Positions 1 to 64,000 of a stretch of 64,000 nt of DNA are shown here, piece after piece. Within the stretch, counting starts at the first letter, position 1, and each line of letters begins with the position of its first letter. The notes beneath the pieces were generated by a model that worked only from the letters and a program-made list of their open reading frames with translations, did not search any database and was not told where the DNA came from. Source of the DNA: Deltaproteobacteria bacterium (GTDB lineage: Bacteria > Desulfobacterota > Desulfobacteria > Desulfobacterales > Desulfosarcinaceae); the NCBI GenBank assembly GCA_021824175.1, contig JAKALP010000026.1:1-64000 (forward strand), read 5' to 3'. A program made the translations under genes and the position numbers.

Positions 1-87
1 GTTCACGGCCGAGATATAGTCCTCGGCCTCGGTCAGCCGGCCGCTGTCGTCTTTTACTTTGGCTTGCACCAGGTCAATCAGAGCCAT
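1..87 (-). CDS. Phage protein, N-terminal 29 residues only (cut by window start)
   Basis: An open minus-strand frame starts at ATG 87 and runs off the window edge; the visible peptide begins MALIDLVQAKVKDDSG. An AGGTG stretch about 7 bases upstream could serve as ribosome binding site. It follows the capsid and secreted-protein genes in the same direction, a position where Mu-like phages carry small head-completion or neck genes. The fragment is too short to assign a family. Confidence 0.5.
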   Translation of the reverse strand, partial: MALIDLVQAKVKDDSGRLTEAEDYISAVN

Positions 88-118
88 TCAATGCACCTAA
101 CCCTATTTCTTCTTTCGC

Positions 119-148
119 GCCGGTCCGGGACGCCAATCCCGGACCGGC
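119..148 (-). terminator. Perfect 12-bp hairpin between prophage head genes
   Basis: Arms 119-130 and 137-148 are exact reverse complements around a 6-base loop. The hairpin sits between the stop of the 186-641 gene and the start of the next gene at 87. No T-run follows it on the minus strand, so a simple intrinsic terminator is doubtful; mRNA stabilisation or attenuation is possible. Confidence 0.45.
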
Positions 149-185
149 CATACACTTCGGCGGCCATCCGCCTCGCGTTGGATAT

Positions 186-641
186 CTATAGTCGTTTGAG
201 TACCAGCAGCACCGTCACGGTGGAGATGCTCGGCGTGGTTCCGGCCGCCGTCAGCACCCCGGTGACAACCGCTTCATCGGCCAGGGCCGCATCCGACACC
301 GTTCCTTGATAAACCGTTGCCTGGGCCGCAATCGATATGGCCGAGGATAGGATCGATGTTCCCGCCTCCAGCACATCCACCGTGTAGGTCTCATCACCGC
401 TGGTCAGGTCAATGGTCTCGGCCGAGGCGGTGACTGAAATCACCCGCGCGGCAAACGGCATCTTGATCCGGAAGATCACAGGCGCCGAAGCCGTGGCCAC
501 CGTGCGGTCGAATACGATCGGCAGCACCATGAAGCCGGGGCTGGCCGGGCTGGGGTTGGTGGTATTGGCCGTGGCCATGACCGGCGCCATGAGCAGCGCC
601 GCGATGAGCATTATTGGAATCGCCTTAAATCGTGTTTTCAT
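186..641 (-). CDS. Prophage protein with predicted signal peptide, downstream of capsid
   Basis: The start at 641 is chosen over the upstream in-frame ATG (680) because TAAGGAGAAGAAA directly precedes it and the product then begins with a classic signal peptide: Lys/Arg in the first four residues, a hydrophobic stretch at about 8-22, and an Ala-rich cleavage region ending near MATAN. The mature part (about 125 residues) is rich in Thr, Ser, Ala and Val, predicted mostly beta. Its place after the major capsid gene is where a decoration or head-fibre protein is usual, but a signal peptide there is odd. I recognise no family. Confidence 0.7.
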   Translation of the reverse strand: MKTRFKAIPIMLIAALLMAPVMATANTTNPSPASPGFMVLPIVFDRTVATASAPVIFRIKMPFAARVISVTASAETIDLTSGDETYTVDVLEAGTSILSSAISIAAQATVYQGTVSDAALADEAVVTGVLTAAGTTPSISTVTVLLVLKRL

Positions 642-673
642 TTTCTTCTCCTTAGCCCCCCCATGGGCGGGGC

Positions 674-704
674 ATTTCAAATCTCAAATTTCAAATCTCA
701 AATT
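674..704. repeat. Heptamer tandem repeat (ATCTCAA/ATTTCAA)
   Basis: About four consecutive 7-base units lie between the capsid stop (709) and the next prophage gene. They are of the same kind as the other short tandem repeats in this window. Confidence 0.6.
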
Positions 705-708
705 CTTC

Positions 709-2808
709 CTATGCCACCACCGCCTTGTAGGCGCCGCGGTAATCGGGCACTTCGCACTCATATTCGTGCCGAATTTTGTACTGCACCTTGTCGGCTACGA
801 ACATCTGGCCGTTGGCGGGCTGATCGGCCACGAACATCTCCGGCTCCTGCTGGCCGTTGAGGAACGCGAGCTCCAGGATCTCCACCTCGTTGGGATCAGC
901 GAACATCATCCAGTCATTGGCGTCGGTCATGAAGGGGCACTCGACCAGGCCCTCGGGCTTGAAGAACCCATACATGGAGTTGCCGTTATCCACGGTCACG
1001 GCCTGGGGATTGAAGTCGTTGACGTTTTTAACGATGCCGAACAGCGCCGAGGGAAACGCCACCGTCACGGGTTGCAGCATGAGCCGCTCGGCGCTGCCCG
1101 GCTCGGCCTGGGCGGCCATGGCGGTCTTGGCGGCCAGGGCCGAGGCGATGCCGTAGGCCGTGCTGCCCAGGTTGCCGTGGTTGGCGTGGAAGATAGCCGT
1201 ATTGTCGCCCTTATAAGTGGCATTGGCGATGAACTTGTTCCAGCAGCGTTTGGCCAGGGTGCGGCGCGCCGCGCGCGGCAGGCGGCTGATGATTTTTTGC
1301 ACCACGCGCATGTCATCATTGATGATCATCTTGCGGGTGATGGTGATGATGCCGCCCTTCTGGTTCAGGGCGTAGCTCACCTCTTCGTCGCTGACTTCTC
1401 CCAGATCCGGGAAGTCGACGGTTTCCGGCGTGACATCGGGCAGGTCGCCGTAATAGCCGATGCGCACCGACTCCATGGTGCGGAAATCCACGGCCTTGCG
1501 GATATTGGAGCCGACCAGACGCGAGACGCCGTAATCGGGGAGCTCGCGGTAATCGGCCACCATGCGGCGATACAGGGTGTTGCCCAGCACATAGGCAAAC
1601 GTCGCGCTGCCATAGGCGGCTTGCAGGCGCTGGGTCTGGGCCGGATCAAGGTAGCCACGCACTTCGGTGTCGCCCGTCAACTCCACATAGGCCGCGCGCA
1701 AGCTCTTGAACGCAGTGATGTCCTTAAACTGGTCGGCGACCGGCACGCCGAACACGCGGTCGCAGGCCGCCTGGAGCTTTTCGCCGCTGTCGCGCACCAC
1801 GCGCGCGCCGCCGGCATCGTGCACGGCGCCCGATCCGGAGTAGTGGTCGATGGTCTCCTTTTCTTCTTTGATGGCCGCTTGCAGAGCTTCAGCCGCAAAC
1901 TCCCGCCCGGCAAACTGTTTGCGCAGTTTGACCTGGCTGAACTCGGGCAGCTTGCTGGCGGAAAGCTCGCGGTCCAGCATCAGGTTTGCGGCCAGCAGCT
2001 TGACCTGCTTGAGCTCGTCGCTTTCGCCGGTGGCAATTACTTTTTTTAAGCCCTCCACCACGGCAGCGGTGAGTTTTTCGGCATCCCCGGTTGCGCCCGC
2101 GTCCTTGACCACGGCCGCGGCCAGCATCTGGATCAGCTCATCTTCGGTGACGGTTTCCTGATCAATCTTGGCGAATTGGTCCGGCCGGGCTTTTTGCAGC
2201 GCGGCCAGCAGCTTTTCCTTCAGGTTCATGTTGTCCTCCGTGTTTTGGGCCGCTGCTACCATGCGCAGGAATCGGCCGTTATTGGTGGGGTCGTAGACCA
2301 CATCTACTTCCACTGCGGTGATGGTCACCGGTTCTTTTACTTTTTTGCCGGCCACCGTGACGGTGCGGGTAGTGGCCGTCACATCGTGGGAAAGCCCCAG
2401 CAGGCCCGGATTGCCGCGTTCGTGGCTATCCATGAGGGCGTCGCGCAGCCACTTGGCCGATTTGAGGATGAAGAGATCGGCCTCGATGCCGTTGCCGGTT
2501 TCCTGGGGATTTTTAAGCCAGCCCACGATCTCGCGCACGCTCTTGCCGAACGGTTTGGGCTTGGGCTGATGCTGTTGATCGTCTAAGGCAAACACACGCG
2601 CGCCGTCATACAGGGCCAGAGCTGCCGCCAGAGGGGCCTTGGGCCAATTAATGCGTCCGTCGGCGCCCAGGCCGTATTCCACCACCTGCACGCGCCACCG
2701 GTAGCCATAGTCGGCATCGTTGGGATCGCCCGCCGCTGACAGCAGCCGGCCTATACCCGGCAGTATTTCGGCCGCGGCCTGGGACTTTTTATCAAGCTGC
2801 TTGCCCAT
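709..2808 (-). CDS. Prohead protease/major capsid protein fusion
   Basis: The product is 699 residues. The start at 2808 is preceded by GGAGGGCCTCG; an in-frame ATG at 2832 is less well placed. The C-terminal ~310 residues look like an HK97-fold major capsid protein, including a segment beginning TYKGDNTAIFHANHGNLG. The middle (about 194-390) is Ala/Glu/Lys-rich and helical, as expected for a scaffold or delta domain. The N-terminal ~190 residues are taken as the maturation protease, from the known protease-MCP fusion family; I cannot point to the catalytic residues with certainty. In Mu the protease/scaffold and capsid are separate genes. A second well-placed start lies inside the gene (see 2227-2239). 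Confidence 0.85.
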   Translation of the reverse strand: MGKQLDKKSQAAAEILPGIGRLLSAAGDPNDADYGYRWRVQVVEYGLGADGRINWPKAPLAAALALYDGARVFALDDQQHQPKPKPFGKSVREIVGWLKNPQETGNGIEADLFILKSAKWLRDALMDSHERGNPGLLGLSHDVTATTRTVTVAGKKVKEPVTITAVEVDVVYDPTNNGRFLRMVAAAQNTEDNMNLKEKLLAALQKARPDQFAKIDQETVTEDELIQMLAAAVVKDAGATGDAEKLTAAVVEGLKKVIATGESDELKQVKLLAANLMLDRELSASKLPEFSQVKLRKQFAGREFAAEALQAAIKEEKETIDHYSGSGAVHDAGGARVVRDSGEKLQAACDRVFGVPVADQFKDITAFKSLRAAYVELTGDTEVRGYLDPAQTQRLQAAYGSATFAYVLGNTLYRRMVADYRELPDYGVSRLVGSNIRKAVDFRTMESVRIGYYGDLPDVTPETVDFPDLGEVSDEEVSYALNQKGGIITITRKMIINDDMRVVQKIISRLPRAARRTLAKRCWNKFIANATYKGDNTAIFHANHGNLGSTAYGIASALAAKTAMAAQAEPGSAERLMLQPVTVAFPSALFGIVKNVNDFNPQAVTVDNGNSMYGFFKPEGLVECPFMTDANDWMMFADPNEVEILELAFLNGQQEPEMFVADQPANGQMFVADKVQYKIRHEYECEVPDYRGAYKAVVA
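2227..2239 (-). promoter_or_regulatory. Internal ribosome binding site and ATG inside the protease-capsid gene
   Basis: On the minus strand the sequence reads GGAGGACAACATG, in frame with the capsid fusion at codon 194. Initiation here would give a 506-residue scaffold-plus-capsid product without the protease domain. This resembles the nested scaffold starts of lambda (C/Nu3) and Mu (I/Z). The site is seen; its use is inferred. Confidence 0.55.
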
Positions 2809-2818
2809 CGAGGCCCTC

Positions 2819-3073
2819 CTATGCCGCCACATGGTGCTTGCGGCCGTCCTTGGTCACCAGGATCACTTCCTTGCCGGAGATCTTCCAGTCCAGCAGGTCG
2901 TCTTGGGTCAGCGGCCGTTCGGTGGGCTTGTGTCTGATCTGTTCGCGGCCGGATTCATCCTTGAACTTCTCGGCTTCGGCGGCGCGCAGGGTCAGGCCCT
3001 TGAGCCACTTGGGATCGAACTCAGAGGGTTGTTCCTGGACGTCGCCTTGGGAATCTTTTTGTTTTACTGCCAT
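2819..3073 (-). CDS. Small prophage protein upstream of the capsid fusion
   Basis: This 84-residue charged protein has GGAGAGACACT before its ATG. The C-terminus contains KEVILVTKDGRKHHVAA. It ends 10 bases before the protease-capsid start, whose ribosome site overlaps its end, so translation is probably coupled. I know no function; small genes of this size often precede capsid genes. Confidence 0.65.
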   Translation of the reverse strand: MAVKQKDSQGDVQEQPSEFDPKWLKGLTLRAAEAEKFKDESGREQIRHKPTERPLTQDDLLDWKISGKEVILVTKDGRKHHVAA

Positions 3074-3214
3074 AGTGTCTCTCCTTGTTTGAATCTGGCA
3101 CCTGCCAAATTCGGTTTATAAACGGTTTAACGCTGTTTACGGGGCCGGGGTTTTTGAAAACACGACCATTGGATGTATTTTTGGACCCCCTTCTTAAATC
3201 GCCTCACAGGCGGT

Positions 3215-4075
3215 TTAATGGCCATATGCACCCCATGACGCGGCCAGGCGTTTTTGGGCCGGCGCGGCCTGCTTCCAATCGGGGTGCCAGGGCACCACCT
3301 CGCAGCCGCAGTTGATCGTCTCCTGGGGCGGCGAGCTGGGCGCGCGCGGGTATTCAATGATCAGGCCGCCATAGTGGAAGGGCTTGTCCACCGGCTGGCG
3401 CTGGCCGTTCAAGCGCACATGGTTGATGCGCGGCGTCTTGGGGTGGCCGGCATGCCACCACTCCTTTTGCATCTGCGGTACGCTCTGGACCGCCTGGTTC
3501 AGGCTCTCCACCGTGGCCGACGAATAGGCCCGGCCCATCTCCACCTTGGCGATGGTCTCGGCGCGCGCCTCCAGCGATTTGAACACGCCGGGGCTTTCCA
3601 GCGACCCGGCGATGGACTGGATCACCTGGTGGGGCGTCTTTTGCCCCAGGATGCCCAGGGAGAGCTCACCGCGGATCTTGGTGAAGGCGTCGGTAGAAAG
3701 GCCCGCGATCTTGTGAAAAGCGAATTCCTTGAGCGTGGCCAGCAGCGGTCCCGGAATATGTCCGAAGGCTGCAAACAATCCACCGGCCCGCATGGCCGCC
3801 GGCACCAGGTCCGCGCCGCCGTTCCAGGCCGCATCCAGGAGCGTGTTCATCTCCCGTCCGGCTCTGCTTTCGAAGGCGCCCACGTAACGTTCGATGCTAG
3901 AGAGGTTGGCCTTGAGCATCCGGGCCGTATAGGTATCGGACCGCAGACCGGACAATTCTTCCACCACCTGGCCGCGCACCTCACCCATCAGGCCGCGCAA
4001 ATACTGCTCGCCGGAAACCTGCCTGGCATCCTTGGCCTTCAAAAATTCTTTGATGGTGGCGGTGACGGTGGTCAT
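3215..4075 (-). CDS. Phage head morphogenesis protein, Mu gpF / SPP1 gp7-like
   Basis: This 286-residue minor head protein is expected to sit inside the prohead near the portal and help packaging or ejection. A helical N-terminal part is followed by the family C-terminal region at about 185-270, with AETIAKVEMGRAYSSA, WWHAGHPKTPRINHVRLNGQ and the closing INCGCEVVPW. GGAGAAGAATTA precedes the ATG, and its start overlaps the portal stop (TAATG). About 140 bases to the next gene hold no convincing ORF. Confidence 0.85.
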   Translation of the reverse strand: MTTVTATIKEFLKAKDARQVSGEQYLRGLMGEVRGQVVEELSGLRSDTYTARMLKANLSSIERYVGAFESRAGREMNTLLDAAWNGGADLVPAAMRAGGLFAAFGHIPGPLLATLKEFAFHKIAGLSTDAFTKIRGELSLGILGQKTPHQVIQSIAGSLESPGVFKSLEARAETIAKVEMGRAYSSATVESLNQAVQSVPQMQKEWWHAGHPKTPRINHVRLNGQRQPVDKPFHYGGLIIEYPRAPSSPPQETINCGCEVVPWHPDWKQAAPAQKRLAASWGAYGH

Positions 4076-5499
4076 TAATTCTTCTCCGGGAGTGGCTTGT
4101 TCCCCTCAGCCTTCGGCCTCCTACCTTCGGCCTTTTTATAATCCTCATACCCCGGAGCAATCTCTACCGCCTCGGGGTTGTACTCATAGCCGACGAAGCC
4201 CAAAAAATAGGCAAACGCCTTGCGCGCCTCTTCCTTGCTGATCCATTCCTGGGTTTCGGCCACGGCCAGGGAGGCCGATACCTGCTGCAGCATGGTGGAG
4301 AGTTTGGCCACATCTTTTTCCGATATGTCCGGCGTCTGCACCTCGTAATCGTAAAGCTCGTCTTCAGGCACGCCGGTCAGGTAACGCGCCGCCACGGCCT
4401 TGGCGATGACATAATCGACCATCACCTCCAGCATGTTCTTCACCGTTTCCTGGCGGTTGGTGATGATTTTGCGCGCTGGAGCGTCCATTTCTCCGGCCGT
4501 GGCCCGATTGACGTCCCCGCCGCCGCCGAACCAATGCTCGGGCAGGCCCACGGATCCCAGGATATGGTTGCGGTGCAGCCTCGCCGCGGTCTGGCTGTCA
4601 TCGGCCTTGAAATCCGGATTGACCGCCTGGGCCGTCACTTTTTCATTGTGGATAAAGGCCCCGCCGGTGCGCGGCGGCTCATAGTCGGCGCGTTCGGACG
4701 CCAACTTCTTCTCATCGGCGCCGGTCACGGTGATATCGTAGAAAAAGCTGTTGAAGCGCCTGTGCTTATCGCCGGAGTCGAAAAGGAATTGCTCATAGTT
4801 GTCCAAATGATCGGCCACGGTGAATAGGTCGCTGGTGCCGCGCATTTCATTGGTCAGGGCGTTGACGGTGAAGAGGAAGCATTCACCGTCTGTGAAGGTC
4901 CGGCGCAGCGCGCGTCCGTCCTCGGAGAGGAAATCCTCGTTCTCATCGTCGATCACGATGGCCAGGCGCCGCTGCAGATCGGCGTTGGTCCCGCCTATGG
5001 TTACGCCGATCTTGATGCGCACATTGTGGGGGTCGCAAAATACTTCCTGGATATAGGCCGGATCGATATATCCCATGCGCACCCGTCCGGTTTGCTCGGC
5101 CACGGCCACGGGCCAGCATAATTCGCCGTAGATGCCCATTTCGCGAATGAACCTCTCCCAGTTCAGATCCATGCGGTTGACCGGGTCGTACCAAAAATCC
5201 TCGACGATCTTCTTCACCTCATTATTGCGGCAGGTGATCGGCATGCCTTTGGCCGCCACATGGGCCACGACCACTTCGACGATCCATTTGGCCAGCGGAT
5301 TGGTCTTCCATAGCCAATAGGCCACTTCAATGGCGCGGGCCTGATCCATCATGGCCAGCTCGCGTGTGGGCGCTCCGGTCAGGCGCCGCCAGCCGATCTG
5401 ATCCAATTGCAGCCCCACCGCGGCCGGCAGGCGCTCAGCCACCTGGCGTTCTATCTCGTCGCCGAACAACTTTTGCACAAGGGCCGCGCGTAAATTCAT
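4075..5499 (-). CDS. Phage portal protein
   Basis: The 474-residue protein is the expected size for the dodecameric portal at the DNA-entry vertex. It follows the large terminase and overlaps the gpF-like gene. Recognisable stretches include LWKTNPLAKWIVEVVVAHV near residue 65 and the GSVGLPEHWFGGGGDVNRATAGEM region near 330, typical of this portal group. No strong ribosome site precedes ATG 5499. The last ~20 residues (KKAEGRRPKAEG and so on) are translated from an intergenic-type GAAGGCT heptamer repeat, so the C-terminus seems to have been lengthened by repeat insertion or expansion. Confidence 0.88.
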   Translation of the reverse strand: MNLRAALVQKLFGDEIERQVAERLPAAVGLQLDQIGWRRLTGAPTRELAMMDQARAIEVAYWLWKTNPLAKWIVEVVVAHVAAKGMPITCRNNEVKKIVEDFWYDPVNRMDLNWERFIREMGIYGELCWPVAVAEQTGRVRMGYIDPAYIQEVFCDPHNVRIKIGVTIGGTNADLQRRLAIVIDDENEDFLSEDGRALRRTFTDGECFLFTVNALTNEMRGTSDLFTVADHLDNYEQFLFDSGDKHRRFNSFFYDITVTGADEKKLASERADYEPPRTGGAFIHNEKVTAQAVNPDFKADDSQTAARLHRNHILGSVGLPEHWFGGGGDVNRATAGEMDAPARKIITNRQETVKNMLEVMVDYVIAKAVAARYLTGVPEDELYDYEVQTPDISEKDVAKLSTMLQQVSASLAVAETQEWISKEEARKAFAYFLGFVGYEYNPEAVEIAPGYEDYKKAEGRRPKAEGNKPLPEKN

Positions 5500-5512
5500 A
5501 TGAACCCATTCC

Positions 5513-5551
5513 TTTCGGCTTCAGCCTTCAGCCTTCCACCTTCAGCCTTGT
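5513..5551. repeat. GAAGGCT heptamer tandem repeat
   Basis: Five or so 7-base units (read as CTTCAGC/CTTCCAC on plus) fill the gap between the terminase stop and portal start. The same unit recurs inside the portal C-terminus (4105-4140) and at 13556-13576 and 13845-13875. Confidence 0.65.
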
Positions 5552-7255
5552 TCATGCCGCCCTCCGATTCAGCCCCTGCAACAATCGGCCGAACAGACGT
5601 CCGCCGCGCGGGGCGCGGTAATCGTCGGCCCTCTGATCATCCTTGGGCGGGGCCACGGCCGCGCCATGCAGCCCTTCCTCGCACAGGCCCAGCAGCATCT
5701 CCAGGCAGTCCGGGCCGTCGTCATGCCCGCCGCGGCCCTTGGGCCGGTAGTAAAGCAGTTGCCGCTTCACCTCGCGGTGCTCGGCCCGGAACCTGATCCA
5801 GCCGTTCTTGATCCAGGGTTGCAGCCGGATGATGCGCAGATCCTTGTCCGTGTTGGGCACATGCTCATCGATGTTGAGCGTCAGGTTCTCGTCGTGGGCC
5901 TTGGTCTCCAGACTGCGCGCGAAGAACTCCTGGAACTGCACGGTTTCCATGCGAAACTTATTGAAGGGATCGCGCTCGTGGTAGGCCAGGATGGCGGCCA
6001 TGATGCCGTCGGGCTGGCGCTTTTCGATGTCGGCGATATCCAGATACAAAATCTTGTTCTTCATGCGTCCGCCCAGGATGGCCGATGGGTCGTTGCGCTT
6101 GTTCTTCTTGCCCAGGGATGGATCGCAGGCCCCGGCATGTGCAACCCCCGCGAAATCAACTTCCTCATCGTCCCAGTCCACGAACCACTCCTCCTGAAAT
6201 ACTTGATCCTCGGGATTAAGCGGCTCATTCTGCTTTTCGCTGTCGAAATAGGCCGGCCCGTCTGTCACCCGCATTTTCATGAGGTAGTAGTAATCTTCTT
6301 CCTCGGGCCACAGCACTTCGGCGCCGCGCAGCATCTGTGTCTTGTGCGCCTCGAAATAATCGTCGGCGGCTTTTTCGGCCTGCTCCTTGCCCGCTGAAAC
6401 ATCGGCGAAGATCCGTTCCCAGGAGTCCCACAAATTACGCGCATCGGCCCAGCGCATAACCGCCTTGAATTTGCGGCCCTTCCAGCCCGGCTTTTCCAGA
6501 AGCTTTTGCAGCAGGCTTTCGGCGTGCAGGATCGTGCCGATCACGATGTAGACCGTGGCCTTGTTGCCGATCTTCATCAGTGCCTTGAAAAACCAAGCTT
6601 CCAGCTTCTTGCGCTGATCGGGCGACTCCACGCTCTCGTCGTTTTCCAGATCGTCGCAGATCACGAGATCGGGCCGCTTGGAGCCGTGGCGGAAACCGCG
6701 CAGCTTTTGGCCCGCGCCCGCCGCGTGCACCTTGATGCCGTTGCGCGTGATGATCCAATCGGCGCGCCATACCGGCCCCTCGCCGGCCAGCTCAGGAAAA
6801 TCCTGGGCCAGGCGCTCATTGCTTTCCAGCTCGGCCTTGATGAAGCTGAGAAAAGACTGGGCCTGGGGTCCGGTTTCGGAAACAATCATGGGATAGTGCC
6901 GCCTTCGGTAGCAGATCACCCATAGCACCAGGCCGAAGGTGGTCCAGGTGCTCTTGGCGTTGCCGCGCGGGGCCGCATCAGCTTCTTTGTCGCCCTGGCC
7001 GGTGGCGATGCTCCACTCGATCATGGCCGGATAGCGTTCGGCGAAATACTTGTGCAAGGCGCTGGAGGGCTTGCTGAAGTAGTGCGGAAAGTAGGTCCGG
7101 CAGAAAAAATCCATGTCCGCCGCGCCTTTTTCTTTGCGCTGCTTCTGGGCCTTTTTGTCGTCGGCAAACGGCCGCGCCGAGGCCTGGATCATCTGGCGGA
7201 TGCTCTCCACCTCCCGGTCCCAGCGTTTTTGCTTTATGGTCGTTGCCATTGCCAT
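5552..7255 (-). CDS. Phage terminase large subunit
   Basis: The 567-residue packaging motor/nuclease has an N-terminal ATPase with a deviant Walker A, APRGNAKST (95-103), and Walker B PDLVICDDLEND (195-206), as in Mu-like TerL proteins. The C-terminal nuclease-like part starts near GACDPSLGKKNKRNDPSA. GGAGTCTAA precedes the ATG, whose A overlaps the small-subunit stop (TAAATG), so the two are translationally coupled. It pumps DNA into proheads through the downstream portal. Confidence 0.92.
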   Translation of the reverse strand: MAMATTIKQKRWDREVESIRQMIQASARPFADDKKAQKQRKEKGAADMDFFCRTYFPHYFSKPSSALHKYFAERYPAMIEWSIATGQGDKEADAAPRGNAKSTWTTFGLVLWVICYRRRHYPMIVSETGPQAQSFLSFIKAELESNERLAQDFPELAGEGPVWRADWIITRNGIKVHAAGAGQKLRGFRHGSKRPDLVICDDLENDESVESPDQRKKLEAWFFKALMKIGNKATVYIVIGTILHAESLLQKLLEKPGWKGRKFKAVMRWADARNLWDSWERIFADVSAGKEQAEKAADDYFEAHKTQMLRGAEVLWPEEEDYYYLMKMRVTDGPAYFDSEKQNEPLNPEDQVFQEEWFVDWDDEEVDFAGVAHAGACDPSLGKKNKRNDPSAILGGRMKNKILYLDIADIEKRQPDGIMAAILAYHERDPFNKFRMETVQFQEFFARSLETKAHDENLTLNIDEHVPNTDKDLRIIRLQPWIKNGWIRFRAEHREVKRQLLYYRPKGRGGHDDGPDCLEMLLGLCEEGLHGAAVAPPKDDQRADDYRAPRGGRLFGRLLQGLNRRAA

Positions 7256-7750
7256 TTAGACTCCGTACTTCTCCTGCCCCCATGCGATAATGTCGTCAAA
7301 GTTTTCTTCGATGATGGAAACTAAAGCCGCGTCATGCTTGGTGCCGAACTGGATCATGTCCTTGACGAAATCCAGGAAGAGCGCCGCGCGCTGCGCCCCT
7401 TGCTTCAGCGCCTGGGCCGCGTCGGCCTGCTCCCAGCGCTGCACCAGGGTTCCCAGCTTGGTGATGCCGTCCAGGTTGGCGTTGTTGAGGCTGCCGGCCG
7501 GCGACTCTTCCAGGGCCTGCATTTCGCGCTCAAACAGCGCCCGCAGCCGCTGCACCGTGGAGCGCTTGACCTGGCGCGCCCGGTCCCATTCGTCGTATTC
7601 TTCACTTGGAGCCTTGGTGTCGGCTTTCCATTGGGAAAGCGTTTGGCGGCTGACCCCCAGGGCCGCCTCGATGCCGGTCAGGCTCTCGCCGTCGATGTAC
7701 ATGCGCAACGCCACGTCATAGAGCTTGGATTTGTCGCCTTTGTTCGCCAT
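7256..7750 (-). CDS. DUF1804-type phage protein, probable terminase small subunit
   Basis: The 164-residue protein has an N-terminal helix-turn-helix (LTGIEAALGVSRQTLSQWK, about 23-42) and a helical remainder. The match to the DUF1804 family of Mu-like phages is by recognition of the sequence and its place just before TerL. It would recognise the packaging site and recruit the large subunit. Start and stop touch both neighbours. Confidence 0.82.
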   Translation of the reverse strand: MANKGDKSKLYDVALRMYIDGESLTGIEAALGVSRQTLSQWKADTKAPSEEYDEWDRARQVKRSTVQRLRALFEREMQALEESPAGSLNNANLDGITKLGTLVQRWEQADAAQALKQGAQRAALFLDFVKDMIQFGTKHDAALVSIIEENFDDIIAWGQEKYGV

Positions 7751-7996
7751 TTAAGCGAGTTCCCTTTCCAGGCGGGCAATCTCGCTGCGGGTCGCTTGCA
7801 GCTCACCCCATGCCATGGTCAGTTCGTCGAACTGCTCGGCCAGCAGCGGCACTTCCATCTCCTCCACCGGCACCAGGGCCGGGTTCAGCCCCTCGCGCAG
7901 TAGGCGGGCATTGCCTTCGATGCGCAGCTTGAGTTTGGCGACCTGCTCTTTCTTCTCGGCCAGTCTGCCGCGCATGGCGGCGCGCTCCTGGTTCAT
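7751..7996 (-). CDS. Small coiled-coil prophage protein
   Basis: The 81-residue protein is almost entirely helical, with heptad patterns at both ends (LAEKKEQVAKLKLRIEGNA and ATRSEIARLERELA). GAGGTTAACA precedes its ATG, and its stop abuts the terminase small-subunit start. Genes like this are common at this site in Mu-like phages; the function is unknown. Confidence 0.7.
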   Translation of the reverse strand: MNQERAAMRGRLAEKKEQVAKLKLRIEGNARLLREGLNPALVPVEEMEVPLLAEQFDELTMAWGELQATRSEIARLERELA

Positions 7997-7998
7997 TG

Positions 7999-8376
7999 TT
8001 AACCTCGCATCTGGCGCACGGCTGGGCAGTAGTCGTTAGCATTGATGCTGTCCACCAGGCGTGTTTGGGTCTGGGTGTTCAGCGAAATGACGCTCATGGT
8101 TTCGCTATAGATTCGTTCCAGACGGTTGCAGGTGCGCTCATAGTCTTCCACCAGGCGCGCATTGTTCTCATACAGCCTGCGAATGGCGGCCACGTCTTCG
8201 CGATATTGGCTCAGCGTGGTGGCGATGGCTTTCTCGCGCTCCGCCAGCTCCTTGTGTCGCATCTCTTCCTTGCGCTGGTCGCGTTTGTTGTCGAAATGCC
8301 AAATGATGAATACTAATCCCGGCAGTCCTAGGATCTGGATGATCAGCGTGGCCAGCGGCATGGAAATGGCTTCCAT
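7999..8376 (-). CDS. Membrane-anchored coiled-coil prophage protein (possible inner-membrane spanin)
   Basis: The 125-residue protein has one N-terminal membrane helix (MPLATLIIQILGLPGLVFII) and a long charged coiled coil, a plan seen in inner-membrane spanins. It sits in the lysis-to-packaging stretch. AAAGGACGCTA precedes the ATG, which overlaps the TAA of the repaired traR frame upstream. The spanin role is inferred from topology and position only. Confidence 0.65.
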   Translation of the reverse strand: MEAISMPLATLIIQILGLPGLVFIIWHFDNKRDQRKEEMRHKELAEREKAIATTLSQYREDVAAIRRLYENNARLVEDYERTCNRLERIYSETMSVISLNTQTQTRLVDSINANDYCPAVRQMRG

Positions 8377-8589
8377 TAGCGTCCTTTCTCACGTTTCGTT
8401 TTGCAGTTGATACACAATTCACAAGGTAGTCCGTCCGCCGCCAGGGCTGCGCGGCGACCGGGGGGGGATCTCCTGCCCGCACTGCATGCACTCACTCAGC
8501 GAAAATCCTTCGAAAGCCCGCTTCCGGTTCAACTTCCATGCCCTCCGATGCGCCGCGTTTTCTTCCTCGGCCAGCTCGCACTCATCCAC
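8376..8589 (-). pseudogene. TraR/DksA-type zinc-finger gene with frameshift at a G8 tract
   Basis: A GTG start at 8589, after GGGGAGCAGGCGG, opens a frame with DECELAEEE, then SLSECMQCGQEIPP, the first half of the TraR/DksA C4 zinc finger. After eight Gs on the plus strand (8460-8467) the frame is wrong and ends at 8419. Removing one base gives GRRAALAADGLPCELCINC..., the missing C-x2-C pair, and a TAA at 8376-8378 that overlaps the next start. The repaired protein would be 70 residues, the family size. Either the gene is inactivated, the tract varies in length, a ribosomal shift occurs, or the assembly has one base too many. Such proteins bind RNA polymerase in the secondary channel. Confidence 0.85.
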
Positions 8590-8770
8590 CCGCCTGCTCC
8601 CCGCCGGCCACGCCCAATTGGGCGTTGAGCTCCGCCCGCCGCTGTTTGCGCTCGGCCACGTAGGCCGCGATGTTCTCGGGGGTGATGGCGGTGCCGGTCT
8701 TTTGCTGCACCCGGTCAATGATATCGGCGATCAGGTTCAGGCCGATGGCCGTTTCAACGATGCTGCTCAT
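8582..8770 (-). CDS. Small prophage protein of unknown function
   Basis: The 62-residue protein (MSSIVETAIGLNLIADIID...) has a hydrophobic helical first half and a charged second half with ERKQRRAELNAQ. AGGAGAAAG precedes its ATG, and its stop overlaps the GTG of the traR-like gene by a few bases, so the two are coupled. No family is recognised. Confidence 0.65.
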   Translation of the reverse strand: MSSIVETAIGLNLIADIIDRVQQKTGTAITPENIAAYVAERKQRRAELNAQLGVAGGEQAGG

Positions 8771-8780
8771 CTTTCTTCTC

Positions 8781-9449
8781 CTATTTCTTTTCGGCCGCCA
8801 TGGCCGCTTTTAGGCTGATCTCACGCAAATAGGCCCGGAATGCTTCTTTGTCGCCCATGGGAAGACTGCCGTGCTGCTCCCAGTCTCTCAAAATCTCATC
8901 CGCTTTGCGAAAGAGGGCAATGATTTCAGCGTTCAACTCCGGGCGGCTCCGCTTAAGAGCCGCTTGATAGGGCAGATAGAGCTCCTGGGCCGAAATATAG
9001 GACTCCTGGGCATCGGCAAAGGCGGCAAAGTTGATGGTGTCCGGGTCACTGGTCCGAGCACTGATCTGTTGCACCGCGCTCTGCTGCTGGGCGCATCCAT
9101 ACAGGCCCGCGGCCGGAACCAGGAACAGCGCCAGCAGCAGCGCCATAATGGGCATGGCGGTCCAACCCGCCTGGGAATCATTTTTCTCCTGGGGCGCCGG
9201 AGGCTGGGCCGCGGCCATGGCGCTCAATTCGGTTTTGCGGGCGCTCGACGTTGAAGAGCCGAGATAATATCCAAAGGCTGTGCCGCAAAATCCGATGATG
9301 GCTACCAGGCACATGTTGAAAAAGTCCTTGTTGCTGACCGGAATTTCGCGTATGGCGACAAACCCGGCCAGTGATAAAAATCCGATCATCGCGGTGATGG
9401 ATAGAAATCCGCCGATCCAGTTTTTGACGGTGTTAGTGTTAGCGCTCAT
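8781..9449 (-). CDS. Multi-pass membrane protein with internal lipobox, lysis module (holin-like)
   Basis: The start at 9449 is preceded by GGGAGGAATCA; the earlier ATG (9464) is inside this ribosome site. The 222-residue product has membrane helices at about 11-35 and 45-65, an Ala/Pro/Gln linker, a third hydrophobic stretch at about 100-118 ending in a lipobox-like LYGC, and a helical soluble domain. It looks like a holin-type two-helix unit joined to a small lipoprotein-like unit. Its position next to the amidase supports a lysis role; holin function is inferred. Confidence 0.6.
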   Translation of the reverse strand: MSANTNTVKNWIGGFLSITAMIGFLSLAGFVAIREIPVSNKDFFNMCLVAIIGFCGTAFGYYLGSSTSSARKTELSAMAAAQPPAPQEKNDSQAGWTAMPIMALLLALFLVPAAGLYGCAQQQSAVQQISARTSDPDTINFAAFADAQESYISAQELYLPYQAALKRSRPELNAEIIALFRKADEILRDWEQHGSLPMGDKEAFRAYLREISLKAAMAAEKK

Positions 9450-9473
9450 TGATTCCTCCCGCATTCGGCCTGT

Positions 9474-9986
9474 TTATGAGTTCTCCTGTGTGTGCGGCAA
9501 CTCCGCGCGGAACCGATGTAAATCAAACATCCAACCCGGACAGCTTTTAGGGGCGCCCAGCTCCCGGTGGCCGTAGACATTGCCCAGGGTGACGCCGAAA
9601 ATCTCCATCAGACTGCGCACCAATTTCAGGCCCATTTGCCACTGCGCATCCGGCGGCGGGGCGCTGTCAAAGTTGCCCACAAAGCAAATCCCGAGGGCGC
9701 GCTGGTTCATGCGCGACTGGGTGCAGTGCGCGCCTGATTCGAACATCATGCGGCCGGCCAGGATCTCATAGTGGTCGCCGATCAGCTCGATGCCGAAGTG
9801 ATAGCCGATGTCGCTCCAGGGCCGCTCCACCGGCGCGCCCTGATGGGCCAGGGCGTACACCTGGTCCTGAGCGATGGCTACCCCTTCCAGTTTGTAACTG
9901 GTGTGAAAGCGCCGGATGGCGTTCCAGCTCACTGTTTTTCCGTCCGCGGTGGCGCTGTGATGAAGTACAATGGCGTCCGGTTTCAT
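9474..9986 (-). CDS. N-acetylmuramoyl-L-alanine amidase, phage endolysin (Amidase_2/PGRP type)
   Basis: The 170-residue zinc amidase cleaves the peptide stem from glycan chains at lysis. Zinc-binding residues are visible in the N-terminal LHHSAT (His9 or His10) and in the C-terminal YGHRELGAPKSCPG (His and Cys ligands). There is no signal peptide, so export would depend on the neighbouring membrane proteins. It is the first gene after the Mor-family activator and is likely read from a late promoter in 9987-10198. Confidence 0.9.
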   Translation of the reverse strand: MKPDAIVLHHSATADGKTVSWNAIRRFHTSYKLEGVAIAQDQVYALAHQGAPVERPWSDIGYHFGIELIGDHYEILAGRMMFESGAHCTQSRMNQRALGICFVGNFDSAPPPDAQWQMGLKLVRSLMEIFGVTLGNVYGHRELGAPKSCPGWMFDLHRFRAELPHTQENS

Positions 9987-10198
9987 GGCTGAATCCTTTG
10001 CTTTAAACTTTACTACTTTAAACTTTGAACTTTATTTTGATCGGTTTGCGCCGATGGGCCGCCGGCACCCCATCGCGCATATTCCAACCCGTCAAGAGGT
10101 GAGGCCACTATGCCGTGACTGGCGTGAATTTGCCATTGAAGTACTTCAGAATTTTACTTCACTTTTGAATTGGAAAATCAGGCAGGATAGCAGGTGGG
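9987..10198. promoter_or_regulatory. Intergenic region likely holding the prophage late promoter
   Basis: These 212 bases separate the Mor-family activator from the first lysis gene. They include an AT-rich run of AAACTTT-like heptamers (10001-10034). In Mu, Mor and C act at promoters just downstream of their own genes, so a late promoter here is expected by analogy. I cannot identify a convincing -10/-35 pair or a Mor dyad. Confidence 0.35.
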
Positions 10199-10519
10199 TT
10201 AAAACAGTTGCATCTGTTTGTAAACAATTTTCTCCGTCTCCGGCGCTTCCGGCCCGCGCTTGCCGGCCACGATGGCCCTGATCCAGCGCACCGTCAGGCC
10301 GTGCCGGATGGCCAGCTCGCGGTAGTTGCGGCCGTTAAACGCGGCCCGGATATCCCGGTTGCGCACGGTCACGGAAAGCCGCTCGGGATGCGGGATGTGC
10401 AGGCTGTCGCCGCCCAGGGCCGCCGAAAGCCGGAACAAAGCGTCGATGCCGATAAGCTCAGCGATCTTCCGGAGATCGTGGGGCAGATCGTCGAGATTGA
10501 TTTCAGGGGGGCCAGTCAT
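10199..10519 (-). CDS. Mor transcription activator family protein
   Basis: The 106-residue protein matches the Mor/C family of Mu: an N-terminal dimerisation part (DLPHDLRKIAELIGIDALFRL) with a glycine-rich turn, and a C-terminal helix-turn-helix (YRELAIRHGLTVRWIRAIV, about 68-86). AAGGCAACT precedes the ATG. It should activate the late genes that follow at 9986 and leftward. Only one member of the family is visible, so it may fill the role of both Mor and C. Confidence 0.88.
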   Translation of the reverse strand: MTGPPEINLDDLPHDLRKIAELIGIDALFRLSAALGGDSLHIPHPERLSVTVRNRDIRAAFNGRNYRELAIRHGLTVRWIRAIVAGKRGPEAPETEKIVYKQMQLF

Positions 10520-10552
10520 AGTTGCCTTGTTGACCGCGCAGCTTGGCGGCGA

Positions 10553-10705
10553 TTAACTGTTGCCGATGAATCTTTCGTCCGCGCAGGCTTCGCAGCACAT
10601 TTCACCGTCTGTCTGTATTGCGCAATTTTCGCAGATGACCTTGCTACAGTCAGGGCAAATATATATTTCACCGGAACTCTTGCCGCATTCCCTGCATTTC
10701 TCCAT
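10553..10705 (-). CDS. 50-residue zinc-ribbon-like prophage protein
   Basis: This short gene has a strong ribosome site (GGAGGTAGATA-ATG), and its ATG overlaps the upstream stop (TAATG). The product has four Cys pairs: C4/C7, C17/C20, C25/C28 and CCEAC at 37-41, so two zinc sites are likely. This B-box or treble-clef-like pattern suggests protein or nucleic-acid binding. No closer family is recognised. Confidence 0.65.
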   Translation of the reverse strand: MEKCRECGKSSGEIYICPDCSKVICENCAIQTDGEMCCEACADERFIGNS

Positions 10706-11043
10706 TATCTACCTCCACCTCTAACAGCTTTACAGTTTATACAGATCTCGGCGTCATCAACAGTTATCCTGCCGGCATGTGACCATTCGTGGTCACAGCC
10801 AACGTCGTCTTTTTCAATGAAATGTTTCACGTATTTGTCTATAGCGACTTTCATCAGACATTTACCGTCTTTATTTACCAAGGAGTTAAGGATTTTCTCC
10901 GCAAGCTCATTACCACATTGGGCATAATTGAAATTCATTTGGGCAAATGCCAGTGGGCATGCTTCATCTGGATCTGCATGCAGGCATTCATCACACTGTT
11001 CGTCGAGAATTGCCCCTTCTGTACTGTTTGAAAAATATGCCAT
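10705..11043 (-). CDS. Cys-rich prophage protein, unknown function
   Basis: The start at 11043 (MAYFSNSTEG...) is preferred over the upstream TTG at 11067. The product is 112 residues with scattered Cys in QCDECLHADPDEACP, YAQCGNEL, CDHEW and ICINCKA. The first and last groups are probable metal ligands. It lies in the early/middle operon between the DUF3850 gene and the 50-residue zinc protein. Confidence 0.65.
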   Translation of the reverse strand: MAYFSNSTEGAILDEQCDECLHADPDEACPLAFAQMNFNYAQCGNELAEKILNSLVNKDGKCLMKVAIDKYVKHFIEKDDVGCDHEWSHAGRITVDDAEICINCKAVRGGGR

Positions 11044-11115
11044 TTGGCGCCTCATAGCAGATAACAATAGAATTAAGCGTCGTAATCCACAAAAACACTT
11101 ATGCCACGGCTGGCG

Positions 11116-11409
11116 CTATGCCACCGACAGCACGCACAAATCCTCCGGCAACCCGAACGCCCCGCCCGGCTGAATATGGGTGATCTCCCTAAACGCCTGT
11201 CGGCCGGTATACGTTTGTGTGGCCGGGTCCCACTCGCGCAGCAGCAGCCAGTCACCCGTCTGAAAGTCGCGGTCATTGCGCCGCACCTCGGCCCGCTTGG
11301 TTTTGGCGAGCAGGGGCTCGAAGTTCGCGGGCCATGTCTTCAGCTCGTGGATGGTGCGGATTTCATCGCCAAAGCACTCCAGAAGCCAATCGATCACGGC
11401 ATTGATCAT
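11116..11409 (-). CDS. DUF3850 (ASCH/PUA-like) domain protein
   Basis: The 97-residue protein shows the DUF3850 pattern: IHELKTWPANFEPLL, then AEVRRNDRDFQTGDWLLLREW, then YTGRQAFREITHI. These single-domain ASCH-like proteins are thought to bind RNA or modified nucleotides, but the role in phages is unknown. AGGAGGCGTAG precedes the ATG, which follows directly on the stop of the next upstream gene. Confidence 0.82.
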   Translation of the reverse strand: MINAVIDWLLECFGDEIRTIHELKTWPANFEPLLAKTKRAEVRRNDRDFQTGDWLLLREWDPATQTYTGRQAFREITHIQPGGAFGLPEDLCVLSVA

Positions 11410-11658
11410 CTACGCCTCCTTGGCCAGCGCATAGAGCGCCGCCACCCGGCCGCATTGGCCGTAGCGCGCCGGTTTTACTTCCATGATGGGCAGATGCAGG
11501 CTGAGCGCCGCCAGATATCGGCGGCCGCTCTGCTTGTGCACGCCCAGCTCCTTAGACAGGTCCTCGATGGTCCAGCAGCGGTGGGTCTGCACAAAGCGCA
11601 CGGCCTGCACGGCCCGGCCGATCACATCTTCTGTCTTCTGTCTACCGAGTTTGGCCAT
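11410..11658 (-). CDS. Small helix-turn-helix prophage protein
   Basis: The 82-residue product starts at ATG 11658, with AGGAG eight bases upstream. The centre (CWTIEDLSKELGVHKQSGRR) is a winged-helix or HTH segment. It lies in the early operon with short overlaps on both sides and may be a regulator or a DNA-binding accessory protein. Confidence 0.65.
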   Translation of the reverse strand: MAKLGRQKTEDVIGRAVQAVRFVQTHRCWTIEDLSKELGVHKQSGRRYLAALSLHLPIMEVKPARYGQCGRVAALYALAKEA

Positions 11659-11878
11659 TGTCCTCACTCCTATCGTGGAGCACCTGCAGCCGCACCTTAA
11701 CGGCCCGGTCTCCGCGCAGATAGCACGTTTTCCAGAGCCGGAGCTGATGTTCGACGTGCGCCAGGATCGCGCCCGAGCGGTGGTCGTTCACGGTGTAGTA
11801 GTATATGCCGGTGCGCGGGTTCCAGACGGCCCAGGCGATTTCCGCTCTGTATTGATTATTAGTGGTGGTTTCCGGCAT
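11642..11878 (-). CDS. Hypothetical prophage protein
   Basis: The start at 11878 (MPETTTNNQ...) has AAAGGAGAAAAGT upstream. The product is 78 residues with AEIAWAVWNPRTGIYYYTVN and a basic tail. It overlaps both neighbours by about 20 bases. No family is recognised. Confidence 0.6.
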   Translation of the reverse strand: MPETTTNNQYRAEIAWAVWNPRTGIYYYTVNDHRSGAILAHVEHQLRLWKTCYLRGDRAVKVRLQVLHDRSEDNGQTR

Positions 11879-12053
11879 ACTTTTCTCCTTTAACGAATCG
11901 CCTGAAGTCGCACATCCCATCCGGCACGCTGGTAAACATGCCGCCGATGGCGGCTACGTACTCCTGGCGCTTTTTACAGCGTCTGCATGTGTCGCTATCC
12001 TTCTTATCTTCCCGCCGCTTATGAATGGGGCAGCATCGACATGGATTTTGCAT
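11859..12053 (-). CDS. Small Cys-rich prophage protein
   Basis: The 64-residue protein begins MQNPCRCCPIHKRRED and has a second pair CRRCKKR, giving a probable zinc site C-x-C-C...C-x2-C. GGGAGGCGGTGA precedes the ATG, whose start touches the GemA stop (TGA-ATG). No function is known. Confidence 0.6.
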   Translation of the reverse strand: MQNPCRCCPIHKRREDKKDSDTCRRCKKRQEYVAAIGGMFTSVPDGMCDFRRFVKGEKYAGNHH

Positions 12054-12656
12054 TCACCGCCTCCCGCTCGCCAAAAATGTTTGATGCTGTATTGGACTGA
12101 TCATTCCAGCCTCGTAGCGCGCGGCCATCATCATCGCCGCATATCGCGCCGGGCAATGCTCCCGCACGTAGGTCTCAATGCCCGGATCGTTCCAGATCCG
12201 CACCCACCACTCCGGCCCATGTGCTTTTTTCATGCCGTTTTCGAACATCTTTTTCAGCCCCTCAATGACGCGGTAAGCGTCACCGCTGGTTTTGATCTTC
12301 TCTATGCCCAGGCGCTTTTTCATCCATAGCGCCAGTCCGTTTTCCAGGCGCCAGGATATCAGGGCCGCCACCGCCGCGATCTTCTCCAGCTCCTTGGGGC
12401 TGACCATGGCGGTGACGTTGCCGGCCGCGCGCGGGATGCGCTGGCCGCGCGGGTTGCCGCGCGGCACATACCTGGTCTTGAAGCCCTTGGACTTCAACTC
12501 TTTCAAAAACTCATCCGCCTGCAGTCTGGAGATTTCTGTGGTGCTGGTTTTGCCGAAGCGTTCCACCAGCATCTTTTCCTTCAAGGGCTTGTCGATGCCG
12601 AGCTGGGTGCAGGCGATGCCGATGAGCTGGCGCTGGCTTTTAGTAGAGGGAATCAT
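12054..12656 (-). CDS. gemA: Regulatory protein GemA (Mu gp16, DUF1018)
   Basis: The 200-residue protein matches the GemA/gp16 family of Mu-like phages: N-terminal KSQRQLIGIACTQLGIDKPL, then LQADEFLKELKSKGF. In Mu, GemA alters host gene expression and DNA supercoiling. AAGGAACAGAACA precedes the ATG. It lies in the usual semi-essential early region between Gam and Mor. Confidence 0.82.
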   Translation of the reverse strand: MIPSTKSQRQLIGIACTQLGIDKPLKEKMLVERFGKTSTTEISRLQADEFLKELKSKGFKTRYVPRGNPRGQRIPRAAGNVTAMVSPKELEKIAAVAALISWRLENGLALWMKKRLGIEKIKTSGDAYRVIEGLKKMFENGMKKAHGPEWWVRIWNDPGIETYVREHCPARYAAMMMAARYEAGMISPIQHQTFLASGRR

Positions 12657-12674
12657 TGTTCTGTTCCTTGGCTT

Positions 12675-12926
12675 TTAGTCCTTCATCTTTACGTCGATCT
12701 TGCCCGGAGGCAGTGGTTTTCTCGGCTCACATGGGATGAATCCGGAGCCTTCCATGCCGCCGGTCACTTTCAGGAAATCGACTTCGACTTTTGCTGAATT
12801 GATGATCGCCTGGGCCGCGTTGCTGATGGCCTTGGCTCTAACAACATCCATGGGGTTTTCTTCGTCCAGCAGGGCCTCGATGGTCGCAAAAAGATGGTTG
12901 CGCAGATCTTCGATTTTATTTTTCAT
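12675..12926 (-). CDS. Conserved small protein of Mu-like prophages
   Basis: The start at 12926 (MKNKIEDLRNHLFATIEAL...) follows AAAGGAGCAGCC; the upstream ATG would add an unlikely Ala/Ser-rich tail. The product is 83 residues and mostly helical, with RAKAISNAAQAIINSAKVEV, typical of a family seen repeatedly in Mu-like prophages next to gemA. Function unknown. Confidence 0.7.
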   Translation of the reverse strand: MKNKIEDLRNHLFATIEALLDEENPMDVVRAKAISNAAQAIINSAKVEVDFLKVTGGMEGSGFIPCEPRKPLPPGKIDVKMKD

Positions 12927-13557
12927 GGCTGCTCCTTTCCCGGATGCGGCGATTGAGAACGCCAATGGCGCGGCAGGTGTCCGCCAGTGCTTCCGGCAAA
13001 TTGTGAATGGTGTTGCGGCGCATGTTTTCAGCCCTGGAGATCATTTCCAGGTTTTCGATGCGGATATCGTTAACATTGCCGTTGCGGAAGACTATGATAT
13101 GTTGTTTCGGGATCGGCCCGTGGTGCTGTTCCCATAAAATACTGTGTTCGCTCCGCCAGTCGCGTGGAGGATATCCGGTGTCTGAAATCTTCCGTTGAAT
13201 GATACCGCCCTTGCTGATCCGGGTGCTGCCTACCGGCGCCCAATTATGCGGGTTTTGACCCTTTTTGAATTGGCTTTTTACGGAATCGCCGCCAGCCTGC
13301 CAGCCCTTCTTACCCTTGTTGTGGGGTAGATGGCCCTGCTTAAATTGGGTGGCTCTGCCCTTGGCGTGTCCGGGTTGCAGGCGGCATGTGCGGATATACT
13401 TCTCATTTTTATTGAGCCCCAGCAGGTAAGCCTGAGCGTAAATCGATCGGGCCGAGCGGCCCAGCAAGCCGGCCAGCTCTCTGGTGGGCTTATCGGCATA
13501 AAGCCGCCGAATGATCGCTACTTCTTTTTTTGTCCACGCTCTTCTGCTCGATCTCAT
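12916..13557 (-). CDS. HNH endonuclease with N-terminal DNA-binding region
   Basis: From ATG 13557 the product is 213 residues. The N-terminus has a Myb/SANT-like or HTH segment (KKEVAIIRRLYADKPTRELAGLLGRS). The C-terminal half carries the HNH_3-type pattern: EHSILWEQHHGPIPKQHIIVF then GNVNDIRIENLEMISRAEN. Such proteins are often free-standing homing nucleases or phage packaging or recombination nucleases. Spacing from GAAGG to this ATG is tight; a GTG at 13599 is a possible alternative start. Confidence 0.8.
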   Translation of the reverse strand: MRSSRRAWTKKEVAIIRRLYADKPTRELAGLLGRSARSIYAQAYLLGLNKNEKYIRTCRLQPGHAKGRATQFKQGHLPHNKGKKGWQAGGDSVKSQFKKGQNPHNWAPVGSTRISKGGIIQRKISDTGYPPRDWRSEHSILWEQHHGPIPKQHIIVFRNGNVNDIRIENLEMISRAENMRRNTIHNLPEALADTCRAIGVLNRRIRERSSHEK

Positions 13558-13562
13558 TTCCT

Positions 13563-13805
13563 TCAGCCTTCCACGCCCAACTCCCGTAGGTGATAGCACG
13601 CCTCGCGAAAGGCCGATTCAAACCCGTCGCCGATCTTGCGGTACGTGCCCCGCCGCAATGCTTCCGGCAGAGCCAGGGTGCAGCTCATGCAAAAAGCGGC
13701 GCCCGGCATTTTGGGATGGCCGCAGCGGCACTCGGCGCTGTGGCGCGCGGCCGCGCAGCGCTCGCGCTCGTGTTGCGCATCTGTTTTCATCACTTGTTTC
13801 AACAT
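13563..13805 (-). CDS. Small zinc-ribbon-like prophage protein
   Basis: The 80-residue product has AECRCGHPKMPGAAFCMSC, a C-x-C...C-x2-C zinc pattern at about 26-42, flanked by helices. GAGGTCGCC precedes the ATG. An in-frame ATG at 13790 is possible. Function unknown. Confidence 0.6.
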   Translation of the reverse strand: MLKQVMKTDAQHERERCAAARHSAECRCGHPKMPGAAFCMSCTLALPEALRRGTYRKIGDGFESAFREACYHLRELGVEG

Positions 13806-13844
13806 GGCGACCTCGCTAGTCAGTTGCTCGGTTATAAGAAATTG

Positions 13845-13875
13845 CTTCAGTCTTCAGCCTTCAGTCTTCAGCCTT
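13845..13875. repeat. CTTCAGC/CTTCAGT heptamer tandem repeat
   Basis: Four 7-base units followed by a short T-run on the plus strand, between gam and the next gene. They belong to the same unit family as 5513-5551. Confidence 0.6.
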
Positions 13876-13893
13876 TTTTTAGCTGCTCATCAG

Positions 13894-13934
13894 GCCGCCC
13901 GCGCCACCGGGCGGCGATCCCGCCGAGGCGGGAT
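13894..13934 (-). terminator. Two adjacent GC-rich hairpins after gam
   Basis: Arms 13894-13901/13908-13915 and 13917-13923/13928-13934 pair exactly. They lie just downstream of the gam stop at 13940. No T-run follows on the minus strand, so attenuation or transcript processing between gam and the genes to its left is more likely than full termination. Confidence 0.4.
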
Positions 13935-13939
13935 TTCGC

Positions 13940-14452
13940 TCAGGCCGCTTTTTCAGCAATCTTCTCCTGGCTGATTTCGTACCAGAAGAGATCTTTCTCC
14001 ACCCGGCGCACGCCCACGAGCTCAAGGCGTTCATCGGGCCAGGTCGCCAACTCTTCCTTGTTCACTTCTTCTTTGATGCGGATGGCCGGCATAAAGGCCA
14101 ACTCCTTGAGGCGGCCCAGCACCATCTGCCAGGTGTGCTTCGGCGCCGGCTTGAGTTCTTTTGATTTACGAAAGCCGATGGCGCCGTGATCCAGCTCGCG
14201 GGAGCGCTTCTCCTTGAACAGGGCGCGGTTGTACTCGGCAAAGGCTTGCAGGCCGCCCTCGATGGCCTTGATTTGTGCCTGCAACGGCGCGGCCTGGGCT
14301 TCCGCCTCGGCCTTCAGGCGGTCGATGGCCGCATTCATCTCGGCCTCGATGGCGGCCACTGTCCGTTTGCCCGCCGCAATCAGCGCCAAAGCGTCGTTGG
14401 CTTGGCACAGATCGTTAATTGGCTTGATGCTATTAGGTTTGCTTCTGGACAT
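13940..14452 (-). CDS. gam: Host-nuclease inhibitor protein Gam, Mu type
   Basis: The 170-residue protein matches Mu Gam, which binds linear DNA ends and shields them from host exonucleases in a Ku-like way. An N-terminal coiled coil (AGKRTVAAIEAEMNAAIDRL...) is followed by the conserved GAIGFRKSKELK and a C-terminal block with WPDERLELVGVRRVEKD. GGAGGAAAAAC precedes the ATG. It follows the B ATPase by three small genes, the usual early position. Confidence 0.9.
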   Translation of the reverse strand: MSRSKPNSIKPINDLCQANDALALIAAGKRTVAAIEAEMNAAIDRLKAEAEAQAAPLQAQIKAIEGGLQAFAEYNRALFKEKRSRELDHGAIGFRKSKELKPAPKHTWQMVLGRLKELAFMPAIRIKEEVNKEELATWPDERLELVGVRRVEKDLFWYEISQEKIAEKAA

Positions 14453-14621
14453 GTTTTTCCTCCACTGTTTTTTTAATCAGGTAGGCGGTGACCGCCGCCT
14501 CCACGCAACCGCACACCATGAGCATGTCGCGGGCCGTCTGGGCCGTGGGGCAGCGGCCCAGCTCGTCGGCCTTGAGATCCAGCAGCCCCACCCACTCTCG
14601 GATCGTGTGGATATCAGCCAT
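14433..14621 (-). CDS. Small hypothetical prophage protein
   Basis: The 62-residue product (MADIHTIREWVGLLDLKADEL...) has a Cys pair in MVCGCVEAA. Its ATG overlaps the upstream stop (ATGGCTGA) and its 3' end overlaps the gam start, so it is translated within a coupled string. No family is recognised. Confidence 0.6.
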   Translation of the reverse strand: MADIHTIREWVGLLDLKADELGRCPTAQTARDMLMVCGCVEAAVTAYLIKKTVEEKHVQKQT

Positions 14622-14841
14622 GGGAGCACCGCTGGTTATCGCAGCGCAGCGCGCAGGAGTGCTTCAGCCCGAGGCGGTCCATGCGGCGGCCCAGGGCGCG
14701 CAGCCCTTCGCTCACCTTCTCCTTGGCGGCCCGGCCGGCTGTGTCGTTGGCGCGCACTTCCGCCAGGTCTACGGCCGCCTGGGCCAGGTCGATGCGCAGT
14801 TGATTGACCTCTTTCTGATCGTCGTATGCTATGGAAATCAT
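14614..14841 (-). CDS. Small helical prophage protein
   Basis: The 75-residue product is strongly helical (LRIDLAQAAVDLAEVRANDTA). Its C-terminus has two Cys in CALRCDNQRC. GGGAGGTAAGC precedes the ATG. It follows the B ATPase after about 78 bases. No function is known. Confidence 0.6.
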   Translation of the reverse strand: MISIAYDDQKEVNQLRIDLAQAAVDLAEVRANDTAGRAAKEKVSEGLRALGRRMDRLGLKHSCALRCDNQRCSHG

Positions 14842-14919
14842 GCTTACCTCCCCCGGTTAATGTTTGCGTTTGAAGCCAAATACTTCGCGCATAAGGTCAA
14901 CTCCGGCATGCCCCACCCC

Positions 14920-16140
14920 CTATAGCGCCATCACCACGTCGGCGGAGATCAGCGGCTCGCCCATCTCGTGGGCCATGTTCATGGCGCGCGCCACGTAGTT
15001 GTTAACTAAAAGCGGGTAGGCGTGGCTGACCCTGCCTTTGCCGTCGCGACTGGTGGAGGTCAGGCGCTGGGAGAGTGCGTCGAATGCATCTTCGGTAAAT
15101 ACTTCCCCCACCGGTTTTCCAACCCGTTTGAATTTGACGGCCAGATATTCCTTCAGGTTGCCATTGAGCCCCCGGATCTCGGCCACTTGCACTCGGCGAA
15201 TCACTTCGCGCATGTCGACATTCTGGCCCTCGTTGAACATGTGTTTGAGTTCGCTCTGGCCAATCAACACGATGCCCAGAAGCTTGCGGTAGCCGTCTTC
15301 CAGCTCATAGAAACGTTTTAAATACTTCAGGGTGCGCACGTTGAGATCATGGGCCTCTTCTATTATTAGTACGGCACGATAACCGCTTTTGGCGCGGTCC
15401 ATTAACAGGCGCTGCACCTGGCGCGTCTTGTCTTCCAGTTTCGATCGGCATTTCTCGGAGCTGATGTCCTGGATGATGGCATCACAAATGGCTGCGGCGG
15501 TCAGGCGCGTCTTGTCAATCATTTGCGGGTAGATCACCAGTGTGTCGCCGTCGCGTTTGAGGGTCTCCACCACTTTGCGGCGCATGACGCTCTTGCCGGA
15601 GCCGACTTCTCCGACCACCGCCAGGAATCCGCCATGCCGGGCCGCGTCCAGCATGGCCGCCTCGATGTAGCGGTGCTCATCGCTCATGTAGATATCGGCA
15701 TCTTTCTGGATGTCATCGATGAACGGATTGCGGAAGCACTTGAAGTGCTTCAGGGCCTCTTGACTGATCATTTCCACCTCCCAATTGATAGTGATGATGT
15801 TAGGATCGCCGGTCGTTATGGCCGGTGTAGATTTTCTTTTTTGGGCTTTTGCCTGGCGCATGTCGCGGCCGAGGGGCGCGAACAGGTCGTTCATGGTGAT
15901 CCCTCGTTTTTGCATCCAGGCCGCCACCTGTGGCCGCGCGCTGATGGACCTTTCAAGTGCCTCGCGGAAACCTGAAATTTTGGATGGGATGTATCCGCGA
16001 TTAATAGCCAGACATATCGTTGTTTTACTGCACCCCAACTCCTCTGCCAGTTCGACTTGGCTGATGCGGCAATCGTTGATTACTTCCTTGATGCGCATTG
16101 GGTTGAACGGAATATCCCATGCTTTGTTTTTGTTGGGCAT
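14920..16140 (-). CDS. Transposition target ATPase, MuB/ExeA-type AAA+ with N-terminal HTH
   Basis: The 406-residue protein would bind target DNA, deliver it to the transposase and stimulate strand transfer. The N-terminus has a helix-turn-helix (RISQVELAEELGCSKTTICL, about 25-44). The AAA+ core has Walker A GEVGSGKS (177-184) and Walker B AVLIIEEAH (256-264). The ATPase is closer to the ExeA/TniB style than to classical MuB, which lacks this length. GAGGAGGAGGT precedes the ATG; it follows the transposase gene by 26 bases. Confidence 0.88.
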   Translation of the reverse strand: MPNKNKAWDIPFNPMRIKEVINDCRISQVELAEELGCSKTTICLAINRGYIPSKISGFREALERSISARPQVAAWMQKRGITMNDLFAPLGRDMRQAKAQKRKSTPAITTGDPNIITINWEVEMISQEALKHFKCFRNPFIDDIQKDADIYMSDEHRYIEAAMLDAARHGGFLAVVGEVGSGKSVMRRKVVETLKRDGDTLVIYPQMIDKTRLTAAAICDAIIQDISSEKCRSKLEDKTRQVQRLLMDRAKSGYRAVLIIEEAHDLNVRTLKYLKRFYELEDGYRKLLGIVLIGQSELKHMFNEGQNVDMREVIRRVQVAEIRGLNGNLKEYLAVKFKRVGKPVGEVFTEDAFDALSQRLTSTSRDGKGRVSHAYPLLVNNYVARAMNMAHEMGEPLISADVVMAL

Positions 16141-16166
16141 ACCTCCTCCTCGCTGAAAAGTTTGTG

Positions 16167-17840
16167 TTATATGGCGTTGGCAATGGGTTCGGCGCTGCGC
16201 CAGTTTTCACCGTCGCAGATCTTTTTGAATACTTCTTCGGCTATTCCGATATCGATGCTGTCGCCATAGGCCTGGCGCAATTCGCTGTTCAACTCCCGCG
16301 TCACCGTGATTCCCGCATTGCGCAGCCGCTTCAACAGATCCATAATGGGTATGGCCACTGCCCGAACTTCCCGCGATACCTCCATGGGTGTGCCTCGCCG
16401 CGGCATGGGCACCACCGCCACTTTGTCGGCCTGGTTGCCGAACACTTGCAGCGTTCCGCCAAAGGGCAGATCGTGCTTTTTCTTCTCATCGCCGAACGCC
16501 ATATTGTCGTTGACCTTGCGTGTTTTCTGGGCCGCTGTCTCCGGCTGGGCCTTGTACTCCCGGCCAATAACGGCCGCACTTTCCTGGAACCCGCCGGGCA
16601 ATTTTCCGATGGGGTCAATCAGATATTCCGTGTCGCCGAACACCACTCCCACCTGGGGAGAGTGATAGGGCCGCAGGATCACCCGGACTTGCTTGCGCGG
16701 GCCGATGCCGTCGATATGCTTCAATCGGTAGGTCTCGTTGCGGAAGGTGATGGTGTAATCCGGGTTGACGGTGCGCGTCACTTCCGGCTCGGCGTACAGG
16801 TCGCGCAGGATCTCATCGCACGGCAGGTCACGGATTTGATCCTGGCGGATGGTCAGCCAGCAGGCGGTGCGGGTCATGCCATGGCGGCGGTGGGTGCGGG
16901 TGCCGTTCCAGTGCACCAGCCAGTCGGATACCCATTCGTTGAGCTCATCGATGGTGGAGGCCGGCTCCAGGTGCAAGCGTGCCTCGAAGTGGGTCTCCAC
17001 GATGTTCTGGGCACACTCGGCCGATCCCTGCCGGCGCGGGTTGTGTGGCATATTGGCTGGGATCTCGATCCCCAGCCACCGCAGGAACTCCATGATGCCC
17101 TTGGCGATGTTGGCCGATCCGGCATCCATCAACAAAAACAATGGAACACCGTGAAAGGGTGCTTTTTCCAGATCTGATCCGCGCCAGGCCGAGGATAAGA
17201 AATCAAAGGTCATGCGCGCATTTTCGCCGCTGGTTTGGTAGTATTTGACGAAGAGGTAATGGCTGAAATGATCGGCCAGAATCAGCCGGAAGATGCGCTC
17301 TTTGATTTTGTCGAAGTTCTTCGGCTTCTTCTCATTGAAGTCGCGCTCATCCATGAACCCCAGGCCCTTGCGGCCTTTCAGGTAATACTGGATGCAGATC
17401 GAGGCGTCGAATACATGCACATGGTTCGGGTGCAGGCTGGCCATGCGGATGCACGGTGTGGGAGCATCCAGGGCCGCGCCGTTCATTTCCCGTTCCCGCA
17501 GCAGTGCTGTTAGGCGGCCGTCCGAAATGCGCCCGCGCTCGATCACGCCGTTATCTTCGGCAATGGCCAGGGCTTCGGAAACCGGCAGGATACAGCCTTT
17601 TACTTCCCGCGCCGTGGTCTGGATCAGCGTGGACACAAATTGCAGTTGGTGGTCGTTCAAGGTGCAGTTGCCGGCATCCGACCTGCGCTTGCGGCCGCTG
17701 TCGAACCCGTATTTGCCGGCGATCCGGTATAGCGTGGCCGCGCTCTTCCCGCTTAAATGCTGGTACTCGGCAATGATGCGGTCTTTCTCCCCATTGACGG
17801 CCAGCGAAAGGCGCCTGGCCATTTCCCGCGCCCATTCCAT
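16167..17840 (-). CDS. DDE transposase, MuA-like (rve integrase core)
   Basis: The 557-residue protein catalyses end cleavage and strand transfer of the prophage. The catalytic triad is visible: Asp145 in HVFDAS, Asp239 in LLMDAGSAN and Glu275 in GSAECAQN, with exactly 35 residues between the last two, the D,D-35-E spacing of the retroviral integrase fold. A helix-turn-helix part occupies about 1-60. A C-terminal beta-barrel-like Mu region follows from about 370. It is about 100 residues shorter than MuA (663), mainly at the N-terminus. GAGGAGTAGGCC precedes the ATG. Confidence 0.92.
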   Translation of the reverse strand: MEWAREMARRLSLAVNGEKDRIIAEYQHLSGKSAATLYRIAGKYGFDSGRKRRSDAGNCTLNDHQLQFVSTLIQTTAREVKGCILPVSEALAIAEDNGVIERGRISDGRLTALLREREMNGAALDAPTPCIRMASLHPNHVHVFDASICIQYYLKGRKGLGFMDERDFNEKKPKNFDKIKERIFRLILADHFSHYLFVKYYQTSGENARMTFDFLSSAWRGSDLEKAPFHGVPLFLLMDAGSANIAKGIMEFLRWLGIEIPANMPHNPRRQGSAECAQNIVETHFEARLHLEPASTIDELNEWVSDWLVHWNGTRTHRRHGMTRTACWLTIRQDQIRDLPCDEILRDLYAEPEVTRTVNPDYTITFRNETYRLKHIDGIGPRKQVRVILRPYHSPQVGVVFGDTEYLIDPIGKLPGGFQESAAVIGREYKAQPETAAQKTRKVNDNMAFGDEKKKHDLPFGGTLQVFGNQADKVAVVPMPRRGTPMEVSREVRAVAIPIMDLLKRLRNAGITVTRELNSELRQAYGDSIDIGIAEEVFKKICDGENWRSAEPIANAI

Positions 17841-17843
17841 GGC

Positions 17844-18971
17844 CTACTCCTCTCCGTCCTCTGCAAACCCTGTGTTGGTCTGGTTTGGGTTGCAATGGCC
17901 TGAGGGTCGTGTGCATTTTCCGAACCCGCCAGGAATCTTGACGCCCTTGGCCGGATTCATGCGCCCTTTGTGAAAACTGCAGCCGTTGCAGTTGCCGCCG
18001 TTGGGATGGTCATTATTTATGGTTGCGCTTTCTGGCGCTTCTGCTGCCGGCCGATTGCGCAAGTGCGGCGGCACCCAATCGTCATCCATCTCCGGCGTGC
18101 CGTAAAAATCCGCCGCCGTGTCATAGGCCGCGATGATCACGCGCTTGAAGTAATCCAGGGTGTGCATCAGTTTGGCTTTCATGCGCGCGGTGGGGTTTTC
18201 CGGCAGCGGGTTTTTCTCCGGGTCGAACTCCATCAAAAAGCCGTCGACAATGGTGCGGGAGTTGTCCAGATTTTGGATGATGGCGTCTTCTTCGGCGGTC
18301 AGGCCCTTGGCTTCGGCCCGGCCTTCGAATTTGGCCAGCTCCTTGGCCTGCTTGTTGATGAGCGTCTGTTTGTCCTTGAGCACTTTGTCGCGGCCGCGCA
18401 GGTCCGCCTGGATATCTTCTATTTGCTTGTCCTTGGTCTCCAACAGGGATTCGATGGCGGCCTGCAAGTCTTCGGCGTTATCCTTGGAGAGCGGAATTCT
18501 TTCTTCGCCGATGGTGATGTATTCGGCGTCGATGACTACGTCGCCATTATGGGCGAGTTGGCGGAGTTGGCGGAGGTCACGGTAGCCAACATTTAAAGCG
18601 CCAACCGTTAGCAAAAATTCTTCACCGAATGTGGCCAGGTTCTGAAGGTCAAGGTCGGCCTTCTGGCGGGATATTCCCAAATATTCGCAAAACTTATCCC
18701 ACGTACCGACGTCCGGAAGATCCTTGTAAATCTTGGTATCCTTTACCTGCTTCAGCCAAACCAAATTGCTAACGTTGGCGAATTTTGAAAACATGTTCGC
18801 GGCCCTGATCTGGCCAATCATTTCGTGAGTCCGGGCTATCAGCTTTTCCCTGCTCTCCTGTTCCGCTTCCTTTAACACTTCCTGTTTCTGCTCCATTTCC
18901 ACTACCGACAAAGCCGCCGCCGTATCCGGGTCCGTTTTGGTCGTCTTCTTGAATAGACTTTGCCTAGCCAT
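17844..18971 (-). CDS. Coiled-coil early protein with C-terminal four-Cys motif
   Basis: The 375-residue protein starts at ATG 18971, inside the end of the upstream winged-helix gene. Residues about 50-140 are globular (VWLKQVKDTKIYKDLPDVGTW), about 165-230 a long coiled coil (KDKQIEDIQADLRGRDKVLKDK), and the tail carries CNGCSFHKGR...KCTRPSGHC, a C-x2-C-x21-C-x6-C pattern suited to zinc or an iron-sulfur cluster. It ends 4 bases before the transposase start. Genes in this slot are common in Mu-like phages of Desulfobacterota, but I know no function; a role with the transposase is inferred from coupling. Confidence 0.7.
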   Translation of the reverse strand: MARQSLFKKTTKTDPDTAAALSVVEMEQKQEVLKEAEQESREKLIARTHEMIGQIRAANMFSKFANVSNLVWLKQVKDTKIYKDLPDVGTWDKFCEYLGISRQKADLDLQNLATFGEEFLLTVGALNVGYRDLRQLRQLAHNGDVVIDAEYITIGEERIPLSKDNAEDLQAAIESLLETKDKQIEDIQADLRGRDKVLKDKQTLINKQAKELAKFEGRAEAKGLTAEEDAIIQNLDNSRTIVDGFLMEFDPEKNPLPENPTARMKAKLMHTLDYFKRVIIAAYDTAADFYGTPEMDDDWVPPHLRNRPAAEAPESATINNDHPNGGNCNGCSFHKGRMNPAKGVKIPGGFGKCTRPSGHCNPNQTNTGFAEDGEE

Positions 18972-19266
18972 CTGTTTTCACTCCTATGTCGTTGAGGTTG
19001 CGTTTTATGCGGTCGATGCCGCTTTCCAACTGGGCCTTGCGCCGCGCCCAGAATACCGCCAGTCCGTCGCCAAGTTCGAAGTGTTCGCCGATGCGCCGCA
19101 CCAGGCGGTCATCTTCCAGGGTGACCAGGTGACACATGGCCGTGCCGTTAGGGATGCCCAGCGCTCGGGCCACATGCGCGCCGGGCACCGGCTCTTTCTG
19201 ATCCGCCAGAAAGCGCAGGATCTGGATCGTGGTCTGTACTGCCGCGATTCTTCGATAGGTCGTCAT
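18964..19266 (-). CDS. IclR-type winged-helix regulator, short
   Basis: The 100-residue protein has only the DNA-binding part of IclR-like proteins: TIQILRFLADQKEPVPGAHVARALGIPN followed by a wing (LEDDRLVRRIGEHFELGDG). No ligand domain follows. Start and stop overlap both neighbours (TAATG). It is probably an early-gene regulator or a transposition accessory DNA-binding protein. Confidence 0.75.
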   Translation of the reverse strand: MTTYRRIAAVQTTIQILRFLADQKEPVPGAHVARALGIPNGTAMCHLVTLEDDRLVRRIGEHFELGDGLAVFWARRKAQLESGIDRIKRNLNDIGVKTDG

Positions 19267-19691
19267 TAAAATTCTCCTCTTACGCCCACCGAGATATTAT
19301 TGGCCACATAAGATGCTTCAACTCCTATAGAGATATATTGCCACATGGCTCGCGGGTGTATGTCTGCATCGATGATCGGCACTCGCCATCTCCTCGGCAG
19401 TAGTCCGGTGACCACCCAATGCAGCGCCAGCGTCGATCCCATATAAATGTCTACTGTAGATGTGGATGGGTAACTGCCCATCAGTGGGTTTGTTTCGTGG
19501 TATGCATCGGGTCGCGACGCCGCCTCGCGCGTCTGCGACCAATCCGCGATATGCAGCGCTGTGTAGGCGCACTCGGCAATCTTTTCTTCACGGCTCCAGC
19601 CGGAACAACTGGCGAGCATGGTGATGCATAGCATCGCCGCCACAAAGGACAGATCGGGAAGTAATTTGAATAATAACTTTCGATAGGCCAT
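19266..19691 (-). CDS. Predicted lipoprotein in the prophage early operon
   Basis: The 141-residue product has a lipoprotein signal: Lys/Arg N-terminus, hydrophobic stretch FVAAMLCITMLASC with a good LASC lipobox. The mature part includes YHETNPLMGSYPS and a hydrophobic segment (STLALHWVVTGLLP). A lipoprotein among the transposition genes is unexpected; superinfection exclusion is a possible role but is only a guess. AAAAGGAGATAGAT precedes the ATG. Confidence 0.6.
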   Translation of the reverse strand: MAYRKLLFKLLPDLSFVAAMLCITMLASCSGWSREEKIAECAYTALHIADWSQTREAASRPDAYHETNPLMGSYPSTSTVDIYMGSTLALHWVVTGLLPRRWRVPIIDADIHPRAMWQYISIGVEASYVANNISVGVRGEF

Positions 19692-19703
19692 ATCTATCTC
19701 CTT

Positions 19704-20186
19704 TTATCTCTTTCCAAGTTCTCTTTTGAGCCGCCGCATTTCAAGCAGCGTCTCCTCTAGTTTTCCAAGCGTCATCTGGCGCAACTCCGCGCCAGTGGCC
19801 ACTTGCGCGCCTTCGTAGCTGACGATCAGGTTTGCCGGGTGCAGGTGTTTGGTCACGGACTGGATGGCCACTAGTAAATAGGCCGGCATCGGGTTGCGGC
19901 AGGTGGGCGGATCGGCCTGCACCCCTTCGGCGCTGCGGCCGAAATAGGCGTTGACCCCATCGACCAGTTGCTCCCGCGATCCGCCCCACTCTTTAATGGA
20001 TTGCTTGGCCGCCATCGCGATTTCGATGGTCAGTTCCAGCTCGTTTTCAAATGTCCTGGGCTGCGTGCCGACGTCGATGGCCTCGGCGATCTGTAACCTG
20101 GCCTCCACGTAGTGCTCAACGCGCTGATCAAAATCAAAATCGAATTGCATCTGATTGGGGTCTAATCTTTTCGAGCCTCTAGACAT
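19704..20186 (-). CDS. Hypothetical early prophage protein
   Basis: The product is about 160 residues from the Met at 20186 (MSRGSKRLDPNQMQFDFDFD...). In-frame starts at 20204 and 20222 are possible, and none has a clear ribosome site. The body is helical, with FENELELTIEIAMAAKQSIKEW and a C-terminal LEETLLEMRRLKRELGKR. No family is recognised. It is the first minus-strand gene after the plus-strand zinc-ribbon gene. Confidence 0.55.
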   Translation of the reverse strand: MSRGSKRLDPNQMQFDFDFDQRVEHYVEARLQIAEAIDVGTQPRTFENELELTIEIAMAAKQSIKEWGGSREQLVDGVNAYFGRSAEGVQADPPTCRNPMPAYLLVAIQSVTKHLHPANLIVSYEGAQVATGAELRQMTLGKLEETLLEMRRLKRELGKR

Positions 20187-20257
20187 GGACGCCCCCGCCG
20201 GCATGAGGTAACCCTTGACCATCAAAAATGTTTTGATTAGGAATAAGGAGGTAGGCT

Positions 20258-20488
20258 ATGCGGTATGTCATGATCTGCGCTTCACCGGATTGTGAGTTTT
20301 CAAAAACAAACAACTACGAACTTGGGGTGGATCAATTTTGCCCGGCCTGCGGGCATGACTTCCTATGGAAGTGCCCGCACTGCGGCAGGCCGCTGCGCGA
20401 CAAGGGCGCGCTCTTCTGTTCTGGGTGCGGCAAACCGCTCAAGGATAAAAAGTGCGAGGACGGCCATGGAGACTCCGCTACTGGTTGA
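20258..20488 (+). CDS. Zinc-ribbon protein on the strand opposite the early operon
   Basis: The 76-residue protein has three Cys pairs, FCPACGHDF, KCPHCGRPL and FCSGCGKPL, as in double zinc ribbons (DUF7577/zinc-ribbon_2 style), plus C8/C13 near the N-terminus. A strong AAGGAGGTAGGCT precedes the ATG. It sits between ner and the rest of the early operon but reads the other way, converging on ner with an 11-base overlap of the ends. It could be made in the lysogen, for example for exclusion or as a moron. Confidence 0.65.
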   Translation: MRYVMICASPDCEFSKTNNYELGVDQFCPACGHDFLWKCPHCGRPLRDKGALFCSGCGKPLKDKKCEDGHGDSATG

Positions 20489-20693
20489 CGGATCTTTTCA
20501 TGTAATAATCCGGCCAGATCTGCTCAACGGGACGGCCGATTACTCTGGATATTTCATGGCGCACGGGGGCCGAAACAGCGCCGTGCCATATCACCAGGTT
20601 GACCGTGGCTTTGGTGACGCCGACTGTCCGCGCAATTTCGGTCTGCGTTTTTCCGGCACGCTCAATGGCGTGTTTGATTTCGATGGGTTCCAT
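20478..20693 (-). CDS. Ner-like/Cro-type helix-turn-helix regulator
   Basis: The 71-residue protein is an HTH of the Ner/Nlp and YdaS style: IKHAIERAGKTQTEIARTVGVTKATVNLVI. It is divergent from the CI-type repressor across about 98 AT-rich bases, matching the repressor/ner switch of Mu, where Ner dampens both early and repressor transcription. GAGAG is a weak ribosome site. Confidence 0.8.
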   Translation of the reverse strand: MEPIEIKHAIERAGKTQTEIARTVGVTKATVNLVIWHGAVSAPVRHEISRVIGRPVEQIWPDYYMKRSVNQ

Positions 20694-20791
20694 TGAATCT
20701 CTCGCGTTGCTTTTTTGTGGTCCTATTTGTCAAATTTTAAAAGTTAAATTTCACATATTCGTTAACCTGTCAACAAAAAATTGACGATAAA
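20694..20791. promoter_or_regulatory. Repressor/ner divergent switch region
   Basis: The 98-base AT-rich gap between divergent regulators holds a perfect -35 TTGACA on the minus strand (20773-20768), with AATTTA 17 bases on (20750-20745) as a possible -10 for the early operon. TGTCAA occurs twice (20729 on and 20768 on), and GTCAA...TTGAC forms a dyad near 20769-20784; these are candidate operators. Assignment is by position and motif only. Confidence 0.5.
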
Positions 20792-21367
20792 ATGAATTCG
20801 AAAGCAATAATTGACCGAATAAGAGAGATTTCTGGGTTATCCAATAAGGAAATCGCGTCAAAAATATTTGGAATTTCAGATAGTAACCTATCAAATAAGA
20901 TAAGACGTGGCAGTCTTGATATGGATAAGTTGGTTGAGTGGTCTGCTAACGTTTTAGTGAATTTACACTGGCTGTTAACTGGGGCAGGTAAACCTTATAT
21001 AAACGATGCTGTGCAGGATATAGAAGAGGGCGCCTATTCTATTGTGGATGGTGTAAATGAGATCAATTCAACCAATAAATCCAATAATGTGATTGATATT
21101 GATCATGATAATATTATCAGGCAGTTCATCGATAAGTCGTTTGCCCGTGACATTAATTTGGGATTAGTTAAAATTGAACGAATGAATCCGTCCCAGTATC
21201 GTGAGATTGGTGCCTATATAAAAGGGATAGCAAAGGGGCTCGAAATTGCCTCAAAGCCGACATTCAAAAGTGACCGTCGCCAGGCCGAACGACGCATTAA
21301 TGATGATAAAATCCAAAACGGCCACGACCGTCGTACAGGAAATGATAGAAGGAAAACGGGGATATAG
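20792..21367 (+). CDS. CI-type prophage repressor
   Basis: The 191-residue protein has an N-terminal Phage_CI-type HTH (IIDRIREISGLSNKEIASKIFGISDSNLSNKIRRG, as two segments over residues 5-39), with the typical LHWLLTGAGKPY after it. The middle part is acidic and poor in structure; no peptidase dyad is evident, so SOS cleavage is unlikely. The tail is very basic with repeated DRR (SDRRQAERR, DRRTGNDRRKTG). It is AT-rich compared with the early operon and lacks a clear ribosome site. It is the lysogeny repressor by position. Confidence 0.78.
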   Translation: MNSKAIIDRIREISGLSNKEIASKIFGISDSNLSNKIRRGSLDMDKLVEWSANVLVNLHWLLTGAGKPYINDAVQDIEEGAYSIVDGVNEINSTNKSNNVIDIDHDNIIRQFIDKSFARDINLGLVKIERMNPSQYREIGAYIKGIAKGLEIASKPTFKSDRRQAERRINDDKIQNGHDRRTGNDRRKTGI

Positions 21368-21368
21368 G

Positions 21369-21402
21369 GCCTGGTCATATCAAGGCCCGAAAGGGCCAGG
21401 CT
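21369..21402 (+). terminator. Hairpin after the repressor gene
   Basis: Inner arms GGCCC (21384-21388) and GGGCC (21393-21397) close a GAAA loop, and outer GCCTGG/CCAGGC extend the pairing. It begins 2 bases after the stop codon at 21365-21367. There is no T-run, so termination strength is uncertain. Confidence 0.4.
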
Positions 21403-21526
21403 ACTAACGGGCCGCTTTCATACATATCGCACATATCAAAAGGCAACTTGATTACACTGAATTATTCGGATGAAATTGCCTGAAGTTATTTCTAATGAAC
21501 CTTGTTCTTAATTGGATATATTGAAA

Positions 21527-21961
21527 ATGGAAAAAGTCTGTTTCGCATGCCGAAAAGCTATAGATAAAAATGCAACCATCTGCCCCTTTTGCAGAAGTGT
21601 TATTGATTATGATTGCCTTACCGAAATTAAAAGCGATGATATTGTGCGGAAAACTTCATTTATTATAAAATCAATAGCTTTTATGATTTTATCGATATTA
21701 GTCGGTATATCGTTGATAACCGGACTGGCGCTTTTTGGTTTTTGGGTAGGTATTTTTTGCGGATTAATTATGATCGCAATAATAGCGGCTATCTATGATA
21801 GCTTACGAATTGGAGGCACAGATAAAGCTAAGATCGATTGTCCTTTTTGTGATTTTACCTCAGAGTATTCATGGAATTTTAACGCTCTTTCGCCTGGTAG
21901 CCGAGCTAAATTTATATGTTCAAAATGCAAACATAAGATCTTTGTCGCAGTCACCCAATAG
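21527..21961 (+). CDS. Zinc-ribbon membrane protein at the prophage edge
   Basis: From ATG 21527 the product is 144 residues. An N-terminal zinc ribbon (VCFACRKAID...CPFCRSVI) is followed by two membrane helices (about 45-90: FMILSILVGISLITGLALFGF and the next segment) and a second ribbon (CPFCDFTSEYS...CSKCKHKIF). Base composition is AT-rich like the repressor. It lies outside the repressor, where Mu has its end, so it is either a lysogenic-conversion gene within the prophage or a host gene next to it. Function unknown. Confidence 0.6.
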   Translation: MEKVCFACRKAIDKNATICPFCRSVIDYDCLTEIKSDDIVRKTSFIIKSIAFMILSILVGISLITGLALFGFWVGIFCGLIMIAIIAAIYDSLRIGGTDKAKIDCPFCDFTSEYSWNFNALSPGSRAKFICSKCKHKIFVAVTQ

Positions 21962-22062
21962 CTATCAAAACAGTTTTGAAAACGGCCCCAAAATCTCATC
22001 CTTGTAACCCATATGTAAACTACCGTGAACCTCCGTTTCGCAATTACTAAGGATCTTTTTTC

Positions 22063-22296
22063 TCAACCCCCCTCAGGGAGAACCCCTTCTGAACCTGAAA
22101 TAGCAATCATCATATTGACACCAGCTCCTTCTGCATAATTGTTCATCTTAATCGGCCGGACGGTAACACCCGGAAACTTCGTCCAATGCGGGCCAATGGG
22201 CCGCACCTCGAAATGGAATTTTTTGCCCGCGGACGGCTGAAAATCAGCGGCGGTCCATACTTCCGGCCGCGGACGATATTCTTCTAATTCATACAG
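22063..22296 (-). pseudogene. Orphan open frame beside the prophage, possible remnant of a host gene
   Basis: A minus-strand frame of 78 codons without ATG reads like real protein (RPEVWTAADFQPSAGKK, FHFEVRPIGPHW, KFPGVTVRPIKMNNYAEGAG) and ends with TGA at 22063. An in-frame TGA lies just upstream of 22296, so the N-terminus is missing. It could be the 3' end of a gene truncated on integration or by deletion. I do not recognise the family. The rest of 21962-22308 shows no other feature. Confidence 0.3.
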
Positions 22297-22308
22297 TCAG
22301 GAGGCCTT

Positions 22309-23292
22309 ATGAAAGCCTTTGTGTGTACCGAATTCGGACCGGTGGACAATTGTAAGGTCCAGGAAATAGAACTGCAAAAACCGGACAAGGATCAGGTCCT
22401 GATCGAAGTAAAAAGTGCTTCGCTTAACTTTCCGGATGCCCTGATGATCGAAGGCCGCTATCAGGTCAAGCCGCCGCTGCCCTTTAGTCCCGGCATGGAC
22501 CTGGCCGGCGTGGTGCGCCAGGTGGGTGAAGGGGTCACCCATGTCAAAGCGGGCGACCGGGTGATCGCGTTTTCGGGCGTGGGCGCGTTCGCGGAGATGT
22601 GCCTGGCGCCCAAGGATAAAGTGGTTCCCATGCCGGCAAATATGTCGTTTGACGCTGCCGCGGCCTATGGGATCACCTATGCTACGGCCATTCACGGATT
22701 TCGGGAGTGTGGTCGGCTGCAGCCCCATGAAACCGTGCTGGTACTGGGCGCGGCCGGCGGCGTGGGCATTGCCGCCATCGAGGTGGCCAAGGCCATGGGC
22801 GCCCAGGTGATCGCGGCGGCTGGTACGGATGAGAAAGTGGCCCTTTGCCGCAAGGTCGGCGCCGACCTGACCATCAACTATAATAAAGAGGATTTGCGTG
22901 CCCGGACCCTGGAATTGACCGGTGGCAAGGGCGCGGATGTGGTCTTTGATCCCGTGGGTGGCGATTACACCATGAATGCCTTGCGGGCCACGGCCTGGGG
23001 CGGACGGTTGCTGGTGGTGGGTTTCGCGGCCGGCGATATTCCCAAAGTGCCGCTCAATTACGCCCTATTGAGCGAGCGCGCCATTGTCGGCGTTTTCTGG
23101 GGGGCGTGGGCGGCCCGCGACCCGGAAGGGCAGCGCCGCAACATGGAGACCATGGCGCGCTGGTTCGCCGAAGGACGAATCAATCCGGTGATCGATTCGA
23201 CCATTTCATTGGCCCAGATTCCCGATGCCGTGAAGCGCCTGACCAACCGTCAGGTTAAAGGCAAGGTGATCGTCAAGATCCAGAATGATTAG
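22309..23292 (+). CDS. NADPH:quinone oxidoreductase-like MDR family protein
   Basis: The 327-residue zinc-free medium-chain reductase probably reduces quinones or enoyl/enone substrates with NADPH. The N-terminal GroES-like fold has LNFPDALMIEGRYQVKPPLPF and GVGAFAEM; the nucleotide-binding fold has LVLGAAGGVGIAAIEVAKAMG (about 144-164). The end IPDAVKRLTNRQVKGKVIVKI is typical of the QOR subgroup. CAGGAGGCCTT precedes the ATG. Its stop codon overlaps the left arm of a palindromic element. No operon partner is present. Confidence 0.88.
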   Translation: MKAFVCTEFGPVDNCKVQEIELQKPDKDQVLIEVKSASLNFPDALMIEGRYQVKPPLPFSPGMDLAGVVRQVGEGVTHVKAGDRVIAFSGVGAFAEMCLAPKDKVVPMPANMSFDAAAAYGITYATAIHGFRECGRLQPHETVLVLGAAGGVGIAAIEVAKAMGAQVIAAAGTDEKVALCRKVGADLTINYNKEDLRARTLELTGGKGADVVFDPVGGDYTMNALRATAWGGRLLVVGFAAGDIPKVPLNYALLSERAIVGVFWGAWAARDPEGQRRNMETMARWFAEGRINPVIDSTISLAQIPDAVKRLTNRQVKGKVIVKIQND

Positions 23293-23436
23293 AAGTGGTT
23301 TCAAAACCTTCAATCGGGCTCAAGGCCGCGACGGGCCGAAAGGTTCAACCGCAGGAATACATGGAGTATTTTGAGGATTGAACCTTTCGGCTCAACAAAG
23401 GATTTGAGCCCGAGGGGAGGGTTTGAAACCACTTCT
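23291..23436. repeat. Long palindromic intergenic element (variant arms)
   Basis: Arms 23291-23305 and 23422-23436 are perfect 15-bp inverted repeats. Two further nested pairs lie inside (CGGGCTCAA/TTGAGCCCG and CCGAAAGGTTCAA/TTGAACCTTTCGG). The core resembles that of the element at 24748-24891 (ACCGCAG-AATAC...). It lies between convergent genes and can act as a bidirectional transcript end. Confidence 0.75.
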
Positions 23437-23465
23437 AGCAGGGATTGGTTCGAAGTAGAGCCGGT

Positions 23466-23732
23466 CTACTTCAGTTGGCTGTCTTTGCTGCCGCGCCGGT
23501 TGATACCGGGCAGAGGGGCTTGATGCTTTTCCATTTCGGCCTGGCAGGCCACGCATAAACGCACGCCGGGCACGGCCTGGCGCCGAGCCTCGGGAATCGG
23601 TTCCTCGCACTGCTCGCAATGGGTCAGACTTTCACCGCCGGACAACCGGCTGCGGGCATGCTTGACCGCGTCTTGCACGCTGGCATCGATCTGATCCTGT
23701 ACGGCCCCGTCTTTGGCCCAACCTGTAGCCAT
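23466..23732 (-). CDS. TraR/DksA C4-type zinc-finger protein
   Basis: The 88-residue protein has the short TraR/YbiI layout: an N-terminal helix, then THCEQCEEPIPEARRQAVPG and LCVACQAEME, the C-x2-C...C-x2-C finger of DksA-like proteins, which reach RNA polymerase through the secondary channel. It lacks the long coiled coil of true DksA. GAGGAGTAAAGC precedes the ATG. It is a chromosomal relative of the broken prophage copy at 8376-8589. Confidence 0.85.
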   Translation of the reverse strand: MATGWAKDGAVQDQIDASVQDAVKHARSRLSGGESLTHCEQCEEPIPEARRQAVPGVRLCVACQAEMEKHQAPLPGINRRGSKDSQLK

Positions 23733-23748
23733 GCTTTACTCCTCGATT

Positions 23749-24663
23749 TTAAGTGCTTTGCTCATGCGCCTGAGCCGGCACCCTGGCAACGGCGATGTGG
23801 CTGAATTCAAACCCATGCATCGTGTGGCTTTGATCGGTGAAGTACTGTTGCCGGTATTGATTGGCCGTTAGGTCGCTCTCCAGCTCCAGGCCCAGCCGGG
23901 TCAGATGCGAAGCCAATTGCGCCGGATCTAACCCGAAAGTCCATTGTTCACCAACATTTTTCAGAAAACGGGCGATGCGGGCCGCTCCGTGAAAGGTCTG
24001 AGGAGATGTAACGGCATTTTGATCAATATAGGTGAAGATGATTCGGCTGCCGGCGGCCGCCCGCGCGCAAAAGACAAGGGTTGCATCCACCGCTTCCGGT
24101 GTCAAGTAACTCGTTACGCCCTCCCAGATGAAGGCGGTTTTCAGATCAGGATTGTAACCGGCCTCCTTCAAAACCGTTTCCAGGGATTGCCGATTGAAGT
24201 CGATTTGAACAAAGCAGATATTGGCGGGAATCTCTCCCACGGCCCGTTGGGTCCGCCGCAGTTTTTTGGTTGAGGTGGCGGGATAATCGACTTCAAAAAC
24301 AGTGGTGTGGGCCAGCCCGAGAATACGATAGGCCCGTGAGTCGTAGCCCGCCCCAAGAATCACCACCTGGCGGGTGCCATCGGCTAAGGCCGTATAGAGC
24401 CCATCGTCAATGGCCCGGGTACGGGCGATGCCGGAAGTGCGCGCACCGGGCCAGTGGCGGTCAATGAACCGGCTGATGACGGTGTGAGCCAGAGGGATCT
24501 GTGACAAGCCGGCCACAAGGCGCAACGGGGCGTTTAAATAGTGCTTGGCCAACGGATCAAAAATGATGCGCCGCCGCGCCCCGCGCGCCGACTCCAAGGC
24601 GCGAAATAGGGCCATGTGCATGGCGGTGCGGCTGGCTTTATGCGGTTTCATGGGTTGTTCCAT
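23749..24663 (-). CDS. Class I SAM-dependent methyltransferase, LCM/PPM family
   Basis: The open frame extends to 24780, but its first ~25 codons lie in a palindromic element, so I place the start at Met 24663 (MEQPMKPHKASRTAMHMALFR); 24651 and 24690 are alternatives, none with a clear ribosome site. Family features: IARTRAIDDGLYTALADG, then the SAM motif VVILGAGYDSRAYRI, FEVDYPATSTKK, and FIWEGVTSYLTPEAVDA. These match the leucine-carboxyl/polyketide O-methyltransferase-like group (PF04072). The substrate is unknown. Confidence 0.85.
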   Translation of the reverse strand: MEQPMKPHKASRTAMHMALFRALESARGARRRIIFDPLAKHYLNAPLRLVAGLSQIPLAHTVISRFIDRHWPGARTSGIARTRAIDDGLYTALADGTRQVVILGAGYDSRAYRILGLAHTTVFEVDYPATSTKKLRRTQRAVGEIPANICFVQIDFNRQSLETVLKEAGYNPDLKTAFIWEGVTSYLTPEAVDATLVFCARAAAGSRIIFTYIDQNAVTSPQTFHGAARIARFLKNVGEQWTFGLDPAQLASHLTRLGLELESDLTANQYRQQYFTDQSHTMHGFEFSHIAVARVPAQAHEQST

Positions 24664-24747
24664 TCTGCCGGGGAGGTCCGCTAAGGCGGGCATCCCCATA
24701 AGGGCCGTATATATACCCGAGAACCCTATAAATGGAAATATTTCACT

Positions 24748-24891
24748 ACAAGCCATCTCAAAATAAGGATTTTGGGCCAAAATCGCGACGGAAGCAAATT
24801 TTAAACCGCAGAAATACTGTAGTATCTCGATGATTTAAAATTTGACTCCAACAAAGAGTTTGGGCCAAAAGACTATTTTGAGATGGCTTGT
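24748..24891. repeat. Palindromic element with 18-bp perfect arms
   Basis: Arms 24748-24765 and 24874-24891 are exact inverted repeats (right arm TATTTTGAGATGGCTTGT). GGGCCAAAA occurs just inside each arm. The right arm supplies the last codons and stop of the TSUP gene. Shorter copies with the same AAGCCATCTC/GAGATGGCTT arms and GGCCAAA centre occur elsewhere in the window. Confidence 0.8.
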
Positions 24892-25631
24892 AAAAGGGTG
24901 GTGAACAGAATCACAAACACAATGACCAAAAAAGCTTTGATAAACCCCTGGCCTTTCTGGATGGCCAATTTACTTCCGATATAGCCGCCCGTGATATTGG
25001 CCAGCGCGATTGGGATACCCACACTGAAAAGCACTTTGTGGGCCAGCAGAAAAGTAAAAAACGATCCCACGTTGGAGGCCAGATTGAACACTTTGGCCAC
25101 GGCCGAGGCATTGATCAAATGCAATCCCATTAAAATGTAGAAGGCAAAAATAAGAAAAGTACCGGTGCCGGGTCCGAAGAAGCCATCGTAGAATCCAATC
25201 ACGAGGCAGGTGACGGGAATATGAAGGTAGAGGTTCAGGTTTGAAATCTCGGCGCTGGAGGTCTTCAATTGCTTTTTGGGTACAAAGGTAATGACGGCGG
25301 CCACGGGTAGAAGGTAGACAATGATGGTTGCGGTGGTCGCCTGGTTAAAATAGAGGATCGCCCGCGTCCCCAGTACCGACCCAACCAGAGAAAAGAGGAG
25401 ACCGACGAAGGCGATCTTCCAAATGACTTTCTTATTGCGGCTGAAATTGATCAGGGCCGTGGCCGTACCCGACATGCCGGCGAACTTATTGGTTCCCAGC
25501 ACCATCTGAGGGGGGATACCGGCCACCAGCAGGGAGGGCATCAAGATCAGCCCGCCGCCGCCGGCCACCGCATCAACAAAGCCGGCCACGAAGGAGGCGA
25601 GGGTCAGCAGCGCGATGATGAACGGGTCCAT
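24873..25631 (-). CDS. TSUP-family permease (TauE/SafE type)
   Basis: The 252-residue inner-membrane protein has about eight helices. Family marks are the N-terminal GFVDAVAGGGGLILMPSLL and the internal repeat GFYDGFFGPGTGTFL. TSUP proteins move sulfur-containing organic anions such as sulfite or sulfoacetate; the substrate here cannot be told. The last residues, LLQAISK, are read from the palindromic element at 24748-24891, so the natural C-terminus may have been altered by it. It is divergent from aapJ. Confidence 0.88.
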   Translation of the reverse strand: MDPFIIALLTLASFVAGFVDAVAGGGGLILMPSLLVAGIPPQMVLGTNKFAGMSGTATALINFSRNKKVIWKIAFVGLLFSLVGSVLGTRAILYFNQATTATIIVYLLPVAAVITFVPKKQLKTSSAEISNLNLYLHIPVTCLVIGFYDGFFGPGTGTFLIFAFYILMGLHLINASAVAKVFNLASNVGSFFTFLLAHKVLFSVGIPIALANITGGYIGSKLAIQKGQGFIKAFLVIVFVILFTTLLQAISK

Positions 25632-25854
25632 TTTATATTCCTTGTCGACATCCGGTATTTGATCTTATTATGTCTTGAGGTCCAGCCCGTATTAGTGCAA
25701 GAATTTCTTGATTGTCCACAATAATCCGGTTCGAATCAACCAGTCGGCTAATCACTTTTAGACACGAGGAATCTCAGCCTCCAGAGAGTCAGAAGCTGTA
25801 GCGGTTGATTCGGGCGCTTTGCATATAAATAATCTATCATAAGGAGGAGCAGCC

Positions 25855-26880
25855 ATGAAACTCACAAAAACCAGAGTCATTGTTGTTTTGGCTACGATCT
25901 TGATGATGGTGCCCTTGATGGCCCATGCCGGCGAAACCCTGGATGCGGTCAAAGGGCGGGGATACCTGATCGTGGGCGTTCACAGCTCCCTGTATGGTTT
26001 CGGCATGCCCGATGATAAAGGTGTCTGGCGCGGCCTGGATGTGGATACCGGCCGGGCCGTGGCCACCGCCATTTTCGGCAGCCCGGACAAAATCAAATTC
26101 GTGCCCCTGACCACCCAAACCCGCTTCACGGCCCTGCAGTCCAAGGAGATCGATGTGCTGTGCCGCAACGCCACCCGCACCTTGACCCGCGACACCGAGT
26201 TGGGTCTCAATTTCGCGGCGGTCAACTACTACGACGGCCAAGGCTTCATGGTTCCCAAGAAGCTGGGAGTCAAGAGCGCCAAGGACCTGGGCGGCGCCAC
26301 GGTCTGCGTGCTGCCGGGCACCACCACGGAGCAGAATGTGTCGGACTTCTTCCGTTCCCACAAAATGACCATGAAACCGGTGGTCATTGAACAACCCACT
26401 GAACTCAACCAGGCCTTCTTCTCCGGCCGTTGCGACTGTCTGACTTCCGATGCCTCCCAGTTGGCTGGCATCCGCGCCGTGGCCCCCAATCCGGACGACT
26501 ATCTGATCCTGCCGGAAATCATCTCCAAAGAGCCTTTGGCGCCGGCGGTGCGCCACGGCGATGAGCAGTGGCGCGACATTGTGGACTATACGGTGCTGGC
26601 CATGATCAATGCCGAGGATCTGGGTATCAATTCCAAGAACGTGGACGAGATGCTCAAAAGCACGGACCCCAATGTGATGCGATTTCTCGGGGTGACTCCC
26701 GGCAACGGCAAGGCCCTGGGACTGGACGAGAAGTGGGCCTATAACATCGTCAAACATGTGGGCAACTATGGCGAAGTATTTGAACGCAACGTGGGCAAAG
26801 ACACCAAACTGAAGCTGCCCCGGGGCCTCAATGCCCAATGGAAGGACGGCGGGTTGATGTACTCGCCGCCGTTTAAATAG
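25855..26880 (+). CDS. aapJ: General L-amino-acid ABC transporter, periplasmic binding protein
   Basis: The 341-residue protein has a signal peptide (about 1-25, ending MAHA). The mature protein fits the AapJ/BztA family: LDAVKGRGYLIVGVHSSLYGF, GLDVDTGRAVATAIFG, ALQSKEIDVLCRNATRTLTRD, and the two-Cys GRCDCLTSDASQLA. It binds polar and other L-amino acids for import through AapQMP. AAGGAGGAGCAGCC precedes the ATG; TTGATT...AATAAT around 25806-25834 is a weak promoter candidate. A palindromic element separates it from aapQ. Confidence 0.93.
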   Translation: MKLTKTRVIVVLATILMMVPLMAHAGETLDAVKGRGYLIVGVHSSLYGFGMPDDKGVWRGLDVDTGRAVATAIFGSPDKIKFVPLTTQTRFTALQSKEIDVLCRNATRTLTRDTELGLNFAAVNYYDGQGFMVPKKLGVKSAKDLGGATVCVLPGTTTEQNVSDFFRSHKMTMKPVVIEQPTELNQAFFSGRCDCLTSDASQLAGIRAVAPNPDDYLILPEIISKEPLAPAVRHGDEQWRDIVDYTVLAMINAEDLGINSKNVDEMLKSTDPNVMRFLGVTPGNGKALGLDEKWAYNIVKHVGNYGEVFERNVGKDTKLKLPRGLNAQWKDGGLMYSPPFK

Positions 26881-26906
26881 ATAGCGCGGAGGCATATCTA
26901 AATATG

Positions 26907-27036
26907 CGTTGCGCCGTTGCGCCGTTGCGCGAGATTTTTTTGAAGTTTTTTTTGAAGCCTGGCTATAACGCGTAGGCATTCAGGTAATAAGGAGCGATAG
27001 TATTTAGGTTTCGCGCCACGGCGCAACGGCGCAACG
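26907..27036. repeat. Inverted octamer-repeat palindrome between aapJ and aapQ
   Basis: Tandem GCGCCGTT units at 26907-26931 face their reverse complement at 27012-27036; the 25-bp arms differ at one base. The element fills the gap between the binding-protein and permease genes and would form a stable stem-loop in the mRNA. Confidence 0.8.
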
Positions 27037-27086
27037 TTAATTTGAACTGGATCGTTGCTTTTAATCAGACACTCCGGAAAGCACAG

Positions 27087-28283
27087 ATGACCGCGGAAAG
27101 CAATCCATCGAGCGCCTCTGAAATTGGACAGACGGTTCCTTTCTGGCGCGATCCCGCCAAACGCGGCCTGGTCTTTCAGGCCGTGGCGTTGTGTCTGGTT
27201 CTGGCCGCCGGCTACTATCTCTTCTCCACCACCCAGGCCAACCTGCGCCGCCAATCCATCAACACCGGCTTCAGTTTTCTCAGCCGTGAAGCCGGTTTCA
27301 GCATCGGTGAATCTCTCATCTCCTATTCTGCGGCCGACACCTATGCCCGCGCCCTGCTGGTGGGGGTGCTGAACACCATCAAGGTGGCTGTCATCGGCAA
27401 TATCCTCATCCTGATTCTGGGTGTTCTGATCGGCGTGGCCCGGCTCTCCAGCAACTGGCTGGTTTCAAAGCTGGCGGCGGGCTACATCGAGGTGATGCAA
27501 AATATCCCCGTGCTGTTGCAGTTGTTCTTCTGGTACTCTTTATTTCACGATATCCTGCCTTCACCGCGGGCGTCGATTCATCCCTTGACCGGCGTGTTCT
27601 TCAACAATCGCGGCTTTTACTTTCCCGTGCCGGAAAGTCATCCGGCTTACATCTGGGCCGCGGCCGCACTGGGGTTTGGTGTTTTACTGTGCTGGCTGCT
27701 GCAGCGTTGGGCACGTCGCCGTCAGGCGCTGACGGGTCAAATTTTCCCCTTCTGGCCGGTTGCAATTGCGATTTTCATCGGCTTTCCCCTTTTGGCCTGG
27801 CTGTTGGGCGGAGCGCCAACGCAAATGAATGTGCCGCATTTAGAAGGATTCAATTTCCAGGGCGGCATTTCCCTGAGCCCGGAGTTTGCCGCTCTGCTGA
27901 TCGGCCTGGTGCTTTATACGACGGCGTTTGTGGCCGAGATCGTCCGGGCCGGCATCCAAGCCATCTCCAAAGGCCAGAGTGAGGCGGCCATGAGCCTGGG
28001 CCTGAAACCTGGCCTGGTGCTGTCGCTGATCATTCTGCCCCAGGCCCTGCGCGTCATCATCCCGCCCCTGACCAATCAGATGCTCAATTTGGCCAAGAAC
28101 TGCTCTTTGGCCGTGGCCATCGGCTATCCGGACTTTGTTTCTGTGGCCAACACCACCATCAACCAGACCGGCCAGGCCATTGAAGGGGTCTTCATGGTCA
28201 TGGTGGTCTACCTGATTTTCAGTCTGCTTACTTCGGCCTTCATGAACTGGTATAACCAGAAGAAGGCCCTGGTGGAGAGGTGA
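27087..28283 (+). CDS. aapQ: General L-amino-acid ABC transporter permease
   Basis: The start at 27087 (MTAESNPSSASEIGQ...) gives 398 residues, the AapQ/BztB length; the longer frame begins in the palindromic element. It has about eight membrane helices and an EAA loop: EIVRAGIQAISKGQSEAAMSLGLKPG near 300-325. VMQNIPVLLQLFFWY is typical of the family. It forms the membrane pore with AapM. Four bases separate its stop from aapM. Confidence 0.92.
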   Translation: MTAESNPSSASEIGQTVPFWRDPAKRGLVFQAVALCLVLAAGYYLFSTTQANLRRQSINTGFSFLSREAGFSIGESLISYSAADTYARALLVGVLNTIKVAVIGNILILILGVLIGVARLSSNWLVSKLAAGYIEVMQNIPVLLQLFFWYSLFHDILPSPRASIHPLTGVFFNNRGFYFPVPESHPAYIWAAAALGFGVLLCWLLQRWARRRQALTGQIFPFWPVAIAIFIGFPLLAWLLGGAPTQMNVPHLEGFNFQGGISLSPEFAALLIGLVLYTTAFVAEIVRAGIQAISKGQSEAAMSLGLKPGLVLSLIILPQALRVIIPPLTNQMLNLAKNCSLAVAIGYPDFVSVANTTINQTGQAIEGVFMVMVVYLIFSLLTSAFMNWYNQKKALVER

Positions 28284-28287
28284 TCGC

Positions 28288-29376
28288 ATGGTTGCGTCCA
28301 ATCCGACAACAGCTGTGGAAGAGATCCGACCGCCGGCCAGCACGACGGGATGGTGGGGTTGGCTGCGCGCCAATCTGTTCAATACGCCGTTTAATACATT
28401 GCTGACGCTTTGCATTCTCGTGGGCTTTTACAAAATACTTCCGCCCCTGATGAGATGGGTTTTCATCGACAGTAGCTGGATCGCCGGCGCCGATGCCTGT
28501 CGGGCCGCTGGCGGCGCTTGTTGGTCGGTGGTGGGGAAAAACCTGCGTTTCATCCTCTTCGGCTTTTTCCCCTATCATCAGCAGTGGCGACCGGTCCTGG
28601 CCATCGCCATCCTGATCGGACTTTTCTTCTACAGCCGCGACAGGCGCCGCTGGAACCGCAAGTTGGTGTACTACTGGGCCGGCGGATTGCTGATCATGGG
28701 GCTGTTCATGCATGGCGGCGTTCTTGGCATGTCGGTGGTGGATACCGACCAGTGGAGCGGTCTGTGCCTGACCCTGCTGCTGGCCCTGTTCGGCTTGAGC
28801 GCCGCCTACCCGCTGGGCGTGTTGCTGGCCCTGGGCCGCCGTTCGCGGCTGCCGGCCATCAAAGCCCTATGCGTGATCTACATCGAGCTGATCCGCGGCG
28901 TGCCCCTGATCAGTCTGCTATTCATGGCGTCGGTGATGTTTCCGCTCTTTTTGCCCGAAGGCATCACCATCAACAAAATACTTCGCGCCCAGGTGGCCAT
29001 TATACTTTTTACGGCCGCTTACATTGCCGAAGTGGTGCGGGGCGGTTTGCAGGCCATCCCGCGCGGTCAGTATGAGGCCGCCGAATCCCTGGGGCTGGAC
29101 TATCCCCAACGGATGCGTTTGATCATATTGCCCCAGGCGCTTAAAATCGTGATCCCTCCCACGGTGAGTATTTTGGTTTCGGCGTTCAAAGACACCTCGC
29201 TGGTAGTGATCATCGGGCTGTTCGATCTGCTCAAAACCACCCAGGCGACCCTGGCCAATCCAGAGTGGATGGGGTTCAGCACCGAAGCTTATTTGTTTAT
29301 CGCGCTGTTGTATTTCATGGGATGTTTTTCCATGTCCAATTTTAGCCGGCATCTGGAAAAGGAGCTTAAGAGCTGA
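28288..29376 (+). CDS. aapM: General L-amino-acid ABC transporter permease
   Basis: The 362-residue partner of AapQ has an N-terminal extension with several helices, including the Cys-containing periplasmic loop ADACRAAGGACWSVVGKNLR typical of AapM/BztC. The conserved permease part has CVIYIELIRGVPLISLLFMA and the EAA loop EVVRGGLQAIPRGQYEAAESLGLDYPQ. GGAGAGGTGATCGC precedes the ATG. Confidence 0.93.
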   Translation: MVASNPTTAVEEIRPPASTTGWWGWLRANLFNTPFNTLLTLCILVGFYKILPPLMRWVFIDSSWIAGADACRAAGGACWSVVGKNLRFILFGFFPYHQQWRPVLAIAILIGLFFYSRDRRRWNRKLVYYWAGGLLIMGLFMHGGVLGMSVVDTDQWSGLCLTLLLALFGLSAAYPLGVLLALGRRSRLPAIKALCVIYIELIRGVPLISLLFMASVMFPLFLPEGITINKILRAQVAIILFTAAYIAEVVRGGLQAIPRGQYEAAESLGLDYPQRMRLIILPQALKIVIPPTVSILVSAFKDTSLVVIIGLFDLLKTTQATLANPEWMGFSTEAYLFIALLYFMGCFSMSNFSRHLEKELKS

Positions 29377-29397
29377 GGCCAAATAGAGGGATTTTTT

Positions 29398-30174
29398 ATG
29401 ACTGATCCATCCAGCGAAGTATTCCAGTCTGTAGAGAACAGTGAAACCATCATTGAGCTGATCGGTGTGCACAAATGGTTTGGTGAATTTCACGTGCTTA
29501 AGGATATCAGCCTCAGCGTCCACCGAGGGGAACGCATTGTGATCTGCGGGCCCTCGGGCTCCGGCAAATCCACTATGATCCGCTGCATCAATCGATTGGA
29601 AGAACATCAGCGCGGCCAGATCATCGTGGACCGCATCGAGCTCACCAGCGACATCAAAAAGATAGAAACCATCCGGGCCGAAGTGGGTATGGTGTTCCAG
29701 CACTTCAATCTCTTCCCCCATCTCACGGTCATGGAGAATCTGACCCTGGGTCCGGTCTGGGTGCGCAAGATCCCGCGGCGGGAAGCGGAAGAGACCGCTT
29801 TATACTTTCTGGAGAAGGTGCACATTGCCGAGCAGGCCCGCAAATATCCCGGCCAGCTCTCCGGCGGCCAGCAGCAGCGCGTAGCCATTGCGCGCAGCCT
29901 GTGCATGAAGCCCAAGGTGATGCTCTTTGACGAACCCACCAGCGCCCTGGACCCCGAAATGGTCAAAGAAGTATTGGACGCCATGATCGAGCTGGCCCAG
30001 GAAGGCATGACCATGCTGGTGGTATCCCACGAAATGGGTTTTGCCCGCAGCGTGGCCCACCGCGTGCTCTTCATGGATCATGGTCAGATCCTGGAAGAAA
30101 ACACGCCGGACGAGTTTTTCTCAAACCCCCGCCATGAACGCACCCAGCTCTTTTTGAGCCAGATATTGCATTAG
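29398..30174 (+). CDS. aapP: General L-amino-acid ABC transporter ATP-binding protein
   Basis: The 258-residue ATPase drives AapQM. Visible motifs are Walker [11 protein letters not shown]-loop [13 protein letters not shown], signature LSGGQQQR, Walker [15 protein letters not shown] and the switch His in VVSHEMGF. It closes the four-gene operon; a palindromic octamer element follows and probably serves as the shared 3' end with the convergent selenoprotein gene. Confidence 0.95.
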
Positions 30175-30254
30175 GTGCGCGTTTTCCTACCGACCATATT
30201 AAAGAGAAGAATCGCGGTTATCTGCATAGCGCCGGATTGGGTAGCTCGTTTGGC

Positions 30255-30440
30255 GTTGATACGTTGATTCGTTGATTGGTTGATTCGTGGAAGGAATTCT
30301 ATCTTTTTGATATTTGTCTGAAGGTTGATAGCCTCGTTAACGGCCGCTATGCCGCTATTTGCGTGGTTATCGACCTTCAGCCCAATATCAAACCGTCCAC
30401 GAATCAACGAATCAACGACTCAACCAATCAACGAATCAAC
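30255..30440. repeat. Inverted array of AATCAACG-type octamers
   Basis: Left array 30255-30290 and right array 30397-30440 are inverted copies of an 8-base unit. A second inverted pair lies inside (around GATATTTGTCTGAAGGTTGATA and its partner near 30368-30390). It sits between convergent genes. A single-sided array of the same unit occurs at 46943-46990. Confidence 0.75.
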
Positions 30441-31052
30441 TTAACCCCCAAAGGGACCGCCCGAAGTGACCAGGCTCTTAATGGCATCATACGGCTGGGC
30501 GCCCACCAGGAGTCTGCCATTCATAAAAAAGGTGGGCACGGCCCTGATCCCCATCTCGTAGCAGCGCTGCCAGTCCTCGTCCACGGCTGATTTGTAGCGA
30601 TCTTCTTTCAGTACCGCCTGGGCGGCGACGGGGTCCAGGCCCACGGCTGTGGCCAAATCCATGAGAACATCGGCCTGGGCGATATTGCGGCCCTGGGCAA
30701 AGTAGGCTTCAAAAACTGCTCTATGAAAAGCCTCCCCCTGGCCCATGATTTCCGCCCATTTGCCCAATTCCTGGGCCCGGCGGCTGTTGTAGGTCATGGT
30801 GCGCGCCGTAAAAGGCAGGCCCAGCCTGTCGGCGGTTTGCTTGAGATGCGCCACCATTTTGGGAATGTCCAGTCCGCGGCCGGCAAACAGATCCTCCAGA
30901 CTGCGGCCTTCGTCCTGAGTCTCGGGGTGCAGCGGAAAAGCCGTCCAGCGGATGGCCACGCCCAACTCCTTTTGTGCTCTTTCACTACTCCCGGTAATGA
31001 AGTAGCACCAGGGTCAGATATAGTCGGAGAAGATTTCTAAAACTGGTGCCAT
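30441..31052 (-). CDS. DsbA/FrnE-like thioredoxin-fold selenoprotein (UPWC active site, TGA = Sec)
   Basis: Read through one in-frame TGA (31014-31016), the gene gives 203 residues starting at ATG 31052 after GGAGGTGATCGT. The N-terminus becomes APVLEIFSDYI-U-PWCYF, so Sec13 stands at the first Cys of the DsbA CPWC active site. Downstream, the frame has the FrnE/2-hydroxychromene-isomerase-like features RWTAFPLHPETQDEG, FEAYFAQGRNI and the cis-Pro loop RAVPTFFMNGR. A conventional gene call would start after the TGA at 30965 and lose the active site. A SECIS-like hairpin follows the TGA. It lies 16 bases after the thiolase gene, same strand. It probably acts as a cytosolic thiol oxidoreductase, as there is no signal peptide. 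Confidence 0.88.
30975..31007 (-). promoter_or_regulatory. Bacterial SECIS element candidate
   Basis: Starting 6 bases after the TGA, the mRNA can fold TGCT-AC-TTCAT-TAC around a CGGGA loop with GTA-GTGAA-AG-AGCA: twelve pairs (one a U-G) broken by one 2x2 internal loop. The apical loop begins 20 bases after the UGA and has G at its second position. Both values fit the published bacterial SECIS consensus (16-37 bases; G in the first two loop positions). Confidence 0.8.
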
Positions 31053-31068
31053 ACGATCACCTCCTTGA

Positions 31069-32193
31069 TTACTTCTTAAGCAAGTGCAAAATGCACACCC
31101 CGCCCGCGCCCACCATATGCGCCATGGCGAGGTTAACTTCCTTTTGAACTTGCCGTTGGCCGCACTCCCTGCGCATCTGCCAGAGAATCTCAGCGATCTG
31201 TCCGACGCCGGTGGGGCCGATGGGATGTCCCATGGAGATCAGGCCGCCGCTGCTGTTGATGGGGTGCTTTCCGGTCAGAGCGGTCACCCCTTCTTGCACC
31301 AGACGACCGCCTTCACCCGGTTTGCACAGGCCCAATGCTTCCAGGTAGATAATCTCTTCTATGGTAAAGGCGTCGTGCAGTTCAATCAGATCCAGATCTT
31401 CCGGGCCGGTGCCGGTCTTCTCGTAGAGCAGTTTGGCGGTGTGTTGGGTCAGATTGAAGGTCGGGTCGCCGTCGGGCAGTACGCTTTTCAAGATAGAGCC
31501 CATGATGGTTGGGCAGACTTTATCCGTATATTTGGCGGCCACCTCCTTGGCGCACAAAATCACAGCCGCCGCGCCATCGCCGATGGGGCAGCAGTGCAAC
31601 ACGGTCAAGGGATCGGAAACCATGCGGGCCTGGTGAACTTCTTCCAGGGTCACGGCCTTCTGAAACTGCGCGTAGGGGTTGAAACTGGCGTTGAAATGGC
31701 TTTTCACCGAGACCTGGGCCAGTTGGTCCACGGTGGTGCCGTGCTGCTGCATATGCATTTTGGCCATGGCCGCGAACCATACCGCCGGCGTAAATCCCAA
31801 GGTTTTGTTTTCTTTTTTCGGTGCCTCGCCATCCTTGGGCTTGGATGGGCCGAGGGCTTTCTTATCCACTCCCATGGCCAGGGCGATATCACAGGAGCCG
31901 GACACAATGGACAAATAGGCTTCCCGGAACGCCGATGAGCCGCTGGCCGAGGCGTTCTCTACGTTGGTGATAGCCAGACCAGTGCGGCCCATGGCGCCGC
32001 AAATCTGATGGCCGGGAAACATGATGGCCTTGCCCATGGAGCCGCAATAGGCCTCCTGAATATCTTCCCATTGCATGTTGGCGTCCTTGAGGGCATTGCG
32101 GATGGCGGTCGTTCCCATTTGGGGAATCGAAATTTCGGGGAAATCTCCGTAGCGATGCAATCCCGCGCCGATGACGACTACTTCTCTGCTCAT
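31069..32193 (-). CDS. Thiolase-family protein with Ser in place of the nucleophilic Cys
   Basis: The start at 32193 (MSREVVVIGAGLHRYGDF) follows AAAGGATAACCCA, giving 374 residues, a normal SCP2-type thiolase length. LHDAFTIEEI and the SSGGLISMGHPIG motif carry the expected active-site His residues, and GAGGVCILHLL the late Cys. At the nucleophile site the usual N-A-C-A-S-G-S reads N-A-S82-A-S-G-S (codon tcg). The protein may thus bind CoA esters without normal Claisen chemistry, or act as a subunit. It is four bases after the helicase and precedes the selenoprotein. Confidence 0.85.
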   Translation of the reverse strand: MSREVVVIGAGLHRYGDFPEISIPQMGTTAIRNALKDANMQWEDIQEAYCGSMGKAIMFPGHQICGAMGRTGLAITNVENASASGSSAFREAYLSIVSGSCDIALAMGVDKKALGPSKPKDGEAPKKENKTLGFTPAVWFAAMAKMHMQQHGTTVDQLAQVSVKSHFNASFNPYAQFQKAVTLEEVHQARMVSDPLTVLHCCPIGDGAAAVILCAKEVAAKYTDKVCPTIMGSILKSVLPDGDPTFNLTQHTAKLLYEKTGTGPEDLDLIELHDAFTIEEIIYLEALGLCKPGEGGRLVQEGVTALTGKHPINSSGGLISMGHPIGPTGVGQIAEILWQMRRECGQRQVQKEVNLAMAHMVGAGGVCILHLLKK

Positions 32194-32197
32194 TGGG

Positions 32198-34690
32198 TTA
32201 TCCTTTCCCTTGCTGGGCACGATGATCCAGATGGGCCAGCACCAGTTTGATATCGCCATAGGAGACCCCATCTCCCAAGGCGGTCTTCAGCTCCTTTAAT
32301 GATTTTACTTCCATGACGCCGACTTTTTCTTCGATGGCCAGTCGCTTCTCATCCGCCACAAGTTTGCCGATCTCCAATTGCCCCTGGGCTACGAAATGGG
32401 CCAGGTGGCCTTCGATGGTGGTGGTCACCAAGCCGCGCCGGGCCGCGATTTGGGCGATGGGCAGGCCATCCTCGAACAACTGGAGGCTGACCTGTTTGGT
32501 GTCTTCCTTTGCGGTCTCTTTTACTTTGCTCTTCTTGGGTGGCGGAGCGGTCACCGAGGGCTCGGGCAAAACCACTTCCGTGATTTGATGCTCGCGCCGG
32601 TATTCGGCTACCATCTCCACGATCTCCTGGCCGTACTTTTCGGCCAAGCGGGGACCGATGCCCTTGATCTGCTTCAATGCCTTGATGGTGGAAGGCAGAT
32701 GAACAGCGATTTGCACCAGCGTTTTTTGATGCAAAATTTGATAGTGGGCCACGCCTTGGGCGGCGGCCTTCTCCTTGCGCCACTGTTTAAGGGCCTCGTA
32801 GACATCGGGGTGGCCGACATCGCCCTGTGAATATAGGGCGGCCTTGGTTTTGTTTTCGTTCTCGGTCTGGGCCTGGGCGACGTTCATTTCCGCCGTGGAC
32901 AGTGCCCGCAAGTACTTACCCGGCGAAAAATCCCGGCGGCAGGCGAGGATGCCGGCCAACGTGACGGCCACGGCTCCGCGGAAAAGTTTGATAGTGTCGT
33001 TGATGCTTTTGCGAATCTCTTTATTGTCGGTCTCCACCCCAATCTCTTCCAGCCAGGGAGAAAAGATGGCCGTGAATTTCTCCTGGAAGTAATCGGCGGC
33101 TTTGGCCAACCGTTCCAGAATAACGGGATCTTCGGCCGGCTGGCGCGCTTCGTCGAACATGCCCCGCAACTGCCGCTGAAATTTGGCGCCGACCTCGTAA
33201 ATCTCCGCCTCCGCCTGCTCGCGGCGGTCGCCCATATTGCCGGCGCCCGTGACCTGGATCACCTTGGCGTTGCCGCGCAGCAGACCGACCAGGCGGCCGT
33301 GCAGCCGGCGCAACCTTTCAAAGTCAAAGCACTCCAATAAAAGCTGCTGCTGGTAGCGGCTTTTGGCCGCGGCCAGCTTTTGCGCGGGCGCGGCGTGGGC
33401 TTGCACCCAGGCGGCGAAGCGCTGCACGGTGGGATCGCTTTTCACGGCGGCCGGTGTCAGCGGAACGCTGAGGACAATGCCTTCCAATGTACGGCAGCGG
33501 CTTAAGGCCACATAGACCTGGCCGTGGGCAAAGGCGGCCTGGGCATCGATGATGGCCCTGTCAAAGGTCAAGCCCTGGCTTTTGTGGATGGTGATGGCCC
33601 AGGCCAGTTTCAGGGGGTATTGGGTGAAAAGACCGATCACTTTCTGTGAGATCTCGGCGGTTTGCGGATCGATCTGGTATTCGATGTTTTCCCAGATGGT
33701 CTGGCCGACAAAGATGGGGTTGGGGTCGTCGGGGCAGCGCACCTCGACCATGTCGTCGTCCATGTCAATGATACGTCCGATTTTGCCGTTGAAAAAACGT
33801 TTCTCGGCCGAGGTATCATTGCGGATGAACATCACCTGGGCCCCTTTTTTCAGTTCCAGGGCGGCCGCGGCGGGATGGGTGTGGTCCGGAAACTCTCCCT
33901 GGATCTCCGCCTCAAAGCGCCGGATTTTGCCGCCCAGGACCTTGAGCCTGGAATCATTGATGGCTTCGGCGCTACGATTGTGGGTGCTCAGGGTGATGTA
34001 ACCTTCGCCGTCTCTGGGTTGAAAATTGGGAAGATAGCGGGCATTCAACTGCTTGAGGATATCGGCATCGAGCTGGTTGTCGCGCACGCGGTTGAGCAGT
34101 TCGATGAAGTGCTGGTCCGATTGGCGGTAGATATGCTTGAGCTCGATGGCCAGCCACTCGGTGCGGGCCAGGGCCGTGCTGCTGAAGAAGTAGGGCGACT
34201 CGTAGTACTTCTCCAGCATATGCCATTCGTCGGTCTTGGCCACGGGCGAGAGCTGGTGCAGATCGCCGATCATCAGCAGCTGCACGCCGCCAAAGGGCTG
34301 ATCGGAACGGCGGTAGCGCCGCAAAATGCTGTCCACCGCGTCGAGCAGGTCAGCCCGCACCATGCTGATTTCATCGATGATCAGAAGATCGAGGCCGCGG
34401 ATGATATTCTGCTTTTCGCGCCGGAGCCGGTGTTCGCGGAGCTGGGTCTCGCCGCCGGGCACAAAGGGTCCGAAGGGGATCTGAAAGAAAGAGTGTAGTG
34501 TGACGCCGCCGGCATTGATGGCCGCCACGCCTGTGGGCGCGGTCACTACCAGGCGTTTATGGCATTTCTTCTGGATGGTCTGTAAAAAGGTGGTCTTACC
34601 AGTGCCGGCCTTGCCGGTCAGAAAAATATGGCAGTTGGTATGCTGGACATACTCTTCGGCCAGTTGAAGATCGGGATTTGCAACCGTCAT
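32198..34690 (-). CDS. Pif1/RecD-like superfamily 1 helicase with HRDC and C-terminal HTH domains
   Basis: The 830-residue protein is a 5'-3' DNA helicase by family. Motif I is FLTGKAGTGKTTFL (about 25-37), motif II LLIIDEISMV, and motif VI region VYVALSRCRTLEGI. The middle shows a UvrD-C2-like IHKSQGLTFDRAII. An HRDC-like segment lies near 640-710 (VHLPSTIKALKQIKGIGPRLAEKYG), and the last ~90 residues resemble the helix-turn-helix seen at the ends of RecQ/Pif1-like proteins (QLFEDGLPIAQIAARRGL). Two adjacent ATGs (34690, 34693) follow GGGGGG. This role pairs oddly with the thiolase behind it. Confidence 0.88.
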   Translation of the reverse strand: MTVANPDLQLAEEYVQHTNCHIFLTGKAGTGKTTFLQTIQKKCHKRLVVTAPTGVAAINAGGVTLHSFFQIPFGPFVPGGETQLREHRLRREKQNIIRGLDLLIIDEISMVRADLLDAVDSILRRYRRSDQPFGGVQLLMIGDLHQLSPVAKTDEWHMLEKYYESPYFFSSTALARTEWLAIELKHIYRQSDQHFIELLNRVRDNQLDADILKQLNARYLPNFQPRDGEGYITLSTHNRSAEAINDSRLKVLGGKIRRFEAEIQGEFPDHTHPAAAALELKKGAQVMFIRNDTSAEKRFFNGKIGRIIDMDDDMVEVRCPDDPNPIFVGQTIWENIEYQIDPQTAEISQKVIGLFTQYPLKLAWAITIHKSQGLTFDRAIIDAQAAFAHGQVYVALSRCRTLEGIVLSVPLTPAAVKSDPTVQRFAAWVQAHAAPAQKLAAAKSRYQQQLLLECFDFERLRRLHGRLVGLLRGNAKVIQVTGAGNMGDRREQAEAEIYEVGAKFQRQLRGMFDEARQPAEDPVILERLAKAADYFQEKFTAIFSPWLEEIGVETDNKEIRKSINDTIKLFRGAVAVTLAGILACRRDFSPGKYLRALSTAEMNVAQAQTENENKTKAALYSQGDVGHPDVYEALKQWRKEKAAAQGVAHYQILHQKTLVQIAVHLPSTIKALKQIKGIGPRLAEKYGQEIVEMVAEYRREHQITEVVLPEPSVTAPPPKKSKVKETAKEDTKQVSLQLFEDGLPIAQIAARRGLVTTTIEGHLAHFVAQGQLEIGKLVADEKRLAIEEKVGVMEVKSLKELKTALGDGVSYGDIKLVLAHLDHRAQQGKG

Positions 34691-34934
34691 CATCCCCCCA
34701 GGTCCCCTGACATCGCACAATCAAAGGGAAAACACCTTCTTTAAGCAGCCAGCCGCACATGCCGCGGCGGCATCCCGGCCTGGAATGGCGCAACAATAAT
34801 GGGCGCCCTTTACGGGTATCGGCGAACATACAGAAAGGGCCGGCGGGTGTCAATCTTGGCCGGATCGCAATACCCGGCAATCGCATGTAGCCCATTGAGT
34901 CGCCATAAACACCACACCCCAACCCACAAAAAAG

Positions 34935-35022
34935 ATGAATATCGAATATCGAACAATAAATATCGAATCACAAAGTTTTCTTTCGATATTTTACTGTTCC
35001 TTGTTCGATATTCGATATTCAT
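34935..35022. repeat. Inverted ATCGAAT heptamer-repeat palindrome
   Basis: Arms 34935-34955 and 35002-35022 are perfect 21-bp inverted repeats made of 7-base units. It lies in the 460-base gap between the FAD-oxidase stop and helicase start. The remainder of that gap (34691-34934, 35023-35150) shows no gene that I can support. Confidence 0.75.
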
Positions 35023-35150
35023 ATAAGTTTTGGATTATTCGAATTTGAATTTTGCATGCTATCGCCCTGGATCGCAACAGGGGGTTCTTTACCCTGGCAT
35101 GGCGGTCGGTGTCGGCCGCGGGGATGATATTCATGAACTCTCAGGGCGCT

Positions 35151-36587
35151 TCAATCCAGCGGGATGATTTTGCCGGGGTTGAGAATGGAGTTGGGGTCCA
35201 GGGCCAGTTTGATGCGGCGGATCATGTCAAGCTGGGATTCTTCCATTACAAGCCTCATGTAATCTCTGCGTTTGTGGCCGATGCCGTGCTCGCCGCTGAT
35301 GGTTCCGCCCAAGCGGGCCGTTGCCTGGTAGAGTTCGGAAAGCAGCCGGGGCAGAAGTTCTTCCCATTGCGTGATCGTGTGGGCGGGATTTTTTGTGGGG
35401 ATAGCGTGGATATTGCCGTCACCGGCGTGGCCGAAGACGGCAATCTGGGTATCGTAGCTTCTACTGATTTGATCGATTTCGTGAATCAACGCTGCAATCG
35501 CAGCGATGGGGACCACAATATCTTCAATGGATTGGATCGGATTGATGCGCTTCAATACCCACGCGATCTGCTTGCGGATGTTCCAGAATCGTTCAATCTG
35601 TTCAGCCCCCCTGGCCATGAAAGTATTTCGTGCCCGGCTGGCGCGGCAAATGGCCACGACGGCTTCGGCTTCCTGTAGTACTGCGGGTTCATGGTTGCCA
35701 TCTACTTCCAGGAGCAAAGCGGCGTTGACTTTTTCAGTGGGCAGGTCTTCCCTCAAGGCTCGCACGGTCTCGACAAAACAGAAACGATCCATGAATTCCA
35801 CGGCGCTTGGGATCAGCGCGGCGGAGGTAACCAGCGCGGGTACTACGCTGATTGCTTGCGATACGTCATCAAAGAGAGCCAAAATGGCGGCGCGCGCGCT
35901 CGGACGCGGCAGAAGCCGGATAACTATCTTGGTGAAAATCCCCAGTGTGCCTTCCGAGCCCACCATCAGATGCACCAGGTCATAGCCGGTAACATCCTTG
36001 ATGCGTTTGCCGCCCAACTGCACGATTTCGCCCGTGGGCGTGACGACTTCCAGGCCATGAATATAACGGCCTGTCACACCGTATTTGACGGCACGGCCGC
36101 CGCCGGCGTTTTCGGCCACGTTGCCGCCGATGAAGCAAAACTCTTCGCTCATGGGATAGCCGGCGAAAAAGAGGCCGTGCTCGCGCAAGGCGGCATCCAG
36201 GTGATTGGTGATGACGCCCGGCTCGACCACGGCCATGAGATTGGCGCGGTCGATTTCCAGAACCCGGTTCATCCGCTCCACGGAGAGAAGAATTCCACCA
36301 TAAATCGGAACCGCGCCGCCTGACAGGCCACTGCCGGCCGCTCTGGGCGTGACCGGGATGCGTTCCGCGTTGGCCAGGCGCATGATCTGCGCTATCTGGG
36401 CCGTGTTCTCCGGCTTGACGACCACCTCGGGCATGTGGGCATACTTCTCGCCCGGCACCTGGTCATGAGAGTACTTCCGCAACGTGTGCTCATCACCGGT
36501 GATAACGTGTTCCCGGCCGCAGATATCTGCCAGCGAGGCGACCACCGAAGGGGTCAGCGGTTTGAAATCCAATCCATGCATCCTCAC
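35151..36587 (-). CDS. FAD-linked oxidase, GlcD/D-lactate dehydrogenase type
   Basis: The 478-residue flavoenzyme oxidises a 2-hydroxy acid such as glycolate or D-lactate. The FAD_binding_4 domain spans about 45-220, with VTPRAAGSGLSGGAVPIYGG, FIGGNVAENAGGGRAVKYG and GGKRIKDVTGYDL. The C-terminal oxidase domain has VFGHAGDGNIHAIP and SGEHGIGHKRRDYM, both expected for the active site. No GlcE/GlcF or iron-sulfur partner is adjacent. It is followed after 460 bases by the helicase-thiolase-selenoprotein string. Confidence 0.9.
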   Translation of the reverse strand: MRMHGLDFKPLTPSVVASLADICGREHVITGDEHTLRKYSHDQVPGEKYAHMPEVVVKPENTAQIAQIMRLANAERIPVTPRAAGSGLSGGAVPIYGGILLSVERMNRVLEIDRANLMAVVEPGVITNHLDAALREHGLFFAGYPMSEEFCFIGGNVAENAGGGRAVKYGVTGRYIHGLEVVTPTGEIVQLGGKRIKDVTGYDLVHLMVGSEGTLGIFTKIVIRLLPRPSARAAILALFDDVSQAISVVPALVTSAALIPSAVEFMDRFCFVETVRALREDLPTEKVNAALLLEVDGNHEPAVLQEAEAVVAICRASRARNTFMARGAEQIERFWNIRKQIAWVLKRINPIQSIEDIVVPIAAIAALIHEIDQISRSYDTQIAVFGHAGDGNIHAIPTKNPAHTITQWEELLPRLLSELYQATARLGGTISGEHGIGHKRRDYMRLVMEESQLDMIRRIKLALDPNSILNPGKIIPLD

Positions 36588-36614
36588 GGCCTGAATAAAA
36601 TGGAGCTCAGTCCG

Positions 36615-37196
36615 TTACAATTCGATTCTGGTTCCCAATACTTCCAGAAATTCCGCCAGCCAGCGGGGATGGGCCGGCCAGGCCGGAGCGCTCACCAGAT
36701 TTCCATCGCGGTGAACCTGGTCCACCTCAATGCTCTTATACTCACCGCCTGCGCTGCGCACCTCCGGCCCCACGGCCGGATACGCAGAGCAACTGCGCCC
36801 TTTGAGGACATCCGCCGCGGCCAGGAGCTGGGCCCCGTGACAAATGGAGGCGATCGGCTTGCGGGCCTGGGCAAAGTGGCGCACCATGCGCAGGACCTTG
36901 TCATCGAGGCGCAAATACTCCGGCGCCCGGCCGCCGGGGACGACCAGCGCGTCGTAGTGCTCTTCGCGGATCTCCTCAAAGCTGGCGTTGAGCGTGAATT
37001 GGTGGCCGGGTTTCTCGCTGTAAGTCTGGTCGCCTTCAAAATCGTGGATGGCCGTGCGCACCGATTCGCCGGCTTTTTTGCCGGGGCAGACCGCATGGAC
37101 CGTGTGGCCGACCATCTGCAGGGCTTGGAACGGCACCATGGCTTCATAATCTTCCACGAAATCGCCGACGATCATCAGGATCTTTTTTGCACTCAT
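36615..37196 (-). CDS. DJ-1/PfpI family protein
   Basis: The start at 37196 ([18 protein letters not shown]) is fixed by AAGGAGGAAGCC; the longer frame has no support. The 193-residue protein has the nucleophile elbow [10 protein letters not shown], with Cys and His, and [12 protein letters not shown]. Members act as glyoxalase III/deglycase-like enzymes, proteases or chaperones; the exact role is open. It ends 28 bases before the FAD oxidase start, so the two may form an operon. Confidence 0.87.
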
Positions 37197-37310
37197 GGCT
37201 TCCTCCTTGGATAAGCGTGTTCTGAACTGAGGGCCGCCCGCTGAAACGGTTGTCGGATTAGGTATGGCGGTGGCGATGTAACTGCCGGAACAAGTGGTGT
37301 TTTCGTGGTA

Positions 37311-37334
37311 CGGCAGCCCATGCATGGGCTGCCG
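37311..37334. repeat. Perfect 24-bp palindrome upstream of the DJ-1 gene
   Basis: The half-site CGGCAGCCCATG is followed directly by its exact reverse complement. It lies about 115 bases upstream of the DJ-1/PfpI start. With no loop it is more like an operator or recombination site than a terminator. Confidence 0.55.
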
Positions 37335-37444
37335 AGCGGACTGCGGATGCACGAGGGTAAGCACAGGAGATGATCAAGTCAAGATTGGATCAAGCATTCT
37401 GGCGATAGAATTTGATCAGAAGAAATTGGATGGTCCCCGCTCCT

Positions 37445-37696
37445 CTATGCGGACGCCTTCCGCAAAGTTTCCATGTCGATTTTTTTCATTTTCAACAGCG
37501 CCTTCATCGCGCGTTCGGATTTCTCCGGCGGCGCACCCTGTATTATTTTTTCCCATGCGGACGGCACAATTTGCCAGGATACGCCATATTTGTCTTTGAG
37601 CCAGCCGCATTGCATCTCTTCTCCGCCCGCGAAGAGCCTGGCCCACAGCTCGTCAATTTCCGCCTGGGTTTCGCAATTGCATGTGACACCTCTCAA
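37445..37696 (-). pseudogene. 5'-truncated VOC/PhnB-like protein
   Basis: The frame covers only the C-terminal ~80 residues of a PhnB/glyoxalase-fold protein: CETQAEIDELWARLFAGGEE, MQCGWLKDKYGVSWQIVPSA and ERAMKALLKMKKIDMETLRKA are typical of the family's second half. The frame stays open upstream but the sequence there no longer resembles the family, and there is no ATG. The N-terminal half has been lost. Confidence 0.7.
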
Positions 37697-38105
37697 TCCG
37701 CCTATTTGGTCTTGGCAGCCGAACGACGCTGCCTGCTTTGCTCCATCACAGCCGGCACTCTTCCACCGGCGGATCTCGAAGGTCCGTTTTTCACGCCCGG
37801 ACGCCCGTATATCAAAATGATAAGATAGCTCTTCCCATTACAAGGCGCATCATCGACCTCTTTCTTTGAACGCTTTTCGCTTACAGGGTCACCAAGAATC
37901 AGCATCAAGGCTGTTTGTGGACATTTCCACGGATCGATCATAGAATTCGGGTCCGATCGGCCCGCACTTCTTCTCTGCGCTTTGCTGCCTAAATGGGCCG
38001 GCCGCGGGACAGGCATGACGAAACAGCTCCCCGATCCCCCTTATTTTAGAGTTCCAGCCGGGGCAGGGGGGCAACGGCAGGATTATAACCCTAGGAGGCT
38101 GACAA
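37697..38105. other. Intergenic stretch without a supported gene
   Basis: About 410 bases between the broken VOC gene and the reductase gene. Open frames here have weak starts and no recognisable protein. Nothing structural was seen. Confidence 0.5.
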
Positions 38106-38708
38106 ATGGCAAAGTTAGGCGTTTTCAATTTAATGACACTGGATGGCTATTTTGCGGGCCGGCAGGGCGACATCTCCTGGCATAATGTCGACGCGGAATT
38201 TCAAGAATATGCTGAAATGAATGCCACTTCCGGCCACATACTTCTATTTGGCCGCGTAACCTACGAGTTAATGGCCGGTTATTGGCCTACTCAGGAGGCG
38301 ATTAAAAACGATCCGATCGTCGCGCGCGGCATGAATCAGGCGAAGAAAATCGTCTTTTCCCGTACGTTGAAGAGCGTGGACTGGACCAATACACGGCTCG
38401 TAAAAGAGGATTTGCTGGGAGAAGTTAGACGGTTGAAGCGAAGTTCCGAAGAGGATCTCACTATTTTGGGCAGCGGCACGATTGTCGCGCAATTGGCCCA
38501 GGCAGGACTAATCGATGAATACCAGGTCCTGCTCAACCCTGTTATCCTTGGAAACGGAAAGACCATGTTCGAGGGCGTCCAGGACAAAATCTCATTGAAG
38601 CTGACCCGTACGCGAAACTTCGGCAATGGGAATGTTTTGCTTTGCTATGAGGTGCAGGGCAACACGGGTGATGCCGTTAGCAAGCTGGCACAACGTCACG
38701 TTGGGTAA
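38106..38708 (+). CDS. Dihydrofolate reductase/RibD C-terminal family protein
   Basis: The 200-residue protein belongs to the stand-alone RibD_C/DHFR-like group (YyaP/YqjY-like). LGVFNLMTLDGYFAG opens the fold, then HILLFGRVTYELMAGYWPT, IVFSRTLKSVDW, and LTILGSGTIVAQLAQAGLIDEYQ with the NADPH-binding glycine turn. The substrate is unknown. AGGAGGCTGACAA precedes the ATG. Confidence 0.88.
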   Translation: MAKLGVFNLMTLDGYFAGRQGDISWHNVDAEFQEYAEMNATSGHILLFGRVTYELMAGYWPTQEAIKNDPIVARGMNQAKKIVFSRTLKSVDWTNTRLVKEDLLGEVRRLKRSSEEDLTILGSGTIVAQLAQAGLIDEYQVLLNPVILGNGKTMFEGVQDKISLKLTRTRNFGNGNVLLCYEVQGNTGDAVSKLAQRHVG

Positions 38709-38882
38709 CGCCAAGACCGGGCAAAGCAACCGGAATGATTGGATGCATGTGCATCCTGCGCCTTGACACACACCCAGAGCTGTGTTTTTTTAGGTACTTA
38801 TCGACCTTTGGACAGTAGGCGCCAACCCCGCGGTTGGATTCAACACCGCGGCAACGATCTTCCCCTCAAACCGATGGAGGTT

Positions 38883-40019
38883 ATGATGAAAAGAACTAAC
38901 CGTTGGGTGTTATGGAGTGTGGTGGCGGTATTGGCTTTGGCATGGATTGCAAGTCCGGCCCTGTGCGCCGAGAAACTCAAAGTGGGTCTGGTGTTCAGCA
39001 TGACCGGCGGGGCCGCGGCCTATGGCGCCAGTCAGAAGGAAGGGGCCCAACTGGCCATTGACCAGATCAATGCGGCGGCCGGCAAAGGCATGCAGATTGA
39101 GGCGGTCTTCGAAGATGACGCCAGCGTGCCCCAGCAGGGCATCAATGTGTACAACAAGCTGATCAACGGCGACAAGGTGGCCGTCATCATCGGCCCCACC
39201 CTGAGCAACACCGCCAAGAACACCGATCCCATCGCCCAGAAGGCCGGGGTACCGGTGCTGGCCGTCAGCAACACGGCGGGCGGAATCACCGAGATCGGCG
39301 ATTATATCTTCCGCGATTCATTGACCGAGGCGGTGGTGATTCCCAATACCGTCAAGGTGGCCAAGGAGAAGCTGGGCTTGAAGAAAGTGGCTGTCTTTTA
39401 TGGCAATGACGATGCCTTCACCAAAAGCGGCTACGATGTGTTCAAGAAAGTACTTCAGGAAGAAGGCATCCAGATTCTCAGCGAGCAGACCTTTGCCAAG
39501 GGCGACCGTGACTTTTCGCCCCAACTGACCCAGATCAAAGCCCAGAATCCAGACGCCATCATCTGCTCGGCCCTGGTGGAAGAAGCCTCCGGCATTGTGA
39601 GCCAGGCGCGCCAGTTGGGCATTCCTAAAACCATTCCCATCATCGGCGGCAACGGCTTCAACTCGCCGGCCCTGATGAAGAACGCCGGCGAAGCCGCCGA
39701 AGGGGTGATCGTGGGCGCCTCCTGGAATGCTTCCGCCACCAATCCCTTGAATGTCAAGTTCGTGGAGGACTACACCAAGAAGTATAACCGCGCGCCCGAT
39801 CAGTTCGCGGCCCAGGCCTTTACCGGCGTGCAGATTGTCTACCACGCCGCCACGGCGGCCAAGAGCGTGGAGCGCAAAGCCATCCGCGATGCCATGGCCA
39901 AAATCAAGGATATGGACACCGTGCTGGGCAGCTTCGGCTTTACCGAAGGCCGGGACGCCAACCATACGCCCGTGGTTCAGGAAGTAAAGGGTGGGAAGTT
40001 TGTGGTGTTTGGGCGGTAG
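38883..40019 (+). CDS. livK: Branched-chain amino-acid ABC transporter, periplasmic binding protein
   Basis: From ATG 38883 (GGAGGTT just upstream) the product is 378 residues with a signal peptide ending SPALCA. The mature protein has the type I binding-protein fold: LKVGLVFSMTGGAAAYGASQ, GAQLAIDQINAAAGKG, VIIGPTLSNTAK, and FAAQAFTGVQIVYHA. It binds Leu/Ile/Val or related carboxylates. A long palindromic element lies between it and livH. The symbol reflects family and operon, not proven substrate. Confidence 0.9.
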   Translation: MMKRTNRWVLWSVVAVLALAWIASPALCAEKLKVGLVFSMTGGAAAYGASQKEGAQLAIDQINAAAGKGMQIEAVFEDDASVPQQGINVYNKLINGDKVAVIIGPTLSNTAKNTDPIAQKAGVPVLAVSNTAGGITEIGDYIFRDSLTEAVVIPNTVKVAKEKLGLKKVAVFYGNDDAFTKSGYDVFKKVLQEEGIQILSEQTFAKGDRDFSPQLTQIKAQNPDAIICSALVEEASGIVSQARQLGIPKTIPIIGGNGFNSPALMKNAGEAAEGVIVGASWNASATNPLNVKFVEDYTKKYNRAPDQFAAQAFTGVQIVYHAATAAKSVERKAIRDAMAKIKDMDTVLGSFGFTEGRDANHTPVVQEVKGGKFVVFGR

Positions 40020-40021
40020 GG

Positions 40022-40342
40022 GGGGCTGAGGGACTGAGGGACTGAGGGACTAAGGGACAAAGGGACTAAGGCACAAAGGCACAAAGGGGCAGAGGGGTTG
40101 AGGCGTAGGGTGCATTTATGCACCATCGAAAGGAATCCTGGTGCGTAAAACGCACCCTACCGGCTTAAACACGTAGGGTAATCCATGCTCCATTGACATT
40201 TATACAATGGCGTCTAAAATGCGCCCAATACTTCTAAATCCCTCAGTTCCTTTGTGCCTATGTGCCTTAGTCCCTTTGTCCCTTAGTCCCTCAGTCCCTC
40301 AGTCCCTTTGTCCCTTAGTCCCTTTGCCCCTTAATGCCTTTG
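40022..40342. repeat. Inverted GGGACTGA octamer arrays with central hairpin, between livK and livH
   Basis: A tandem array at about 40022-40099 (GGGACTGA, GGGACTAA, GGGACAAA, GGCACAAA) faces its inverted array at about 40245-40342. In the middle GTAGGGTGC...TGCACCA and TGGTGCG...GCACCCTAC form another stem. The 345-base gap holds no ORF. Similar arrays recur at 59041-59292. Confidence 0.8.
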
Positions 40343-40364
40343 CGAGATGTTTTTAGGAGTCTGA

Positions 40365-41258
40365 GTGAATCTATTTGCCCAGCAACTCATTAACGGCTTG
40401 TTCATCGGCAGCGTGTATGGGCTGTTTGCCGTGGGATATACGTTGGTCTTTGGCGTGCTGGATATTTTGAATCTGGCCCACGCGGCGGTATTTACGCTGG
40501 GCGGTTTGAGCGCGTTGTGGCTGGCCCAACATGCGGGCTGGTCCATCTGGATCGCCTTTCCGGCCGCGACGATGCTGGCCGGCCTGCTGGGCCTGCTGCT
40601 CAATGCCGTGGCTTTCGCGCCCCTGCGGCACCGGTCCGACAGTCAATTCTCCGGCTTGATTTCCAGCATTGCCATGGCCATCGTGTTTGAAGCCCTCTCC
40701 CTGGGGCTTTTCGGGGCCCGGGCCGTGCGCTTTCCGGCCGGCACGGTCAAGGTGCACATTTGGCAGCTCGGGCCGTCAGTGACCATTACTTCCCTGCAGG
40801 TGAGCATCGTGGCCGTGGTCGTCCTGCTCATGGTGGCTTTGACGCTTTTTCTCAAGCGCAGCCGGGCGGGCAAGGCCATCCGCGCCGTAGCGGAAAATGA
40901 GCGCGCCGCTTTACTGCTGGGCATCGATGTGCGGGGCATCATTGCCTTTACTTTTTTCATCTCCTCGGCCCTGGGCGGCGCGGCCGGCATTCTCTACGGA
41001 CTTTACTTCGATTCCCTGGGCCCGGACATGGGCCGCTCCATTGAACTCAAGGGTTTGGCCGTGATCATCCTGGGCGGCATGGGCTCCATTCCCGGCGCAA
41101 TCCTGGGCGGCCTGGCCTTTGGGCTGAGCGAAGTGCTGACGGTGGCCATCTCCGGCACCTCCAATCTCAGAGATGCCGTGGCCTTCATGGTGCTCTTCGC
41201 CATTTTACTTCTCAGGCCCTCCGGCTTGCTGGGCCGCGCCCGCATGCGGGAGGCCTGA
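40365..41258 (+). CDS. livH: Branched-chain amino-acid ABC transporter permease LivH
   Basis: The 297-residue membrane protein has about eight helices. GTG is the start, after TTAGGAGTCTGA. LivH marks include FAVGYTLVFGVLDILNLAHAA, and the loop AVAENERAALLLGIDVRGII before GLAVIILGGMGSIPGAILGG. It pairs with LivM. Confidence 0.93.
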   Translation: MNLFAQQLINGLFIGSVYGLFAVGYTLVFGVLDILNLAHAAVFTLGGLSALWLAQHAGWSIWIAFPAATMLAGLLGLLLNAVAFAPLRHRSDSQFSGLISSIAMAIVFEALSLGLFGARAVRFPAGTVKVHIWQLGPSVTITSLQVSIVAVVVLLMVALTLFLKRSRAGKAIRAVAENERAALLLGIDVRGIIAFTFFISSALGGAAGILYGLYFDSLGPDMGRSIELKGLAVIILGGMGSIPGAILGGLAFGLSEVLTVAISGTSNLRDAVAFMVLFAILLLRPSGLLGRARMREA

Positions 41259-41261
41259 TCC

Positions 41262-42146
41262 ATGGAGCATTTGGTCCAGTTTTACGCCATCTACGGCAGC
41301 CTCATCAACTTCATCGGCCTCAATGCATTGCTGGCCCTGAGCCTTAATGTCACCCTGGCGGCGGGCATGCTGTCGCTGGGCAATGCGGCTTTCGCGGCCT
41401 TGGGGGCCTACACCGCGGGCATTCTGACGGTTCACTATCATCTTCCTTTTATCCCGGCCATAGCGGCCGGGGCCATTTTGCCCGGATTGGCGGCCGTGGT
41501 GCTGGGATTGCCGGTCCTGCGGCTCAAGGGGGTTTTTCTGGCCATGGCCACCCTGGCCTTTGGCGAAGTGGTGCGCATCGCGGCGGTGAATCTTGAGATC
41601 ACCGGCGGGGCCGAGGGCTTGACCGGCATTCCCAATGTCACCAATGTCTGGATGATTTACCTGGCCTTGGCCCTGGCTGCCTATTTCGTGGCCGTGCTGC
41701 GCCGCTCGCAGTTGGGATGGGGCTTGCTCAGTATCCGCGAAGATGAAACCGCCGCTGCCTGCCTGGGTATTCCGATTTTCCGTTACAAGCTGCTGGCCTT
41801 CGTCATCGGCGCCATGCTGGCCGGATTGGCCGGGGCCCTGTATGCGCATCTGAACTACCTGATCACGCCCCGGGATTATGGATTTTTCATCGCCGTGGAT
41901 TTGCTGATTTACAACATCGTGGGCGGCACGCGGGCCTGGTATGGACCGGTAATGGGCGCGGCCCTGCTGACGGCCCTGCCGGAGATATTGCGGGGTATCG
42001 GCGTGGCCGCCGGACCGATCCGCATGGGCGTCAATGGCCTGATCCTGTTGCTGGTCATTTTGTTTTTGCCCAATGGCTTGGCCTCTTTAATCAACCGGCC
42101 GCGGGCGGTAACCGCCACACCAGAAGCGAGCGGTCAACGCGCATGA
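41262..42146 (+). CDS. livM: Branched-chain amino-acid ABC transporter permease LivM
   Basis: The 294-residue partner permease has LNVTLAAGMLSLGNAAFAALG, AAACLGIPIFRYKLLAFVIGA and DLLIYNIVGGTRAWYGPVMGA, all LivM-type. It starts 4 bases after livH and overlaps the livG start by four bases (ATGA). Confidence 0.93.
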   Translation: MEHLVQFYAIYGSLINFIGLNALLALSLNVTLAAGMLSLGNAAFAALGAYTAGILTVHYHLPFIPAIAAGAILPGLAAVVLGLPVLRLKGVFLAMATLAFGEVVRIAAVNLEITGGAEGLTGIPNVTNVWMIYLALALAAYFVAVLRRSQLGWGLLSIREDETAAACLGIPIFRYKLLAFVIGAMLAGLAGALYAHLNYLITPRDYGFFIAVDLLIYNIVGGTRAWYGPVMGAALLTALPEILRGIGVAAGPIRMGVNGLILLLVILFLPNGLASLINRPRAVTATPEASGQRA

Positions 42147-42910
42147 ATCTAAAAGTGGATACCATATCCCAACACTTCGGCGGCCTGCAGGCCTTGAGCA
42201 GCGTGAGTTTTGAGGTCGCGCCCGGCGCCATTCACGGCCTGATCGGTCCCAATGGCGCCGGCAAAACTACTTTGATCAACATCTTGAGCGGCCTGTACCG
42301 CCCCTCCGGCGGCCGGGTTTACTACCGGCAAAAAGCGCTGCACCGCTTGCGGCCGCACCAGATCGCAAATTTGGGGGTGGCCCGCACCTTTCAAAATATC
42401 CGGCTCTTTCCCTCCATGACCTGTCTGGAAAACGTGCAAGCAGCCCAGCATTTGATTGCCGGGCGGCCCTTGCTGCCGCAGCTGCTGCGTTTGCCAGCGG
42501 CTGGAAAAGAAGACCGGGATTTGGAAGCTAAGGCGCGCGCCACCCTGGGCCGGGTGGGGTTGGACGGCAAAGCCGCATGGCTCGCCAAAAATCTCTCCTA
42601 CGGCGAGCGGCGCCGGTTGGAGATCGCCCGGGCCCTGGCCGCCAACCCCACGCTTGTGCTGCTCGATGAGCCCGTGGCCGGCATGCGCCGCAACGAAGCG
42701 GCCCAGGTGGCCGATCTGGTGCGCGCCCTGGCCGCCGGCGGCATGACCATCCTGTTGATCGAGCACAATATGGCCTTTGTGATGGCGCTGTGCACCATGA
42801 TTACGGTGCTGAACTTCGGCCAGGTGATTACTACCGGACGGCCGGAAGAAATACGCTCCCACCGGGAAGTCATCGAAGCCTATCTGGGCCGGGAGAAGAG
42901 TCATGCTTGA
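42143..42910 (+). CDS. livG: Branched-chain amino-acid ABC transporter ATP-binding protein LivG
   Basis: The 255-residue ATPase has Walker A GPNGAGKTT, the LivG-specific NLGVARTFQNIRLFPSMT, signature LSYGERRR, Walker B LVLLDEPVAGM and the long GMTILLIEHNMAFVM switch region. It overlaps livM and livF. Confidence 0.94.
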   Translation: MNLKVDTISQHFGGLQALSSVSFEVAPGAIHGLIGPNGAGKTTLINILSGLYRPSGGRVYYRQKALHRLRPHQIANLGVARTFQNIRLFPSMTCLENVQAAQHLIAGRPLLPQLLRLPAAGKEDRDLEAKARATLGRVGLDGKAAWLAKNLSYGERRRLEIARALAANPTLVLLDEPVAGMRRNEAAQVADLVRALAAGGMTILLIEHNMAFVMALCTMITVLNFGQVITTGRPEEIRSHREVIEAYLGREKSHA

Positions 42911-43631
42911 AGTGGACGGCCTGACCGTTTGCTATGGTCCCATCGAGGCCCTGCGGGAGATCTCCTTTGGCGTCACCCAAGGCACGGTGGTTTCGCTGGT
43001 GGGGCCCAACGGCGCTGGCAAGACCACGGCGCTCAATGCCATCAGCGGCTTGTTGCCAGCGACTCAAGGCCGCATTATCTTTCAAGGTCGGGACATCACC
43101 CGCATGAGCTCGCACCAGCGGGTGGCCGCGGGCATCGTGCAGGTTCCGGAAGGACGCCTGGTGCTGGCCGGCATGAGCGTGCATGAAAACCTGGAACTGG
43201 GAGGCTATTGCCGGCCGCGCAAAGAAATCGCCACCGGCATTGCGCAAATGGAAAGTCGCTTTCCCATCCTGGCCGAACGCCGCCATATGCTCGCCGGGAC
43301 TCTTTCCGGAGGCGAGCAGCAGATGTTGGCCATCGCCCGGGGGCTGATGGCCAGACCCAAATTACTGCTGCTGGATGAACCTTCCCTGGGCCTGGCGCCT
43401 TTGATGGTCCAATTGATTTTTGAGATCATCAGCGAGCTGCAAAGCGGCGGCCAGACCATTTTGCTGGTGGAGCAAAACGCCCGCCAGGCCATGGCGGTCT
43501 CGTCCCATGCCTATGTGATGGAAAGCGGCCGAATCGTGTTGCACGGCGAGGCGCGTCAATTGATGGCCGATCCGGTTTTGATCGACTCCTACTTGGGCGG
43601 GCCGTCGGAGCGGAGCAAGGACAAACAATAA
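42903..43631 (+). CDS. livF: Branched-chain amino-acid ABC transporter ATP-binding protein LivF
   Basis: The 242-residue ATPase has Walker A GPNGAGKTT, GIVQVPEGRLVLAGMSVHEN, signature LSGGEQQM, Walker B LLLLDEPSLGLAPL and VEQNARQAM. Its ATG lies 8 bases inside the end of livG. It closes the operon; an inverted nonamer element follows. Confidence 0.94.
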   Translation: MLEVDGLTVCYGPIEALREISFGVTQGTVVSLVGPNGAGKTTALNAISGLLPATQGRIIFQGRDITRMSSHQRVAAGIVQVPEGRLVLAGMSVHENLELGGYCRPRKEIATGIAQMESRFPILAERRHMLAGTLSGGEQQMLAIARGLMARPKLLLLDEPSLGLAPLMVQLIFEIISELQSGGQTILLVEQNARQAMAVSSHAYVMESGRIVLHGEARQLMADPVLIDSYLGGPSERSKDKQ

Positions 43632-43684
43632 TTTTGAGGCCGATGCATAGTTGCTTTGAACCACAACATGTTTCCAATCGTGCA

Positions 43685-43781
43685 ATCCGTGCAATTAGTG
43701 TAATCCGTGGTAAAATATGTTCCTCTCTAACAATTTCAGCGGTTGCAATGTTTGACCACGGATTACACGAATTACACGGAT
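43685..43781. repeat. Inverted nonamer-repeat palindrome after livF
   Basis: Arms 43685-43711 and 43755-43781 (27 bp, two mismatches) are built from 9-base ATCCGTGTA-type units. It lies between livF and the inhibitor gene. Confidence 0.75.
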
Positions 43782-43812
43782 AAAATAAATCAGTGGTTTA
43801 GGGAGAGAAAAA

Positions 43813-44226
43813 ATGAAGAGATGTCAGCTTGTATTTTTTTCCGCCATTTTGGTAGCTATTGCGGCCGACGTCAACGCCTCTGATGGGCGTCATCAGCCGC
43901 TAATCATTGCTTTGACGGATGCGGATAATGGCCGCTCCATTGAAATGAATCTGGCGGACCTGATCCAGATCACTTTGCCATCCAATATCACTACGGGTTA
44001 CCGATGGGAAAATCTTCCGATCGATGGGAGTATATTTGTTCAACAGGGCGAAGCGGTCTATGCCGAGGACCCATCCTGTGCGGGGCGCGCCGGTTGCGGC
44101 GGCACCCAAAGCTTTTGCTTCAAGGTCGATAAAAGAGGCACGGGCAAAATCAAGCTGATCTACCGCCGGTCTTGGGAGAAGGGCCAAGGGGCTAAACAAT
44201 TTGAGATATCCGTCACGGTACGGTAG
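43813..44226 (+). CDS. Chagasin/I42-type protease inhibitor, exported
   Basis: The 137-residue protein has a signal peptide (about 1-22, ending VNAS). The mature domain fits inhibitor family I42 of papain-like cysteine proteases: the first binding loop appears as ITTGYRWENL, the second as GCGGTQSFCFKV, the third as IYRRSWEKG. Three Cys residues (two in CAGRAGCGG) are extra. It acts in the periplasm or outside. AGGGAGAGAAAAA precedes the ATG. Confidence 0.8.
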   Translation: MKRCQLVFFSAILVAIAADVNASDGRHQPLIIALTDADNGRSIEMNLADLIQITLPSNITTGYRWENLPIDGSIFVQQGEAVYAEDPSCAGRAGCGGTQSFCFKVDKRGTGKIKLIYRRSWEKGQGAKQFEISVTVR

Positions 44227-44261
44227 TAATATCTTTCAACGCCCATCAAACGATTTCCCCC

Positions 44262-44324
44262 ATCCGTGTTATCCGTGTCATCCGTGGTAAAACTTTGACC
44301 ACGGATGACACGGATAACACGGAT
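44262..44324. repeat. Perfect 27-bp inverted repeat of nonamer units
   Basis: Arms 44262-44288 and 44298-44324 match without error around a 9-base loop; each arm is three ATCCGTGTT-like units. It lies between convergent genes and probably ends both transcripts. Confidence 0.85.
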
Positions 44325-44330
44325 AAGTAT

Positions 44331-46106
44331 TCAGCCTTCCCCACCGTCATCAACAATCTCTCCCCCCAACGTGCTCGACTCCCGATACAACCGCGCATAG
44401 AGGCTCTCTCCGGCCTGTAGTAAATCCCCATGGATGCCCTCCTGGACAATGCGGCCGTGATCCATGACCACGATCTTGTCGGCGCGGATGATGGTGGAGA
44501 TGCGGTGGGCGATGATAATGGTGGTGCGCTGCTGCATCAGGCGTTCCAAGGCTTCGTACACTTGCTGCTCGGACAGGGCGTCCAGGTTGGAAGTCGATTC
44601 GTCCAATACCAGAATGGGAGCATCCTTGAGAAAAGCGCGGGCAATGGCGATTCTTTGCTTCTGACCGCCGGACAAGCGCACACCCCGTTCCCCCACCAAT
44701 GTCTGCATGCCTTCGGGCAGTTCGCGGATAAAGGGCATGGCATTGGCCAGCTCGGCGGCCTGCACTATTTCAGCCTGTGTGGCCGTGGCCCGCCCCACGC
44801 GGATATTGTCTTCCACGGTGCCGCTGAACAGCATCAGATCCTGCTGCACCAGGGCGATTTGCGAACGCAGGGAGTGCAGATCGACCTGCCGCAGGTCCTG
44901 ATCATCAATGGCGATGCGCCCCTGCCGGGGATCGTGAAAGCGGATCAGCAGTTTGATCAGACTCGATTTGCCGGCCCCGCTGGGCCCCACCAGGGCAGTG
45001 CGGCTGCCGGCCGGGATGGTCAGGCTCAGGTCATCGATGGTCGGCTTCTCCGACCGATAGCTGAAGTACACCTTGTCAAAGCGAATTTCTCCTTTGTCCA
45101 CCCGCAGGGCCGTGGAGCTTCCGTCGGCATCCTCGGGGGTCAGGTCGAAGAATTCGAAGAGACGATCAATGGCCGCGCGGGCATCCGCCAACTGGATGTT
45201 GAGCTCGCTTAATCGATTGAGGGGGTGGTAGATCATCTCCAGATAAGCGAAGAAAGCCATCAACTGTCCGATGCTCAGGTCGCCGTCCAGCACCAGGTGA
45301 CCGCCCACCCACAGCACGATCACCGGCGGGATGCGGGTCAGCAGGGCGGTCAGCCCCAGGGAAGACGCGTGGGTGCGGATATTGGCGTGCACGGCTTCCA
45401 GGTACAGCCGGCAGCGATCCAGAAAGCGCTCTTCTTCTTCACCTTCGATGGTAAAACTTTTGACTTCCGAAATGCCGGAGACCGTTTCATGCAGTGTACC
45501 TTCGATGCTGTCCATGCGCTGGCGCGCCTGGCGGGCGTTGCTTTTCATGCGCGCGCCCAACTGTTTGTTGATCAGGACATACAGGGGCAGGGTGCACAGC
45601 GCGATCAAGGCCAGCTTCCAGTTCATCACCAGGATCACCACCGAAATGGAGAGCAGGGTGGTCATGTCCATGAAGACATTGGTGCCCATCAGGCCGATGA
45701 AGCGCTGGGCCATGTTGACATCGGTGATCAGGCGCCCGGAAATTACTCCGGTCTGATAGCGCTGGAAGAAATCGATGGGCAGGCGCTGCAGGTGTTTGAA
45801 GAGTTCCTGACGCACATCGAAGATAATATCCTGGGCCAGATGATCGGCGATAAACGTGCGCAGATGGCAGGTGAGGGCGTAGATCAAAAAAAGCGCCAGG
45901 GCGCCGCCCATGAGGGCATCCAGGCTCAAGCCGGTGCGGCCCGATTTGCCGGAAAGGGCGCCATCCACCACCTCCTTGAGAATCCACGGGAAAACCACCG
46001 GCAGGTTATATTTGATGACGCCGATGACCGTGGACAACACCAGGCGCCCCCGGTAGGGACGGGCGTACGCCAGAAAGCGTCGGAGGGTGCTGGGATGGGG
46101 CTGCAT
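44331..46106 (-). CDS. MsbA-type ABC exporter, fused permease and ATPase
   Basis: The 591-residue half-transporter has six N-terminal membrane helices (to about 310) and an ATPase with Walker A GPSGAGKSS, signature LSGGQKQR, Walker B ILVLDESTSN and switch AHRIST. LPIDFFQRYQTGVISGRLITDVN is typical of lipid A/multidrug exporters. It works as a homodimer or with an unlinked partner. GAGGATCTCTC precedes the ATG. The substrate cannot be told. Confidence 0.92.
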   Translation of the reverse strand: MQPHPSTLRRFLAYARPYRGRLVLSTVIGVIKYNLPVVFPWILKEVVDGALSGKSGRTGLSLDALMGGALALFLIYALTCHLRTFIADHLAQDIIFDVRQELFKHLQRLPIDFFQRYQTGVISGRLITDVNMAQRFIGLMGTNVFMDMTTLLSISVVILVMNWKLALIALCTLPLYVLINKQLGARMKSNARQARQRMDSIEGTLHETVSGISEVKSFTIEGEEEERFLDRCRLYLEAVHANIRTHASSLGLTALLTRIPPVIVLWVGGHLVLDGDLSIGQLMAFFAYLEMIYHPLNRLSELNIQLADARAAIDRLFEFFDLTPEDADGSSTALRVDKGEIRFDKVYFSYRSEKPTIDDLSLTIPAGSRTALVGPSGAGKSSLIKLLIRFHDPRQGRIAIDDQDLRQVDLHSLRSQIALVQQDLMLFSGTVEDNIRVGRATATQAEIVQAAELANAMPFIRELPEGMQTLVGERGVRLSGGQKQRIAIARAFLKDAPILVLDESTSNLDALSEQQVYEALERLMQQRTTIIIAHRISTIIRADKIVVMDHGRIVQEGIHGDLLQAGESLYARLYRESSTLGGEIVDDGGEG

Positions 46107-46130
46107 GAGAGATCCTCTTTGAGATATCTT

Positions 46131-46185
46131 GAAGTCAACCCGAAAAGGATCATTGGCTCAAAATCCTTTTTGGAGTGGACTTATG
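46131..46185. repeat. Short imperfect palindromic element (REP-like)
   Basis: AAGTC...CCGAAAAGGAT, a central GGCTCAAAA and AATCCTTTTTGGAGTGGACTTA form an imperfect stem resembling the AAGCCATCTC elements. It lies just upstream of the exporter gene. Confidence 0.45.
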
Positions 46186-46327
46186 GTTTCCCTTTGATTT
46201 AAACCGAGAGTCTTATTTCTGGCAAGGAGAGAAGCCCTGTTGATTGAATAACGGCGCTTGTGGCAGGGCAGAGGTTGCGGAACGGGCAATTTGTGTTACT
46301 TTTGAGATCACAAGACGGCGAACCCTT

Positions 46328-46552
46328 ATGGATGAACAGCAAATTATAGACGGCCTCAAACCCATCTGCCAATGCCAGGGCATAAAGAAAAGGCGTTTTC
46401 TGGAGCACATCGCCGCCGGGATCACTTCGGTCGCGGCCCTCAAAGCCGCCACCGGCGCGGGCCAGGGCGCCTGCCAGGGTAAACGCTGTACGCCGCGCAT
46501 TACCGAGCTGCTCAGCGCCTTGGATTCACATCCAGCTTCTATATCTCAATAA
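46328..46552 (+). CDS. BFD-like [2Fe-2S] domain protein
   Basis: The start at 46328 (MDEQQIIDGLKPICQCQGI) gives 74 residues. The ligand set CQC...CQGKRC (C-x-C...C-x4-C) with the helical ITSVAALKAATGAGQGAC between is that of bacterioferritin-associated ferredoxin and similar single domains. It may pass electrons or mobilise iron. There is no clear ribosome site. Its 3' end overlaps the convergent small gene at 46539-46706. Confidence 0.8.
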   Translation: MDEQQIIDGLKPICQCQGIKKRRFLEHIAAGITSVAALKAATGAGQGACQGKRCTPRITELLSALDSHPASISQ

Positions 46553-46706
46553 GATTCGAGATATGGGCTCTGGTTTTTTCGCATTCACCCACCCAACGGA
46601 CCCACACGTACTCAGGGTTGCATTGATCTAATTCTTCTACAAGTCCACAGCCGCAAGCCAAGAATCGCGCGACATCCTTGTAGATGACCATCTGGTCCTT
46701 TTCCAT
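46539..46706 (-). CDS. 55-residue Cys-containing protein, unknown
   Basis: This short gene has GGGAGGGACGGCT before its ATG. The product (MEKDQMVIYKDVARFLACGC...) has Cys at 18, 20, 29 and 42, possibly one metal site. It converges with the BFD-like gene, overlapping by 14 bases. The good ribosome site and Cys spacing argue that it is real. Confidence 0.5.
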   Translation of the reverse strand: MEKDQMVIYKDVARFLACGCGLVEELDQCNPEYVWVRWVGECEKTRAHISNLIEI

Positions 46707-46851
46707 AGCCGTCCCTCCCGGCGGTAGGATTAGCCATCTATTCGTTTGCGCCTATCAATTTGTAAGTATCCCTATCACGATACTATATATTGTGGCAACC
46801 TTAAATTTTTCTTCTAAATGTGGTGGGTGTTTTTCCTCGGGGGCGTGAACC

Positions 46852-46990
46852 GGCCCATTTGAGATGGCGTGTAGCCAATTCGAGAAAGGAATTCGGTTAT
46901 CTTGATATTTCGTTGACCTAAAAATGACAAAGTGTGAGCCCTGAATCAACGAATCAACGAATCAACCAATCAACCAATCAACCAATCAAC
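46852..46990. repeat. Half REP-like arm plus AATCAACG octamer array
   Basis: TTTGAGATGGCGTGTAG at 46857-46873 is a single arm of the REP-like family. At 46943-46990 six 8-base units (AATCAACG/AATCAACC) run in tandem with no inverted partner nearby. The 315-base gap 46707-47021 has no supported gene. Confidence 0.6.
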
Positions 46991-47021
46991 AAGCCGGCGA
47001 TTCACGCAGAAGCAAAACGAC

Positions 47022-47870
47022 TTACTGGGCCACCAGCTCCACCCGGCGGTTCTTGGCGCGCCCTTCGTCACTAGTATTGGCGGCCGCGGGGGAGGTGGGG
47101 CCGGCGCCGAAGGGGGTCAGGCGGGCGGCGGCAATGCCGTGCTGCTTGACCAGGGCGTTGACCACGGCCGCGGCCCGGGCCTGGGAGAGTTTGATGTTGG
47201 CGTCGAAGGCGCCCACATTGTCGGTGTGGCCGACCACGTAGAGTTTGAGCTTGGCGTCATTCTTGAGCAGCTTGGCGATCTCGCCGAGGGCGGGTTCTGA
47301 CGTCGGTTTGATTTCGGATTTGCCTGTATCAAAATAAATGCCGTAGACGGCCGCCTTGCCGGTGCTGGTAATACTGCTGGCCAGGCTGTCGGCATTGGCC
47401 GTCACGTCCTGATTCATGGTTTGCTTTTCAACCACATGAATTTTGTAAATCCCATTACCGGCCGCTTCGATGGCGGCCCAGGCCTCGGCATTGTCTTTGA
47501 TTACTTTTAGGGTGAGATACTGGGAGCCGCCATCCTCGTATTCGTATATAGCTTCTCCACCAATAGCTTTGGCGGCATTCACGTAGTTGCGGGTGATTTG
47601 GATGGCGCTGGGAACTTTGATGCTGTCATTGGCGTAATAGTCCACATAGACGTGACGCCCTTCCACGGCCTGGGTCTTGTTCGGACCCACTGAAAATTCA
47701 TAGCGATCAAAATCCCAGACCTGATAATTGCTGATATAAAAACCCTTCATGCGCGTGAAAAGGGCCGGATCGCTGCTGCCTTGCATGTCGTTGGGGTCGC
47801 CAGCGGCGAAAAGGGTGCTCGTTACGAAAACAAGAAAAATGCCTGTGCCGAGGATGGCCAATTTCTTCAT
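47022..47870 (-). CDS. OmpA-family outer-membrane/peptidoglycan-binding protein
   Basis: The start at 47870 (MKKLAILGTGIFLVFVTS) follows GGAGGTCCTGCA and gives 282 residues with a signal peptide. The N-terminal ~150 residues are unassigned; the C-terminal OmpA-like domain has GIYFDTGKSEIKPTSEPALGEI, LYVVGHTDNVGAFDANIKLSQARA and the closing DEGRAKNRRVELV, which bind peptidoglycan. It probably anchors the envelope. Confidence 0.88.
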   Translation of the reverse strand: MKKLAILGTGIFLVFVTSTLFAAGDPNDMQGSSDPALFTRMKGFYISNYQVWDFDRYEFSVGPNKTQAVEGRHVYVDYYANDSIKVPSAIQITRNYVNAAKAIGGEAIYEYEDGGSQYLTLKVIKDNAEAWAAIEAAGNGIYKIHVVEKQTMNQDVTANADSLASSITSTGKAAVYGIYFDTGKSEIKPTSEPALGEIAKLLKNDAKLKLYVVGHTDNVGAFDANIKLSQARAAAVVNALVKQHGIAAARLTPFGAGPTSPAAANTSDEGRAKNRRVELVAQ

Positions 47871-48014
47871 TGCAGGACCTCCGCTTAATTGCCGGTCGCT
47901 TTTCCGGGTTGGGGGTAAACGGTTTTTATTGAACTGTTTTAAACCATTAACACCCCATCCACTGACCGTCAATCTTGGAGGGATGGCCACCGCAATTCAT
48001 CTTCTTTGACTCGT

Positions 48015-49718
48015 TCAGGTCCTGCGCCATTGCAGTTTGAACCCTTTGCCGGTAACGATTTCAGGCGCCGTGACAGGCACCCGGCCATTCTCCGGCAGCA
48101 CCACCTTCATGGGGCAGGTCTCCAAAATATCTTTTTGGACATCGATGCCGGGCATCACTTCGATGAGCATCATGCCTTGGGGCGTGAGCTGGAAGACCCC
48201 GACGTTGGTCACATATAGAACTGTCTTATGCTTGGCCAGGGCTTGTTGGCCGCTCATGGTGATCTCGCTGACCTTGTCCATGAATTTGTGCTGCCCCTGG
48301 CGGGCAATGACCAGTCGGCCGTCGACAATCTCCAGGCGGCCGTGGGCCATCCAACTGCCCACGAAGATGATCGTGTCAGCGGCCGCGCAGAAATCAGGGA
48401 AGCCGCCGGGCCCAACATAATTCAAGGGCCCCTCGCCGCGCCGCGAGACATTGAGGTTGCCCTGGCTGTCGGCCTCCAGAATGCCGAGCAGAGCGGCGTC
48501 CAGGTGCTCGTAGCACAGATGAAACACCTGGGCCGAAGAGATGATCTCCTTGGGATTGACGGCCGCTCCGAAGAATACTCCGGGCGCCGGCAGACCGCCC
48601 ACCACGCCGGTTTCGGACATGAAGGTCACATCCTTGAACAGGCCGCCTTCATAGATCAGGCGGGCCACTTCTTCGGGCAGACCGACCCCCACGATGATAT
48701 TGGCGCATTTACGGACATAACGGGTGAAGACATCGGCCCCCAGGCGCGCCAGGGCATCATCCACCGGGCCGCGCTTGGGCGTGATCCCCAACACGCGGTT
48801 GATGAAGCGCAGCTTGGCCATGGAGTGGTCCAGATCTTCCTGGGCGCCTTCGGTGAACATCGTCCAGTATTTCTTCTGGGGTACGGAGTTGGTCTGTTCG
48901 TTGAACGGATGCACGACCACTGAATCCACTTTGTCGGCCGGTAGAAAAATCTCCTCGGGTTGCTTTTCAATTACTTCCGCCACGCTCACCAGCACCTTGC
49001 CGCCATTGCGTTTGACGGCCAGGGCCGCTTCATGGCTCTCGGTGTAAAGAGCGCAATTGCGGATATAGATATTGCCTTCCGCGTCGGCTGCCGGCGCGAT
49101 AAAAAAGGCTACCTCCAGCTTAGGCAGATGGTAGCGCAACCGGTCGCCGGCCGCTTCCACCAGGCTTTGGCCTCTGCCGGGCACCACCACGGAACCGTGG
49201 CCCACGCGGGGATCGAGAAATGTGCCCAAACCGGTGTCGCTTTCCAGGTAGTAGATCCCTTTGCCCTGGGCCTCGATGAGCAATGCCTCGATGCCCTGGG
49301 GCAGGGTGTGCAGCTCGACCTGGCCCTGTTCGGCCAGGTGCAGCATGGATTTGACGGTTTCATGGTGGCCGGCGATAAACCGCACCACGCAACCGTCACG
49401 GCCCAGTTCTTCCACCGTGCCCGGCACTCTGCCCCGGCCGCCTTGCGCGCCGACAATGACATGGGTCAGCCCGCGCGGGCGCCCGGTTTGCTCAAAGGAT
49501 TGGGCGATGGCCCAGAACCACACCTTGGGCGGCGCGTTGGCCGCCATACCGCAGGAGAAGGTAGTGGCGCCATCCGGAATCAACCGGACCGCTTCCCTGG
49601 CGCTCATGAACTTGGGATTGTTAATGCCACTGGGTTTGTAGTCGAGATCCTTGCGTGTCCAGGTCAGGCGCCACTTGGCGATTTGCCACAGAACGCTGAG
49701 CTTATCCAAACTGTCCAT
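48015..49718 (-). CDS. Acyl-CoA:carboxylate CoA-transferase, propionate CoA-transferase-like
   Basis: The 567-residue protein carries both CoA-transferase halves in one chain. The catalytic Glu369 is in MSETGVVGGLPAPG of the second half. The first half has GGRGRVPGTVEELG and the CoA/oxyanion loop region. The C-terminal GPGGFPDFCAAADTIIFVGSW is typical of the PCT group. It exchanges CoA between short acyl-CoAs and free acids. The N-terminal ~35 residues are an extra helical stretch. No ribosome site is obvious; GAGGTGACGGC lies 5 bases before the ATG. Confidence 0.88.
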   Translation of the reverse strand: MDSLDKLSVLWQIAKWRLTWTRKDLDYKPSGINNPKFMSAREAVRLIPDGATTFSCGMAANAPPKVWFWAIAQSFEQTGRPRGLTHVIVGAQGGRGRVPGTVEELGRDGCVVRFIAGHHETVKSMLHLAEQGQVELHTLPQGIEALLIEAQGKGIYYLESDTGLGTFLDPRVGHGSVVVPGRGQSLVEAAGDRLRYHLPKLEVAFFIAPAADAEGNIYIRNCALYTESHEAALAVKRNGGKVLVSVAEVIEKQPEEIFLPADKVDSVVVHPFNEQTNSVPQKKYWTMFTEGAQEDLDHSMAKLRFINRVLGITPKRGPVDDALARLGADVFTRYVRKCANIIVGVGLPEEVARLIYEGGLFKDVTFMSETGVVGGLPAPGVFFGAAVNPKEIISSAQVFHLCYEHLDAALLGILEADSQGNLNVSRRGEGPLNYVGPGGFPDFCAAADTIIFVGSWMAHGRLEIVDGRLVIARQGQHKFMDKVSEITMSGQQALAKHKTVLYVTNVGVFQLTPQGMMLIEVMPGIDVQKDILETCPMKVVLPENGRVPVTAPEIVTGKGFKLQWRRT

Positions 49719-49818
49719 GCCGTCACCTCTTCGCTAATCCAATTCAAAGTCCATTCATCGTTCGTTCACGTATTTAGCAACCGGTGTACCAACGCGGCCG
49801 GCGTTCCATGGAGGCTCT

Positions 49819-49962
49819 ATGAATCTGTTTCTAAAAGAGATCCTTCTGGACTGGCCGGGTGGCGGCGCGCCGCTGGCCGTTCAAGATGCTGTCAGCATTT
49901 ATGCCAGAGTGTTAAAAGGATTTGCCCCGAAAGCGCGCATTAGGGAGACAAGCAAGAATTAA
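49819..49962 (+). CDS. Putative 47-residue small protein
   Basis: An ATG after GGAGGCTCT opens a 47-residue frame (MNLFLKEILLDWPGGGAP...). The strong ribosome site is the only support; no family is recognised, and the peptide could be the start of a lost gene. The gap 49719-50160 otherwise holds one imperfect REP-like element. Confidence 0.3.
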   Translation: MNLFLKEILLDWPGGGAPLAVQDAVSIYARVLKGFAPKARIRETSKN

Positions 49963-49964
49963 AA

Positions 49965-50020
49965 ACCATCTCATGAAGACGATTTCGGGCCAAAAGAGGT
50001 TATGGGGATCGCTTGAAGTG
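49965..50020. repeat. Degraded REP-like palindromic element
   Basis: AACCATCTCATGAAGA, a central GGGCCAAAA and GGATCGCTTGAAG are recognisable relatives of the AAGCCATCTC element, with several mismatches. Confidence 0.5.
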
Positions 50021-50160
50021 AGGTTCGATCTATCGCTTTCGCATTTTAATACTTATAGTTTTGCTGCCGTTTATTGGCGGCGCGTCCTATAAGAGAGGAC
50101 GGTCGACATCGAAGTCAATGGACAAACCAAGCCAAAGCAAACGAAATGGAGGGCCTGAAT

Positions 50161-51195
50161 ATGAAAGCAACCATTTTTCGCGCGCCAGGGGATGTTCGGG
50201 TTGAAAATGTTCCCGACCCGTCGCTCAGGGAGCCCACCGATGCCATTGTACGTGTGACGCATGCCTGCATCTGTGGCTCGGACCTGTGGTTTTACCGGGG
50301 GCAGACACCATTTGAGCCCGGCTGGCGCACGGGCCACGAGTGGATGGGCATTGTCGAAGCGGTCGGCGCCGCGGTCCGCACCATCAAAAAGGGCGATCGC
50401 GTGATTGCGCCCTTTGCTTTTTCCGATGGCGAGTGTGAATTTTGCCGCAAAGGCTTGCAGACCTCGTGTCTTCATGGCGGTTTTTGGGGGACGACCAACG
50501 ACGGCGGGCAGGGGGAGATGGTTCGCGCCCCCTATGCCGACGCCAATCTGGTGGTTCTGCCCCCGAGCCTTGAAAATGACGCCGTGCTGCTGAAATCCAC
50601 GCTGCCCCTCACCGATGTCATGGGTACCGGGCATCACGCGGCGGTCTGCGCCGGGGTGCGTAAAGGCGCAACCGCGGCCGTGGTGGGTGATGGCGCGGTG
50701 GGATTATGCGGCGTGCTTGCGGCCCGCCGGCTCGGCGCCGAGCGCATCATTGTCCTGGGACACCAGCCCGGGCGCATGAAATTGGCCCAAAAATTCGGCG
50801 CCACCGACCTTGTCATGAGCAGCGGCCAGGAAGCCATCGGTCAAGTGTTGGAAATGACCAAGGGCGGAGCCCAGGCCGTGCTCGAATGCGTGGGCACGAG
50901 CGATGCCCTGAACAGCGCCATTGGCGTCTGCCGCCCCGGCGGCCGGGTGGGCTTCGTCGGCGTGCCCCACCACAGCACGGAGATGGATTTCCGGAGAATG
51001 TTCTACCACAACATTGCCTTGCAGGGCGGCGTGGCGCCGGTGCGCGCCTATATTCCTGATCTGCTGGCCGATGTGCTGGCCGGCCGGCTCGATCCTTCGC
51101 CGGTCCTGGACATGACCGTCGATTTGGCCGGCGTGCCCCAGGGGTATAAGGCCATGGATTCACGCCAGGCGATCAAGGTGATGGTCACGGTGTGA
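50161..51195 (+). CDS. Zinc-dependent alcohol dehydrogenase, MDR family
   Basis: The start at 50161 (MKATIFRAPGDVRVENV) follows GGAGGGCCTGAAT and gives 344 residues. Catalytic zinc ligands are in CICGSDLWFYRG and TGHEWMG. The structural zinc loop reads GECEFCRKGLQTSC, three Cys where the family usually has four, the first being replaced. The NAD(P) fold is VVGDGAVGLCGVLAARRLGA. It is close to threonine/sorbitol dehydrogenase-like proteins; the substrate is unknown. A cupin gene follows 96 bases on. Confidence 0.88.
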   Translation: MKATIFRAPGDVRVENVPDPSLREPTDAIVRVTHACICGSDLWFYRGQTPFEPGWRTGHEWMGIVEAVGAAVRTIKKGDRVIAPFAFSDGECEFCRKGLQTSCLHGGFWGTTNDGGQGEMVRAPYADANLVVLPPSLENDAVLLKSTLPLTDVMGTGHHAAVCAGVRKGATAAVVGDGAVGLCGVLAARRLGAERIIVLGHQPGRMKLAQKFGATDLVMSSGQEAIGQVLEMTKGGAQAVLECVGTSDALNSAIGVCRPGGRVGFVGVPHHSTEMDFRRMFYHNIALQGGVAPVRAYIPDLLADVLAGRLDPSPVLDMTVDLAGVPQGYKAMDSRQAIKVMVTV

Positions 51196-51291
51196 CCGCG
51201 AGATTCAGCGCACAGTTGCTCACCAGACGCAGCCCACGGAATATTCGGCGTGCCAGCCCGGAAGCAATCAACTCAACAAGGAGGATATTCA

Positions 51292-51699
51292 ATGGAGATC
51301 AAGCGAAGCGGCGCACAGCCCACAGGCAAAGGACCAGCCGAGTACTTCACCGGCACGGTACATTACGCTCCTCTGTTTCAGGGAAAGAATCCGGCGCGGA
51401 CCCTCGGGGCCAGCGTCACCTTTGAGCCGGGCGCACGCACGGCATGGCACTCCCATCCCCTGGGGCAGACCCTGATCGTAACGGCCGGCCATGGTCTCGT
51501 GCAGAGATGGGACGGCCCGGTGGAAGAAATTCGACCAGGAGATGTAGTCTGGATCGCTGCGGGTGAAAAGCATTGGCATGGCGCTACGGCGACTTTGGCC
51601 ATGACCCACATCGCCATCCAGGATCAGCTCGACGGCAAGCTCGTCGACTGGATGGAGAAGGTAAGCGACGAGCAGTACCAATCCGGATCCAACAGATAA
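51292..51699 (+). CDS. Cupin-domain protein
   Basis: The start at 51292 follows AAGGAGGATATTCA and gives 135 residues. A single cupin barrel has metal ligands in [16 protein letters not shown] (His, His, Gln) and [15 protein letters not shown] (His). It resembles the small carboxymuconolactone-linked/mandelonitrile-lyase-like cupins often found next to zinc dehydrogenases. An enzyme role with the dehydrogenase is likely but unproven. Confidence 0.85.
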
Positions 51700-52208
51700 A
51701 AAGAAGTAAACCTTTTTTAGGATGGCGTGGAGTACAGGCCGTCGCAATAAAGCTTTTGTTTCTACAAGCTCTCTTTGAATTGATCATCACGCGAGAATCG
51801 GTGGAAAAAGAGCAATAGCGGCGTAAATCCTTGTGGAATAGGATGCAACGGTATTTCGCGCTGGTATTCCACTGGTATTTTTTTGGTATTAACATTCTGA
51901 TTTTTTTTCCTTAAGCTGCACCACAAGAGTGGCAACAGGGGGTGCCATTGGCCAACCGAGTAATTTATGGGCGGCACTCCTCACTTAAGGAGTAGGGTGG
52001 ATCGAAAATTAAGGAATCAAATCGAGCCGGGCCTGTGCCATGATCAATTATACTGGGGGCAAGAGGTTATTCTCAAGCTGCTGCCGCTTATTTTGAAATG
52101 CGGCGCGTGGGGCCTTAAATCCACCCAATGATTCATGACGAAGATCTTTTTAAGCTTGGATTCAGTTTCCGGTACTGAGGCGGCGGGAAAGAGCAGGGGG
52201 GAGGGCTT
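51700..52208. other. 509-base AT-richer intergenic stretch
   Basis: No supported gene. CCTTTTTTAGGATGGCGTG at 51708-51726 looks like one arm of the REP-like family. T-runs near 51879 and 51900 could end transcripts from the left, but no clean hairpin precedes them. Confidence 0.4.
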
Positions 52209-52616
52209 GTGACCATCGCAAGGAGGCAGGACCGGATACTTTTAGTGGACGATGAGCCTGATGTTGCGATGATCATGTCGATGTTTCTCAAGAAATCCGG
52301 ATACCGGGTTGTCTCAACCACCAGCAGTGCCACCGCCTTGCAGATGTTCCTTGAGAATTCGGATCAATTCGCCCTGTTGATTACGGATCTAACCATGCCC
52401 CATCTCAGCGGGATCGATCTGGCTCGTAACGTCCGGGGCGTGCGGCCCGATATCCCGGTGATTCTGTGCACGGGTTATGGTGAAGAAATCGGTTGGGAGC
52501 TTGCCAGCAGGTTGAAGTTATCGGCTTGCCTAGGAAAACCCGTGGACAGGGAGAGATTCATAATGACGGTTCGAGGCGCCTTGTCGCAGACAGGAGAAAA
52601 CAGACAATCGACTTGA
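52209..52616 (+). CDS. Single-domain response regulator (CheY-like receiver)
   Basis: The 135-residue protein starts at GTG after GGGGGAGGGCTT. Acidic pocket DDEPD near 14-18, phospho-acceptor Asp in LLITDLTMPHLSG, Thr in ILCTGYGEE and Lys in CLGKPVDRERF are all present. There is no output domain. It is probably phosphorylated by a hybrid or the histidine kinase at 55915-57840, but the partner is not shown. Confidence 0.9.
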   Translation: MTIARRQDRILLVDDEPDVAMIMSMFLKKSGYRVVSTTSSATALQMFLENSDQFALLITDLTMPHLSGIDLARNVRGVRPDIPVILCTGYGEEIGWELASRLKLSACLGKPVDRERFIMTVRGALSQTGENRQST

Positions 52617-52658
52617 ATACCGGCATAAACCCCGGTAAGGTAGAAATCGATTTTATTT

Positions 52659-52713
52659 ACAAGCCATCACGAAAAAGTATTTTGATTCAAAATCTCTTTT
52701 TTAGATAGCTTGT
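52659..52713. repeat. REP-like palindromic element
   Basis: ACAAGCCATCACGAAAAAG and its near-inverse CTTTTTTAGATAGCTTGT flank a short centre. It lies between the receiver and PAS-LuxR genes. Confidence 0.65.
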
Positions 52714-52781
52714 AGTTTCATCACTTTTGAGCTTGGCTACAACGGTACGTCGACTTAGTCTCTAACTGGATCCGGTGAATT

Positions 52782-53765
52782 ATGGTAACAAAAAGTGATG
52801 CCACCAGCGATTTACAGAAGAGAACAGACGGATCAATCGATATTCAGGCCCGTCAGTCCAAGTTAAATAAGGAATGCCAAGGCATCCAACCGTTTTTTGA
52901 ATTCATCCGGCACCACGTGCCGTCTACCAACGAACCCGACCTGTTTACCATCCTTTTTTATCTGAATCCGCACTGGACGGTTCTGTCGACTGTCGAAGAC
53001 GGAGTCATCGTGGCGGCCAATGACGCCTTCTATGAGATTACCGGGTATAGTGAGGCGGAGGTGATCGGGCGGCCCTCCTCAAGTCTAGGCCTCCTGCCGC
53101 AGTCAGAAATGCGCAACAGTCTAGTACTCCTGTTGTCCGAGAAACAGAAGTTGACTTCACTGCCGATAACCGTCCAGCATAAGAATGGAGGGATTTTGCA
53201 TTTGGTCGGGGCGGTCCAGCTCTTGAAATACAACAACGAGCGATATCTTCTCAGCGTTATGACTGAAAAAATAAAAGAAGAGGGGCTTGAGAAAGCGTTA
53301 AAGACTCAAGAGATCCAGGTAGCGGAACTTTCGGCCCGGCTCAAGGAAATGACGACGGCTTTGCGGGTCTTCGGGGATGCATGGGGCCAGGAGAAGGCCG
53401 CTATTCAGTGGCGCATCAAATATCACATCAATGTCAATGTGTTGCCATATGTCGAAAAGATCAGATCAACCCGCAACCGCGGTGAGCTGATGAATATTAT
53501 CCGGATTATCGAAGAAAACCTGCAGGATTTGAACCCGGTCTTTACCAACGACGGCGGAATTGCCAGCGATGATTTTACTCCGTCCGAGAACCAGATCATC
53601 CAATTGGTGAAACATGGCAAGAGCAGTAAAGAAATAGCGGAACTGCTGAATCTCTCGACCAAAGCAATTTCGTTTCACCGCAGCAATATCCGCAAAAAGA
53701 TGAAACTGGTTAATAAGAAAGTCAGCCTGGCGAACATTCTTCGAAACTTGGATGTCGTTTCCTGA
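52782..53765 (+). CDS. PAS-domain LuxR-type transcription regulator
   Basis: The 327-residue protein has a PAS fold at about 60-170 (TVEDGVIVAANDAFYEITGYSEAEVIGR), a helical linker, and a C-terminal LuxR HTH at about 265-325 (LVKHGKSSKEIAELLNLSTKAISFHRSNIRKKM). The PAS may bind a redox or small-molecule ligand; no heme or flavin signature can be read. This is a common signalling plan in Desulfobacterota. ATG 52782 has no strong ribosome site. Confidence 0.88.
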   Translation: MVTKSDATSDLQKRTDGSIDIQARQSKLNKECQGIQPFFEFIRHHVPSTNEPDLFTILFYLNPHWTVLSTVEDGVIVAANDAFYEITGYSEAEVIGRPSSSLGLLPQSEMRNSLVLLLSEKQKLTSLPITVQHKNGGILHLVGAVQLLKYNNERYLLSVMTEKIKEEGLEKALKTQEIQVAELSARLKEMTTALRVFGDAWGQEKAAIQWRIKYHINVNVLPYVEKIRSTRNRGELMNIIRIIEENLQDLNPVFTNDGGIASDDFTPSENQIIQLVKHGKSSKEIAELLNLSTKAISFHRSNIRKKMKLVNKKVSLANILRNLDVVS

Positions 53766-53929
53766 CAATGAGATGATCCCCGCTCGACCTCCGCAATGCG
53801 CGCAAGCCGCCGCCTTGCTGATACCACCGAGAAGATTAATTTTTCTGTGATGCCTTTTTCTCCTCTGTTACCCCCGAGAACCTGGAGCAAATGACGGGTC
53901 TTCCATTGCCCGCCCGATCACACCTGATT

Positions 53930-54337
53930 TCAAGCCACGCCTTTGGCGCGCAAAAAGGGTGCGTATTTTTTATCCGTTACCTTGATGTGGTTAGTGATCC
54001 AGTCTCTGAGAAAATTTAACACGTCGACCGAAAACATGTTGGAGCCTTTTTGCAATTCATTCTGGTATCCCGCCACTTTTTCGATGAAGGCATCATGCTG
54101 GTGCTTGTGACCAGTCGCTTCGCTGTATTTGTGTTTGATAAATAGTTGCTCTTCGGTAGTAAAGTGCTTGCGGGTATAGTCCGCCAATTGGTCCACAATG
54201 GTCTTAAGCACGTCCTTGCCTTTGCGTTGCATCATATGGTCATGCAACGTGTTGATGATGGAAATCAGTTGTTGGTGTTGGCTATCGATTTGCTTTATTC
54301 CGACGTTTAGCTCTTCGCTCCACTTAATGATGGCCAT
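53930..54337 (-). CDS. Bacteriohemerythrin
   Basis: The 135-residue four-helix protein binds O2 at a di-iron site. Ligands in order: His21 in DSQHQQL, His58 and Glu62 in RKHFTTEEQLF, His77/81 in GHKHQHDAF, and His plus Asp in TNHIKVTDKKYAP. It is probably an oxygen sensor or store in an oxygen-sensitive cell. AAAGGAGAGATAGC precedes the ATG. It is likely independent of the EAL-HDOD gene upstream (50-base gap), though they share direction. Confidence 0.93.
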   Translation of the reverse strand: MAIIKWSEELNVGIKQIDSQHQQLISIINTLHDHMMQRKGKDVLKTIVDQLADYTRKHFTTEEQLFIKHKYSEATGHKHQHDAFIEKVAGYQNELQKGSNMFSVDVLNFLRDWITNHIKVTDKKYAPFLRAKGVA

Positions 54338-54386
54338 GCTATCTCTCCTTTCAATGCGGTGACGGGCTGAACCCGTCCCAACGGGC

Positions 54387-55640
54387 TTAACTCAGAAGAT
54401 GGCGATGCATGTTGTTGGCCCATATGATCGACCTCAGCGAAGCAGCGGCGACCTCTTTCTCCGCCAGATGGAGTTCTTTGCAGTAAAAAGAAATATCGTC
54501 GGGCAGGGATTGTTCGATCGCCACCAGCAAGCGCAAATACTTATGATAGGTTGATTTCTCATTGACATACCCGGCCTTGATATTCTCCGCAATCGGCAGC
54601 TGACTCAGCAGATCGGCCATGGGCGTATCCAGCATCGCATCCATGAGCGACAACAACCCGAATAGAAACAGGGTCTCCGGGTTTTCATTACGAATCTGAT
54701 TTTCATTGGCCAGTTCTTCCAAAAGCTTGCCGCGATTGAGGGACATGATGTAGAGCTCCGGGCTTTTCTTGCCCAGCAGGTCAGACAAGATCACCATGCG
54801 CAGCCAGCTTCTCAACCGTTTCATACCCAGCAAGGTGATGGCATATCGGATGGAAGTGACTCGCGCGGAAAAACCAAAGGCCGCGCTGTTGAGAAATCGC
54901 AGCAGGCGGTAGGTGATGCTGGGATCGGCGGCGATCACTTTCTCAACTTTTTCCGGACCGGCGGAAGTGTCTTCAACCACCTGTAGCACACGCAATTTCG
55001 ACAACTCGGTGGAGCCGATTTTACGCCCGCGCAGCATCTCCGGTTTGGCGAAATAGTAGCCCTGGTAAAGGGTGAAGCCCATGCTTTTCAAATCCGGCAG
55101 AATCGCGCGATCTTCTACTTTTTCGGCAATGCGGATGGCTCTGCTATCCTGGAATACCCCGCAGATCGCTTCAATATCCGCAACGGATTTATTCAACACA
55201 TCGACTTTAATAATATCTGCCACATCCAAGAGGGGGCCGATATCTTTTCGACCCTCAAAATCGTCAATGGCCACCAGATAGCCCTGCTGTTTGTAGTGCA
55301 CCAGCAATTCGATGAGAGGAGCGGAGGGCAGCACATTTTCAAGGACCTCGATAACCGTCACCGAGGGCGGCAACCCTTCGGGCGCTCCCTGCATCAAGAG
55401 CTTTTCCGTAAAATTGATACTGATCTTTTTGGTCTGATCCAAGTCCTCCTGGGAGCGGATGAAGCCGCTGGTCGCCACTGAAAAGGTGGCCAGGTCTTCA
55501 TCCTTGACCGCCGCCAAATTGGATTCGGGACCAGAGCGGAACAGCAATTCATAGCCCCAGATCTGACCATGATCATAAAAGATCGGCTGGCGCGCGACAA
55601 AGAAATGGTCATAAATCTCGTTGGCAGGGCCGGGTTTCAT
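54387..55640 (-). CDS. EAL and HDOD domain signalling protein (YuxH-like)
   Basis: The start at 55640 (MKPGPANEIYDHFFVARQPIFY) after GAGGTGCGCTCA gives 417 residues. The N-terminal EAL-like domain opens QPIFYDHGQIWGYELLFRSG, so the catalytic E-A-L is changed to E-L-L and c-di-GMP hydrolysis is doubtful; LVAIDDFEGRKDIG follows. The C-terminal HDOD domain has AADPSITYRLLRFLNSAAFG. Such proteins act as regulators rather than enzymes. Confidence 0.88.
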   Translation of the reverse strand: MKPGPANEIYDHFFVARQPIFYDHGQIWGYELLFRSGPESNLAAVKDEDLATFSVATSGFIRSQEDLDQTKKISINFTEKLLMQGAPEGLPPSVTVIEVLENVLPSAPLIELLVHYKQQGYLVAIDDFEGRKDIGPLLDVADIIKVDVLNKSVADIEAICGVFQDSRAIRIAEKVEDRAILPDLKSMGFTLYQGYYFAKPEMLRGRKIGSTELSKLRVLQVVEDTSAGPEKVEKVIAADPSITYRLLRFLNSAAFGFSARVTSIRYAITLLGMKRLRSWLRMVILSDLLGKKSPELYIMSLNRGKLLEELANENQIRNENPETLFLFGLLSLMDAMLDTPMADLLSQLPIAENIKAGYVNEKSTYHKYLRLLVAIEQSLPDDISFYCKELHLAEKEVAAASLRSIIWANNMHRHLLS

Positions 55641-55914
55641 TGAGCGCACCTCATCATCTTGACCATAACTATATGAAATTCGGTCGCTAAAAGATGGTGG
55701 GCGGCTAAAGCACCCCAGGATCAATCCCATCGTTGGGTATATCGGTCATAACCGGGATATCTTAACAGGTTTGCGGCATTTTATTGGGCGGGTGGCCAAA
55801 AGATAATTTGAGATCGCTTATAGTGGGGTGACCTGTTTAAATCCACCTACAGGTTATTGCTAAAGATTTCAGACCTTCAGGGCGATCTATTCATATCGGC
55901 TATTTGGGCCGGCA

Positions 55915-57840
55915 GTGGAGGTTCGCCCAGTGGAGTACGTTCGATCTGAAAATAATATTTCTGAATCGGTCTCTTACCGGCGCAATTTGGAATCGGGCTA
56001 TCAAAAATGGCTCAATGTGTTATTCGTCGCCATTTCTTTGCCGGCCTACCTCTTTTTCGCTCATTTTTTCTATTTTTCGCGCAGCAATCCCTTTCAAGCC
56101 CGCATCTTTTTGTTTTTGTCCATCGTGTCACTGGTTACCCTGTTTCTGGTGCTTTGGCTGAAAGAGCAAAAGCATCTGGCCCTGCTAAAATGGATCGGGT
56201 CGACGACTATCTTCGCCTTCCTGGGCGCCAGCCTCATCTCCGGCTTATGCGGTGATGACATCTACATTTTTCTACCATGGATTTGCAGCTATCCGATCTC
56301 CCTCATGTTCATTTTCGGCAAGCGGGTCGGTCCGATCTGTTCATTGGTTTTCTACGCGGCGGCGGCCTGGATTATCCTTGGTCGTGACTTACCCCCCTGG
56401 ACCGAAGCGACCATTACACTGTTCAAGTATAATTTTTTGGCGGCTCTGTTCTTCATCCTGATTACCGCTTTCATCTCCGAGCTTATCCGGTTGTGGATGC
56501 GCAACAAGCTGCTCAACGCTCGCAACAAGTACAAGATCGCCGAGCAGGTCCAGCGCGAAACCAACACCGAGCTACAGAGGGAAATCGCTCTGCGAATTCA
56601 ATCTGAAAATGCCCTCGCCGAGAGTGAAACCCGCTACCGCACCCTGTTTCAGGAATCCTCCGTATCTCTGTGGGAAGAGGACTTCTCGGGCCTCAAGGCC
56701 TGCATCGATCAATTGGCGCTCGACCCAACCGAGGATCTCGAAAATTATTTCAAGAACCATCCGGGCGATTTAGAAACCTGCATCAAGGCCGTTCGGGTGG
56801 TCGCCGTCAATCAAGCCACGCTCAATCTTTATGAAGCGGATTCCACCGAGGACCTGCTGAATAAAATCCGCCGGATTCTGCCTTCCAATGTACCGGATTT
56901 CATCGAAAAACGGTTAACCGCGCTTTATCGAACCGGTCACTATGACGCCAAGGTCACGGCCCAGACGATTAATGGGCGGGTGCTTCATTTGTTGGTCAAT
57001 AGTAAAATCCAGGCGGGCTATGAGAAATCATGGAAGAAGGTTTATACTTCCGTTTATGACAACACCAGACAAGTCCAAATGGAAGAAGAGAAGAAGCGGA
57101 TCGACGAACAACTTCAGCGCTCCCGTCGGATTCAAGCCCTTGCTTCCCTGGCCGGCGGCATCGCCCATCAGTTTAACAACGGCCTGGCGATCATCCATGG
57201 AAGTCTGGATTTATTGGAACTGGATCTCCAGCCGGATTCAAAACATTTCCGGTTCATCGACACCATGCGCAATTCCGCCACCAAGCTGAACCTGCTGACG
57301 GAACAACTGTTGTCTTATGCCCGAGGCGGCAAATACCAACCCAAGAGTTTTTCGGTCAATCTGTTGATAGAAGAACAAATTGCTACCAACAAATGCATGC
57401 GCAACAAATCCGTAAAGATCACCACGAAGTTCGATCCGGAAATTTGTCTGTGCAATGGAGATATTACCCAAATCAACATTGTGCTGGGGGCCGTGCTGAC
57501 CAACGCGGTGGAAGCCCTCAAGGAGACCGGAGAGGTCATGATCGCCACCCGGAGGCTTCGAATCGCAAATGGCGCTTCATCTAAACTGAATTTGGCGCCC
57601 GGCGTCTATGCGGAGATCATGGTCGAAGACAATGGCATCGGCATGGATGAACCGACCCTGCAACAGGTGTTTGACCCCTTTTTCACCACCAAATTTGTGG
57701 GGCGCGGTTTAGGCATGGCCGCGGCCTATGGCATCGTGAAAAACCACGACGGCCGGATCACGGTGGATTCTGTTCTCCACCAAGGCACCCGGGTGTCCAT
57801 CTATTTGCCGGCCGTGAACGACTCGAACGCAGTTTCATAA
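55915..57840 (+). CDS. Membrane sensor histidine kinase
   Basis: The 641-residue protein starts at a GTG. About six membrane helices occupy 33-190, followed by a coiled coil and a PAS-like region (about 235-385). The HisKA box has His418 in AGGIAHQFNNGLAII; the ATPase has TNAVEAL, VEDNGIGMDEP and FFTTKFVGRGLGMAAAYGIV. No receiver is fused. The stand-alone receiver at 52209-52616 is a candidate partner. Confidence 0.9.
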   Translation: MEVRPVEYVRSENNISESVSYRRNLESGYQKWLNVLFVAISLPAYLFFAHFFYFSRSNPFQARIFLFLSIVSLVTLFLVLWLKEQKHLALLKWIGSTTIFAFLGASLISGLCGDDIYIFLPWICSYPISLMFIFGKRVGPICSLVFYAAAAWIILGRDLPPWTEATITLFKYNFLAALFFILITAFISELIRLWMRNKLLNARNKYKIAEQVQRETNTELQREIALRIQSENALAESETRYRTLFQESSVSLWEEDFSGLKACIDQLALDPTEDLENYFKNHPGDLETCIKAVRVVAVNQATLNLYEADSTEDLLNKIRRILPSNVPDFIEKRLTALYRTGHYDAKVTAQTINGRVLHLLVNSKIQAGYEKSWKKVYTSVYDNTRQVQMEEEKKRIDEQLQRSRRIQALASLAGGIAHQFNNGLAIIHGSLDLLELDLQPDSKHFRFIDTMRNSATKLNLLTEQLLSYARGGKYQPKSFSVNLLIEEQIATNKCMRNKSVKITTKFDPEICLCNGDITQINIVLGAVLTNAVEALKETGEVMIATRRLRIANGASSKLNLAPGVYAEIMVEDNGIGMDEPTLQQVFDPFFTTKFVGRGLGMAAAYGIVKNHDGRITVDSVLHQGTRVSIYLPAVNDSNAVS

Positions 57841-58062
57841 TGAATTTATAAACCAGATAGCTTAAGGGGCGGGAAGTTCTCGTTTATTGGCGCATCATTC
57901 CCGTCCCGCATAAATTTGGCCTAAACTGGGGCTAAAATATGCGATCGCCCTGCAAGTTTGCACCCTTGCCATTGACCATAAGATAAAGTTCTTCTAAACT
58001 CGCCTGAAAATATTTTTTCCAAATAAGCTTAAAACCCCAAGAATGGAAACGGTGAAAATCGA

Positions 58063-58929
58063 ATGAAGCAAACGACTTTACTGGCGCAAGGGCTTGGTTT
58101 TCCCGAAGGACCGCGCTGGCACGCCGGCCAATTGTGGTTTTCCGATTTTCGTACCCGAAAAATATCAACCATAGACCTCCATGGCACGCTGCGGACCATC
58201 ATTGAAGTGCCCGGCACGCCCTCCGGCCTGGGGTGGCTGCCGGACAACACCTTGCTGGTGGTCTCCATGACCGATCGCCGGCTTTTGAAACTCAAAGAAG
58301 AACAGCTGACAGTGTTCGCGGACTTGAGCCAATTGGCATCATACCATTGTAACGATATGGTGGTGGATTCCAAAGGAAACGCCTATATCGGGAATTTCGG
58401 CGCACCCATCGGAACGCCGACCGCCAAACTGGCGCAAATCATTCTGGTCAAGCCCAACGGCGAAAAACGCGTGGTGGCCGAAGAGATGGCCTTTCCCAAT
58501 GGCTGCGTTATCACGCCGGATGAAAAGACCTTTATTGTCGGCGAAACCTATGCGGCCCGCCTGACCGCTTTCGATATCGAAGCCGATGGCTCCCTCTCCA
58601 ATCGCCGTATCTGGGCCGTCTTCGACGACCTGGGCATTGTCACGGATCGAAGCAAACTGGTGCATCGCATACTGCCAGACGGCATCTGCCTGGATGCCGA
58701 AGGCGCCATCTGGGTAGCCTCACCCGGCCGCAGCGCCGAAGTACTTCGTGTCTTCGAAGGCGGCAGGATCGCAGACCGCATCAAAGTCGAAACCTTTCCC
58801 TATGCCTGCATGCTGGGCGGTCCGGACGGCAAGACCCTCTTCATTCTCACCTCCGATCTGGCCCGCGACGGCCTGGTGGGCAGAATTGAAACCATCCGGG
58901 TTGAAGCGCCCAGGGCCGGCTTTCCCTAA
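58063..58929 (+). CDS. SMP-30/gluconolactonase-like protein
   Basis: The 288-residue beta-propeller has the SMP-30 pattern: LGFPEGPRWHAGQLWFSD (metal-binding Glu), LSQLASYHCNDMVVDSKGNAYIGNF, and PDGICLDAEGAIWVASPG. Likely a calcium-dependent lactonase; the substrate is unknown. There is no good ribosome site. Confidence 0.88.
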   Translation: MKQTTLLAQGLGFPEGPRWHAGQLWFSDFRTRKISTIDLHGTLRTIIEVPGTPSGLGWLPDNTLLVVSMTDRRLLKLKEEQLTVFADLSQLASYHCNDMVVDSKGNAYIGNFGAPIGTPTAKLAQIILVKPNGEKRVVAEEMAFPNGCVITPDEKTFIVGETYAARLTAFDIEADGSLSNRRIWAVFDDLGIVTDRSKLVHRILPDGICLDAEGAIWVASPGRSAEVLRVFEGGRIADRIKVETFPYACMLGGPDGKTLFILTSDLARDGLVGRIETIRVEAPRAGFP

Positions 58930-59040
58930 GGTCAGCTTAGCCGTGGTTGGAACCACGATTCAAATTACACCCAAATATGACAATGTTATGCGAACTAAGT
59001 ACACACGGTAGTAATTACGATGGCGTATTGTTTCACCACC

Positions 59041-59292
59041 GGTCCAAGGCACAAAGGGACTAAGGGGCAGAGGGACAAAGGGACTGAGGCATAAAGCTGC
59101 AAAGGGTCAGAGTTGCGAAGACGCGAAGGCACAGAAGCGCACCGGCAATGTTATTTACTCTTTTTAGTCCACTGGCGGCTGAGGTTCTATCTTCGATGAT
59201 TTTTCCAATTGCCACATGCCATAAAAAACCGCTTCTATTTTGTCCCTTAGCCACCTAGTCCCTTTGCGCCTTTGCGCCTTTGCACCTTTGAA
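59041..59292. repeat. Inverted octamer arrays of the GGGACTAA type
   Basis: A tandem array at 59041-59112 (GGCACAAA, GGGACTAA, GGGGCAGA, GGGACAAA) faces inverted units at about 59237-59292. The intervening ~125 bases and the rest of the 58930-59568 gap hold no supported gene. Confidence 0.7.
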
Positions 59293-59568
59293 CCTTACGA
59301 TTACGAATAGACTGACCAGCAATATGTCACCGAATTTGTGCAGTAGAGCACTAAGCCGCACGGATCGGAACACCATCGGGGCGGTTGACGCCAATCACAG
59401 GGGTCTTACTATTAGGCCGCGGCTCCTGAAATCGCTTGCGTAGCCTCATCGACCATCATTGACCTCAACCCCATGAAACTCAGCCAACAGGTTTCCCTTC
59501 AATTCCTTCTCTTTTGATGCCGCGGTTGGAGCCCAATCCGACCATTAACTTTTCAAAGGAGAGAACCC

Positions 59569-60609
59569 ATGAAATACAATCAATTCGGCAATACCGGCAT
59601 TTACGTCTCCCAGCTTTGCCTGGGCGCCATGACCTTCGGCGGCAGGGGTTTCTGGGAAGTAATCGGCCGCCAGGGAGCGGCTGAGGCCGCCCGCCTGGTG
59701 GATCGCTGCCTGGATGCGGGCGTCAACTTTTTCGATACCGCCAATGTTTATTCCTTCGGCGAATCGGAGGAAATGCTCGGCACGGCTCTCAAGGACAAGC
59801 GGCAACAAGTGGTCCTGGCCACCAAGGTCAGAGGCCGCATGGGCGACCAGCCCAATGACGTCGGTCTTTCGCGCAAGCATATCTTCGACCAGGTGCACGG
59901 CAGCTTGCAACGCCTTCAAACCGACTACATCGACCTGTACCAGATCCATGGCTGGGACGCGGTCACGCCTCTGGAAGAGACCCTGCGCGCCCTGGACGAC
60001 CTGGTCCGCCAGGGCAAGGTCCGCTATGTCGGCGCCAGCAACCTGGCAGCCTGGCAATTGATGAAAGCCCTGGGACTTTCCGACCGTCTGGGCCTGGCGC
60101 GTTTCGTGTCGCTGCAGGCCTACTACACCGTTGCCGGGCGTGACCTGGAACGCGAGCTGGTGCCGCTGCTCGAAGATCAGCGCCTGGGCCTGATGGTGTG
60201 GAGTCCCTTGGCCGGCGGGCTGTTGAGCGGCAAGTTCCAGCGGGAAGGCAAAGGCCCCCAGGGCAGCCGGCGCGCCGCCTTCGATTTTCCGCCGGTGGAT
60301 AAGGCGCGGGCCTTTGAGATCATCGATGCCATGCGGCCCATGGCCAAGGAGCGCAACGTGTCGGTGGCCAATATCGCCATAGCCTGGCTGCTCCATCAAA
60401 GGGTGGTCTCCAGCGTGATCATCGGCGCTAAAACCCTGGAGCAGCTTGAAGACAATCTTAGGTCCGTGGATGTCGAGTTGAGCGCCACGGAGCTGCGGCG
60501 CCTCGACGAGCTCAGCGCCCTGACGCCGGAGTACCCCCAATGGATGGTCGCGCGCCAGAACGAGGGGCGCAAACCCGGCGAACCCTCCGGTTTCGGCAAA
60601 GAGAAATAA
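59569..60609 (+). CDS. Aldo/keto reductase
   Basis: The 346-residue TIM-barrel NADPH oxidoreductase has the AKR catalytic set: Asp in FFDTANVYSFGESE (with Tyr), Lys in VVLATKVRG and His in YQIHGWDAVTPLEE. The C-terminal IIGAKTLEQLEDNLRSVDVEL binds NADP. It is closest to the YajO/Tas-like subgroup. AAAGGAGAGAACCC precedes the ATG. Confidence 0.92.
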   Translation: MKYNQFGNTGIYVSQLCLGAMTFGGRGFWEVIGRQGAAEAARLVDRCLDAGVNFFDTANVYSFGESEEMLGTALKDKRQQVVLATKVRGRMGDQPNDVGLSRKHIFDQVHGSLQRLQTDYIDLYQIHGWDAVTPLEETLRALDDLVRQGKVRYVGASNLAAWQLMKALGLSDRLGLARFVSLQAYYTVAGRDLERELVPLLEDQRLGLMVWSPLAGGLLSGKFQREGKGPQGSRRAAFDFPPVDKARAFEIIDAMRPMAKERNVSVANIAIAWLLHQRVVSSVIIGAKTLEQLEDNLRSVDVELSATELRRLDELSALTPEYPQWMVARQNEGRKPGEPSGFGKEK

Positions 60610-60612
60610 TCA

Positions 60613-60664
60613 CACGCCATCTCAAAAAAGACTTTTGGCCAAAGAACTTTTTTAAGATGGCGTG
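60613..60664. repeat. REP-like palindromic element with 18-bp arms
   Basis: Arms CACGCCATCTCAAAAAAG (60613-60630) and CTTTTTTAAGATGGCGTG (60647-60664) pair with one wobble/mismatch around a TTGGCCAAA centre. It lies between the aldo/keto reductase and the broken dienelactone-hydrolase gene. Confidence 0.75.
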
Positions 60665-60682
60665 CCAGCAAGGAGGCCCGAC

Positions 60683-60859
60683 ATGTCTTATCAAACAGCT
60701 AATGAACGCCCTGTGATTCCCATCGATGGCAGTAATGTCATGGGCGCCTGTTTGTCGCGCCCGCGGTCGCCCGGATCATTTCCGGCCGTGATTGTCGGCA
60801 TGGAACTCTTCGGGGTGACACCGTATATCCGCCAGGTGACTGATCTTCTCCGATCTTAA
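60683..60859 (+). pseudogene. Dienelactone hydrolase, N-terminal fragment
   Basis: ATG 60683 follows AAGGAGGCCCG. The 58 residues (PVIPIDGSNVMGACLSRPR, FPAVIVGMELFGVTPYIRQVTD) match the first quarter of a DLH-family protein and then stop. The expected catalytic Cys/Asp/His parts are missing. The rest appears to have been deleted. Confidence 0.75.
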
Positions 60860-60984
60860 AGCAGAGTTGCGCCAACAGCCGCTCCGGGCCGCGCGATCTC
60901 GTTGATCCGTCAGGTTTACCGGAAATGCTTGAACCTCTGAGCGTGTAATAGAAAATTTCAAGAAATCTTAAGGAGGTTATAGCA

Positions 60985-61365
60985 ATGACAACGCCCGCCA
61001 CTGCCCAGGAAATACTTTCTCTTTCGCGCAATTTCATGGAATGCCGGGTGCTGCTGACCGGCGCTGAACTGGATCTCTTCACCCACCTGGCTGAACCGGC
61101 CACGAGCCGGGATCTGGCGGATAAGCAGGGCTGGCATGAACGCCCCCTGACAGCGGTCCTGGATGCACTGGCCGCCATGGGCCTGCTGATCAAAAAGGAC
61201 GGGCATTACCAGACCGATCCCGCCCGGCCTGCTGCCCATGCTCAAGCACTCGGCCATCATCTGGATCAACTGGACGAACTTGACCCGCATCGTGGCCGAA
61301 ACCGGTGGTGCCCAAAAGACCCCGGGCCGGTTTGAAAACCGTGAAGATATTTCCACCGCATATTC
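60985..61365 (+). pseudogene. O-methyltransferase N-terminal domain, frameshifted and truncated
   Basis: The first 80 codons (AQEILSLSRNFMECRVLLTGAELDLF, DLADKQGWHERPLTAVLDAL) are the winged-helix dimerisation domain of an O-methyltransferase. At about 61218-61226 one extra base changes the frame; the family continues in another frame as PGLLPMLKHSAIIWINW...GRFENREDIST and then breaks off. No SAM-binding domain remains. AAGGAGGTTATAGCA precedes the ATG. Confidence 0.75.
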
Positions 61366-61408
61366 AGTCGCCTTTTCGTTCTGCTTCGCGCCTCAGTGGG
61401 GAAGAATT

Positions 61409-61464
61409 ACAAGCTATCTCATGTTGATCTTCCGGGCCAAAATCATTTTTTTGAGATGGCTTGT
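61409..61464. repeat. REP-like palindromic element
   Basis: ACAAGCTATCTCATG and TTTTTGAGATGGCTTGT flank a GGGCCAAAA centre. It begins shortly after the end of the methyltransferase remnant, which may mark a deletion endpoint. Confidence 0.75.
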
Positions 61465-61567
61465 ACCAGGACTCGATAATACCGGGAATTGTTTTTCAAG
61501 ATAACAGAAATGAAATGGTCTACCCGCCATAAAAGACAACCCCTCACCCTTTAGGAAAGGAGCCTCA

Positions 61568-62035
61568 ATGCAAGAAGACCCAAAGGAAAAAAACCATCAA
61601 CCACCGAGCGTCAAAGCCCTCTATACGGCACAGGCCGTGGCCACGGGCGGCCGAAACGGCCATACCCAATCGGATGACGGCCTCATCAGCGTGGATCTGT
61701 CCGTTCCCAAGGCCATGGGCGGCCCTGGTAAGCAAGGAACGACTACGCCGGAGCATCTGTTTGCGGCCGGCTACGCCGCCTGTTTCGGCAGCGCCTGTGA
61801 ATTCATGTCGCGCCAACTCAAACTGAGACCGAAATCCATCGAAGTCAAAGCGGCGGTGGGCATCGGCCCCGATGATGCCGGTGGCTTTGGCCTGGTGGTG
61901 GATCTGCGGGCGAATGTCGCTGGTCTTTCCCAGGCCGACGCCGAGAAGGTGGTTGCAGCCGGTCACCAGGCTTGCCCCTATTCCAACGCCATTAAAGGCA
62001 ACGTGGTGGTGACGATCACGGTCGTTGCCTCCTGA
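61568..62035 (+). CDS. Ohr/OsmC-family organic hydroperoxide reductase
   Basis: The 155-residue protein has the Ohr layout: LYTAQAVATGGRNGHTQSDDG, TTPEHLFAAGYAACFGSA with Cys72, and AAGHQACPYSNA with Cys136, the two redox Cys residues. It reduces organic hydroperoxides with lipoyl or thiol donors. AAAGGAGCCTCA precedes the ATG. Confidence 0.93.
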   Translation: MQEDPKEKNHQPPSVKALYTAQAVATGGRNGHTQSDDGLISVDLSVPKAMGGPGKQGTTTPEHLFAAGYAACFGSACEFMSRQLKLRPKSIEVKAAVGIGPDDAGGFGLVVDLRANVAGLSQADAEKVVAAGHQACPYSNAIKGNVVVTITVVAS

Positions 62036-62491
62036 TTCGAGGCCCGCGGCACCAATACCCGCGGTAATTAGCAGGCGGTTGAAATACTTCGCCTTGATGT
62101 TGAGTCAATATCTTTTTCGAGATAGCTTGCAGTCTCGATTCCGGTCGGAATTGAAGGGCGTCGAGGTGTAATTGGATCGCAATGCAGATAAAAAGGCGGC
62201 CGCCGATACTTTTGATCCCTTTGCGGACCGGCGCAAGGGATCTATTTGTGAGCAGCATAGAGATGATGGGTCCATCGGCTTTTGAGTCCGCGTGTTGACA
62301 AGCATGGGGCGGACGCCCATCTTTAGAGCGATTCTTGATCGGCACCACTTCAAGATCACAAATTTCAACCATTGATACTCTGGCAGCTGCCGGTCCTAAC
62401 GCCTTCAAACCACGGCTTTTATCCTCTCCCCGGCCTCAACGTTTCCCGTTGACCGACAGCGCAGCATTCCGAAGATAAGGAGGACCGAGTC
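62036..62491. other. Intergenic stretch with a REP-like half element
   Basis: No supported gene in 456 bases. TTTTTCGAGATAGCTTGCAG at 62113-62132 resembles the right arm of the REP-like family; the left arm is not clear. The minus-strand frames here show no recognisable protein. Confidence 0.45.
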
Positions 62492-64000
62492 ATGTTTATC
62501 CCATCCGTTGAAAGAGAGGAATCATCCTCTGTCGCTGCCCTTCCCGTCCGGGAGACAATCGATCGCGCCATCGCCCGGTTAAACGAAAACAAACAAACAT
62601 GGGCGACCCTGCCCATCCCCAAAAAGATTTCCTACCTCAGACAAATGCAAACCGACACGAGCCGGGTGGCCGGGCGCTGGGCCGCCGCCGCGGTTCAGGC
62701 CAAATCCATACCGGCCGGTTCACCTCTGGAGGGCGAAGAGTGGACTTCCGGTCCATGGGCGGTGCTTTTCGCCCTTGACCGTTACATCGCCACCCTGGAT
62801 TCCATTGAAAAGACAGGCTATCCCCGTCTGGGCGCCAGGCAGGTGCGCACCCGTCCCGACGGCCAGGTGATCGTCGATGTTTTTCCTCAATCGATGTACG
62901 ACCGGCTGCTGTTCAGTGGTGTCACGGGAGAGGTCTGGATGCAGCCGGATATCGACATCGGGGACCTGCGCGACACCATGGCCACCTGGTACCGGACACC
63001 CGCACCCGAAGGCAAAACGACTCTGGTGCTGGGAGCGGGCAATATTGCCAGCATCCCACCGCTGGACGTGCTCTATAAACTGTTGGCCGAAGGAACGGTG
63101 TGCCTGCTCAAGATGAATCCGGTCAATGACTACCTCGGGCCTTTTATGGAAGAAATATTCAGCGGGCTGATCAGGGACGGGTTCGTCCAGGTGGTGTCCG
63201 GCGGTGCCGAAATCGGCAGCTATCTGTGCAACCACCCTGGGATCGACGCCATCCACATCACGGGCAGCGCCGCCACCCACGATGCCATCGTCTTCGGCCC
63301 GGGAGGAGAGGGCGCGGCGCGCAAGCGGGCCAACCAGCCGCTCAACCCACGGCCCATCAGCAGCGAATTGGGCAATGTCAGCCCCACCATTGTGGTGCCC
63401 GGCCCCTGGACCAAAGCCGATCTGCGTTTCCAGGCCGAGCACATCCTGACCCAGAAGATGCACAACGGCGGGTTTAACTGCATTGCCGCCCAGGTGCTGG
63501 TGTTGCCCGACCAATGGCATTTGACCGACGAACTGCTGGAGGCCATGCGCGCGGTTGCCGCCAAAACCCTGCCGCGCAAAGCCTATTATCCGGGCGCCGG
63601 GCAGCGGCAGGCAGCGGCCCTGGCCGCCCATCCCGATGCCGAGCGCCTGGACCCCGATTCAAGTGATGGATCTACGCGGCTTTTCATCCACAAGGTTCCC
63701 TTCGATCGAGTGAACGACATGTGCTTCAAAGAGGAGGCCTTCGGCAGCGTGCTGAGTGAAACACGGCTGCCTGGCGACGATGCAGCCGTCTTTTTGCGCA
63801 ATGCGGTGAATTTCTGCAATGACACCCTGTTGGGCACGCTGGGGGCCAACATCCTCATCCATCCCCGGACCATGCGGCAGCTCGGCCCGCAATTCGATCA
63901 GGCCGTGGCCGACTTGCGCTACGGCTGCATTGCCGTCAACGCCTGGACGGGCGTGGGTTTTCTATTGACCCCACTGACCTGGGGGGCATTCCCCGGCCAC
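62492..64000 (+). CDS. Aldehyde dehydrogenase family protein (3' end beyond window)
   Basis: ATG 62492 follows AAGGAGGACCGAGTC, and the frame is open for 503 codons to the window end. ALDH marks: TTLVLGAGNIASIPPLDVLY, the general base Glu292 in PISSELGNVSPT, and the catalytic Cys330 in NGGFNCIAAQ. The N-terminal ~120 residues (helical, AIARLNENKQTWATLPIPKK) extend beyond the usual core, so this is one of the larger ALDH variants. Substrate unknown. Confidence 0.88.
   Translation, partial: MFIPSVEREESSSVAALPVRETIDRAIARLNENKQTWATLPIPKKISYLRQMQTDTSRVAGRWAAAAVQAKSIPAGSPLEGEEWTSGPWAVLFALDRYIATLDSIEKTGYPRLGARQVRTRPDGQVIVDVFPQSMYDRLLFSGVTGEVWMQPDIDIGDLRDTMATWYRTPAPEGKTTLVLGAGNIASIPPLDVLYKLLAEGTVCLLKMNPVNDYLGPFMEEIFSGLIRDGFVQVVSGGAEIGSYLCNHPGIDAIHITGSAATHDAIVFGPGGEGAARKRANQPLNPRPISSELGNVSPTIVVPGPWTKADLRFQAEHILTQKMHNGGFNCIAAQVLVLPDQWHLTDELLEAMRAVAAKTLPRKAYYPGAGQRQAAALAAHPDAERLDPDSSDGSTRLFIHKVPFDRVNDMCFKEEAFGSVLSETRLPGDDAAVFLRNAVNFCNDTLLGTLGANILIHPRTMRQLGPQFDQAVADLRYGCIAVNAWTGVGFLLTPLTWGAFPGH

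Follow-up and report, generated by a model that had tools for sequence, protein, structure and literature searches.

Within the window, the whole 64,000-nt stretch of DNA that we analysed (contig JAKALP010000026.1 of the Desulfosarcinaceae assembly GCA_021824175.1), minus-strand positions 31052-30441 form one 203-codon frame closed by TAA, and the sole in-frame UGA is codon 13 (Table 1). When this codon is read as selenocysteine (Sec), the protein begins MAPVLEIFSDYI-U-PWCYF. A sequence-only reading had proposed the frame, the UGA, the ATG and the ribosome site, and a check of the sequence found all of them where they had been placed. The same reading had taken the residues FSDYI-U-PWCYF to be a DsbA/FrnE active site with Sec replacing the first Cys, which the translated frame bears out, and it had warned that a conventional ORF would lack the active site; the ORF list indeed gives only 30441-30965, 174 aa with a TTG start. 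An ATG stands at the same codon in five same-genus copies that we compared, which are 60-71% identical.

We infer that the thiolase-like gene upstream and the Sec gene are possibly co-transcribed. A functional link to the upstream gene was considered and set aside as too thin, that gene having by eye the look of an acyl-CoA dehydrogenase in L012/L040 and L014/L041 (two same-genus genomes) and being a thiolase here. On the other side of the gene, between convergent genes, window positions 30254-30443 hold a palindromic element bounded on either side by tandem units of 8 nt (GTTGATTC type). These tandem-unit ends make up 41-nt arms (30254-30294 and 30393-30433) that are 88% complementary, and a second inverted repeat lies inside the element (30306-30347 and 30351-30392, 76%). 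The element may be a mobile or REP-like repeat.

Table 1. Features of the predicted selenoprotein gene and its surroundings, in window coordinates.
Feature	Position	Strand	Basis or remark
Upstream thiolase-like gene	31069..32271	-	its stop lies 16 nt before the ATG
Shine-Dalgarno AAGGAGGTGATC, full	31055..31066	-	sequence
Predicted Sec-containing DsbA/FrnE-type gene	30441..31052	-	203 codons plus TAA; Pfam DSBA PF01323
ATG start	31052-31050	-	sequence
In-frame UGA, codon 13, predicted to be read as selenocysteine	31014..31016	-	TGA in 97/109 homologous loci
Active-site motif U-P-W-C, residues 13-16	31005..31016	-	N-terminus of first helix (14-18)
Outer hairpin extension, 31008-31004 with 30978-30974	30974..31008	-	predicted in own sequence
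bSECIS-like stem-loop	30981..31001	-	8-bp stem, 5-nt loop
Pro173 codon of AVPT loop	30534..30536	-	P173 invariant in 46 rows
TAA stop	30443-30441	-	sequence

We compared the read-through protein by tblastn with loci from relatives and from a GTDB contig collection, taking the best 80 of 99 related stretches from the latter. In the 109 readable loci, which include the gene's own copy and, for the GTDB part, those best 80 of 99, codon 13 was TGA in 97, TGC in 10 and TGT in 2; Geobacter argillaceus and Desulfuromusa kysingii, two cultured relatives, are among those with TGA. Some places entered the set twice, by different routes; with distinct loci defined by the 45 nt from codon 13, 95 remained after repeats were removed, of which 83 had TGA, 10 TGC and 2 TGT. 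Homologues had been expected to carry either Cys or Sec at position 13, and 109 of 109 loci have a Cys codon (12) or TGA (97) there. In searches of whole genomes, 42 of 97 relatives gave 46 matches, of which 43 had one TGA as their only stop and three had no stop. Of 241 class genomes, 98 gave 107 matches: exactly one TGA interrupted 97 of these, one had both TGA and TAA, one had TAA only and eight had no stop. These two sets overlap, and the position of the codon was checked in the 109 loci only. Since TGA falls at exactly codon 13 in 97 of 109 loci and the rest have TGC or TGT, the reading of the UGA as a sense codon stands well above chance. The gene is absent from 5 of the 11 genus genomes, four of which are at least 90% complete, and so it is dispensable.

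Two further observations concern the spread of such genes. One TGA copy (L161:3001-3588) lies near one end of a 41-kb contig that IMG/VR classes as viral. DsbA relatives at a greater distance (31-37% identity) likewise contain one in-frame TGA each (G015:C56:47780-48349, G031:C276:11538-12107 and others), which suggests, as far as their sequences go, further Sec lineages in the superfamily.

If the UGA were a true stop, translation would begin farther downstream (TTG 30965 or GTG 30959) and yield a protein that lacks the active site, with the upstream codons left as a leader or a decayed remnant. The mechanical ORF does start at that TTG, an AGGAG lies 6 nt before GTG 30959, and of seven other loci four (all of the same genus) keep the TTG and one (L013) the AGGAG, while L016 has a TTG at the place of GTG 30959. 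However, three of the seven lack the TTG, six lack the AGGAG and none has the GTG, which is replaced by CTG in four, TTG in one and ATC in two. In distant genera, conservation extends over the whole protein, including the codons that precede the UGA and the motif that follows it, and the restriction of codon 13 to TGA, TGC or TGT in 109 loci is a limit that a drifting remnant would not show. We consider a true stop very improbable. A sequencing or assembly error that turned TGC or TGT into TGA draws its only support from the draft state of the genome (61 contigs), but TGA recurs at the same codon across many separate assemblies, in 97 of 109 loci or 83 of the 95 that are distinct; error is untenable as a general account, and we regard it as improbable in the extreme. 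The codon-13 counts over so many loci leave both sequencing error and decay failing as explanations.

Sec and Cys have replaced one another repeatedly in this family. A tree was built from 89 Sec and 11 Cys rows, the 100 distinct rows to which the loci were reduced once L098 (67 residues) had been left out. It requires at least seven trait changes, four of them forced by well-supported branches, and was made by a quick method, with many weak branches. One locus (L097:3001-3579) has TGT at codon 13 amid closely related TGA copies and retains six of the eight stem pairs and the loop of the hairpin described below. It has the look of a recent switch from Sec to Cys, unless the assembly is wrong there.

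The sequence-only reading had also described a hairpin behind the UGA with a suitable loop distance and a loop G, and we found it as proposed: the stem pairs 31001-30994 with 30988-30981 around the loop CGGGA (30993-30989), the stem begins 12 nt and the loop 20 nt from the UGA, and G occupies the second loop position. The published bSECIS model, as given in a 2026 review, has a loop of 3-9 nt, a stem of 4-16 bp, a UGA-to-loop distance of 16-37 nt and a G within the first two loop positions (PMC13188914), and the values here (loop 5, stem 8, spacing 20, G in position 2) all lie within it. For folding energy the same source gives at most -7.5 kcal/mol (PMC13188914); the value here depends on the stretch taken, being -5.8 kcal/mol for the 21-nt stem-loop, -11.8 over 39 nt and -15.7 over 48 nt with the outer helix. 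The outer extension is not in the consensus fold of 83 relatives. The hairpin with its flanks is stabler than shuffled sequences (z = -3.3; 1 of 200 shuffles as stable). An Rfam scan of 30300-31300 matched no family to the hairpin; its only two matches were both on the plus strand and far below the gathering scores. A crude SECIS rule of our own, run over the whole window, passed 367 of 2129 TGA triplets and did not pass the UGA of the gene itself, because the 8-bp stem alone has only -5.8 kcal/mol. The rule passed 34 of 88 distinct TGA homologues versus 3 of 12 Cys homologues, and as a test we rejected the whole-window scan, which is too permissive and fails the gene itself. Taken alone, the hairpin is weak, non-diagnostic evidence.

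The comparative evidence for the hairpin is stronger than its folding in a single sequence. Over the 83 distinct TGA rows that represent the 97 TGA loci, 90.1% of helix cells were paired versus 82.0% after shuffling, and the covariation score was 0.288 versus 0.148. Sliding the partner strand by 1-3 columns lowered this score in all six versions, and RNAalifold, unaided, recovered six of the eight pairs, four with compensatory changes. Shuffles reached two of the five covariation measures: the number of pairs changed on both sides (5) was matched by 135 of 500 shuffles and by a slide of +2, and the number of further pair types (14) by 43 of 500 shuffles. The mean number of stem pairs out of eight was 7.2 in TGA loci, 4.6 in TGC loci and 4.5 in TGT loci, a comparison in which the Cys homologues are also more distant. 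The loop G was present in 8 of 10 TGC and 2 of 2 TGT loci as well, and, averaged over loci, the 48 nt that follow codon 13 folded with nearly the same energy in the three classes (TGA -12.8, TGC -11.1, TGT -13.3).

Synonymous codon choice within the hairpin was strongly skewed relative to the rest of the same genes. Arg was written CGT in 67 of 74 cases (elsewhere 116/1196), Gly was written GGG in 42 of 44 (elsewhere 352/1159) and Phe was written TTC in 63 of 64 (elsewhere 325/686). Of the comparison codons just 5' of the stem, in the same unthinned set, Tyr TAT showed little bias (p = 0.04) and Cys TGC none (p = 0.71). We repeated the comparison on a thinned set, which excludes L115 (frame beyond the UGA shorter than 150 residues) from the 97 loci and reduces the remaining 96 to 22 divergent rows. 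In these 22 rows GGG was still used at 14 of 15 Gly sites versus 87 of 311 elsewhere, and CGT at 13 of 17 Arg sites versus 22 of 289 (p = 1e-10); none of these p-values allows fully for relatedness. The gene's own copy has Ser (AGT) at the Arg site and keeps both pairing bases. Together, these synonymous choices point to selection on the hairpin at the RNA level.

The four genes on whose presence the proposal depended, selA, selB, selC and selD, were all found in the genome, with SelA at 535 bits, SelB at 379 bits, SelD at 375 bits and a tRNA-Sec (anticodon tca) at 73 bits. Among the relatives, a TGA copy is carried by 39, counting the own genome, and SelB was above the cut-off in 38 of them. 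The exception (G070, 97% complete) has a TGA copy, a tRNA-Sec and SelA, with no SelB over the cut-off. TGA copies occurred in 38 of the 89 relatives with SelB over the cut-off versus 1 of the 8 others; since SelB is present in 89 of 97 relatives, its presence discriminates little and serves as a consistency check rather than as proof.

The own genome (G000) also holds a second tRNA-Sec/SelB pair, divergent in both members, with the tRNA gene directly preceding the SelB gene, on contig C22:173696-174945 (L135:4816-9729). This pair, whose tRNA again has the anticodon tca, sits behind a molybdopterin oxidoreductase gene that looks formate-dehydrogenase-like, and only one SelA match was found in the assembly despite the two tRNA-Sec/SelB pairs. 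Two SelB matches at 1e-60 were found in none of the other genomes of the 11-genome genus set (3 of the 11 being under 90% complete), and two SelB genes over the cut-off were found in 9 of 97 relatives, own genome included. The genome has two SelD genes, each with one in-frame TGA (C22:180507-181430 and C51:42445-43365), and to judge from these codons both are probably selenoproteins. Next after the SelD gene on C22 comes a TusA-domain gene that matches DsrE weakly and that we take to be YedF-like. Two tRNA-Sec genes in one bacterium have already been reported (PMC5330540). A division of labour, in which a resident and a divergent Sec-decoding set would each serve the UGA genes with one type of SECIS and only one of the two sets would decode this gene, is conceivable, but we think it improbable.

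The divergent tRNA-Sec-like gene with anticodon tca could also favor a different account of the codon, in which a suppressor or a mis-serylated tRNA-Sec would insert another amino acid at the UGA and the active site would not be a selenol. Against this, the 109 loci show no alternative residue at the site other than Cys, and the genome has SelA for the synthesis of Sec. We hold this account to be highly unlikely. Overall, the evidence from sequence supports the earlier interpretation of the locus as a Sec-read DsbA/FrnE gene.

The identity of the protein as DsbA/FrnE-like, also part of the sequence-only reading, held up: it is DsbA-like by Pfam (DSBA, PF01323, 128.3 bits versus a cut-off of 25.6; 4e-37) and closest to FrnE by both sequence and fold. 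The best sequence match in the PDB was Deinococcus FrnE (1.5e-20), with CPWC aligned to U-P-W-C, and the best fold match was FrnE 5cp1 (E 2.3e-15). FrnE structures took ranks 1-5 in the PDB, followed by SCO1869 and, lower, by HCCA isomerases, DsbM and GST-kappa, with HCCA isomerase and GST-kappa structures within ranks 11-22. The NCBIfam family NF041057 (Rcas_1661 family thioredoxin-like (seleno)lipoprotein) gave a weak match to the C-terminal half, at 46.9 bits versus a cut-off of 190, and we do not count the protein as a member.

Our alignment and AlphaFold model were made with 46 chosen rows rather than all loci. P14, W15, C16 and P173 do not vary among these rows, and column 13, for which Sec had been read as Cys, shows C in every one of the 46. 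The AVPT loop that contains P173 is presumably the cis-Pro loop of thioredoxin-like folds. Besides U13, Cys occurs only at 16 and 164, and there is no C-terminal CXXXXC. The model (mean pLDDT 95.8) puts residue 13 just before the first helix and the first strand at residues 4-9, and since that strand begins at residue 4, it would leave no room for a signal peptide. No conserved neighbour was found among the 467 neighbouring ORFs of the 109 loci, the commonest cluster occurring in 8 loci, in a count with flanks of unequal length and with some places represented by more than one locus. Because the neighbours are not conserved, any function has to be read from fold and motif.

From these data we judge, with a probability of about 0.95, that the gene encodes a DsbA-family selenoprotein of the FrnE type, predicted to be cytoplasmic. 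Fold and motif make a cytoplasmic selenol-based disulfide reductase or isomerase the most likely function, and we take it that the protein would rely on a donor other than a C-terminal CXXXXC. In the mechanism that we propose, SelB bound to the hairpin would deliver Sec-tRNA to the UGA, and the selenol at the N-terminus of helix 1 would attack disulfides or other oxidised sulfur or selenium substrates. The resulting mixed selenosulfide would be resolved by Cys16, and in this way the protein would, like Deinococcus FrnE, reduce or isomerise disulfides rapidly.

A selenoprotein with another main job than disulfide exchange, using its selenol for the detoxification of peroxide, selenite or metals, is an alternative that deserves to be taken seriously, although we consider it unlikely. 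The fold is common to kappa glutathione transferases and 2-hydroxychromene-2-carboxylate isomerases, which are among the fold matches, the gene neighbours point to no pathway, and a D. radiodurans frnE mutant is described as sensitive to cadmium and diamide (PMC8945050). On the other hand, FrnE structures come first by sequence as well as by fold, and all 46 rows have Cys16, which is expected to be the resolving residue. Disulfide exchange remains our preferred function for the selenoprotein.

The locus is a further example of a selenoprotein whose catalytic end can be lost in automatic gene calling, the ordinary ORF here being a DsbA-type protein without its catalytic motif, and the gene is worth annotating as a selenoprotein. 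In addition, a large clade (98 of 241 class genomes matched) with repeated Sec/Cys switches would provide a natural series for testing what a thiol oxidoreductase gains from selenium.

Related selenoproteins have been reported from several surveys. COG2761, to which some of them were assigned, is the FrnE group. The 2005 Sargasso Sea study describes nine DsbA-like selenoproteins of COG2761 with a UXXC motif (PMC1088965), a 2006 survey gives DsbA-like selenoproteins for Anaeromyxobacter dehalogenans and Desulfovibrio desulfuricans among others, a GOS survey lists three DsbA groups, and the selenoprotein table of the 2026 review has an entry "DsbA-like protein form 1, PF01323, UxxC" (Table 1 of PMC13188914). 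That review calls the biological functions of such selenoproteins, DsbA-like ones included, largely uncharacterised (PMC13188914). Among the titles listed by literature searches that combined FrnE or DsbA with selenoprotein terms, none concerned a bacterial FrnE selenoprotein.

NIP15863.1 and AACY01178397 are published examples of the DsbA-like selenoproteins. The gene described here has in common with DsbA-like form 1 the Pfam DSBA domain, Sec in the first and Cys in the fourth position of the motif and a downstream SECIS-like hairpin, and we found no difference from that family when comparing it by description (domain, motif, hairpin). Of the features that define form 1, a DSBA domain, a UGA at the first position of UxxC, the bSECIS geometry and the Sec machinery in the genome are seen at this locus. 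The family is plainly the same kind as the published DsbA-like selenoproteins, and going by the accounts above, a DsbA-like family with Sec has been in print since 2005. Eukaryotic selenoproteins rely on a SECIS element in the 3' UTR and on a different decoding machinery. SelenoDB 2.0 annotates an FrnE (DsbA) selenoprotein family in animals (PMC3965025), which shares the family name and the Sec with our gene, but is eukaryotic.

The closest known protein is FrnE of Deinococcus radiodurans (DR_0659; 5cnw, 5cp1, 5xwh), the best match in sequence and fold, in which CPWC corresponds to U-P-W-C; both proteins are predicted to be cytoplasmic. Deinococcus FrnE is described as a cytoplasmic disulfide oxidoreductase/reductase with isomerase activity in vitro (PMC8945050), and its C-terminal CXXXXC, present in many but not all FrnE proteins, helps to regenerate the enzyme (PMC8945050). 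The protein here differs in having Sec in place of the first Cys, in its length of 203 aa versus 260 in the PDB chain, and in the absence of the C-terminal CXXXXC. Measured against the CP(W/F)C motif of the FrnE subfamily (cd03024), the first Cys is replaced by the Sec codon and the other three residues agree. Judged on its predicted residues, the protein is a Sec-for-Cys variant of the FrnE-type active site.
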